In this document: piece after piece, positions 1 to 37,877 of the stretch
Layout: every line of letters begins with the position of its first letter
How positions within the stretch are numbered: the first letter of the stretch is position 1
Assembly (NCBI GenBank): GCA_003576855.1
Contig: QEVI01000006.1
Coordinates: 1 to 37,877 of the forward strand
DNA length: 37,877 bases
DNA from: Planctomycetota bacterium
GTDB lineage: Bacteria > Planctomycetota > Planctomycetia > Pirellulales > Lacipirellulaceae
Direction: 5' to 3'
Position numbers and translations under genes: made by a program
Notes under the pieces: generated by a model
The model's input: only the letters and a program-made list of their open reading frames with translations
Told to the model about the DNA's origin: nothing
The model's database searches: none

Positions 1-154
1 CGATTCCATCACACACCTATTCCAGCCCCACGCCCAATTACAGTCCGCCGGCCGGTTTTTCCCTGCGGGCCGCTACGTGCGTCAGCCGAAATACTCCCAT
101 GACCCGCACAGCTTCTCAAGCTCGCGCGGGTAAAGGGAATAAAGGGGGGGACGC
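1..154. other. Left-edge intergenic sequence
   Basis: No convincing gene lies here. The last part is purine-rich (A/G runs around 131-150) and supplies a G-rich ribosome-binding region just before the ATG at 155. I saw no structured RNA or clear promoter. Confidence 0.5.
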
Positions 155-1045
155 ATGGGGGAATGTGTGCGCTTGGCGTACGCATCGAGCGCGACTGCGC
201 GACGGTGCTGCTACGCGATGGCAATGCTATCGGCCCTGGCCGGCGGGACCGCTAACGCCGCGGCCGGCGATCCTCGCGCCGCCTCGACGTCCGCCGAGGC
301 CCGCGACGACGCCCGGCGCCAGGTGCCCCTCGACCGCATCGACGCAAAATACCGCCAGGCCGTCGCCGACGTGCTGGCTGATCCGACGCTCTTCCGTCGG
401 ATGCCGACCAACGTCGTGGATTGCCGGCCAGAGCTGTTTACATTTCTGGCACAGAATCCTGAAGTGCTGGTCGAAATCTGGCGCAGTCTCGGCGTGAGCC
501 AGGTCGAACTGACGCGCATCGACGACGCGAGCTTTCGCATGAGCGACGGCGCCGGTACGACGGGCACGTTGGTCATCGTCGAGCAATCGTGCGACGCCGC
601 GGCCCAGAACCGCATCGTCATGTTCGCCGACGGCCGCTATGAGGGCAAACCGTTCGCCGCTCCCATTTCGGCCCATTGCGTGGTGATGCTGCGGAGCGGC
701 TCGGTTCGCGAAACCAACGGCAGGTATTACGTCGCGGCGCGACTCGACTCGTTCGTCAAGTTCGATCGCACCAGTCTCGAAGTCGTCGCCAAGGCGGTGC
801 ACCCGTTCGTCGGACAGACCGCCGATCGCAACTTCGCCGATACGTTGGCGTTTGTTTCCAACCTGTCGTACACCGCGGAAAAGCGGCCCGAGGCGATTGA
901 CCAGCTCGCCAAAGACATGCAAAACGTCGACGAGCCTCGGCGGAGGCAGCTCGTGCAGCTCGCCCGGCAGTGCGCCGAAGCGGGCCGCCTGTGGCGGCTC
1001 AGCCGCGCCGAGTCCGCGTCGGCTGATGCTCCTGCACGCCGGTAG
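155..1045 (+). CDS. Exported protein of unknown function
   Basis: A 296-residue protein that I do not recognise. The N-terminus has basic residues, then a short hydrophobic stretch at about 20-36 ending in Ala-rich AxA-like sites (around TANAAAG), so it is probably secreted. The mature part is soluble and mixed alpha/beta with no obvious catalytic motif; the C-terminal third is Arg/Glu/Ala-rich and probably helical. The ATG follows a G-rich Shine-Dalgarno stretch at 144-150; a second ATG about 21 codons in would shorten the signal peptide. The gene stands alone, with 184 bp before the next gene on the same strand. GC bias at third codon positions supports it as real. Confidence 0.7.
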   Translation: MGECVRLAYASSATARRCCYAMAMLSALAGGTANAAAGDPRAASTSAEARDDARRQVPLDRIDAKYRQAVADVLADPTLFRRMPTNVVDCRPELFTFLAQNPEVLVEIWRSLGVSQVELTRIDDASFRMSDGAGTTGTLVIVEQSCDAAAQNRIVMFADGRYEGKPFAAPISAHCVVMLRSGSVRETNGRYYVAARLDSFVKFDRTSLEVVAKAVHPFVGQTADRNFADTLAFVSNLSYTAEKRPEAIDQLAKDMQNVDEPRRRQLVQLARQCAEAGRLWRLSRAESASADAPARR

Positions 1046-1126
1046 CTGTACATCTCATCCGCAGCGCGGCCGCATGGCGCCGCTTTTGTCACGCGCTTTG
1101 CGCCGCATCTTTTAGCGCCGTTTTTC

Positions 1127-1156
1127 TTGACACGCGCACCTGGCGATGGGCAGGAT
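1127..1156 (+). promoter_or_regulatory. Candidate sigma70-type promoter for the PEP-CTERM repeat protein
   Basis: A perfect TTGACA (1127-1132) is followed after 18 bp by CAGGAT (1151-1156). The -10 matches TATAAT only at the key A2 and T6 positions. Transcription would start near 1163, giving a leader of about 65 nt before the GTG at 1230. The same TTGACA...CAGGAT pairing recurs upstream of the gene at 4771. Confidence 0.35.
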
Positions 1157-1168
1157 GGAACGATCCCA

Positions 1169-1198
1169 GCCGGCGCTAATCCGTCGTCATTAGCCGGC
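1169..1198 (+). repeat. Imperfect inverted repeat in the leader of the PEP-CTERM repeat gene
   Basis: The left arm GCCGGCGCTAAT (1169-1180) pairs with ATTAGCCGGC (1189-1198), giving about 10 bp with a 2-nt bulge and an 8-nt loop. It lies between the candidate promoter and the GTG start, so it could form a hairpin in the 5' leader. No T-tract follows, so it is not an intrinsic terminator. Confidence 0.5.
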
Positions 1199-1229
1199 CG
1201 TCCTTGCACTGTCGCCAGGGAGTACCATC

Positions 1230-3560
1230 GTGCCGGCTCGCGTTGAACCACTTGTCATTGCGCTTTTTCGACGCCCGGCTGGCGTGCTCCTTCTCTGGCT
1301 GCTGACCGCCAGCGGCGTAATTATGCCGCCGGCAGCGGCGCTGGCCGCGGTGACGGCGGAAGGGAACGTCACGCCAGCCCCTGCGGCATCGGGCGGCAAC
1401 ATCGCGGCGCCGTTTTTCGTCGGCGACTCCAGCCTCGGCCGGTTGACGATCGCGCCCGGGACCACCAGCACGCCCGTCACGCCGCTGAGCATCACAGGCG
1501 GCAACAGCGCGTGGATCGGCGACGACGCCGGCGCCATCGGCATTCTGGACCTCTCCAGCTTGGGATTCAATTTCTCAACGTCCAATGACCTGCACCTGGG
1601 CAACGCGGGCGTCGGCAGCGCTACGGTCCGCAACCTGGCGCAAATGACCGTCACCGACGATATCATCCTGGGCGAGGAAGCCGGCTCGACGGGCAACCTG
1701 TTCGTTGACGCGCTCGGTTCGCTGGCGTCTGCCGGCGATGACATGGTGGTCGGACAGGCCGGACAGGCGTTGGTTCAAATCACCGCCGGCGGACGCGTCG
1801 CCGCCGACACGGTGGTGCTCGGACAGGCGGCGACCGCCGACGGCACGATCACGGTGTCGGGAAACACGTCCCTCTGGGAGGGCCGAAGCACGATTACCAT
1901 CGGCGACCAGGGCCGCGGCCTGCTGCAAGTCGTCAGCCAGGCCCGCGCGGAGACGGCCGGGGCAGTCGTCGGCAACGCCGCCAGCGGCGTCGGCTCCGTC
2001 GAGGTGAACGGCGCCAACTCTCTGTGGACCGTCGGCGGAGCGCTTACCGTGGGGCTCAGCGGCGAAGGCGCGCTACGCGTCAACAGCGGCGGGCGGACAG
2101 CCGTAGCCGGCGCCGTCACGATCGCCGGCAGCGCCGGCAGCGAGGGGCGGCTGGAGCTAAACGGCGCCGGCTCGACGTTGACCAGCGCCTCGACGATGAC
2201 GGTCGGCAACTCAGGCTTCGGCACGTTCTACATACTTGCCGGCGGGCGGGCATTGTCATCGGGCGCCACGCTGGGGGACCAGGCCGCCGGGCGGGCGGAA
2301 GTGATCGTCGACGGCGACGGCTCGGCCTGGGACATCGCCGGCTCGCTGGTGATTTCCGACGCCGGCGAAGCCCGCATGACGATCGCCACCAGCGCCCGAG
2401 TTACGACAACCGGGTCCGTCACCGTAGGCGGCGGAGGCCAGCTTTTGCTCGGCGGAGGGCGGCTGGAGGTCGGTTCGGGCACGCTCTCCAACAGCGGGCT
2501 GATCCTCGGCGGAGGGCGGATCGCGGGCAATGTGAACAACGCCGCCGCAGGCCAGATTCGGCTGGGCAGCGGAAGCAGCGTGACGCTCGGGGCACTGGCC
2601 AACAGCGGCCTGGTGAGCGTCGAAGGGGGCGACCTGCAAACCAGCGGGCTGGTGACGAACAACGGCGATATTGACATGCGCGCCGCCGTCGTACGGCTTC
2701 GCGGGGGCCTGGATAACAACTCCGGGGCGCAACTGGCCGCCGTGGGCGGCGCGGTCGACGTCTTTGGCGCCATCGACAACAACGCCGGCGCGCAGATCAT
2801 CGTCGGCGGCGGGGCACGGGCCGTGTTTCACGATAGCGTGACCAATAGCGGGCAACTCGTCGTGATGCCTGGCGCTGAAGCGCTGGTGTTAGAAAACCTC
2901 ACGCTCGCCGCAACGTCGTCCGTGTCGCTGCAATTGGGCGACGACGACCTCGACGACAGCCTCGGACAGCTAGGCGTCGGCGGCGCCGCCGTGCTGGCTG
3001 GCGGCCTCAGCGTGACGCTGGCAAGCGGATTCTCGCCCCAGGCCGGCCAATCGTTCCAGCTATTAACCGCTGCCGGAGGCCGCACAGGCATGTTCGCCGC
3101 ACCGGCGCTGCCGGTGCTCGAAGGCGGCCTGGACTGGGACCTGCAGTACACGGCCACCAGTCTCGCTTTGTCGATCGTGCCGCAGCGGTCAGCCGACTTC
3201 AACGGCGACGGCAACGTGGACGGCGACGATTTGGCGGCATGGAAAGCCGGCTTCGGCGCCAGTGGCGGCGCGACGGCCATTCAAGGAGACGCCAATGGCG
3301 ATGGCGCCGTTGACGGGTCCGACTTCCTCGCGTGGCAGCGGCAAGTCAGCGGCGGCTCGCCGGCCGCGGCTGCGGCGGCCGTTCCCGAATCGACGTCCGC
3401 AGCACTCGCCCTGTTGGGCGCCGCGGCCCTTTTCATCAAAGAAACGGTCGCCAGGCATGTCAATCACGCCAGCGGCCTGACCTCCACGTTACCCGCGCGA
3501 TCCCGACGGAACGCGTGCAGGCATTCTCCAGTGGCGGCGATGAACTGCAATTGCAGGTAG
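1230..3560 (+). CDS. Secreted T5SS/PEP-CTERM-associated repeat protein with dockerin-like segment
   Basis: A 776-residue exported protein, probably part of the cell envelope or matrix. The GTG start is chosen because AGGGAG lies 7 bp upstream. A signal peptide (about 10-38, hydrophobic LLLWLL core) is followed by roughly 50-residue repeats at about 90-420. These have the pattern GSGxVxVxGxxSxW...LTVGxSGxGxLxVxxGG, characteristic of the T5SS/PEP-CTERM-associated beta-helix repeats. A Gly/Asn-rich beta region follows, then a dockerin-like pair of calcium loops (about 650-705, NGDGNVDGDD and NGDGAVDGSD), then VPES and a short hydrophobic stretch resembling a PEP-CTERM signal. The ORF then runs on for about 40 unusual residues and overlaps the convergent gene by 97 bp. 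This suggests a frameshift near 3430; the natural end may be at 3480. Confidence 0.85.
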   Translation: MPARVEPLVIALFRRPAGVLLLWLLTASGVIMPPAAALAAVTAEGNVTPAPAASGGNIAAPFFVGDSSLGRLTIAPGTTSTPVTPLSITGGNSAWIGDDAGAIGILDLSSLGFNFSTSNDLHLGNAGVGSATVRNLAQMTVTDDIILGEEAGSTGNLFVDALGSLASAGDDMVVGQAGQALVQITAGGRVAADTVVLGQAATADGTITVSGNTSLWEGRSTITIGDQGRGLLQVVSQARAETAGAVVGNAASGVGSVEVNGANSLWTVGGALTVGLSGEGALRVNSGGRTAVAGAVTIAGSAGSEGRLELNGAGSTLTSASTMTVGNSGFGTFYILAGGRALSSGATLGDQAAGRAEVIVDGDGSAWDIAGSLVISDAGEARMTIATSARVTTTGSVTVGGGGQLLLGGGRLEVGSGTLSNSGLILGGGRIAGNVNNAAAGQIRLGSGSSVTLGALANSGLVSVEGGDLQTSGLVTNNGDIDMRAAVVRLRGGLDNNSGAQLAAVGGAVDVFGAIDNNAGAQIIVGGGARAVFHDSVTNSGQLVVMPGAEALVLENLTLAATSSVSLQLGDDDLDDSLGQLGVGGAAVLAGGLSVTLASGFSPQAGQSFQLLTAAGGRTGMFAAPALPVLEGGLDWDLQYTATSLALSIVPQRSADFNGDGNVDGDDLAAWKAGFGASGGATAIQGDANGDGAVDGSDFLAWQRQVSGGSPAAAAAAVPESTSAALALLGAAALFIKETVARHVNHASGLTSTLPARSRRNACRHSPVAAMNCNCR

Positions 3561-4483
3561 TCGGTCGTTGCGTGGATGTGCACGAAGCCGTAATGCCGAT
3601 TGTCGGCAAAGCCGCGATGGGGCGCCTGGATGTCGTACAACCGCGCGCCGCCGGCCCCGGAAACGACGAAGCTCGTCGAGTATCCTTCGACATGCAGGTG
3701 CTGTAGCGTGTGATCGTGCCCAGCAAGCAATAGCGCAACGGGGTGTTGCTGCAGGTGCGGTCCCCATTCACGAATCAGCGTTGCGTTATCGCCTCGGTCG
3801 GCCGACTCGCTGAAAAGGGGATAATGATTGACCATCCATAGCCACGGCGCACGGGAGGGCTTTTCAAGCTCGGACTTGAGAAAGCGGCGCTGGGCGATTT
3901 TCTCCTGCGGCGTGAGCGCACCTTCCCAATAACTGCCGTCAAGCACGATGAACTTGACCAACGGGTTGGCCGAATCGGGTAGTTCGACCGCATACCACTT
4001 GCTGGGGAAGCGCCACCGCGAGCCGGCGTTCGCCTTGGCGTAGTCCAATTGCATCTGCAGTTTGCCCTGCTGGAAGTCGTAACTGGCCGTGCCGTAGTCG
4101 TGGTTCCCGGCAACGACGTAGAAAGGGCAATTGAGATGCTCGACTGCGTACATCCGCTCGAAGTGGGCGTCGAAGCGGTCGGGGGTGAGCTTGTTGTAGA
4201 AGTTGTCCCCCAGCGCCAGCACGGCCTCCAACGGGCGATCGAGCGACTTGGCGAACGTCGCCATTTGCTGGGCGACGGCGAGCTGGGCGTCATTGCCGGC
4301 GCCGAAGTCGCCCAGCGCGAGCACATGGAGGCCGTCGTCGCCGAACGTGGTCCGTGGCGCCGCGGCGCGGGCGCCGGGCAGCCGCCCCGCCATCCAGGCG
4401 CCCGTGCTGAAAACGACGGCCCTGCGGATCGCCTCGCGGCGAGTGATAGCGGAGCTGTTCAAGCTGGAACCGGTCTTACGCAT
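3464..4483 (-). CDS. Exported TRAP/purple-acid-phosphatase-like metallophosphoesterase
   Basis: A 339-residue calcineurin-fold phosphoesterase closest in pattern to tartrate-resistant (type 5) acid phosphatase. It would hydrolyse phosphomonoesters outside the cytoplasm. Metal-binding motifs are in order: GDFG (D59), GDNFY (D93, Y96), GNHDY (N127, H128), NHYPLFS (H220) and GHDH (H256, H258). The RWRFPSKWY segment also matches the TRAP family. The first 45 residues contain TRREAIRR followed by a hydrophobic stretch and an Ala-rich site, resembling a Tat signal. The ATG at 4483 was chosen over the longer in-frame extension because the signal peptide starts there and CAGGGAAA lies just upstream. 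It is divergent from the thioredoxin-like gene and convergent with the PEP-CTERM gene, which it overlaps at the 3' end. Confidence 0.85.
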   Translation of the reverse strand: MRKTGSSLNSSAITRREAIRRAVVFSTGAWMAGRLPGARAAAPRTTFGDDGLHVLALGDFGAGNDAQLAVAQQMATFAKSLDRPLEAVLALGDNFYNKLTPDRFDAHFERMYAVEHLNCPFYVVAGNHDYGTASYDFQQGKLQMQLDYAKANAGSRWRFPSKWYAVELPDSANPLVKFIVLDGSYWEGALTPQEKIAQRRFLKSELEKPSRAPWLWMVNHYPLFSESADRGDNATLIREWGPHLQQHPVALLLAGHDHTLQHLHVEGYSTSFVVSGAGGARLYDIQAPHRGFADNRHYGFVHIHATTDYLQLQFIAATGECLHAFRRDRAGNVEVRPLA

Positions 4484-4643
4484 CAGATTTCCCTGCCAAG
4501 CCGCGCGGCTTGCCAGCCGGCGCGGACTCCATAGTAGCACAAACCTGCGGCGTTTTGTGGCTTCCCGATTCGACCGACGCCGCGTCGTGGCGCCGGTGCA
4601 CAAAGAACTGCAACGCGTCAATCGCCCCGAACGGCTCGCGGAG

Positions 4644-4672
4644 TTGACAGCAACTCGTTCGGCCGGCAGGAT
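4644..4672 (+). promoter_or_regulatory. Candidate promoter for the thioredoxin-like gene
   Basis: TTGACA (4644-4649), a 17-bp spacer and CAGGAT (4667-4672). The -35 is perfect; the -10 is weak but is the same hexamer as in the 1127-1156 candidate. The leader to the ATG at 4771 would be about 90 nt. Confidence 0.3.
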
Positions 4673-4770
4673 GCGTTTTGCCGTAGCACCCAGGGGTGCG
4701 GCCGCACGGCAGGCGTCGTCGCCGGTCCGCGTGCGGCTATGCAAGTCGCCGGGCTTGGGAGGAAAGGGGC

Positions 4771-5868
4771 ATGCCGCGCGCTTACTCCGTCCGCATCGCG
4801 GTTTTTTGGCTGTCCGCAGCCATGGGCTCGGTCGCCTACGTCGCCACGGCCGATGAGCAGGCGGCGAGCCCGCGGCCGGCGGTCATCGACCCCACGATTC
4901 TGCTGATCCGCGACGAAGCCGTGCGGGCCGAGTTGCGTTGCAGCGACCGCCAGCGCCAGGATTTGGACGCGCTGCTTGCCAAACACAATCGCGTGCTGCT
5001 GGCGATTCGCGACGTCGGGCCGACGGGAGCGGATGACGCCGCTCGCCCCGCCCTGCGCGACGTGCGAGATCAGTTCGCACGGATTCTGAGCGACGCCCAA
5101 CGGGCCCGCCTGCAGGGCATCATCTTGCAGGCACAAGGCTACGACGCCTTGTTGCGCCCAGATATTGCCGCAAAGCTCAAGCTGACTCCTCAGCAGCAGG
5201 AAAAGCTAACCGCCCTTTCCGAGGAGGTTCGGTCCAAGGCGGCGGAGCTATTCAAATCGCGCGACGCCGGTGCGGCCGACGCCATCGAGGCCGAGATCCA
5301 GAAACTGCAGACCGAGCGCCGTGACCGCATCCTCGCCCTGCTCAGCCAGGCGCAAACGAAGCAGTACGCAGCGCTGTTGGGCGAACCGTTCGACCTGTCG
5401 CGGGTGAGGCCGAGCCCCGCCGCGGCGCCGCAGTTCGACTCGATCGAAGCGTGGATCAATTCCGAGCCGCTCACGATGGAATCGCTGCGCGGCAAAGTCG
5501 TCGTGGTCCATTTCTTCGCCTTCGGCTGCATCAATTGCATCCACAACTATCCGTGGTACAAGCAGTGGTACAGCGACCTGAGCGGCCAGGGGCTCGTCAT
5601 CGTCGGCGTTCACACACCGGAAACGGAGGCCGAGAACGACAACGATTCCCTCCGCGCTTCGCTGGAGAAAACCGGCCTGCGGTTCCCGGTGGCAGTGGAC
5701 AAGCAGAAGAAAACGTGGGAGGCGTGGTCCAACGGCATCTGGCCCAGCGTATACATTGTCGATAAGCAGGGACGCCTGCGTTTTTGGTGGTATGGCGAGC
5801 TCGATTGGCAGGGCGCCGGCAACCAGCACGCGGCACGGCGGCAAATCGAGCAGTTGCTGGCCGAATAG
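4771..5868 (+). CDS. Secreted thioredoxin-fold (redoxin/TlpA-like) protein with helical N-terminal region
   Basis: A 365-residue protein. The ATG at 4771 is preceded by GGGAGGAAAGG, and residues 1-28 form a signal peptide ending ATA-DE, so it should act outside the cytoplasmic membrane. Residues 40-205 are Gln/Leu/Arg-rich helices carrying LTxxQ-like motifs (LSDAQ at 106, LTPQQ at 138, LSQAQ at 191), reminiscent of CpxP/Spy-type regions. Residues 225-365 are an AhpC/TSA-redoxin-type domain: VVVHFFAFGC, a CINC active site (C253, C256), and the cis-proline segment WPSVYIVD (P325). The GCINC context resembles thiol-disulfide isomerases of the DipZ/TlpA group. It probably reduces or shuffles disulfides in exported proteins; the substrate is unknown. 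It lies 86 bp upstream of comM on the same strand. Confidence 0.8.
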   Translation: MPRAYSVRIAVFWLSAAMGSVAYVATADEQAASPRPAVIDPTILLIRDEAVRAELRCSDRQRQDLDALLAKHNRVLLAIRDVGPTGADDAARPALRDVRDQFARILSDAQRARLQGIILQAQGYDALLRPDIAAKLKLTPQQQEKLTALSEEVRSKAAELFKSRDAGAADAIEAEIQKLQTERRDRILALLSQAQTKQYAALLGEPFDLSRVRPSPAAAPQFDSIEAWINSEPLTMESLRGKVVVVHFFAFGCINCIHNYPWYKQWYSDLSGQGLVIVGVHTPETEAENDNDSLRASLEKTGLRFPVAVDKQKKTWEAWSNGIWPSVYIVDKQGRLRFWWYGELDWQGAGNQHAARRQIEQLLAE

Positions 5869-5954
5869 GTGCGGACCGCTCGGCGAACGAACCGTCGACC
5901 GACGCCGCCGGAGCCAGGTGAACGGCCGCCACGCGGCTGGTACACTAGGCGCCT

Positions 5955-7493
5955 ATGCTGGCCAAGCTCCACACGCTGTCGCTATTGGGGATCGACGCCC
6001 TGCCGGTCGAGGTCGAGGTCGACGTTTCCCCGGCAGCGCTGCCGAAAACGGTGCTGGTCGGGCTGCCGGAGCAAGCGGTCAAGGAAAGCATCCACCGCAT
6101 CGAACGGGCGCTGGTCAACAGCGGCTTCGTGCTGCCGGCCAACCGGGTGGTGATCAACCTGGCCCCGGCGGAGCTGCCCAAGCAGGCGGCGTCCTTCGAC
6201 CTGCCGGTGGCGGTAGGGCTGCTGGCGGCCAGCGGCCAGATCGCCTCCGAGCTGTTCGACCGCTACGCGCTGGTCGGCGAATTGGCCCTCGACGGGGCCA
6301 TGCGGCCGGTAAAGGGGGCCCTCTCGATGGCGATGGCGGCCGCCGCGGCGGGAAAGGTCCGCGGCATCATCGTTCCGTCGGAGAACGCCGCCGAAGCCGC
6401 GGTCGTCGAAGGGATCGACGTGATCGCCGTCGATAGCCTCGCGCAGGCCGCGGCGTTTCTGGTCGAACAACTGCCCATCGAGCCGACTCCGTCGCGGGTG
6501 TGCGAGCTGTTTGAGCAGCTCGGCTGCTACGAAGACGACTTCGCCGACGTTCGCGGCCAGGAAATGGCGAAGCGGGCGGTGACGATCGCCGCCGCCGGCG
6601 CTCACAACCTGCTAATGGTCGGCCCGCCGGGCGCCGGCAAGACCATGCTTGCCAAGCGGGTGCCGACCATTCTCCCGCAACTGACGGCCGAAGAGTCGAT
6701 CGAGACGAGCCGCATTTACAGCGCCTTGGGCAAGCTGCCGCCGGGACGCCCGCTGATGGTGCGGCGGCCGTTCCGCGCGCCGCACCACACGATCAGCAAC
6801 GCCGGGCTGGTAGGCGGCGGCTCGACGCCGGCGCCCGGTGAAATCAGCCTCGCCCATAATGGAGTGCTATTCCTCGACGAATTGCCGGAATTCAATCGCA
6901 CGACGCTCGAAGTCCTGCGGCAACCGCTGGAGGACGGCACGGTGTCGATCAGCCGTGCGCTGCGTGCGACGGAGTTTCCCGCCGATTTCATGCTCATCGC
7001 TTCGCTCAATCCGTGCCCGTGCGGCTACCGGAACGATCCGCGTCGCGAGTGCCACTGCACGGTTCCGCAAGTGGAACGGTACATGGCGAAGATCAGCGGC
7101 CCGCTGCTCGACCGCATTGATATTCATATCGAGGTGGCGGCGGCGCCGTTCCGAGAGCTGGCAGCCGCCGCCGGCGGAACCGACAGCGCCGCCATGCGCC
7201 AGCAAGTCGAGCGGGCGCGACGGCAGCAGGCCGCGCGATTCGCCCATTCGCCCAAACAGACCAACGGCCAGATGACGAGCCGGCAGGTGCGCCAGATTTG
7301 CCAGCTAGACGCGGCCAGCCGCGACATGCTCGAAGCCAGCGTCAACGAGCTTGGCCTGTCCGCCCGGGCTCACGACAAGATCCTCCGCGTGGCGCGCACG
7401 ATCGCCGACCTCGAGGACGCCGAGCGCATTGAACAGCATCACGTCGCAGAAGCGGTGAACTACCGGATGCTGGATCGCCGGTTTTGGAGCTAA
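5955..7493 (+). CDS. comM: YifB/ComM family Mg-chelatase-like AAA+ ATPase
   Basis: A 512-residue protein of the usual family length. The N-terminal ChlI-like domain (about 20-165) starts with the typical LHTLSLLGIDALPVEVEVD pattern. The Mg-chelatase AAA+ module (about 190-395) has Walker A GPPGAGKT (223-230) and Walker B VLFLDE (D308, E309), with a Cys cluster at 354-368 (CPC...CHC) in the NPCPCG motif. A C-terminal Mg_chelatase_C domain follows (about 405-505). In Gram-negative bacteria ComM is a hexameric helicase that drives branch migration during integration of transformed DNA; the cytoplasmic role here is inferred from family. The start follows a weak TAGGCG site. It ends 40 bp from the convergent MFS gene. 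Confidence 0.93.
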   Translation: MLAKLHTLSLLGIDALPVEVEVDVSPAALPKTVLVGLPEQAVKESIHRIERALVNSGFVLPANRVVINLAPAELPKQAASFDLPVAVGLLAASGQIASELFDRYALVGELALDGAMRPVKGALSMAMAAAAAGKVRGIIVPSENAAEAAVVEGIDVIAVDSLAQAAAFLVEQLPIEPTPSRVCELFEQLGCYEDDFADVRGQEMAKRAVTIAAAGAHNLLMVGPPGAGKTMLAKRVPTILPQLTAEESIETSRIYSALGKLPPGRPLMVRRPFRAPHHTISNAGLVGGGSTPAPGEISLAHNGVLFLDELPEFNRTTLEVLRQPLEDGTVSISRALRATEFPADFMLIASLNPCPCGYRNDPRRECHCTVPQVERYMAKISGPLLDRIDIHIEVAAAPFRELAAAAGGTDSAAMRQQVERARRQQAARFAHSPKQTNGQMTSRQVRQICQLDAASRDMLEASVNELGLSARAHDKILRVARTIADLEDAERIEQHHVAEAVNYRMLDRRFWS

Positions 7494-7533
7494 GCCGTCG
7501 GCCGCAGCGTCGCCTGCCGCCGCCGAGGGGGCG

Positions 7534-9135
7534 CTACGCTTCGACCGCCCCTTTCACGCCGCCGGTGAATTTCTCGTCGTCGGCCGCATGGCCAGCGAGC
7601 ACCTCGGCCTTATAGCCGCCGCGCGACTTGAAGTAAACGATCAGCCCCAGGTAGCACGCGCACATGATCGCCGGCAGCACGGCGATGCGGGTGAGCGTCC
7701 GCTGCTTGACGGCCCGCTCGACGGCAGTCACGGCCTCGCGTTGCTGCGGCGGGAGCTTCTCCACCTGCTGTTTGTCGATGGCCTGGTAGTCGAAGAACTG
7801 TCCCTCTTGCTGCTTCGCTAGCGTGCTGTGGACCTCGGGGAACTGCTGCTGGATCGCGGCGTTGACCTTCTGGTCTTGCAGCGTGCCAATCGCCGGACCG
7901 CCGATCGTGCCCACGGAGATCATCCCCACGCCGGCGATGGCGTTGAGCAGCAGGGCGCCCCCCTTGGGATACTGCTCTGAAACGACGCCGAGCGTCGTCG
8001 GCCAGAAGAACGTCTTGCCGAAGCCGTAGAGCGTGGCCGCCGCGAAGAGAGCCCCCACCGCCGTACCGGCGCTGCCTAGCCAGAGCAGGCCGAGCGTAGC
8101 CAGCGCCGCGGACGCCGCCAGCAGCCCCAGCGGCGAGATGCGGTGCACGATCGGCCCGGCGAAAAACCGCAGCACGAACATGATCGCCGACGTATAGATG
8201 AGGAACATCGTTCCCTTGATCGGATCGTCGAGGACCGCTCCCATGATGTCCTGGATCCAGCCGTCGGTTCCTAGTTCGGTCGTCGCCAACAGGAACATCA
8301 CCAGCAGCAAGAAGACGAAGAGCGGCCTGCCAAACGACCGCACGACGACGCCGAACGCCGCAGCCGGGATAAGGGCCAACGCCAACGCGACGCGCCAATC
8401 GATGGGCTTCACGTCGAAGACGTTGAGAATCTGGCTGAAGCCCATGATCAGCAGGAACGACACGATATACGCGCTGCCCCAGCCGAATTCCTCGAGCATC
8501 GCGCGATAGCTGACGCCCGCTTCCACGCGCTCTTGGGCCGGGAAGCGGAGCCCGGCCAACAGGGCGCCGTAGGCGACGATGGGCAGCAGCAAGATGGCCA
8601 TCTGCCACTGCCAGATCTCGCCCGGCAAGCGGTCGCCCAGGCCGTCGCTGCCGCCAACGGCGCCGACGAGGATCGAAAGGACGCCGCCCAGCACCAGGCC
8701 GCCGGGCCAACCGGCGTGGAGCACGTTCAGCCAATGGGTTTTGTTTTCCTTGTAGATGGTAGCCACGACGGGGTTGATCACCGCCTCGACCGCCCCGTTG
8801 GCCAAGGCGTAGATGAACGTCGCCACGTACAGCACCTGGAAGTTCGGCGCCATGATGGTGAGCACGGTGGACGTCAAATGCCCGGCGAACGCCAAGGCCA
8901 TCGTCGTGCCATAGCCCAGCCGATCGACGACCAGGCTCATCAGAATGATCGAAATCGCGAACGGATACAGCCCGACGCCGATAAGCGTGCCTTTCTGCTC
9001 TTCCGTCAGCGTGAATTGCTGTTGCCAACTGGCGAGCACCTGCGGCGAATAGCGGACGGCAAAGCCGAACGCCGTAGCCACCAGTGCGATAAAGCATCCG
9101 ACAAACAGCCGCCGCGAATGGTTGTTTTCCGACAT
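7534..9135 (-). CDS. Major facilitator superfamily transporter
   Basis: A 533-residue integral membrane protein with about 12 hydrophobic segments. The first is at residues 9-27. Conserved-looking loops include DRLGYGTT after TM2 and NVLHAGWPGG, which is common in sugar-type MFS proteins. The start is the second of two tandem ATGs (9138 and 9135); GAGG lies about 5 nt from the first and 8 nt from the second. The long upstream in-frame extension is low-complexity and unlikely to be translated. A hydrophilic Gln/Lys-rich segment of about 60 residues (roughly 415-475) separates the last two membrane segments. It is divergent from an aldose 1-epimerase, which suggests sugar transport, but no substrate can be read from the sequence. 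Confidence 0.85.
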   Translation of the reverse strand: MSENNHSRRLFVGCFIALVATAFGFAVRYSPQVLASWQQQFTLTEEQKGTLIGVGLYPFAISIILMSLVVDRLGYGTTMALAFAGHLTSTVLTIMAPNFQVLYVATFIYALANGAVEAVINPVVATIYKENKTHWLNVLHAGWPGGLVLGGVLSILVGAVGGSDGLGDRLPGEIWQWQMAILLLPIVAYGALLAGLRFPAQERVEAGVSYRAMLEEFGWGSAYIVSFLLIMGFSQILNVFDVKPIDWRVALALALIPAAAFGVVVRSFGRPLFVFLLLVMFLLATTELGTDGWIQDIMGAVLDDPIKGTMFLIYTSAIMFVLRFFAGPIVHRISPLGLLAASAALATLGLLWLGSAGTAVGALFAAATLYGFGKTFFWPTTLGVVSEQYPKGGALLLNAIAGVGMISVGTIGGPAIGTLQDQKVNAAIQQQFPEVHSTLAKQQEGQFFDYQAIDKQQVEKLPPQQREAVTAVERAVKQRTLTRIAVLPAIMCACYLGLIVYFKSRGGYKAEVLAGHAADDEKFTGGVKGAVEA

Positions 9136-9210
9136 CATTGCCTCGATCGGGAGAAAAGACCGCTTGGTTCCGGCGCGCGAGAGAAGGCCGCCCTGCGCCG
9201 GCGCCGAAGC

Positions 9211-9239
9211 AGTATAGCCGGCCGACTGCCGTGCTCCAA
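9211..9239 (-). promoter_or_regulatory. Candidate promoter of the MFS transporter gene
   Basis: Reading the minus strand: TTGGAG (9239-9234), a 17-bp spacer, and TATACT (9216-9211). The -10 is a 5/6 match; the -35 keeps only the TTG core. Transcription would start near 9204, leaving a leader of about 65 nt before the tandem ATGs. Confidence 0.4.
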
Positions 9240-9400
9240 GCGACACGCGCGCATGCCGTCCATACGACTTCGCCGCACCGGCCGCCGCAGAACTTGCAGC
9301 GGCGCTCGCCGGACGCCATGCTAAGAATCGCTGTACTCTCGCCATACTCGGCGCAGCGCTACGGCCCACCGTCCCGTTACCACGCTGGAGAATCGACGCC

Positions 9401-10543
9401 ATGCTACGCGTGATCAACCTGGTCGTGTTCACAGCCGCGTTTTCGACGATCGCGCATCGCGCAGCGGCGGTCATCCCCGTCGAGGGCTTTGGCCAAACCA
9501 AGGACGGCTCGCAAGTCAAGCTGTGGACGCTCAACAGCAAGGGCGGCCTGACGGTTCGCCTGATGAACCGCGGCGCCGCGATTGTCAGCATCGAGGTTCC
9601 CGACCGCGACGGCAAGAAGGCCGACGTCGCCCTCGGATTCGATGACGTCGCCGGCTACGAATCGCCCGACAACCAGTACTTTGGCACGATCGTGGGCCGC
9701 TACGGCAATCGGATCGCCGGCGGCAAGTTCCAGCTCGATGGCAAGCAGTACCAGCTCTTTACCAACGACGGCCCCAATCACCTGCACGGCGGCGACGGTC
9801 GCAGTCTCGACAAGATCGTGTGGCAGGCCGAACCCTTCGAATCCGGCGGCCAGCAAGGCGTGACGTTCAGCTACACCAGCCCCGACGGCGAGGAAGGCTA
9901 TCCCGGCAACCTGAAAATGACCGTCAAATACACCGTCAGCAATAAAAACGAGATCAGAATCGAGTACGCGGCAACCACAGATAAGCCGACGGTACTGAAT
10001 CTCACCAACCATGCTTACTTCAACCTGGCCGGCCACGGCTCGCCGACGATCAACGAGCACGTGCTGCGGCTCAACGCCGACCGGTACACCCCGGTGGACG
10101 AGACGCTCATTCCGACCGGCGAGCTAGCGCCTGTCGCGGATACGCCGCTCGACTTCCGGCAGCCCACGGCGATCGGCAAGCGGGTGGATGAACTGACCGC
10201 GACATCCGCCAAGGGATACGACCATAACTTCGTGCTGAATCGGGACGGCGCGGCTGCGGGCGAGTTAGTCGAGGCGGCCGTGCTCGTGGACCCGAAGTCG
10301 GGCCGGACGCTCACGGTGCTGACCGACCAGCCGGGCGTGCAGTTCTACGGCGGCAACTTTCTGAAGGGCCAGGCGGGCAAACAGGGCAAAACCTACGCCC
10401 ATCGCAGCGCCTGCTGCCTGGAGACCCAGGTGTTTCCCGATTCGCCGAACAACCAGGGCAAAGAAGGCTGGCCGAATTGCGTTCTGCGGCCAGGCGAAAC
10501 GTACAAGCACACGTGCGTATACGCGTTTGGCACGGCGCGGTGA
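9401..10543 (+). CDS. galM: Exported aldose 1-epimerase (mutarotase)
   Basis: A 380-residue galactose-mutarotase family protein that interconverts alpha and beta anomers of aldoses. A signal peptide at 1-23 (VVFTAAFSTIAHRAAA) places it outside the cytoplasm, unlike E. coli GalM. Family motifs: GRYGNRIAGGKF (100-110), NHLHGG with acid/base H129, NHAYFNL with H204, and the catalytic glutamate E341 in LETQVFPDSPN. Length is normal once the signal is added. The ATG has GGAG about 10 nt upstream. It is divergent from the MFS transporter (265-bp shared promoter region) and convergent with a PEP-CTERM gene only 19 bp downstream. The pairing suggests use of exogenous sugars from polysaccharide breakdown. 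Confidence 0.93.
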   Translation: MLRVINLVVFTAAFSTIAHRAAAVIPVEGFGQTKDGSQVKLWTLNSKGGLTVRLMNRGAAIVSIEVPDRDGKKADVALGFDDVAGYESPDNQYFGTIVGRYGNRIAGGKFQLDGKQYQLFTNDGPNHLHGGDGRSLDKIVWQAEPFESGGQQGVTFSYTSPDGEEGYPGNLKMTVKYTVSNKNEIRIEYAATTDKPTVLNLTNHAYFNLAGHGSPTINEHVLRLNADRYTPVDETLIPTGELAPVADTPLDFRQPTAIGKRVDELTATSAKGYDHNFVLNRDGAAAGELVEAAVLVDPKSGRTLTVLTDQPGVQFYGGNFLKGQAGKQGKTYAHRSACCLETQVFPDSPNNQGKEGWPNCVLRPGETYKHTCVYAFGTAR

Positions 10544-10562
10544 ACGCTGCGTTTACATCGTT

Positions 10563-11246
10563 TCACCCCGAGACGCGTGGCGTGCACTTGCGGCGGCGAC
10601 GGCCCGACCTCCACAGTGCCGCCGCCGCGCCAGCGGCAAGCGCCGCCCCGGCGGGCTCCGGCACGATGTGCAACCGCAAGCCGCTCGGCATGGTCGACGA
10701 GATGTTGCCGGCGTGCAAATCTGCTTCGTTAACTGCCCAGAGGGAAAAGGAGCGGCCATCCAGCCACACGCCGGAGAGAATACCTCGCGAGTACTGAAAG
10801 GTGCGGCCATAGAAGTGCGCTTGTGCCTGCCGGTTGAGCAGCACCCAACTGATATCGGCGGCGCTCCTGAAATGCGCTTGGCTGGCATCGAAGAGCTTGA
10901 CCCAACTAATCGTCCCGCCGTGAATTGCCGCGGACGCCCGGTCGTGGAGCAGCAGCCAACTGATTTGCGAACCGCGGTGGACGTTGACGGATGAATCGCC
11001 GTAGAGATTCGCCCAGCTTACAGTCGCGCCGAGCGAATTCACCGTGGCGCTGTTGTACACGTCCAGATAGGAAATCCGAGCGCTGGCGCTCAGATTCGTG
11101 ACGCCGCTGTTGACCGAGACGAACGGCGAATGCCCCTCGACGGTTCCGCCGGGCCCGGCGGCGTCAAGCCGTCCCCCTGGTGAGAATACGACAGCCGCCA
11201 GCCCCAACCAGACGCTGGCCGCCACGCGCCGATTACGTCGAACCAT
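10563..11246 (-). CDS. Small PEP-CTERM protein with a short ISW-type solenoid repeat
   Basis: A 227-residue exported protein with no family I can name. The ATG is well supported by GGGAGGA 7 nt upstream. The signal peptide is at about 8-30. Residues about 55-160 consist of five to six units of 18-19 residues, each starting I/V-S-W/Y-x-x-L and continuing with a polar turn and a short strand (for example ISWLLLHDRASAAIHGGT, ISWVKLFDASQAHFRSAAD). This periodicity suggests a small right-handed beta-helix or pentapeptide-like solenoid. The C-terminus is a clear PEP-CTERM signal: VPEP, a hydrophobic Ala/Leu stretch, then RSGRRRRK. The protein should be sorted by an exosortase encoded elsewhere. It is convergent with galM. 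Confidence 0.82.
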   Translation of the reverse strand: MVRRNRRVAASVWLGLAAVVFSPGGRLDAAGPGGTVEGHSPFVSVNSGVTNLSASARISYLDVYNSATVNSLGATVSWANLYGDSSVNVHRGSQISWLLLHDRASAAIHGGTISWVKLFDASQAHFRSAADISWVLLNRQAQAHFYGRTFQYSRGILSGVWLDGRSFSLWAVNEADLHAGNISSTMPSGLRLHIVPEPAGAALAAGAAAALWRSGRRRRKCTPRVSG

Positions 11247-11436
11247 TAGCGGTCCTCCCGTGCTTAACGATTGCCAACCGACGATGCCGAATCAGGCCTC
11301 AGAATACCAGCCGCGCACGGCGAGTGCCATCATGCAAGACGCATCATAGTACGGCAGCGTGCTTACTCCCCAAGAGCTCAACGGCCCGATGGCACGGCGG
11401 GTCATCGGGCTGCAAGTAAGCGGCCGGTCCCAGCCT

Positions 11437-12537
11437 TCACCCGCCGGGCGGGTCGGGTAATCGTCGCACAACGCCGGGCACGATGGGCTCATGCCGCATG
11501 GCGCTGGCCACGGCCGCGAACGACAGTTCCAAGCTCCGCAGGTTGTCGCGAGCATTGTTCGACGGCGGCCGTTTTTCTTCGATCGCGCACAGCAGCTCGG
11601 CCATGGCGCCGTGAAAGCCGTCGGGGAACCACGAGCCTACCAGGTTCGGCCGATAGTCGCCGCCGTCGCGGGTCAGTTCCACGGTCTGGCGATTGACGCT
11701 CGGACCGAAGCTGCGGAGCGTGCCATGGCTGCCGCCGATGTAGGCCTCATCCCACGGACCGTGCTGAGCGTGGCCGTCGAAAATCAGGCTCGCCTGGGCC
11801 CGCGGATATTCGATGCAGGCCTGTCCCATAAGGGCGGGCATGATTTCCTGCGTGGGCGAGATGGCCGTCGACGCGAAGACTCGCAGCGGCCGCTGCTTGC
11901 CCATGATCGTCGAAAGGAAGTCGAACCAGTGAATGGCGAAGTCGTACAGGATCAGGTGATACACCTTTTCGAAGACGGTCCCCTGCACCCAGCTATGGTC
12001 CCAGTGGACGCCGCAGTGCACCGACGCAACCTGGCCGATCAACTCCGCTTGCACCGCCTCGCGCATGTAGCTGAAGTGGGGAGCCCAGCGGGCGTTCTGA
12101 TTGACCGCCAGCAGCACGCCGCGCTTGTCGGCCAGGTCGGCCAATCGCTCCCCTTCGTCGAGGTCGAGCGTGTACGGCTTCTGGCTTAACACGTGCTTGC
12201 CGGCCTCGATGGCGTCGGCGATGATCGGCCCGCGGACATCGGGGTGGGTCGTAATGTCCACGACCTCGATGTCGTCGCGCTTCAGCAGCTCGCTATAGTC
12301 CTCCAGCACGAGGGCATCTGGAAAGAACTCGCTGCGTCGTTTTTCCGCGGCCTCGCGGACGATGTCGCACAGGACCGTCACGCGGTAACCCGCATTGGCG
12401 TACGCCCGCAGATGGTGCTTGGTAATGCCGCCGCAGCCAATCAGCCCGATCGCCGGATCGTAATTGCCCGGATCACAAGGCCGATACGGCAGCGGCGGCA
12501 AGGAAAAACTCGGTAGCGCGTGGGACGACTTGTTCAT
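11437..12537 (-). CDS. Gfo/Idh/MocA family NAD(P)-dependent oxidoreductase
   Basis: A 366-residue cytoplasmic dehydrogenase. The Rossmann motif GLIGCGGITKHHL lies at about 30-42, followed by DIEVVDITTHPDVR. The catalytic-lysine motif is SQKPYTL, the family's EKP with Gln for Glu. The substrate-domain motif YDFAIHWFD contains the usual active-site histidine. The family oxidises or reduces sugars, inositols and their derivatives with NAD(P); the exact substrate is not readable here. The ATG at 12537 has GAAGGT just upstream. There is no signal peptide. No same-strand neighbour is close enough to imply an operon with it. Confidence 0.9.
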   Translation of the reverse strand: MNKSSHALPSFSLPPLPYRPCDPGNYDPAIGLIGCGGITKHHLRAYANAGYRVTVLCDIVREAAEKRRSEFFPDALVLEDYSELLKRDDIEVVDITTHPDVRGPIIADAIEAGKHVLSQKPYTLDLDEGERLADLADKRGVLLAVNQNARWAPHFSYMREAVQAELIGQVASVHCGVHWDHSWVQGTVFEKVYHLILYDFAIHWFDFLSTIMGKQRPLRVFASTAISPTQEIMPALMGQACIEYPRAQASLIFDGHAQHGPWDEAYIGGSHGTLRSFGPSVNRQTVELTRDGGDYRPNLVGSWFPDGFHGAMAELLCAIEEKRPPSNNARDNLRSLELSFAAVASAMRHEPIVPGVVRRLPDPPGG

Positions 12538-12808
12538 AGCGACCTTCGTCGAGGCGGCGGCTGGACCGCGATGGCGCGGTAGCGGACGGCCATGCTCCGG
12601 AGCGTAACAGCCTCGCGGCGGCCGAGCCAGAGCCGCGGGCTCGGCGCCTTGAAAACCGGGCGATTAGCGGTAACTTAAAGGATTCGCTGCTAGCTCCGTG
12701 CCTCTACCGCCAACCTCCTCAAAACCTTGGCTCGCGATGGCCGCCGGAGCGAGAGCAATCGATATACCATGTCGCGACCAGCGGTCGCATAGCAAGCGAT
12801 AAAATCCC

Positions 12809-13195
12809 ATGGCCAAGAAAGCTACCAAGTCCGATAAACGCATCCTGCTGGTGGACGACGACGCTGAAATCGTCGAGTCGCTGCGGCTGGCGCTGGAAGC
12901 GCAGGATTACCAGGTGATTATCGCCCGCGACGGCAACCAGGGCTTGGCGCTCATCGAACGCGAGAATCCGGACCTCATCATTCTCGACATGATGATGCCC
13001 AAGCGGAGCGGCTTTCTGGTGCTCGAACGGCTCAAGCGGCTCGGCGAGAAGAAACACCGAATCATCATGATCACGGCGAACGAAGGCAACCGCCACAAGG
13101 CCTATGCGGAAATGCTCGGCGTGGACGACTACGTTCGCAAGCCGTTTCCCATGGACCGGCTGATTCAAAGCGTGCAACGGTTGCTGGGCGAGTAG
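12809..13195 (+). CDS. Stand-alone CheY-like response regulator receiver
   Basis: A 128-residue single receiver domain. The acidic pocket is D16-D18 (LLVDDD), the phospho-acceptor is D60 (LIILDMMMP), the switch threonine is T89 (IIMITA) and the conserved lysine is K111 (VRKPF). No output domain follows, so it would act by protein-protein interaction or phosphotransfer. No histidine kinase is adjacent, so its partner is unknown. The N-terminal MAKKATKSDK is a basic leader. The ATG has no strong Shine-Dalgarno. It is convergent with the unknown gene at 13295-14038 across an inverted-repeat element. Confidence 0.93.
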   Translation: MAKKATKSDKRILLVDDDAEIVESLRLALEAQDYQVIIARDGNQGLALIERENPDLIILDMMMPKRSGFLVLERLKRLGEKKHRIIMITANEGNRHKAYAEMLGVDDYVRKPFPMDRLIQSVQRLLGE

Positions 13196-13205
13196 CGCAA
13201 GGCCC

Positions 13206-13298
13206 GTAGCGTAGCCCTGTCGCTCTGCGAGAGGAGATCACGTGGCCCTCTTGCTCTTCGAGCGGCGATCATCTTGCGGAGCAAGATGCCTACGCTAC
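13206..13298. repeat. REP-like nested inverted-repeat element between convergent genes
   Basis: The outer arms are perfect 9-bp inverses: GTAGCGTAG (13206-13214) and CTACGCTAC (13290-13298). Inside are a CGCTC/GAGCG pair (13221-13225 with 13260-13264) and a perfect 7-bp hairpin, CATCTTG-CGGAG-CAAGATG (13270-13288). The right outer arm contains the TAG stop codon of the minus-strand gene. It may act as a transcript-end structure for both genes or be a dispersed intergenic repeat. Confidence 0.7.
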
Positions 13299-14038
13299 TC
13301 CATCGATATGGTCCGCGCCAGCGGCTGCAGCACCGCGTCGATGACGTAGTTGTCCACCACGTCGCGGCACACCTCCCACAGGCGATCGAGCGTGCCGGCG
13401 AACGACTGGTTCGGCCCCAGGCTGCCGTACTGTCGAGCGGTGACGTACACGCTCAGTTGCTCCTCCTGGAACTCGCTCGTGCGGATTTGATAGGCGTTGG
13501 TGCGGGCCTCGATATTAAAACGGCACTGCACGCGACATTCCTCGTCGAGCGCGAACGTCAGCGACGGTTCGTAGCTGATAATCGTACCGCCGGGGATCGT
13601 AGCCAGCCGCTCCAGCGCCGGACACACGCCCAAGGCCTCTGCGACCAGTTGATTGTGGTTTCCGCGGTACGTAAAATCGAAGCCCATCAACAGATCGAGC
13701 GCCTCGCAATCCAAGGCGCTGACGGACAAGGCGTAGGGCGCCAGTTCCAGCGTCAGGCGGTGCTGCGCGAGCGCCTCTTCGACGGTTTGCGGATTGACCT
13801 GACCTGAACAAATCCGCCGCTGTTCAATCGAGCACCAGCGGTAGGCCCCGCGGTCCTTGTCCTCTTCCAGCATGAAGTCGCTCTTATCGCGGGAATAGAA
13901 GTTCCGCATCTGCGGATACTGCTTCTGGATCTGCTCGAAATAGTGCAGGATCGTCTCGCGGCTGCTGGGGAGGTCCATCTCCGTGCTGAGGTTCATGTTG
14001 ATGTAGAAATCGTCGGCGAGCGAGCTGTAGGGATTCAT
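13295..14038 (-). CDS. Conserved-looking cytoplasmic protein of unknown function
   Basis: A 247-residue soluble protein with no signal peptide or membrane segment, which I cannot assign. It begins NPYSSLADDFYINMNLSTE and contains charged, aromatic-rich segments (FYSRDKSDFMLEEDKDRG, YRGNHNQLVAEALG) and beta-rich parts near the C-terminus. Its regular composition, absence of low complexity and strong upstream promoter argue for a real, expressed gene. The in-frame ORF extends 55 codons further upstream, but the ATG at 14038 is preferred because the promoter at 14147-14176 would otherwise lie inside the coding region. The 3' end overlaps an inverted-repeat element shared with the CheY-like gene. 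Confidence 0.75.
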   Translation of the reverse strand: MNPYSSLADDFYINMNLSTEMDLPSSRETILHYFEQIQKQYPQMRNFYSRDKSDFMLEEDKDRGAYRWCSIEQRRICSGQVNPQTVEEALAQHRLTLELAPYALSVSALDCEALDLLMGFDFTYRGNHNQLVAEALGVCPALERLATIPGGTIISYEPSLTFALDEECRVQCRFNIEARTNAYQIRTSEFQEEQLSVYVTARQYGSLGPNQSFAGTLDRLWEVCRDVVDNYVIDAVLQPLARTISME

Positions 14039-14146
14039 GCTGCGTGGCGTCCTTAGCAGTGCGGCCCAGGGCGAAACACGCCCCGATCGGCTGGCCCCGC
14101 CGTGGCCGTCCCAAAACATGAGCGACGCACGGACGGCAATCCCGTA

Positions 14147-14176
14147 AGTATAGGACCCTGCGCAAAGAAGTGTCAA
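14147..14176 (-). promoter_or_regulatory. Strong sigma70-type promoter for the gene at 13295-14038
   Basis: On the minus strand: TTGACA (14176-14171, perfect), an 18-bp spacer, TATACT (14152-14147, 5/6). This is the best consensus promoter I found in the window. The start point would be near 14140 and the 5' leader about 100 nt. It also argues for the shorter coding start at 14038. Confidence 0.6.
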
Positions 14177-14278
14177 AGACGCCGTCCACGCAAAACGGGC
14201 CAACCACGCCGGCTACCAGGAACTTCGGCCAATCCGCCGTCGTTGTGCCGCTGCGTTCTACTTCGCAGGCGCCGCGGC

Positions 14279-15478
14279 TTACTCCGTCGCCAGCGTAGCC
14301 GCCTTGATCCTGGCCAGCGTGATCGTCCTCGGCACGAAGGGCCCTTGGGGACTCTTTCGTTCAGCCTCGTAAAGGACAAGAACGTCGCCGTTCGACGCCC
14401 GGGCCATGTCAGAGTAGCCGCTGGCGCCGGCGTCGAGCGTAAGGGCTGCCTTCCAGGTCGCGCCTTCGTCAGCGCTGAGTTTGAGGGTGAGATTACGCCG
14501 ATCGCGCGAGCCTTGCTTGCCTCCTGGCTGCGAAGGGCCGCTATCAGGGTTCGCAAACGCCAGGAAGCGGGGACGACCGCTGGCGCCCTCGGCTTCCAGG
14601 GCAATCATGCTGGCCATGCAAATCGGTTCGTACAGGTCATCGGCGAACCGGGGCTTGGTCCACCCGCCGGCGCCGTCGGGACTCACGGCGATCAAGCGGC
14701 GGTGGAGCGGCGACTCGGTGCGGATATTGGCCAGCACGCGCCCATCGGCGAGTTCCACAAGTTGATGCTCGCTGGGATTGCGGGTTTCTTCGGTCGTACG
14801 CGCGATGACTTCGCCCGCCTGCCACGACTCGCCGCCGTCGTCGCTATAGATCGTCGCGGAGATCGACGGGCGATGTCGCTGCTCCGTCGATAGCCATACC
14901 GGCGCCACCATCCGGCCGGACCGGAGCATAATGCCATGCCCGGGGCCCATGGCCAGCACCTGCCAGTCGTAGCCGTCGCGCGAGCGGAACTGTTCGAAGG
15001 CGTACGTTATTTCTCGCGGCGGCGACCAGGCGACGCCCTCGTTCCGGCTGGTCTTGATGTACGCTCGCGCGTAGCGGATCTGGTACATCAAATGGACCGC
15101 GCCCGACTGCCAATCGACGATAAACGTAGGATTGTCGACGGTGTTGGAGCCATCGTCGACCAGCACTTGCTGGTCTTCCCAGGCTTCGCCGCCGTCGGGG
15201 CTGCGGCGGATCATCAGGTCGGCGTTCGCCCAGTCGCTGGCGCTATCGTAGCGCCCGGCGGCGGCGGCGAGAATCGCTCCCTGCGGCGTGACGCAAATGG
15301 CGGGAATGCGGTACGTAAAGTACCCGTCGCGCCCGGCGACGAAAAGTACGGTCTTCTCAACCGCCGGGCCATGGGCGTACGTGTCGCCCGCCGTCAGCGC
15401 GATCGCCAGCAGAACGAGTGCGGAGCCCAGTCCGCCCCTGTGCGGTACGCCATTGTGCCCCAAGTCGCTTAATCGCAT
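14279..15478 (-). CDS. Exported sialidase-like (GH33/BNR-repeat) exo-glycosidase
   Basis: A 399-residue protein with a signal peptide at 16-36 (LVLLAIALTAGDTYA-HG). The six-bladed sialidase pattern is visible: YRIP with the first arginine R57; Asp boxes SPDGGEAW (93-100), SDDGGESW (212-219) and SADEGATW (335-342); further candidate triad arginines R253 (NIRTES) and R327/R328 (DRRN); a candidate nucleophile tyrosine in GYSDM (Y355); and E237/E242 nearby. The family cleaves terminal sialic acids or related sugars outside the cell; the exact sugar is inferred from family only. The ATG at 15478 is chosen because it gives a normal signal peptide and has GGAAGG upstream. The longer ORF start is rejected. 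It is divergent from the methyltransferase gene. Confidence 0.87.
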   Translation of the reverse strand: MRLSDLGHNGVPHRGGLGSALVLLAIALTAGDTYAHGPAVEKTVLFVAGRDGYFTYRIPAICVTPQGAILAAAAGRYDSASDWANADLMIRRSPDGGEAWEDQQVLVDDGSNTVDNPTFIVDWQSGAVHLMYQIRYARAYIKTSRNEGVAWSPPREITYAFEQFRSRDGYDWQVLAMGPGHGIMLRSGRMVAPVWLSTEQRHRPSISATIYSDDGGESWQAGEVIARTTEETRNPSEHQLVELADGRVLANIRTESPLHRRLIAVSPDGAGGWTKPRFADDLYEPICMASMIALEAEGASGRPRFLAFANPDSGPSQPGGKQGSRDRRNLTLKLSADEGATWKAALTLDAGASGYSDMARASNGDVLVLYEAERKSPQGPFVPRTITLARIKAATLATE

Positions 15479-15720
15479 GGCACGCCTTGCCTTCCGGCGC
15501 CTCTCGAAACTCGCGCTGGGCGCCGGCTTGAACCGCACCATACCAGCCCCAGCCGATTTAGAAAGGCGTCGGGCTCGCGGCGCCCACAAAAAAACGCCCC
15601 GGAAACTCCCGCTGGACCGACCTGTTTCCCCGTATCGGCAGACCCGGCAACATGACCGTCATAGGCTTTCTCATGCGCCAGCCCGACGAACAGTTCCCAG
15701 CGGCGGCGCGAGGTGTTAAA

Positions 15721-16356
15721 ATGAACAGTTACATCGCCCATGCCGTAGTCGGTCATTTCTCCGGGAGCCCGATGATGGTCGCAAATACCGTGTCTCCGAC
15801 GAACTACGCCGTGGCGGCAGGTCCCAGCGAACTGGGGGCCATGGCCGTCGCGGTTCGAGAGGGCCGGCTGCTCGCGGTCGAATTCGGCCATCGCAGCGCT
15901 AGTCTCGCAACGGCTGCGCTGAAGCGGCGGACCTTTAATCGCCCCGGCACGCCTGCCGTGGTGGACTCGAGCGATTCCGACCGAGAGCTTGCTTACGACA
16001 TCCTCGATCGCTTGCAGCGCTATGCCGCTGGAGAACCGGCAGCGCTCGCCGAGATCGCCATCAGCGTCGATCACTTGTCAGCCTTTCAACGGCGGGTCGT
16101 GCAAGCCTGCCGGGCCATCCCGCGCGGCGAGCGCCGCACCTACGCTCAATTGGCCGCTGCCGCCGGCAGCCCGCGCGCGGCGCGGGCCGTCGGCCAGGTC
16201 ATGGCCGGCAATCGAACGCCGCTGGTGGTGCCGTGCCACCGCGTGGTTGCATCCGGCGGCGGACTGGGTGGGTTTTCAGCCCCGGAAGGGCTCGCCATGA
16301 AGCGTCGGCTGCTGTGCTTGGAGTCCCAGCAGCTTGCCGCAGCGGGGCGATCGTGA
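15721..16356 (+). CDS. ogt: Methylated-DNA-[protein]-cysteine S-methyltransferase
   Basis: A suicide repair protein that transfers alkyl groups from O6-alkylguanine to its own cysteine. The C-terminal domain is complete: FQRRVVQACRAIPRGERRTYAQLA (DNA-binding wing), the asparagine-hinge region GQVMAGNRTP, the acceptor cysteine in PCHRV (C172 of 211), and GGLGGFSAPEGLAMKRRLL. The N-terminal ribonuclease-like domain is short. The ATG at 15721 has GAGGTG 7 nt upstream; alternatives are 15652 and the tandem ATGs at 15772/15775 (GGGAG upstream). The stop codon overlaps the ATG of the next gene as TGATG, implying translational coupling to a secreted protease. That is an odd partner for a cytoplasmic DNA-repair enzyme. 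Confidence 0.9.
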   Translation: MNSYIAHAVVGHFSGSPMMVANTVSPTNYAVAAGPSELGAMAVAVREGRLLAVEFGHRSASLATAALKRRTFNRPGTPAVVDSSDSDRELAYDILDRLQRYAAGEPAALAEIAISVDHLSAFQRRVVQACRAIPRGERRTYAQLAAAAGSPRAARAVGQVMAGNRTPLVVPCHRVVASGGGLGGFSAPEGLAMKRRLLCLESQQLAAAGRS

Positions 16357-17657
16357 TGCACGCCAGGCGTCCTGTCGCCGAGGTATTCGCCGTGGCGGTC
16401 CGCCGCGCCCATGGGCAGCCCCCGGCAACCGCCATGCTCGCGGCCGTGCTGGCGGTCGTCACCGCCGGCGCCGCTGCGCGTGCTGTTACGATTCAAATGG
16501 ACTATCGGTATGACGTGAATGGGTTCTTCGACTCGGCGACGCCGGCCGGGGCCACGGCTCGGGCGAGCCTGGAGGCGGCGGCGGCGTTTTTCTCCGGCAT
16601 CATCAACGACTCGCTGAACGCCATTACAGCGCCCGGGGGAAGCAACATCTGGCGCCAGGTGATTATGCATCCCGGCACGGGGCAAACCAACTACGCCATC
16701 AGCTCGGCCGCCAGCGCCGCCCAGGAATTGGCGACGGGCTGGTCGCCCGCCAATGAATACCGCGATATCAGCGTGCCGGCCAATCGGATGATCATTTACG
16801 CCGGCGCTACGAATCTAAACAGCCTCGCCCTGGGCGGCACGGCCTACGCATCGTTCGGCACACCGGAGTTCAACAGCAACATCGCTCAGCGCGGCAAGTC
16901 GGCGAGCGAATACGCCGCCTGGGGAGGTTACGTGTCGTTCGACAACGCCGGCGTAAGCTGGCACGTCGATCACACGCAACCGGTTCCACCGGGTAAGAAC
17001 GACCTCTACTCGACGGCGCTGCACGAAATCGGACACGTCGTCGGCCTGGCGACCCATAACGGCCCGTGGAACCAGTACCAGGTCGGCGCCGTGTTTACCG
17101 GTCCGGAAGCCACCGCCGCTTGGAAAGCGGATGACCCGGCGGCGCCCGCCAGCGCCAGCGGCGTGCCGACGGTAAGCTCTGCCGATCGCCATTGGAAGGA
17201 CAATGCCGGCGGCACGGCCAGCGTGCGTTCGAAGATCATCGGCACGAACCAACTGCAGGAAGCGTCGATGGACCCCACGCTGCTGGTCGGCTCCCGCAAG
17301 CTCTTCACCAACGTCGATGGCAAGGCCCTGCGAGACATCGGCTGGACGATACCAAGCTCGGTCTTCGACGTCGCGCCGACCGCTTCGGCCGATTTCAACG
17401 GCGACGGGCAGGTGAACGGCGCGGACCTCGCGGTTTGGAAAGCCGCCTTCGGCCCAGTCGGAACTGCCAGCGCCGACGGCGACGGCGATTCCGACGGCAA
17501 CGACTTCCTGCTATGGCAGCGGCAGTTCGGCACTGCGCCGCAGATGGCGGCCTCCATGGCGGCGCCGGAGCCTGGCGGCGGCGCAGCCGCGGTTTGGTGT
17601 TTGCTCGCAACAGCCTTGCGGCGGCGGAGGTTGTCGCGGCGAGCCGCGTTCATCTGA
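16356..17657 (+). CDS. Secreted metzincin-like zinc protease with dockerin-like segment and PEP-CTERM-like end
   Basis: A 433-residue exported protein. The ATG at 16356 lies within TGATG, overlapping the methyltransferase stop by one base. A signal peptide with a long N-region ends near residue 44 (LAAVLAVVTAGAAARA). The zinc site is HEIGHVVGLATH (H223, E224, H227, G230). A methionine-turn-like segment ASMDPTLL and the family ending KALRDIGW follow, as in metzincin-related proteins common in PEP-CTERM bacteria. After residue 345 come dockerin-like calcium loops (NGDGQVNGAD, DGDGDSDGND), then APEPGG, a short hydrophobic stretch and RRRRLSRR, a degenerate PEP-CTERM signal. It probably cleaves extracellular protein at the cell surface. 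The third zinc ligand is not in the canonical place. Confidence 0.83.
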   Translation: MHARRPVAEVFAVAVRRAHGQPPATAMLAAVLAVVTAGAAARAVTIQMDYRYDVNGFFDSATPAGATARASLEAAAAFFSGIINDSLNAITAPGGSNIWRQVIMHPGTGQTNYAISSAASAAQELATGWSPANEYRDISVPANRMIIYAGATNLNSLALGGTAYASFGTPEFNSNIAQRGKSASEYAAWGGYVSFDNAGVSWHVDHTQPVPPGKNDLYSTALHEIGHVVGLATHNGPWNQYQVGAVFTGPEATAAWKADDPAAPASASGVPTVSSADRHWKDNAGGTASVRSKIIGTNQLQEASMDPTLLVGSRKLFTNVDGKALRDIGWTIPSSVFDVAPTASADFNGDGQVNGADLAVWKAAFGPVGTASADGDGDSDGNDFLLWQRQFGTAPQMAASMAAPEPGGGAAAVWCLLATALRRRRLSRRAAFI

Positions 17658-17673
17658 CAGGCTGCGGCGCGCC

Positions 17674-17689
17674 GATCGGCATGCCGATC
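17674..17689. repeat. Perfect 16-bp palindrome between convergent genes
   Basis: GATCGGCATGCCGATC is fully self-complementary. It sits in the 60-bp gap between the protease stop (17657) and the ATPase stop (17718). It could form a short stem in either transcript or be a dimer-binding site; no T-tract marks it as an intrinsic terminator. Confidence 0.6.
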
Positions 17690-17717
17690 ACGCCAGTTCA
17701 CGCCGCCCGCCCAAGCG

Positions 17718-20700
17718 CTAGGCCGCTTCCAGCGGCCGCATGTGGGCCGCGTTCTTGGCCCACAGGGCGATCCGCTCGGCGCTGGGCGCCTTGCCGCTTC
17801 GCAGCAGCCGGCGCCCTTCAGGAAGCCGGCACAGGTTTCGGACGCGGCGTACCACCTCCGCCGGCGGCGCGGCAGCCAACTGCGAGGGCTCCGTGAAACC
17901 GGCCGCCACCAGCAGCCTGGCCCCACAGCTACGAAGCTCCGGAATGCAGCAGGCCAGCCGCGCCTCGCGCTGCCAGCGCAGGACGGTTTCCGGCGTTACG
18001 CGCGGCTCGCCGATTTCTTCCGCCGTAGAATCCGGGTTGGCCTGAAGAAGGTCGGCGACCGTGCGGATTCCGACTCGCCCCAACCGCTCAGCCGCCGCCG
18101 GGCCGATCGACGGCGCCTCTTCAACCGAGCTGTTTCGCCCCAACAAATACCGCAACGGACGCCTACCGCGGGGCCGGCCGGCCGCGCTCAGCTTCACGGC
18201 CGGCGCCGGGGCGGATATCGTCCGTTGGACGGCGACTTTCTTGGCGTCGTCGGTCCATCGGCGGCGCACGCGGGCCTGCAACCAGCGCTCCCGCTGGCGC
18301 AGCGCCGACCGCTGTAATTCCGCAAGTCGCTCAGGTGTGAAGCGGTCGCGAAGCGCTGCAAAGCGCCGACCGCCGCTGCCTTCGAGAAACCGCTCCACCG
18401 ACTCGGCGAGCAGCCGCCCGTCGACGGTGTAAAGCGCTTCCGGCGAATCGATTTCACATGCGGCCAAGACCTGCGCGTCGTTCAGCGTCAGCCCCGGAAC
18501 AAAACACATGAGGCTCATGTGAACCTGCCAGAGCCGCACCGTTTCGGAAGTAATGCCGTGCCGGTTCAATGTCGCGGCGACGTCGGCGGCGTCGGCGATT
18601 AGCAGCTCGTGTACGGTGTTGATCCCCAGCCCGCGGAACACGCTGGCCGTGTCGTTTCCAAGTACCGGAAAATCGGCGATCGATGCGTCTTCGTCCAGGA
18701 AGTACACCTCCGGCTCGTCCGCGCCGCGAGTCCATTCGCCGGCGACCCGCGGCTGCGGCGACTCGCCCACCGTTTCACGGACCAAGCGCAACGTGGCGCC
18801 GCCGAGCGACGGCGACGCCGGCGCCGCAACGACCGGCGGTTCACGCTTCGGCGGGGCCGGCTGATTTACGAAGCACAGGTCGTGTACCGGGGTCCCCAGC
18901 GATTGGCAGCGGCGCGCCGCCTCGCGATCCGCGGTAAACACGATCACCTGGCGGCCGTGGCTGGCGAACTCGTGGAGCACGCCCGCCATCGCCAAGGCGC
19001 TGCGAGCGTCCTGGCGCAGGAACGGCTCGTCGAGAAGTAGCGGCAAATCGACGCCGCGGCTGCTCAGCGACGACGTTAGGGCGAGCGTCAGGGCCAAGTA
19101 CAACTGATCTTGCTGCGCCCCGCTCAGTTGATCAATCGCCAGGCTCCGGCCGTCGCGGTCAATGATTTGCGCCTGGCGACTTCCGCCGCCGCGGCGAATC
19201 TCCAGAAGGCGACCGCCGCTGAGTTGCGCCAGCGCGTCGGACGCCTTCCACAGTCGCCGGTGCGGCAAGATCGGCATAGCGGCCGGAACAGACGGCTCGC
19301 CCGAGACGACGCGGTTGATCTGGTCTTCCAGCCGCGCAAGTTCCGCGCGCAGCTCATCGACGTCGGAGCCGCTAACCGCCTGGCCGCGCTGCCGCTGGAG
19401 ACTGCGCCACTGGGCGTCGAGCTCGTCGATGTCAGCCCGCAGGGCGTCGCATTCCTGCCGAACCTGATCGCGCTTGCGCTCCAGCGCCGCACGCTCGACC
19501 TGCATGGTCTCTTCCAAGCTGCGGCGGTTTCCGCCGGCTAGCAACATCGCGGCGGCGTCGCGTACGAACTGCTCATGCCCGTGACAGCGGCAATGGTTCG
19601 CCGCCGGCGCCTGCGGCGCCGGCGCCGTCGTCCGCTGTGCAAGCTGCTCTTCGTGCACCAACGATTGGCGGCGTTCGAGCAGGTGTTCAAGCTGTTCGCG
19701 GAAATCGGCCTGCGCCCGCGCAAGTTGACGGCTTTCGGCATGGAGCTGCACGCGGCGGACCGCTCGTTCCTGCTCGGTCACTTGCCCGCAGAATGCGTAT
19801 AACTGATGCCGCAGCATCTGGGCGACCGGGAGGAGCCGCAGGCTATAATCGCGGCCGACGTCGCGGCCAGGTTCATGCGATCGAGCCAGTTGTGCAACCT
19901 CCGCATCGAGCTCGTCCAGCAGGCATTCAAACACGCCTACCGCGGCCCGCTGGTCGGCCAGGATGCTGGCACTGTCGGCCGTGCCGTCCGGATGCACTTC
20001 CGCGAGATCTCGGCGCACGGCCGCTTCGCGCGATTGCAGCTCGGCGAGCGTCTGCCGCGTGCGGCTGATCGTTGCGTCCAGCTCTTCGAGCTGCTGGCGG
20101 TGCTTCGCCGGTTCGGTCAACGGATTGCGGTGACCGTCCGACGCCAGCGCCAGGTAGCGGAGCCGCGATTCAACCGCGGCGAGCTCGATTTCCACCGCGC
20201 GGAGTCTGGTCAGGCGTTCCTCGGCCTGGCCGCGAAGCGCGCCAAGCTTCGCCTCGAGCTCGTGCGACTGGCGCTCAAGCTCGGCGCTTTCTCGGCGCCG
20301 AGCCGACAACTGCAGCTCGATGGCCCGGGCCGTTTCGTCGCGGCGGCGAACGAGCTGGTCGATGCCGGCCGAAGTCGCCGGGGCTCGATCGACGCGCGGC
20401 GGCCCGCCGCCGTCGGCGGCCGGCTTCGTCGAGTCCGCATGAAGCGCAGCGGCGTACAGCCGAGCGAAATCCGGCGCCAGCAACGCCGCGGCGCGCGGCG
20501 CGCGGGCGAAGTCCACGACGTACAACTCGGCCAGCAGCGACGGCGCCAGATCGTACAACAATTCGCGCACGGTGCGCCCGTCGACGGCGGCGCCGTTAAC
20601 CGCGGCGATCGACAGCCGTCCCGTCGCCGTGCCGTCGCGATGTCGCCGCAGCAGAAACCGGCCTTGCGGAGCATCGACCTCGATCGAACCTTCGACCAGA

Positions 20701-20894
20701 TGCGCGTTTCCAAGGGGCTCGGGCCGCGCAGGGCCCTCGGCCTTGCCGTACATCAAGTGCGCTGCAAGCTGCGCGATCGTGCTCTTACCGCTGAGCGGCG
20801 GACCGAAAACGACGTTGAGCTGCGGCTGCAGCCGATCGACCGACAGCGCCCGCCCCCCCTCGTGACCGGCCAGATGCAGTTGTGTGATTCTCAT
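17718..20894 (-). CDS. SMC/Rad50-like (YhaN-type) ATPase with HCRCHGH motif and duplicated DUF4332-like tail
   Basis: A 1058-residue protein. It starts MRITQLHLAGHEGG, as YhaN-type AAA ATPases do, with Walker A GPPLSGKST (31-39). Two long coiled-coil stretches span about 185-535. Between them is a Cys/His motif HCRCHGH (C435, C437, H438, H440) in the position of the Rad50 zinc hook, but not a canonical CxxC. The C-lobe has ABC signature LSGAQQ (590-595) and Walker B LLLDEP (619-624; D622, E623). A linker (about 690-730) leads to two similar units, about 733-860 and 918-1055, of DUF4332/helix-hairpin-helix character. The ATG at 20894 has AAGGA upstream; the longer ORF start lacks support. YhaN/SbcC relatives usually pair with a nuclease, and none is adjacent. 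A role in DNA-end or chromosome maintenance is inferred. Confidence 0.85.
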   Translation of the reverse strand: MRITQLHLAGHEGGRALSVDRLQPQLNVVFGPPLSGKSTIAQLAAHLMYGKAEGPARPEPLGNAHLVEGSIEVDAPQGRFLLRRHRDGTATGRLSIAAVNGAAVDGRTVRELLYDLAPSLLAELYVVDFARAPRAAALLAPDFARLYAAALHADSTKPAADGGGPPRVDRAPATSAGIDQLVRRRDETARAIELQLSARRRESAELERQSHELEAKLGALRGQAEERLTRLRAVEIELAAVESRLRYLALASDGHRNPLTEPAKHRQQLEELDATISRTRQTLAELQSREAAVRRDLAEVHPDGTADSASILADQRAAVGVFECLLDELDAEVAQLARSHEPGRDVGRDYSLRLLPVAQMLRHQLYAFCGQVTEQERAVRRVQLHAESRQLARAQADFREQLEHLLERRQSLVHEEQLAQRTTAPAPQAPAANHCRCHGHEQFVRDAAAMLLAGGNRRSLEETMQVERAALERKRDQVRQECDALRADIDELDAQWRSLQRQRGQAVSGSDVDELRAELARLEDQINRVVSGEPSVPAAMPILPHRRLWKASDALAQLSGGRLLEIRRGGGSRQAQIIDRDGRSLAIDQLSGAQQDQLYLALTLALTSSLSSRGVDLPLLLDEPFLRQDARSALAMAGVLHEFASHGRQVIVFTADREAARRCQSLGTPVHDLCFVNQPAPPKREPPVVAAPASPSLGGATLRLVRETVGESPQPRVAGEWTRGADEPEVYFLDEDASIADFPVLGNDTASVFRGLGINTVHELLIADAADVAATLNRHGITSETVRLWQVHMSLMCFVPGLTLNDAQVLAACEIDSPEALYTVDGRLLAESVERFLEGSGGRRFAALRDRFTPERLAELQRSALRQRERWLQARVRRRWTDDAKKVAVQRTISAPAPAVKLSAAGRPRGRRPLRYLLGRNSSVEEAPSIGPAAAERLGRVGIRTVADLLQANPDSTAEEIGEPRVTPETVLRWQREARLACCIPELRSCGARLLVAAGFTEPSQLAAAPPAEVVRRVRNLCRLPEGRRLLRSGKAPSAERIALWAKNAAHMRPLEAA

Positions 20895-21318
20895 TCCAGG
20901 CATCCTTGCAAACGGGGCGAGCCTTCCTGGCTGGCATCCCAGCGTGTGCCGCGCACGGCCGACGCGCCCGCGTGCCCAACACTGCGAAGCACGACTGCAC
21001 GTGTCGGCAAGGTAGCCCAAACGGGCTGTTTCAACAACGCGAGAATCGCTGGCCCGCCGCGGGGCCGCGGGGGCGGTGGATGCTTGAGGGGCCGCTCCGG
21101 CCGCTCGTTGAGCGGCGGCTAACCATGGGAGCGGCGGCTAATGACGCTCGATGCGGCCGACGACGCTCGCGGCACAGTAGCCGCGGGTCAACGACCCGCC
21201 GGAGCGCGCGACGGGGCTTCGCCCGCAATCCGCCGCCGCCCTCTCCGCCCCGTCGCCGTGCCAGCAGCGACAGCAACAAGCGCCCGCGGCCCGTTTCGCG
21301 CGATACTGTCGCGCACCG
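20895..21318. other. 424-bp gene-free region with direct repeats and a small hairpin
   Basis: No ORF here has plausible protein character. It contains a 13-bp direct repeat GAGCGGCGGCTAA (21110-21122 and 21129-21141). A perfect 7-bp hairpin GCCGCTC-GTT-GAGCGGC (21100-21116) overlaps the first copy. The rest is GC-rich with short purine/pyrimidine runs. It probably holds the promoter of the ATPase gene and the transcript end of the amidohydrolase gene. Confidence 0.5.
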
Positions 21319-23064
21319 CTATCGCTCTGCACCGGGGGCCTCGTCCGCTTGAAACACGATGCGGCCGCCCACCATGGTCAGCAGCACGCGGGCTTGCCGG
21401 AGATCGTCGGGCGGCCCGTGTATCACGTCACGGTCGATGATCACCAGGTCGGCTAGTTTCCCCGGCTCGAGCGATCCGAACAGTTTCTCTTGAAACCCGG
21501 CGTAGGCGGCGCCGGCGGTATAGGCCCGCAGGGCCTCTTCCGGCGTGATTTTCTGCGCCGGCGCCCAGCCGTCGGGATGGGCGCCGTCCAGCGTTCGGCG
21601 GGTCACGGCGGCGTAAATCCCCTCCAGGGGCGACGGCGGCGCCACGAACCAATCGCTGCCGAAGGCCACGGCCGCTTTGGCATCCAACAGCGATCGGAAT
21701 GCGTAAGTCGTCTCGCTGCGCCGCGCTCCGATCACACGTTCCGCCCACCGGCCGTCGTCAATGACGTGATAAGGCTGCATGCTGGCAATGACGCCCAGCT
21801 CGCCGAAGCGCCCAATGTCCTCCGGGGCAATGTGCTGGGCATGCTCCACGCGAAAGCGACGATCTCGCGGGCCATTGCGCTGGGCGACGCGCTGGAAAAC
21901 GTCCAGTTGCAGCCGAATCGCGCGGTCGCCGATGGCGTGGACGGCGACTTGCAGGCCTGCCGCGTCGGCGGCGGCGGTCCACCGCTCGAGGTCTTCCGGC
22001 GTGTTCACGAGCAATCCGCGGTCTGCGGGCGCGTCGGCAAAGGGCTCCAAAAAAGCCGCCGTGTGCGAGCCGAGCGAGCCGTCGACAAAACCCTTCAGCC
22101 CGCCGATCGCCAGCCACGCATCGCCGCGGCCGGCGCGCCGGACCTCATCCGCCAGTCGCTGCCACTGGGCCAGGGGCGTCAGGGCGTATACACGGGTCTT
22201 CATCAGCCCTTGGCGGCGGGCCGACCGCAACACCTCCACGTCCGGCCACGAACCCATGTGATGCACCGCGGTAATGCCGCGCGCCGCGAGGTAGTCCATC
22301 GCCGCCACGGTCGCGCTGAGCCGCTCGCCAAGCGTCGGCTCGGGCACGACGCGATCCACCAGGCTCATGGCGTTGTCTTTCAAGACGCCGGTGGGCCGAC
22401 CGGCTGCGTCGCGAACGATTTCGCCCCCCGCCACGTCGCCGACGTCGTCGCCGAGCCCCGCGGCCTTCAGCGCCGCGGAATTGGCCAAGGCCATATGCCC
22501 GTCGAGCCGCGCCACCCACACGGGGTGGTTAGGCGTCGCCGCGTCGATCCACCGCCGGTCGGGCAGCTCGCCTCCCCAAAGCGTGTGATCCCAATCGCCG
22601 CCGGTGATCCACGCTCCGGCGGGCAGCTTCTTGGCGAAATGGCGAATCCGCTCGACGAACTCCTCGCGACTGGCGGCGTCGCGTAGTTGCACGGCAGTGA
22701 GGTGCAACCCCCCCTCGATGAGGTGAATGTGCGAGTCGATCAACCCAGGCACGACCAGGCCCTGGGCGGCATCCACAATGCGAGGGGTCGCTCCCGCCTG
22801 GCGGAGGGCTGCCAGCAGCTCGTCCTTATCGCCGACTGCTGCGATTCGCTCTCCTTCCACCGCGACGGCTTGGGCCCACGGCCTGGCCGGGTCGGCCGTC
22901 CAGACTCGGCCGACCACGACGATGGGATCGGCGGTCGGGTCTCTTTCGCCCGTTTCGCTAGCCCAGAGGCGGCCGAGAGCCATTGCCACCGCGCCCAGTG
23001 TCACGGCGCCGACCAATAGCCGCCGTCCGAAGCCTTGGCGACACTGAACGCGAGCGCAAAACAC
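21319..23064 (-). CDS. YtcJ-type amidohydrolase (Amidohydro_3), exported or membrane-anchored
   Basis: A 581-residue metal-dependent hydrolase. Motifs: VVPGLIDSHIHL (H112, H114), TGGDWDHTLWGG, AVHAIGDRA, RVEHAQHI and FGSDWFVAPPSPLEGIYAAVTR. These are characteristic of the YtcJ-like branch rather than of dihydropyrimidinases, whose carboxylated-lysine motif is absent. The N-terminus (RRLLVGAVTLGAVAMALGRLWAS) is a signal or anchor. I prefer the GTG at 23064, which has GAGG about 5 nt upstream; an in-frame TTG at 23124 is the only farther start. It follows preA on the same strand by 91 bp, so it may be cotranscribed with it. The substrate is unknown; hydrolysis of a C-N bond is expected. Confidence 0.83.
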   Translation of the reverse strand: MFCARVQCRQGFGRRLLVGAVTLGAVAMALGRLWASETGERDPTADPIVVVGRVWTADPARPWAQAVAVEGERIAAVGDKDELLAALRQAGATPRIVDAAQGLVVPGLIDSHIHLIEGGLHLTAVQLRDAASREEFVERIRHFAKKLPAGAWITGGDWDHTLWGGELPDRRWIDAATPNHPVWVARLDGHMALANSAALKAAGLGDDVGDVAGGEIVRDAAGRPTGVLKDNAMSLVDRVVPEPTLGERLSATVAAMDYLAARGITAVHHMGSWPDVEVLRSARRQGLMKTRVYALTPLAQWQRLADEVRRAGRGDAWLAIGGLKGFVDGSLGSHTAAFLEPFADAPADRGLLVNTPEDLERWTAAADAAGLQVAVHAIGDRAIRLQLDVFQRVAQRNGPRDRRFRVEHAQHIAPEDIGRFGELGVIASMQPYHVIDDGRWAERVIGARRSETTYAFRSLLDAKAAVAFGSDWFVAPPSPLEGIYAAVTRRTLDGAHPDGWAPAQKITPEEALRAYTAGAAYAGFQEKLFGSLEPGKLADLVIIDRDVIHGPPDDLRQARVLLTMVGGRIVFQADEAPGAER

Positions 23065-23155
23065 GGCGACCTCACCGGAGAAAGACAACCTACGCCGCCG
23101 CTCACCTGCAAGACGCGGCCACAAAGGAGCTCAGCGGAAATGGCTTCTGTTCAAC

Positions 23156-24286
23156 TCAGCCGCGGGCCAGCGCGTCGCTTTGCTGCACAAACTGGTCGCC
23201 CGACCACTGGTCGTCGGCGTGGACCATGTGCTGGGCGCCGTGGAGGGCCTTGGCCGCCGCGCGGGCTTCTTGCTGCCGTCGCACGAGGTCGAAGTGGCTG
23301 GTGAAGTACTGCAAACTGTGCCCGCGGAAATCGTCCAGCCGCTGGAATCGGTGCTTGTCCATGAATCGCAACAGGGCGTCGCGTAGCGGATGGATCAGCC
23401 CATAGCCGTGCTTCATGACGCCGGTGCACACCTGCACGGTGTTGGCGCCTAAGAGGAGGAACTGGGCCGCATCTTCGCCCGTCTCGACGCCCCCAATGCC
23501 GCTCAAGCTGCGACCTGGAAACTCGTCGCGGATGACTCGAGCGATCTCCATCACCATCCGCAGGGCGATCGGCATGACCGCCCTACAGGAGTAACCGCCC
23601 GGCGTCGTGTACCCCTCGACCGATGGTTCAGGACGGAGCGTTTCCAGGTTGACTCCCAGCACGCTCCGGATGGTGTTGATGGCGCTGACCCCTTCGCACC
23701 CGGCACGGAAAGCGGCCCGGGCCGGGTCTTCAATGTGCGTCACGTTGGGCGTCATCTTGGCCCACACCGGCCTGGTGGCGACGGCGTTCACCCACCCGGC
23801 GACCTCCTCGAGGATTTCGGGATTCTCGCCCATCGCGGAGCCCATTTTGCGTTCGGGCAGCCCGTGCGGGCAGGAGAAGTTCAACTCGAAGGCGTCGACG
23901 CCCACCGCCTCGCAGCGCTCGACGATCTCCGCCCAGGCGTCCTGGCGGTATTCCTCCATGATCGAGGCGATCAGCACCCGGTCTGGATAGCGGTCCTTCA
24001 CCGCCTTCAGCTCGTCCATCCACACGCCAAACGGCCGATCGCTGATGAGCTCGATGTTCTCCCAGCCGATGATCTCGTCGGACTGCTGGGCCCGCAGCCG
24101 GGCGTAGCGGGGCTGTACGTTGCGGACCTTATCGGCGTCCAGGCTGATCGTCTTGCAGATGACGGCGCCCCAGCCCTCGTCGAACGCCTTGCCGATGACG
24201 TTGCCGTTGGTGCCCGGCGGACCGGAGGCGATGACGAAGGGATTAGGCAGCTTGAGGCCGTCGACAGTAGTTTCAAGCGTCGGCAT
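23156..24286 (-). CDS. preA: PreA/PydA-like dihydropyrimidine dehydrogenase FMN subunit lacking the ferredoxin domain
   Basis: A 376-residue TIM-barrel flavoprotein of the dihydroorotate/dihydropyrimidine dehydrogenase family. It would reduce uracil or thymine to the dihydro form, the first step of reductive pyrimidine catabolism. Motifs: LPNPFVIASGPPGTN (13-27), LNFSCPHGLPERKMGSAMGENP (split around 135-156), KMTPNVTHIEDPA (177-189), SAINTI, GGYSCRAVMPIALRMV and SGIGGVETGEDAAQFLLLGANTVQVCTGVM (FMN phosphate site). PreA proteins normally end in a 2x[4Fe-4S] ferredoxin-like domain. Here, after LDDFRGHSLQYF, there is only a Gln/Ala-rich Cys-free tail. M152 lies where mammalian DPD has its catalytic Cys. 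The ATG at 24286 lacks a strong Shine-Dalgarno. Confidence 0.87.
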   Translation of the reverse strand: MPTLETTVDGLKLPNPFVIASGPPGTNGNVIGKAFDEGWGAVICKTISLDADKVRNVQPRYARLRAQQSDEIIGWENIELISDRPFGVWMDELKAVKDRYPDRVLIASIMEEYRQDAWAEIVERCEAVGVDAFELNFSCPHGLPERKMGSAMGENPEILEEVAGWVNAVATRPVWAKMTPNVTHIEDPARAAFRAGCEGVSAINTIRSVLGVNLETLRPEPSVEGYTTPGGYSCRAVMPIALRMVMEIARVIRDEFPGRSLSGIGGVETGEDAAQFLLLGANTVQVCTGVMKHGYGLIHPLRDALLRFMDKHRFQRLDDFRGHSLQYFTSHFDLVRRQQEARAAAKALHGAQHMVHADDQWSGDQFVQQSDALARG

Positions 24287-24311
24287 GGACAACTCATGGT
24301 TTCGAGAATGA

Positions 24312-24490
24312 CTCACGCAAGGGCGCAAAGGCGCCCCGATGCACCGAGGCGAGGTTGCAAATGCATTTGATACGCCGCACCGACAACCCGCGAGCAATCT
24401 CGTTCTCAGGATGTTCGCTCCTGAGGAACACTCGGCTGCTGATCTCTCTTAATTATAGTGCTTCTTACCGCCCTTGCGTCTTTGCGTGAG
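24312..24490. repeat. Inverted CGCAAAG-type short repeats flanking the preA leader region
   Basis: The left arm (24312-24333, CTCACGCAAGGGCGCAAAGG then CG) and the right arm (24469-24490) are near-inverse. Reversed, the right arm matches the left at 18 of 22 bases, with octamers CGCAARGR in both. The right arm ends 2 bp from the aminotransferase stop codon. Between the arms are a perfect 12-bp palindrome CAAATGCATTTG (24358-24369) and a hairpin CTCAGGA-TGTTCGC-TCCTGAG (24405-24425). Confidence 0.65.
24452..24457 (-). promoter_or_regulatory. Candidate -10 element upstream of preA
   Basis: A perfect TATAAT on the minus strand, in an unusually AT-rich patch (TTAATTATAG on the plus strand). No good -35 lies 16-18 bp upstream, so an activator or alternative sigma factor would be needed. 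The leader to the ATG at 24286 would be about 160 nt and would contain the 24405-24425 hairpin and the 24358-24369 palindrome. Confidence 0.3.
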
Positions 24491-24492
24491 AC

Positions 24493-25875
24493 CTATTCAA
24501 TCTTATCCACTTCGCCGAGCACTTCGTCCAGGCAGTCCACGATGAAATCGGCGTCGTCCTTGGTGAGGCACATCGGCGGCTTAAGGCGGATCGTGTTGCC
24601 GAACAGGCCGCCTTTGCCGAGCAGCAGGCCGCGCTCTTTGGCCTTCTCCAGCACGTCGGCCGTCTCCGTGCTGGCCGGCTCTTTTGTTTTCCGGTCGCGA
24701 ACCAATTCGACGCCGAGCATCAGCCCCAGCCCGCGGACTTCGCCGATCAGTGCGTGCCGCTGCTGCAGTTCCAGCAGCCGGTGCTGGAGATGGCCGCCGA
24801 CGGCCTTGGCGTTCTGCTGGATATTCTCGCGGTCGATGACCTCGAGCGTGGCCAGCCCCTGCGTCATGGAGATGGGATTGCCGCCGAAGGTATTGAAGTG
24901 GACGCGGTTTTTCATCGTCGCCGCAATGTCCGGCCGGGTCGTGCAGGCGCCCAGCGGGGCGCCGTTGCCGATGCCCTTAGCCATGGTCACCAGGTCGGGC
25001 GTCACGCCCCAGTTCTGGAAGCCCCAGAAGCGCTCGCCGGTGCGGCCGAAGCCGGTTTGCACTTCGTCGGCGATGCACACGCCGCCGGCCTGGCGGACGA
25101 TGTCGTAGACGATGCTGAAGTACTCTGGCGGCGGCGTGACGGCGCCGCCGACCCCCTGGATCGGCTCGGCGATGAAACAAGCGATCTGGCCGCACGTCTC
25201 GTACTTGATGACGTTCTCGACGTCGTAGGCGCACTTCAGGCCGCAGCTCGGGTGCTCCAGGCCGTAGGGGCAGCGGTAGCAATAGGGCGCCAGGGCGTTC
25301 TTCACGCCCACCGTCGGATTGCTCTTAAATTTCCACGTGCTATGGGCGGTCAGGGCCATCGTCCCTTGCGTACCGCCGTGGTAGCAGTTGCGCAAGCTGA
25401 CGACCTCTTGGTTCCCCGTGAACTCGCGGGCCGACAGAATCGCGACCTCATTGGCCTCGCTGCCGGAGTTGGTGAAATAGGTAACCGACAAGCCGCTGTC
25501 GGTCGGCATATGCTCCGCGAGTTTCTTGGCGAATTGGCCGATCGTCGGATGGAGATAGATCGTCGTGACATGCTGCAACTTGCCCGCCTGTTCGCGGACC
25601 TTCGCGACCACGTGCGGATGGCAATGACCGATCGCGACGGTAACGATGCCCGCGAAGCCATCGAGGTATCGTTTTCCCGACTCGTCCCACAGGTATTGCA
25701 TGTGGCCTTCGACCACCAGCAGCGGGTCGCGATAGTACGTGATGAGCCCGGGCGTCAAATACTGCTGGCGCAAGGCCAGGACTTCGGCCTTCGACGGGCC
25801 GGCGTACGGAGCGGGCTGATGATCGCAGGCGGGCAGCGAAGCGCGAAGTTGCGTGGCCACGGCAGTTGCTCGCAA
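24493..25875 (-). CDS. Class III (AGXT2-like) omega-aminotransferase
   Basis: A 460-residue PLP enzyme. Motifs: YLDGFAGIVTVAIGHCHP (70-87), TNSGSEANE (135-143), IADEVQTGFGR with D270 for the PLP nitrogen, and TMAKGIGNG with Schiff-base lysine K300. It resembles alanine-glyoxylate/beta-alanine-pyruvate aminotransferases. Next to preA and a beta-ureidopropionase it most likely converts beta-alanine or 3-aminoisobutyrate to the semialdehyde. Four cysteines, CYRC (199, 202) and CGLKC (211, 215), form a compact possible metal site. The start is uncertain: the farthest start is a TTG at 25875, with a GTG five codons downstream at 25860, and neither has a clear ribosome site. It is cytoplasmic and divergent from the NCS1 permease. 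Confidence 0.88.
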   Translation of the reverse strand: MRATAVATQLRASLPACDHQPAPYAGPSKAEVLALRQQYLTPGLITYYRDPLLVVEGHMQYLWDESGKRYLDGFAGIVTVAIGHCHPHVVAKVREQAGKLQHVTTIYLHPTIGQFAKKLAEHMPTDSGLSVTYFTNSGSEANEVAILSAREFTGNQEVVSLRNCYHGGTQGTMALTAHSTWKFKSNPTVGVKNALAPYCYRCPYGLEHPSCGLKCAYDVENVIKYETCGQIACFIAEPIQGVGGAVTPPPEYFSIVYDIVRQAGGVCIADEVQTGFGRTGERFWGFQNWGVTPDLVTMAKGIGNGAPLGACTTRPDIAATMKNRVHFNTFGGNPISMTQGLATLEVIDRENIQQNAKAVGGHLQHRLLELQQRHALIGEVRGLGLMLGVELVRDRKTKEPASTETADVLEKAKERGLLLGKGGLFGNTIRLKPPMCLTKDDADFIVDCLDEVLGEVDKIE

Positions 25876-26050
25876 AACCGGCGGAGTTGGCGGGACGCTG
25901 CGATTCTAACGTCGCGGAAAGCTCGCTACCACGCAAGTCGCCGGAAAAGCGGCGCAGCGGCGTTGACCACGCCGCGCTCGGCGGATTTACTGATGCCAGC
26001 GGCCGGCAGCGCGCGAGACTGCCCGCCCTTTGCGCCTCAGGGGTCATTCC

Positions 26051-27643
26051 ATGGCTGCGCCGGCGACGCCAGACGGGCCTGCAAGCGGCGACCTGCTGCC
26101 CGAGCTGATCGGCTCTCCCTACTACAGCGCCGACATGGCGCCAACGACGCCGCGAGAACGGCGCTGGGGCATGAGGGATATCGCCGTGCTGTGGATCAGC
26201 ATGTCGGCCTGCATCCCGACGTACATGCTGGCGTCGTCGCTCATCAACGGCGGCATGAACTGGCTGCAGGCCGTGGCGACGATCTTTCTAGGCAACGTCA
26301 TCGTGCTCGTCCCGATGGTGCTCAACGCCCACGCCGGGACGAAGTACGGCATTCCCTTCCCGGTGTACTGCCGGGCGAGCTTCGGCATCCTGGGCGCTAA
26401 CGTACCGGCCATGCTGCGGGCGCTCGTGGCCTGCGGATGGTTCGGCATTCAGACGTGGATCGGCGGACAAGCGATTTACGCCATCCTCAAGCGGCCGGAG
26501 TTCTTTCCAAGCTGGGGGACGGCGCCGCCGCTGTTTGCCGACCCGATGGTCCCCGGCTCCGGATGGGGCGTCAACGCCGCGCAGTTCGGCTGCTTTCTGT
26601 TCTTCTGGCTGATCAACATGCTGGTGGTCTACCGCGGGATCGAGTCGATTCGGCTGCTGCTGAACATCAAGGCTCCGCTGCTGATCGCCCTGGGGTTGGC
26701 GCTGATGGCGTGGGCGTATGCACGCGCCGGCGGATTCGGCGAGATGCTGTCGCAACCGTCGCAATTCGCCGAGGGAGGCGTAAAGGAAGGGGAGTTTTGG
26801 TCCTTTTTCGTGCTGGCCCTCACCGGCAACGTGAGCTTTTGGGCCACGTTGGCGCTCAACATCCCGGACTTCAGCCGCTATGCCCGCTCGCAGCGCGACC
26901 AGGTCGTCGGCCAGGCGCTGGGATTGCCGACCACGATGGGGCTGTACTCGTTCATCGGCGTCGCCGTCACGTCGGCGGCCATGGTGATCTACAAGGACCT
27001 GCCGCCCGAGGAAAAGGCGAAGCTCTGGGAGCCGGTGTACCTGCTGTCGCTGTTCGACAACACGGCCGTGCTGATCGTCGCCATGGCGTCGCTGTGCATC
27101 GCCACGCTGGCGACGAACATCGCGGCCAACGTGGTGAGTCCCGCGAACGACTTCGCCCACCTCTGGCCGCGGGTGATCAGCTTCCGCATCGGCGGCCTGA
27201 TCACCGGCCTGGTCGGCGTTCTCATCCGCCCCTGGCGATTGTTGGAAAACGCGGCCGTGTACATCGACAAGTGGCTCGTCGGCTATTCGCTGCTGCTGGG
27301 CGCCGTGGGCGGGGTGCTCATCGCCGACTACATCGTCCTCCGCCGCACGCGGCTCGACCTGGCCGGCTTGTACAGGAAGGACGGACCGTATTGGTACGTC
27401 GGCGGAATCAATCCGCTGGCACTGGCGGCGCTGCTGGTCGGCATCGGCCTGTGCGTGCCGGGGTTCCTGGCGACGGTCGGCGTCGTGGCGCTCGAAACGC
27501 CCACGATGGAGCCAACGACGTTGCCCACCGTGCCCGCGGTGTTCGGCGAGCTCTACCGCTATGCGTGGTTCACCAGCTTCGGGGCGTCGTTTGTAGCGTA
27601 CCTGGCTCTCATGGCAGCGGCGGGACGGAAGTGGTTGCGATAG
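26051..27643 (+). CDS. NCS1 family nucleobase/hydantoin:cation symporter
   Basis: A 530-residue membrane protein with about 12 hydrophobic segments. It shows the NCS1 signature near TM1-TM2: RWGMRDIAVLWISMSACIPTYM, then NAHAGTKYGIPFPVYCRASFG and ACGWFGIQTWIGGQAIY. NLxNPDFSRYA-like IPDFSRYARS lies in the middle, and IADYIVLRR near the end is typical. The family imports uracil, allantoin, hydantoins, cytosine or thiamine with Na+ or H+. The surrounding catabolic genes suggest a pyrimidine or hydantoin. The ATG at 26051 has AGGGG about 9 nt upstream; an upstream TTG is rejected. It is divergent from the aminotransferase and 27 bp ahead of a nucleotidyltransferase-fold gene. Confidence 0.92.
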   Translation: MAAPATPDGPASGDLLPELIGSPYYSADMAPTTPRERRWGMRDIAVLWISMSACIPTYMLASSLINGGMNWLQAVATIFLGNVIVLVPMVLNAHAGTKYGIPFPVYCRASFGILGANVPAMLRALVACGWFGIQTWIGGQAIYAILKRPEFFPSWGTAPPLFADPMVPGSGWGVNAAQFGCFLFFWLINMLVVYRGIESIRLLLNIKAPLLIALGLALMAWAYARAGGFGEMLSQPSQFAEGGVKEGEFWSFFVLALTGNVSFWATLALNIPDFSRYARSQRDQVVGQALGLPTTMGLYSFIGVAVTSAAMVIYKDLPPEEKAKLWEPVYLLSLFDNTAVLIVAMASLCIATLATNIAANVVSPANDFAHLWPRVISFRIGGLITGLVGVLIRPWRLLENAAVYIDKWLVGYSLLLGAVGGVLIADYIVLRRTRLDLAGLYRKDGPYWYVGGINPLALAALLVGIGLCVPGFLATVGVVALETPTMEPTTLPTVPAVFGELYRYAWFTSFGASFVAYLALMAAAGRKWLR

Positions 27644-27670
27644 GGCGCGGCGGCGTCGTATGATCAAAAC

Positions 27671-28285
27671 ATGTCAAGCGTCGAGCAACCAACGCCGACC
27701 GTGGTTTCTTTCGGACCCGACTTGCTGGAGAGGATGGTGCGGGCCGTGGAGAAAGTGCGCGAGCGGCTGCATCGGTCCACCCAGGCGCTCGAGGCGGCGG
27801 GAGTCCCCTACGCGGTCATCGGCGGCAACGCGGTGGCCGCTTGGGTCTCGAAGGTGGATCCCGGCGCCGCCCGGAACACGATCGATGTGGACCTGATTGT
27901 CAATCGGTCTGACCTTGAAGCCGCGAAAACAGCGATGGCGAAAGCCGGATTCGAGTACCATTACTCGTATGGCGTCCATACGTTCCTCGACGGTCCCGAT
28001 GGCCGCCCGCGAGACGCCGTGCATATTATCTTTGCCGGCGAGATGGTCGATCCGCGTTACTCGGCGCCGGCGCCGGATCTGTCGGAATCCCAGCAGCACG
28101 ATACTTATCGACTGCTGGAATTGGAATCGCTGGTGAGAATGAAACTAACGTCGTTTCGCCGCAAGGACCAGGTTCACATCCAGGACATGATTGCCGTAGG
28201 CCTGATCGACCAATCGTGGACGACCCGCTTCCAGCCGCCGCTTGCCGCCAAGCTCCAGGAATTGCTGGACGACCCGGAGGGCTGA
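27671..28285 (+). CDS. Nucleotidyltransferase-fold protein (AbiEii-like minimal type)
   Basis: A 204-residue soluble protein. The minimal nucleotidyltransferase signature is present: AVIGGNAVAAW (GG at 51-52), then NTIDVDLIV with D72 and D74, and a further acidic strand in AVHIIF. C-terminal helices (LLELESLVRMKLTSFRRKDQVHIQDM) match the typical substrate-recognition region of AbiEii/AbiGii and DUF-type nucleotidyltransferases. Some relatives are toxins that modify tRNA or proteins, but no antitoxin-like partner is adjacent. It starts 27 bp after the NCS1 permease, so it may be cotranscribed with it, without an obvious functional link. The ATG has only a weak ribosome site. Confidence 0.75.
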   Translation: MSSVEQPTPTVVSFGPDLLERMVRAVEKVRERLHRSTQALEAAGVPYAVIGGNAVAAWVSKVDPGAARNTIDVDLIVNRSDLEAAKTAMAKAGFEYHYSYGVHTFLDGPDGRPRDAVHIIFAGEMVDPRYSAPAPDLSESQQHDTYRLLELESLVRMKLTSFRRKDQVHIQDMIAVGLIDQSWTTRFQPPLAAKLQELLDDPEG

Positions 28286-28429
28286 ACAAACGGCGTTACG
28301 TTCCACGGCCGCCGGCGGCATGCCACTATTGATGGGCTCGGCTTCCCGGCGAGTTGAATTGCAGGCGCGACAATAGCCGGGGCTAATCCCTCCCCTGGCC
28401 CCTCCCTGCGAGGAAGGGGGATTTCACGC

Positions 28430-29299
28430 TCACGGCGCCACCAGGGCCTCGTACGTCTCCGGGCGGCGGTCGCGGTAGAACTGCCAGGTGTTGCGGACTT
28501 CGCGGATGAGGTCGAGGTCGATGTCCGCCACGACGATGTCATCGTCGTTGCGGCAGCCTTCGGCGATGATCTGGCCCCGCGGGTTACACCAGTAGCTTTG
28601 GCCGTAGAACTCGCCGATCCGCCACGGCTCCTCCCAGCCGGGGCGGTTGATCGCGCCGACCCAGTAGGCGTTGGCGACGGCGTGGGCCGGCTGCTCCAAC
28701 TTCCACAGATACTCGCTCAGCCCCGCGACGGTGGCCGAAGGGTTGAAGACGATCTCGGCGCCGCCCAGCCCCAGCGCGCGAGCGCCTTCCGGGAAATGGC
28801 GGTCGTAGCAAATGTAGACTCCCACTCGTCCCACGGCCGTGTCGAAGACCGGATAGCCGAGGTTCCCCGGCCGAAAATAGAACTTCTCCCAGAAGCCGGG
28901 GTTCACTTGCGGGATGTGAACCTTGCGGAACTTGCCGAGGTAGGCGCCGTCGGCGTTGATGACGCTGGCGGCGTTGTAGTAAAGACCGGAAATTTCTTCT
29001 TCATAGATGGGGACGACCAGGACGATGCCGTGCTTTTTGGCCACCTCGCACATGAGCTTGGTCGTGGGGCCGTCGGGGATGCGCTCCACCAGGTCGTACC
29101 ATTTGGTTTGCTGCTCCGCGCAGAAGTAGGGGCCGTAAAACAGCTCCTGGAGGCAAACGATCTGAGCGCCTTGATCAGCCGCCTTGGCGATGAGGGCGAC
29201 ATGCTTGTCGATCATCGCCCGCTTGATCTTCTCGACGGGGGACGTGGCCGGCTCGCAGAGGGTCGCTTGAATCAGGCCGCCGCGGACGATGCGGGACAT
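28430..29299 (-). CDS. Beta-ureidopropionase-like N-carbamoyl amidohydrolase (nitrilase superfamily)
   Basis: A 289-residue C-N hydrolase. The nitrilase triad is E52 (CLQELFYGPYFC), K126 (GKFRKVHIPQ) and C164 (VYICYDRHFPEGAR). FWEKFYFRPGN is typical of the N-carbamyl-beta-alanine / N-carbamoylputrescine amidohydrolase branch. In this context it should hydrolyse N-carbamoyl-beta-alanine to beta-alanine, CO2 and ammonia; carbamoylputrescine is the alternative substrate. The ATG at 29299 has GGAG about 10 nt upstream. It is cytoplasmic. A small membrane-protein ORF ends 55 bp upstream on the same strand. It is convergent with the nucleotidyltransferase gene. Confidence 0.9.
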   Translation of the reverse strand: MSRIVRGGLIQATLCEPATSPVEKIKRAMIDKHVALIAKAADQGAQIVCLQELFYGPYFCAEQQTKWYDLVERIPDGPTTKLMCEVAKKHGIVLVVPIYEEEISGLYYNAASVINADGAYLGKFRKVHIPQVNPGFWEKFYFRPGNLGYPVFDTAVGRVGVYICYDRHFPEGARALGLGGAEIVFNPSATVAGLSEYLWKLEQPAHAVANAYWVGAINRPGWEEPWRIGEFYGQSYWCNPRGQIIAEGCRNDDDIVVADIDLDLIREVRNTWQFYRDRRPETYEALVAP

Positions 29300-29354
29300 A
29301 TCGGTTGGCTCCGAAAATCATGCAGGACGGGACGATCGAGGCGCTCGAGGCGCT

Positions 29355-29528
29355 TCACGGCTTGCCGCGCAACTGGACAATCGCCGAGGCCGCCGCGCAC
29401 GCCGCGCCTACGATGGCATATCCTATGCGGAAATAATCGTGATGAGGACCCGGTTCGCCGCTGGCGACGAAGCCATACCCGCAGAATACGGCAATCAGCA
29501 ACAGCGCCAGAGCGGTTGCGGTTCTCAT
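29355..29528 (-). CDS. Small two-helix membrane protein
   Basis: A 57-residue ORF. A hydrophobic helix at about 4-22 (TATALALLLIAVFCGYGFV), a polar turn (SGEPGPHHDYFR) and a second helix at about 35-51 (IGYAIVGAACAAASAIV) end in a basic tail QLRGKP. The clean membrane topology and position just upstream of the nitrilase on the same strand suggest a real gene. I know of no homologue and see no strong ribosome site. It could instead be chance hydrophobicity in a 177+ bp intergenic stretch. Confidence 0.4.
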   Translation of the reverse strand: MRTATALALLLIAVFCGYGFVASGEPGPHHDYFRIGYAIVGAACAAASAIVQLRGKP

Positions 29529-29705
29529 GATCGGCGTCTCGTCGGAATGGCATCTGGCGCGGCGCGGAACAAGATGGCTGCTTAACTGACGCCGCTCACG
29601 CCCTCCGCCGCCATTTGGGCGTCGCCGTTTCAACTGCTATCATAGCGTGGCGCCCGCCGTCTATCCTGCCGTTTTCACCGAGCCGCTGATCGCGAGGTTA
29701 AATGC

Positions 29706-31223
29706 ATGGCCGCGATTGCCGAGATCGATGTCGTTCCGATCCTGTCCGGCGGCCGTTGGCTGAAGGTCATGCCCCAGCGGAGCGGCGAGGTCTACAATCC
29801 CTCGACCGGTCAGGTCATCGCGCGAGTCCCTTTTTGCGACGCGCCAGACGTCGCCGAAGCGGTGGCGGCGGCGCGAAACGCGTGGCCTGGCTGGGCCGAC
29901 ACGCCGGCCGTCGATCGGGCCCGCGTGCTGTTTCAGTTCCATCATCTGCTGGCCGAGCGGTTCGAGGAGCTGGCCGCCTTAGTAACGCGCGAGCACGGCA
30001 AGACGCTGGCCGAGGCCCGCGCCGAAGTACAGCGCGGCCTGGAAATGGTGGAGTTCGCCTGCGGGGCGCCTAGCCTGCTGATGGGCGATTCGCTGCCCAA
30101 CATCGCGCCTGGCGTCGACGCCGAGACGAACCGGCATCCGGTGGGCGTGTGTGCCGGCATTACGCCATACAATTTCCCGTGCATGGTGCCGCTATGGATG
30201 TTTCCCACGGCCATCGCCTGCGGCAACACGTTCGTATTGAAGCCGTCGGAGAAGGCGCCGCTGTCCGCGGTCCGGCTGGGCGAACTGCTGCAACAGGCAG
30301 GCTTGCCGCCGGGAGTGTTCAACATCGTTCACGGCGACCGGCAGTGCGTCGATGCGCTGCTAGTGCATCCGGACGTCGCCGCCGTCTCCTTCGTCGGATC
30401 GACGCCCATCGCCAAGTACGTCTACCAAACGGGCACAGCGCACGGCAAGCGCGTGCAGGCGGCCGGCGGCGCCAAGAACCATCTCATCATCATGCCGGAC
30501 GCGGACCTTGATCAATCGGTCAAAGCCCTGGCCGCCAGCGCCTACGGCTGCGCCGGGCAGCGGTGCATGGCCGGCAGCGTGGCGGTGGCCGTGGGGCGCG
30601 TCGCCGATCCGCTGGTCGAAGCGCTGCGGGCGCATGCCGGCGGCCTGCGGGTCGGTCCGACCGACGGCCGCGAGGATGTCGACATGGGGCCGGTCATCCG
30701 CCGCGAACACCTCCAGCGGGTGGCCGCGTACCTCGACGTGGCCGTCGACGAGGGCGCGACGGTGGCCCTCGACGGCCGGCTGCCGCCGGAGAACGACGCG
30801 TTCTTGCTGGGCCCTTCGATCGTCGATCGCGTGAAGCCGGACATGCGCCTGGCCCGCGAGGAGATCTTCGGCCCCGTGCTATCGGTCATTCGGGCCGAAT
30901 CGCTGGAGGCGGCGCTGGACGTCGGCCGGCGCTCGCCGTACGGCAACGGCGCGTCGATCTTCACCCGCGACGGCTTCGCGGCCCGCGAGTTCAAGCACCG
31001 GTTCAACGCGGGCATGATCGGCGTCAACGTCGGCGTGCCGGCGCCCATGGCCTGGTTCCCGTTCACCGGATGGAACCAGTCGTTCTTCGGCGACTTGCAC
31101 ATCCAGGGCGTCGAAAGCATTCACTTCTACACGCGGCAAAAGATGACGTTGACGCGCTGGTTCGGCAGCGGGGCCGATTCGCACCACGATCCGGTATGGA
31201 AGACGCGAAGGGGTGATCAGTGA
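29706..31223 (+). CDS. mmsA: CoA-acylating (methyl)malonate-semialdehyde dehydrogenase
   Basis: A 505-residue aldehyde dehydrogenase of normal MmsA length. Motifs: RNAWPGWADTP near residue 60, ITPYNFPCMVPLWMFP (cofactor region), FVGSTPIAKYVYQ, GGAKNHLIIMPDADLD, GCAGQRCMA with nucleophile C287, and FTGWNQSFFGDLHIQGVE and FYTRQKMT near the end. These identify the MmsA branch, which oxidises malonate or methylmalonate semialdehyde with NAD+ and CoA to acetyl- or propionyl-CoA plus CO2. It is the expected last step after transamination of beta-alanine. The ATG at 29706 follows GAGG by about 7 nt; another ATG at 29702 is out of frame. No same-strand operon partner is close. Confidence 0.95.
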   Translation: MAAIAEIDVVPILSGGRWLKVMPQRSGEVYNPSTGQVIARVPFCDAPDVAEAVAAARNAWPGWADTPAVDRARVLFQFHHLLAERFEELAALVTREHGKTLAEARAEVQRGLEMVEFACGAPSLLMGDSLPNIAPGVDAETNRHPVGVCAGITPYNFPCMVPLWMFPTAIACGNTFVLKPSEKAPLSAVRLGELLQQAGLPPGVFNIVHGDRQCVDALLVHPDVAAVSFVGSTPIAKYVYQTGTAHGKRVQAAGGAKNHLIIMPDADLDQSVKALAASAYGCAGQRCMAGSVAVAVGRVADPLVEALRAHAGGLRVGPTDGREDVDMGPVIRREHLQRVAAYLDVAVDEGATVALDGRLPPENDAFLLGPSIVDRVKPDMRLAREEIFGPVLSVIRAESLEAALDVGRRSPYGNGASIFTRDGFAAREFKHRFNAGMIGVNVGVPAPMAWFPFTGWNQSFFGDLHIQGVESIHFYTRQKMTLTRWFGSGADSHHDPVWKTRRGDQ

Positions 31224-31233
31224 TCAGCCCCCG

Positions 31234-31281
31234 CCCCTTGCCCCTTGCCCCCTGCTCCCTGCCCCTGCCCCCTGCTTCCTG
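31234..31281. repeat. Heptamer tandem array, unit CCCCYTG
   Basis: Seven consecutive units just after mmsA: CCCCTTG, CCCCTTG, CCCCCTG, CTCCCTG, a 6-base CCCCTG, CCCCCTG, CTTCCTG. The strand bias is strong (C/T on plus). It lies wholly in the 117-bp gap before the GNAT gene. Confidence 0.85.
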
Positions 31282-31340
31282 GCCGAAGCTCGATACACTG
31301 GCGCTGATGTACAACGGGCGCCACGAGGAGTGAGCCATTC

Positions 31341-31844
31341 ATGCGTCAGGCCGAGGTTACCAACGAGCGAGTGACGGTCCGCCCCGCGTCCAGCGACGAT
31401 GTGCCCCTCATCCTCGCGTTCATCCGCGAGCTGGCCGAGTACGAGCGGCTGGCCCACACTGTGGATACGACCGAGGCCTGTTTACAGCGGACGCTGTTCG
31501 GCCAGCGGCCTGAGGCGGAGGTGCTCATCGGCGAAGTAGACGGCGAGGCCGTCGGCTTGGCGCTGTTCTTCGCCAACTATTCGACGTTCAAAGGCCGCTC
31601 GGGGATCTACCTGGAAGATTTGTTCGTCCGACCGCACGCCCGGGGAGTGGGAGTCGGCAAGGCGCTGTTGCGGGAAGTCGCCCGGATCGCCGCCGCGCGG
31701 GGCTGCGTGCGCCTGGAGTGGTCGGTGCTCGATTGGAACACGCCGGCCATTGAGTTCTACCGAAGCCTGGGCGCCCAGCCGCTCGATGATTGGACCGTCT
31801 ACCGGCTGACCAGCGAAGGCATCGCCCGCCTCGCCGGGGCCTGA
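31341..31844 (+). CDS. GNAT acetyltransferase, SSAT/diamine-acetyltransferase-like
   Basis: A 167-residue acetyl-CoA-dependent N-acetyltransferase. The pattern is that of spermidine/spermine N1-acetyltransferase relatives: IRELAEYERLA near residue 32, FFANYSTFKGRSGIYLEDLFV (about 75-95), the acetyl-CoA loop RPHARGVGVGKALL (R/Q-x-x-G-x-G/A), and RLEWSVLDWNTPAIEFYRSLGA followed by DDWTVYRL. A small amine or amino acid is the likely substrate, not determined here. The ATG is at 31341, with GAGGAG somewhat far upstream (about 11 nt). It is convergent with argJ, 71 bp apart. Confidence 0.88.
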   Translation: MRQAEVTNERVTVRPASSDDVPLILAFIRELAEYERLAHTVDTTEACLQRTLFGQRPEAEVLIGEVDGEAVGLALFFANYSTFKGRSGIYLEDLFVRPHARGVGVGKALLREVARIAAARGCVRLEWSVLDWNTPAIEFYRSLGAQPLDDWTVYRLTSEGIARLAGA

Positions 31845-31915
31845 AAACCCCGTCTGCGCCATGCAGCCTATTCCTGCGAAAAAGGCCGCCTTTCCCCAAC
31901 TGCCCCCTGCCCGCC

Positions 31916-33109
31916 TCACGTCTGGTAGTCGGCATTGAGCCGGACGTACTCAGCCGTCAGATCGGAGGTCCAAAAGCGCGCGGATGCGGCGCCCTCGTCC
32001 AGCAGCAGGACGACGCCGACGTTCCGATCGGCCGCCATCGAGCGAGATACCGCATCGCTGTCGAATGGGACCGGCTGGCCGCGCTCGTACAGCAGCGAAC
32101 CGTTAAGGTGCAAGCAGACCTTGGAGGCGTCGAACGGCACGCCGGCGTAACCGGCCGCCGAGACGATGCGTCCCCAGTTCGGGTCGTTGCCGGCAATCGC
32201 CGTCTTCACGAGCGGGCTGTCGGCGATCGTCTTGGCGATCTGAATCGCCTCGTCGCGCGTGCGGCATCCGTGCACTTCGACTGTGATCATGTGCGTGGCG
32301 CCTTCGCCGTCGGCGGGGATCGACTGGGCGAGATCTTCGCACACTTCGACGAGCGTGGCCTGGAACTTGGCCAGCGCAGCGCCTTTCAGCACCGGCCCTC
32401 CGGCGGCGCCGTTAGCCAACAGGACGACGCTGTCGTTGGTGCTCGTATGACCCTCGACGCTGATGCAGTTAAACGACTCATCGGCGGCGTCCCGGAGCCC
32501 TTCGTGGGCGTCACCCATGTCGATTCTGGCGTCGGTCATCACCACGGCGAGCATCGTTGCCAGGTTCGGGCCAATCATCGCCGCGCCCTTCGCAATGCCG
32601 CAGAGCGTGATCGGTTGGCCGTCGATCGAGATCGTTCGGCCGGCGATCTTCGGCCGCGTGTCGGTGGTCATCATTCCGCGCGCGGCGGCGACCAGGGCGT
32701 CTTCACTGGCCGACAATCGCGAGGCCGCCAGTTCGATGCCCGGCATGACCTTTTGCATCGGCATCAGTTCGCCGATGACGCCGGTGGAGAGCACAAGCAC
32801 GTCGGCGTGGCTGCAGCCGACGATGCCGGCGACCTTCTCCGCCATGGCGGCCGCGTCTCGGTCTCCCTGGGTTCCCGTACAAGCGTTGGCATTGCCGGAA
32901 TTGACGACGACCGCCCGCACCGTCTGGCTGGGCGTCCGCTCGCGGCAAAGCTTCACCGGCGCGGCGAAGACCAGGTTCCGGGTAAACACGCCGGCCGCCG
33001 TACAGGGCCGTTCGGAAACGATCAGCGAAAGGTCCAGCTTCTGCGGATTTCGCTTCACGCCCGAATAAACGCCGGCGGCTCGAAAGCCCTGGGGAAGTCG
33101 TTCCGACAT
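31916..33109 (-). CDS. argJ: Glutamate N-acetyltransferase / amino-acid acetyltransferase
   Basis: A 397-residue ArgJ. It transfers acetyl from N-acetylornithine to glutamate (cyclic arginine pathway) and may also use acetyl-CoA. The autocleavage site is clear: CGIAKGAAMIGPNLATML, with cleavage between A184 and nucleophile T185. Other motifs are VVNSGNANACTG (69-79), LSTGVIGELMPM, and EGHTSTNDS. Length is normal. It lies downstream of argC on the same strand, separated by 125 bp that hold a heptamer array. ArgB and ArgD are not in the window. Confidence 0.97.
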   Translation of the reverse strand: MSERLPQGFRAAGVYSGVKRNPQKLDLSLIVSERPCTAAGVFTRNLVFAAPVKLCRERTPSQTVRAVVVNSGNANACTGTQGDRDAAAMAEKVAGIVGCSHADVLVLSTGVIGELMPMQKVMPGIELAASRLSASEDALVAAARGMMTTDTRPKIAGRTISIDGQPITLCGIAKGAAMIGPNLATMLAVVMTDARIDMGDAHEGLRDAADESFNCISVEGHTSTNDSVVLLANGAAGGPVLKGAALAKFQATLVEVCEDLAQSIPADGEGATHMITVEVHGCRTRDEAIQIAKTIADSPLVKTAIAGNDPNWGRIVSAAGYAGVPFDASKVCLHLNGSLLYERGQPVPFDSDAVSRSMAADRNVGVVLLLDEGAASARFWTSDLTAEYVRLNADYQT

Positions 33110-33120
33110 GACGGTGGGTC

Positions 33121-33197
33121 GGGTTTCGGGGGTCGGGGGTCAGGTGTCAGGTGTCAGGTGTCAGGTGTCGGGTGTCGGGTGTCAGGTGTGGGGTGTC
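33121..33197. repeat. Heptamer tandem array, unit RGGTGTC
   Basis: Eleven consecutive 7-base units fill most of the argC-argJ gap: GGGTTTC, two of GGGGGTC, four of AGGTGTC, two of GGGTGTC, AGGTGTG, GGGTGTC. It ends 12 bp upstream of the argJ ATG on the opposite side. It is G/T-rich on the plus strand. Confidence 0.92.
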
Positions 33198-33234
33198 GAG
33201 TGACCACTGTCAATGAACTCGTCATCCACGGAAG

Positions 33235-34251
33235 TCATCGCAATGCTGTCGTTTCGTCCAAGTCGTACATCAAATTGAAGTTCTGCACGGCCGCGCCGGC
33301 GGCGCCCTTGACGAGATTGTCAATGGCGCTGACGACCACCGCGCGGCCACGGACGACGCGGACCGTCATGTCGCAGCAGTTCGTGCCCACGACGTCCTTG
33401 GTGCTGGGCAGGCCGTCGACTACCCGCACAAATGGCTCATGGGCGTATTGCCGGCGAAGAACGGCCAGCAAACCAGCCGCGTCGACGTCCTGCGAAAGCG
33501 TCGCGTAAGCCGTCGTGAGGATGCCGCGGTCCATCGGTATGAGGTGCGGCGTAAAGATCACCTCGGTTTGCACGTCGGCGAAATCGCTCAGCACCTGGTC
33601 GATCTCCGGCGTGTGGCGATGCGAGCCGACGCCGTACGCCGAAACCGCTTCGTTGCACTCCGGGAAATGGAGGTGCGCCTTAGGCGTCCGCCCGGCGCCG
33701 CTGACGCCGCTCTTGCTGTCGATAATGATGCCCGCCGGAAGCACCGCCCGCTCGCGCAATAACGGGGCTAGCGGCAGAATGGCCGACGTGGGATAGCAGC
33801 CCGGATTGGCCACCAACTGGGCGCGCGGTATTGCCTGGCGATACAACTCCGGGAGGCCGTAAACCGTCTCCGCCAGCCGTGTTGGATCCGGATGATCGTG
33901 CTCGTACCACTTTTTGTAAACCGCCGGGTCGTTGAGGCGGTAATCGGCGCTGAGGTCAATGACTCGCAGGCCCGCCGCCAGCAGTTCGACCACCGCCTCG
34001 GCGCTGGCGGCGTGCGGCAAGCAACTGAACACGCAATCCGCCCGTGCGGCGATGCTCGCGGCGTCGAGATTCTCCAGCCGCAGATCGAGCCGGCCGCGGA
34101 ACACGGGATGCACATCGCCCGCCCACGGCACATCCGTCGAACGGGTCGTGAGAACCGTGATTTCCGCGTGCGGATGGCCCAGTAGCAGCCGGATCAATTC
34201 CTTCGCGGCGTAGCCGGTCGCTCCGAGAATAGCGGTCCGTATCGTGGCCAT
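33235..34251 (-). CDS. argC: N-acetyl-gamma-glutamyl-phosphate reductase
   Basis: A 338-residue ArgC, which reduces N-acetylglutamyl-phosphate to the semialdehyde with NADPH. The nucleotide-binding motif is AILGATGYAAKELIRLL (7-23), the catalytic cysteine is C152 in VANPGCYPT, followed by SGVSGAGR and the histidine region SHRHTPEI. Length is typical. The ATG at 34251 is chosen because upstream in-frame sequence is unrelated to the family; the Shine-Dalgarno is weak. It is transcribed toward argJ and follows coaB by 129 bp. Confidence 0.96.
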   Translation of the reverse strand: MATIRTAILGATGYAAKELIRLLLGHPHAEITVLTTRSTDVPWAGDVHPVFRGRLDLRLENLDAASIAARADCVFSCLPHAASAEAVVELLAAGLRVIDLSADYRLNDPAVYKKWYEHDHPDPTRLAETVYGLPELYRQAIPRAQLVANPGCYPTSAILPLAPLLRERAVLPAGIIIDSKSGVSGAGRTPKAHLHFPECNEAVSAYGVGSHRHTPEIDQVLSDFADVQTEVIFTPHLIPMDRGILTTAYATLSQDVDAAGLLAVLRRQYAHEPFVRVVDGLPSTKDVVGTNCCDMTVRVVRGRAVVVSAIDNLVKGAAGAAVQNFNLMYDLDETTALR

Positions 34252-34380
34252 ACGGCGGCGCGGCAAGGCGGGATGGAGTGGGAGGGCGGCACGCGAGAGC
34301 ACCGGCTGCCAAGAATATACTAGCGCGGGCCAGCGACTGCCACAGGGCTGCAAGTCCGACACGCCGGCGGCGTGCGCGGT

Positions 34381-35022
34381 TCAGGGGGCGGCCCCACGAG
34401 CGATGAGCCGCTCCTGGATGACGGCAAGAATCTCGCGAGCCACGGCCTGCTTCGTGCCGCTGGCCTCGCGGAGCACCTGGCCGGCGGGGTCGAGAATTTC
34501 GACCCGATTCTGCGGCGAATTCATCGCCTCGACCCCGTTGGAAACCATCAGGTCGCACCGCTTGCGTTCCAGCTTCGCCAGGGCCCGCAGGCGGTGATCA
34601 TCGGTCTCCAGGGCGAAGCCGACCACCCAACGGGCGCCCTTGTCGGCCGCCAGCGTGGCGACCACGTCGTCGGTTTCCAGCAGCCGCAAGAGCAGCGGCT
34701 CCCCCGTCTTGGCGATTTTGTGCCGTTCCACGTGCTCCGGTCGATAATCGCAGGGCGCCGCCGCCCCGATAAGCCCGTCGCACTGGGCGAACGCCTGCCG
34801 GGCGGCAGCCAGCATCTCCTCCGTGGACGTCACCGGCCATACGGTCGCCGCAGCGGGATAAGCGACTTCGACCGGGCCGGAGACGATCGTCACCTCGTGC
34901 CCCAGTTCCAGAGCCGCCACGGCGAGGGCCGCGCCCATGCGGCCGCTGGAGGCGTTCGTAAGATACCGAACCGGGTCGATGTATTGCCGCGTCGGACCCG
35001 AGGTGATGAGAATACGAGCCAT
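34381..35022 (-). CDS. coaB: Phosphopantothenate-cysteine ligase (stand-alone CoaB)
   Basis: A 213-residue protein equal to the C-terminal half of bifunctional CoaBC/Dfp. It ligates cysteine to 4'-phosphopantothenate after nucleotide activation. Motifs: ILITSGPTRQYIDPVRYLTNASSGRMG (split around 4-30), GAAAPCDYRP, the lysine motif KIAKTG, VVGFALETDD and NRVEILD. The protein begins directly at the MARILITSGPT strand, so it is a true stand-alone gene, not a fragment. It lies 42 bp downstream of coaC, which supplies the next reaction. Confidence 0.94.
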   Translation of the reverse strand: MARILITSGPTRQYIDPVRYLTNASSGRMGAALAVAALELGHEVTIVSGPVEVAYPAAATVWPVTSTEEMLAAARQAFAQCDGLIGAAAPCDYRPEHVERHKIAKTGEPLLLRLLETDDVVATLAADKGARWVVGFALETDDHRLRALAKLERKRCDLMVSNGVEAMNSPQNRVEILDPAGQVLREASGTKQAVAREILAVIQERLIARGAAP

Positions 35023-35064
35023 GGAGCGGCAAATCTCAGGTTGCCGTCGGTCAACGACCGGGGC

Positions 35065-35613
35065 TTAAGCGGGGAGTCGATCGAGCACTTCTCGAATCGC
35101 CGCGGCGATTTCTCCCGGCTCGGCCATGCGGCCCAGGCCCTGCTCGCGGCAGCTTTGCCATCCTTCGGCGGGGCCGACGAACAGGTAGCCGTCGTCGCGG
35201 AGTTGGGCGACGTTGCGCTCGACGGCCGGCTTGCTCCACATCTCGCGGTTCATCGCCGGCGCAAGCATGACGGGACCGGCGAACGACAGCAGCAGCGTGC
35301 TCAGCAGGTCGTCAGCAATGCCGTGGGCGGCTTTCGCCAGAAAGTTCGCCGTGGCGGGCGCCACGCACAGCAACGCAGCCCGGCGGGCCAGTTCGATGTG
35401 CGGGCCGAGCGGGTGATCGTCCGGCTCGAAGGCTTGCGTCGCCACCGGGCGGCCGGTGAGGGCGCGAAACGTGGCCGGGCCGACGAATCTCCGCGCAGCA
35501 CCAGTCATGACGACCGTGACGCCCATGCCCGACTGCACCAACTCGCTCACCAGGGCGGCCGTCTTGAACGCCGCAATCCCGCCGGTCACACCAATGACGA
35601 TTTCGCGGGACAT
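35065..35613 (-). CDS. coaC: Phosphopantothenoylcysteine decarboxylase (stand-alone CoaC)
   Basis: A 182-residue FMN-dependent HFCD-family flavoprotein that decarboxylates phosphopantothenoylcysteine in CoA synthesis. Motifs: VIGVTGGIAAFK (6-17), the active-site histidine H72 (GPHIELARRA), LAPAMNREMW (P119-N122) and CREQGLGRM with C155 as the reductive cysteine. The length equals the N-terminal half of Dfp. It lies 57 bp after rpoZ and just before coaB, so rpoZ-coaC-coaB is likely one transcript. Confidence 0.95.
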   Translation of the reverse strand: MSREIVIGVTGGIAAFKTAALVSELVQSGMGVTVVMTGAARRFVGPATFRALTGRPVATQAFEPDDHPLGPHIELARRAALLCVAPATANFLAKAAHGIADDLLSTLLLSFAGPVMLAPAMNREMWSKPAVERNVAQLRDDGYLFVGPAEGWQSCREQGLGRMAEPGEIAAAIREVLDRLPA

Positions 35614-35670
35614 GGCCGAAGTCTGGGCAGCGGGCAGTCACCGAGCACTGCTCACCGCACCGTTCACCCC

Positions 35671-35934
35671 TCAAAGCGACGACAGATCGAATTCCGGCGG
35701 ACCGCCCACGGGGCGGCCCTCGGCGACGAACCGCACCTGGTTCGACGTATCGAGGTAGATCTTGTCCTGCAGGATCTCCTGCACGACGATCTCCATCTTG
35801 TCGTGCGACTTCAGGTCCACCAGCGGGCGGGCTCCCGCGTTGAGCGCGGCGAGACGCTTCTGAATAAGCGTCGATAGCTTAAACCGCCCGCCGACCTTGT
35901 TCACGATTTCTTCTTCCTTCAATGCGTCAATCAT
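35671..35934 (-). CDS. rpoZ: RNA polymerase omega subunit
   Basis: An 87-residue omega-subunit homologue that promotes assembly of RNA polymerase around beta-prime. The conserved helix is clear: NKVGGRFKLSTLIQKRLAAL followed by NAGARPLVD (12-40), then KMEIVVQEILQDKI. The position between gmk and the CoA genes matches the common bacterial gmk-rpoZ-dfp order. The start at 35934 (MIDALKEEEIV) gives the usual N-terminus. Confidence 0.95.
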   Translation of the reverse strand: MIDALKEEEIVNKVGGRFKLSTLIQKRLAALNAGARPLVDLKSHDKMEIVVQEILQDKIYLDTSNQVRFVAEGRPVGGPPEFDLSSL

Positions 35935-35969
35935 TGTGCCGAGTAGAGGGTGAGGGGAAGGGGAGGGTT

Positions 35970-36004
35970 CAGCAGTCAGCGGTCAGCGTTAGGGGGCTCG
36001 GGGG
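35970..36004. repeat. Short heptamer array, unit CAGCRGT
   Basis: Three units, CAGCAGT, CAGCGGT and CAGCGTT, are followed by two degenerate G-rich units in the same 7-base phase. They lie within the 152-bp gmk-rpoZ gap, preceded by a G/A-rich run (35945-35968). Confidence 0.65.
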
Positions 36005-36086
36005 GAAGAGAGGGCAATGCCGCCGATGTGGAAATGCGCCGAGTCGAGTATGACCTGAGCGACGGGCTGCGGTTCTGGACCAGACT

Positions 36087-36743
36087 TCAGTCCCGGCCCG
36101 CGTCTCCCAACCCCTGGCTCGTGAACCCCGACTCCTGACCCCTGAACCCTGACGCCTTCTCCGCACGGAATCCATGACCGCGTAGGATTTCGCAGATCTC
36201 CTCGACCGCGGCGTCGACGGTGACGTTCACCACTTGGTGCTCGTAATGGTCGGAAAGCTGCAACTCGTGCCGCGCGACGGCCAAGCGGCGCTGCACGGCA
36301 TCCTCGCTTTCCGTGCCGCGGCTGCGGAGCCGGCGCTCCAGTTCCGCTACGGATTCGGGGCGGATGAAGATGGTAACCGCCTCGGGAAATTGCTGCAGAA
36401 CTTCGCCGGCCCCGTCCACGTCAATCTCTAAGATTACCCATTTGCCCTGCGAGAGACTAGACCTGACTTCGGTCCATAACGTCCCGTACCAATGGCCGCG
36501 GCCGAAGACCTCGATGCACTCGAGGAATTCGCCGGCCTGGCGGCGCCGGCTGAACTCCGCGTCGCTCAGGAAATAGTAATCGACGCCCTCCTGTTCTCCC
36601 GGTCGCGGCGGCCGCGTCGTGGCCGAAACGCTCAACCGGATGCCCGGCCCGAGCCGCTCGATGACCTGCCGCACAACCGTGCTCTTGCCAACGCCCGAAG
36701 GACCGGAGATGACGACCAGCTTTCCCGGCTTGGCGGCGATCAT
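36087..36743 (-). CDS. gmk: Guanylate kinase
   Basis: A 218-residue GMP kinase (GMP + ATP to GDP + ADP). The P-loop GPSGVGKST is at 14-22. The GMP-binding region SVSATTRPPRPGEQEGVDYYFLSD is at about 38-61, then GHWYGT, VILEIDVDGA and the LID region ERRLRSRGTESED. The catalytic core ends near residue 193 (CEILRGHGF). The last about 20 residues (SGFRGQESGF...) are encoded by the heptamer array at 36102-36157 and have no family counterpart. The ATG at 36743 is chosen because the core begins at once; the ORF remains open upstream into yicC, so a longer start using TTG (36848) is possible but unsupported. Confidence 0.94.
   Translation of the reverse strand: MIAAKPGKLVVISGPSGVGKSTVVRQVIERLGPGIRLSVSATTRPPRPGEQEGVDYYFLSDAEFSRRRQAGEFLECIEVFGRGHWYGTLWTEVRSSLSQGKWVILEIDVDGAGEVLQQFPEAVTIFIRPESVAELERRLRSRGTESEDAVQRRLAVARHELQLSDHYEHQVVNVTVDAAVEEICEILRGHGFRAEKASGFRGQESGFTSQGLGDAGRD
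36102..36157. repeat. Heptamer array inside the 3' end of gmk, unit GAMYCCT
   Basis: Eight 7-base units in phase, the last five clearest: GAACCCC, GACTCCT, GACCCCT, GAACCCT, GACGCCT (36123-36157). The reverse complement, AGGGGTC-like, belongs to the same sequence class as the RGGTGTC array at 33121-33197. The array is within the gmk reading frame, not beyond it. Confidence 0.8.
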
Positions 36744-36894
36744 GGGCGAGTCGTCATGCTCAAGTTGCCAGCGGCCCGATCCGCGGGGACCGTCATCGGG
36801 CAATGGGCCCCGCGGCGCATCCTCCAGCAGGGCGACTGCTCCCGCCAAGTCACTGTAAGCTGCCCCTCGCGTCGGAAGCCTCGCGCCTTGATTC

Positions 36895-37782
36895 TCATTC
36901 GACGTTCTGGATTTGCTCGCGGATTCGTTCCAAGGCGGTCTTGATTTCGACGACTTCATGCGAGATCTCCGCATCGTTCGCCTTGGAGCCGATCGTATTG
37001 GTTTCGCGGCCCATCTCCTGGCAAATAAACTCTAGCTTACGGCCGGCGCTTTCGGCCGCCTGCAGCGCTTGGCTGAACTGCGCCAGGTGGCTCCGCAGGC
37101 GCACGATTTCCTCGGAGATATCGCTCCGGTCGGCGAAGACGCACACCTCGCGAACCAGGTCGAGGGGATCCACCGTAACGTTGAACTTCGCCAAGGCTTC
37201 CGCCACGCGATCCTGCAAACGATGCCGGTAACCGTCGACCACCAGCGGCGAGCGGGCGGCGATCTTCTGGAGACTCGCATCGACGACGTCGCACTGCCGC
37301 CGCAGGTCTTCGCCAAGCGCCGTTCCCTCGGCGAGTCGCATTTCGGTCATCGCGTCGAGCGCGGCCCGCAGCGTCGGCTCCAGGAGCGGCCAGATGTCGT
37401 CGGCGTCGTGCGCCTCGGCCGACAGCTCTTCAATGACTCCCGGCAACAGGGCCAGATGCTCCAGCCGCAGCTCTTCGGTCATCAGCCGCTTGGCGGCGAC
37501 CTTCTGGAGCTGGTCGGCGTAGTTCTCCAGCACGTCGATGTTGACGCGATAGTCGTCGGCCGCGCTCATGTGGCGAATGCGGACGTTGACGTTCACCGTG
37601 CCGCGGCGGACGTACTCGCGGACGACCGCCTCGATCCGCGAATCGAGGGCGCCGTAGCCCTCGGTGGTGCGAAGATTCAGCTTGAAGTGCCGATTGTTGA
37701 TCGTCCGGACTTCGACCGCCAAGGCGTGATTAGCACGCTCCTGGCGTGCATCGCCGAAACCAGTCATGCTCAATAGCGGCAC
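36895..37782 (-). CDS. yicC: YicC family protein (putative endoribonuclease)
   Basis: A 295-residue YicC/YloC homologue. The N-terminal signature SMTGFGDARQE and VEVRTINNRHFKLNLR (22-38), and the C-terminal DUF1732 motif KLEFICQEMGRETNTIGSKANDAEISHEVVEIKTALERIREQ (split around 247-290), are complete. Members have been described as a stress-linked RNase family acting on RNA; here that is inferred only from homology. The start is a GTG at 37782, giving MPLLSMTGFG, which matches the usual few residues before MTGFG; the ATG at 37767 is the alternative. It is upstream of gmk, 151 bp apart, in the common yicC-gmk-rpoZ order. Confidence 0.95.
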   Translation of the reverse strand: MPLLSMTGFGDARQERANHALAVEVRTINNRHFKLNLRTTEGYGALDSRIEAVVREYVRRGTVNVNVRIRHMSAADDYRVNIDVLENYADQLQKVAAKRLMTEELRLEHLALLPGVIEELSAEAHDADDIWPLLEPTLRAALDAMTEMRLAEGTALGEDLRRQCDVVDASLQKIAARSPLVVDGYRHRLQDRVAEALAKFNVTVDPLDLVREVCVFADRSDISEEIVRLRSHLAQFSQALQAAESAGRKLEFICQEMGRETNTIGSKANDAEISHEVVEIKTALERIREQIQNVE

Positions 37783-37877
37783 GGGCGGCGTCTCGCGACG
37801 AGAAACGAGGTGCGAATGACCGGCGGCAGCATGCCACGCGGGCGCGTCGGGCGCGATTACGGCTGCGAAGCGGGCGG
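37783..37877. other. Right-edge sequence upstream of yicC
   Basis: A short GC-rich stretch in which I see no gene and no consensus promoter. It presumably holds the yicC leader. Confidence 0.4.

Follow-up and report, generated by a model that had tools for sequence, protein, structure and literature searches.

A conserved Cys/His motif, (H)CxCxxH, lies in a mid-arm elbow of a Rad50/YhaN-like ATPase from a Lacipirellulaceae planctomycete. The gene is encoded in the window, the whole 37,877-nucleotide stretch of DNA analysed here. What the evidence supports best is a conserved metal-type site at the elbow, where metal would be bound. More tentatively, with a probability of roughly 0.45, the motif would be a second zinc-hook-like metal site that is shared between chains and links two protomers. 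Rad50-type proteins join at their arm tips via a zinc hook. Sister lineages that have lost one site or the other are natural variants for asking what matters when coiled-coil ATPases handle DNA: where the joint lies, the metal, or linkage as such. The window protein may itself have a role in DNA maintenance. A search of the open PMC subset returned nothing relevant on elbow zinc sites in SMC proteins, on DUF4332 or on planctomycete Rad50 hooks.

The open reading frame starts with ATG at 20894 on the minus strand, and its head and C-terminal features are as follows.

17718..20894, minus strand: coiled-coil ATPase of Rad50/YhaN-like type, 1058 aa, ending in tandem DUF4332 (helix-hairpin-helix) domains (ORF, Pfam, Foldseek, 35 family orthologues)
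20778..20804, minus strand: Walker A, GPPLSGKST, residues 31-39 (sequence)
19110..19127, minus strand: ABC signature, LSGAQQ, residues 590-595; orthologue consensus LSPAQ (sequence)
19023..19040, minus strand: Walker B, LLLDEP, residues 619-624 (sequence)
18381..18698, minus strand: first C-terminal all-helical DUF4332/HHH-like domain, about residues 733-838 (Pfam and AlphaFold2 predicted helices)
17745..18113, minus strand: second DUF4332/HHH domain, about residues 928-1050 (Pfam)

All three nucleotide-binding motifs stand at the residues given by the initial annotation, and its assignment of the protein to the Rad50/SMC class is backed by Foldseek, by a family profile against the PDB and by PADLOC matches. 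The top Foldseek match of the AlphaFold2 model is Rad50 (7zr1, 1.6e-13), followed by LmuB, MukB and SMC, and a profile of 30 family members matches Rad50 heads in the PDB (1.8e-8). A PDB sequence search with the window protein alone gives no match, nor does a search of a plasmid collection. Pfam matches DUF4332 (PF14229) over two stretches (3.8e-25, 88.9 bits against a cut-off of 23.2) and HHH_5 in the C-terminus (1.4e-7); AAA_27 matches under its cut-off (20.4 bits against 22). Sequence and predicted structure together support a Rad50-class coiled-coil ABC ATPase.

The position of the motif along the arm follows from these features.

20130..20372, minus strand: proximal coil of arm 1, predicted helix 175-255 (AlphaFold2)
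20112..20129, minus strand: break in arm 1, residues 256-261, probably opposite the arm 2 elbow linker (low-pLDDT break in the AlphaFold2 model; residues 246-280 tolerate indels, the coils do not)
19881..20111, minus strand: distal coil of arm 1, predicted helices 262-299 and 309-338 (AlphaFold2)
19827..19880, minus strand: coiled-coil apex turn, residues 339-356, with a CxC(xxxH) site in relatives, here decayed to DVGRDYS (AlphaFold2, arm lengths, alignment)
19635..19859, minus strand: distal coil of arm 2, predicted helix 346-420 (AlphaFold2)
19788..19790, minus strand: C369, in the distal helix (alignment)
19527..19634, minus strand: elbow linker, residues 421-456, missing or shortened in apex-only orthologues (alignment and AlphaFold2)
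19575..19595, minus strand: (H)CxCxxH motif, HCRCHGH, residues 434-440 (sequence, orthologue alignment)
19305..19526, minus strand: proximal coil of arm 2, predicted helices 457-507 and 510-530 (AlphaFold2)

The initial annotation had placed the Cys/His segment at the hook, at the coiled-coil apex. That placement fails: the arm turns at about residues 339-356, and the motif lies in the linker 421-456, between helices 346-420 and 457-507. The AlphaFold2 model of the window protein has a pLDDT of 80.7 and a pTM of 0.39, which makes its relative domain placement unreliable; it predicts a turn at 339-345 and an uncertain stretch at 421-456 that holds the motif. In the model of an apex-only orthologue, helices 170-295, 307-332, 342-412, 425-467 and 470-490 are predicted, with a linker at 413-424 and a turn at 333-341 that bears CVC (340-342), followed by His 346. 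Most coil segments have a constant length between invariant anchors (61, 18, 23, 53 and 16 residues), and so does the apex turn (19 residues in all proteins); indels are absent or almost absent from the arm segments, and length varies in the hinge segments 246-280, 298-314 and 409-465. Only a turn near residue 340 gives two arms of matching length, about 160 and 150 residues, so the apex is placed there. An apex at residues 339-356, about 90 residues before the motif, and a motif in the mid-arm elbow are thus well supported by model and alignment. In arm 1, the low-confidence break (255-261) is about as far from the apex as the elbow linker is, so by these lengths the two breaks would sit opposite one another and form an elbow. 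Between that linker and the apex lie about 70 helical residues, roughly 100 angstroms by the standard helix rise.

Comparison with orthologues argues that the Cys/His motif is not there by chance. The genomes of the family gave 36 orthologues, of which L023 is a fragment; a single-protein query for related loci gave nothing, and an alignment query gave the named relatives. HCRCHGH was found at residues 434-440, as first annotated. The annotated arrangement, CxCHxH, for which the invariance of C435, C437, H438 and H440 was the proposed test, holds in part: the motif is a conserved, non-canonical Cys/His motif, and C435, C437 and H440 are present in 19/19 close orthologues at about 43-57% identity, but H438 is His only in the window and mostly D/E/Q elsewhere, so that the pattern is (H)CxCxxH. 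H434 is present in 18/19. By conservation, C435 and C437 rank 7-8 among 1058 columns; the codons of the motif vary synonymously and the residues between the two Cys are variable. P430 and F443 are invariant in the 19 elbow-clade orthologues. In a second order of the class, 18/30 homologues have CxCxxH and 11 more keep the C and the H, which brings CxCxxH to 37/65 proteins over two orders. A scan for the DNA pattern of HCxCxxHxxF over the order gave mostly scattered hits, and a profile of the elbow insert found no match in the PDB. A functionless insert or chance motif would fit the fact that apex-only orthologues manage without it, yet invariance at this divergence and over two orders, with synonymous codon changes, had already disfavoured that explanation and leaves it barely credible. 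Elsewhere in the protein, residue 279 (window 20058-20060) differs between the groups: 18/19 of the window's clade have Cys there and most apex-only orthologues have Trp, with Thr in the window itself.

The spacing of the ligands bears on whether one chain or two would supply them. H434, C435, C437 and H440 (or three of them and water) could form an intrachain zinc knuckle that binds one metal and only stiffens the elbow or sets its angle. In the window's clade a single chain offers four potential ligands over a span of seven residues and has a linker of nearly constant length; both agree with such a knuckle, as does a site at the elbow, not the tip. Either C,C,H or H,C,C,H could be satisfied within one chain, which counts against a hook. 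However, position 434 is variable in the outgroup (Y,H,G,L,C,F,R), which leaves three ligands, and adjacent H-C and C-x-C are strained for a single tetrahedral site; the knuckle is a possible but not a likely account. The low pLDDT of the motif segment in the model, with block means of about 57-63, also counts against a hook.

Members of the family share gene neighbours as well as the ATPase. A gene of the O6-methylguanine-methyltransferase type and a conserved hypothetical gene adjoin it across the family, in elbow and apex-only groups alike, and this common synteny indicates that the two kinds of protein are orthologues. In the window, hypothetical, O6-methylguanine-methyltransferase-type and matrixin-like genes at 13298-14212 (minus strand) and 15652-17657 (plus strand) adjoin the ATPase, as in much of the family. 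Many apex-only orthologues (L033-L036, L044, L048, L049) are immediately preceded by a GGDEF (diguanylate cyclase) gene of the same orientation; none was found beside the ATPase gene in the elbow clade. Among the scanned neighbours of the window gene there is no Mre11/SbcD-like gene and no metallophosphoesterase gene, unlike some YhaN paralogues, where a metallophosphoesterase accounts for 2/4 neighbours tested. If the partner is encoded at another locus, it would have to dock somewhere on the ATPase, and the elbow might be a zinc finger that binds a partner or DNA and docks a nuclease or regulatory subunit. The residues around the ligands, variable except for P427, P430 and F443, leave little conserved interface for such docking, which makes this explanation improbable.

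The distribution of the two sites is most simply explained by an ancestor that had both. The tree of 65 proteins was computed without the motif columns and rooted with 30 full-length homologues from another order of the class; a YhaN paralogue was dropped as root because it gave one very long outgroup branch. In Lacipirellulaceae, one clade of 19, including the window (support 100/100), is elbow-only and spans genera including Lacipirellula, Adhaeretor and Bythopirellula, and 16 other proteins are apex-only. The remaining 17 of the 36 orthologues are without the motif-bearing segment, L023 ending upstream of it; apex CxC is present at 345-347 in 17/17 of these, and H351 in 16/17. Residues 345-351 occupy the Rad50 hook position, where 16 relatives in the tree have CxC (usually CxCxxxH), as do 13 outgroup proteins; the window reads DVGRDYS there, with no CxxC hook at the apex.

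The outgroup sets the polarity of these changes. Both apex CxC and elbow CxCxxH are present in 13/30 of its proteins, 90 residues apart in 12/13 and 85 in one, and the matching columns in the window are likewise 90 apart. Five further outgroup proteins have the elbow motif with the apex lost or altered, and a clade of 12 is without apex CxC, 11/12 of them keeping C435 and H440 without C437. Among proteins without apex CxC, all but L177 retain at least the elbow C and H, and the elbow segment is missing solely where apex CxC is retained. Since 13 outgroup proteins have both, the two sites are most simply ancestral, the window's clade having lost apex C347 and its sisters the elbow segment. Gain of the elbow motif in the window's clade, with only the apex CxC ancestral, was rejected once the two-site outgroup proteins were found. 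Against a hook stand the few events on which differential loss rests: change counts on the tree are 5 for the apex and 2 for the elbow, and the 2 independent pairs available for testing whether the sites change together are too few to be informative. Monophyly of the apex-only group has weak support (60), and one or two elbow losses are possible there. The Lacipirellula relatives L002-L005 also speak against a hook at the elbow, as they keep an apex CVGC (CxxC), aligned to window 345-348, alongside the elbow motif.

Two further observations concern the ligands. L150 (967 aa) lacks about 90 residues around the apex, and its elbow sequence is CQCPTCG (residues 370-376, the same place as in L166), CxCxxC replacing CxCxxH with a Cys at position 440. 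Zinc ligands typically show such Cys-for-His exchanges where a position is otherwise invariant, and the exchange in L150 suggests that residue 440 is a metal ligand. CPTCG has the same form as the canonical CPxCG hook, a known intermolecular hook sequence, which counts against an intrachain knuckle. L150 is, however, a single MAG sequence, and its near relative L153 is without either site, which weakens the case for a hook. A thiol redox switch, a CxC disulfide instead of a metal site, would accord with two invariant Cys two residues apart at both sites; conservation of H440 along with the Cys and the metal-ligand type of exchange in L150 make it very unlikely. Of the homologues that have an elbow Cys/His site, 48/48 carry C369, against 1/17 of those that lack the site, a pattern confounded by a single main loss. 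On a straight helix, C369 would be about 75 angstroms from the elbow of its own chain, too far for a common metal, so that, if a ligand, it would need to be supplied by another chain.

Joining of two protomers is proposed because the elbow site alternates with the apex site and because the CPxCG variant exists. In the shared-site reading, HCxCxxH would hold a metal, Zn2+ being the most likely, in a flexible elbow separated from the arm tip by about 70 helical residues. The ancestral arm would have borne a Cys site at either end of its distal rod: CxC at the apex, the place of the Rad50 CxxC hook, and CxCxxH at the elbow. Two chains would give Cys/His ligands to the shared metal and so link two ATPase protomers. 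With this link the window's lineage would have been able to do without the apex site, the elbow hook being partly interchangeable with the apex hook. A fuller proposal, which we consider rather unlikely, has two interchangeable metal hooks per arm, at tip and elbow 90 residues apart, with C435/C437/H440, possibly together with C369 of the other chain, clasping the protomers mid-arm and lineages having kept one or the other; such a clasp would give a dimer geometry unlike the tip-to-tip Rad50 hook.

The CXXC zinc hook is an established dimerisation module of Rad50 (PMC9569753, PMC6969161). Like Rad50/SbcC, the window protein has an ABC ATPase head, with Walker A, signature and Walker B, that an antiparallel coiled coil divides, and its relatives bear a Cys pair at the coil apex. 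Unlike Rad50/SbcC, its family spaces the Cys as CxC, not CxxC, and the window protein has lost the apex site, has a Cys/His motif mid-arm and has C-terminal DUF4332 domains. YhaN AAA_27 paralogues have similar heads (E about 1e-7 to 1e-14) and share the AAA_27 match, sub-cut-off in the window; those of related genomes are longer (about 1100-1300 aa), and 0/8 have CxC or CxxC. In L123, L125 and L175, from one genus, ORFs of 1253-1422 aa combine YhaN-like and DUF4332 parts with a hydrophobic stretch resembling two transmembrane helices inside the coiled-coil region. LmuB of Lamassu is the top PADLOC match of the window protein (2e-12) and is among its high Foldseek matches; neither lmuA nor lmuC was recognised among the neighbours scanned by Pfam. 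Many LmuB carry CPxCG hooks (PMC10586767). LmuB is about 650 aa long (PMC10586767), unlike the window protein, which has 1058 aa and DUF4332 domains.
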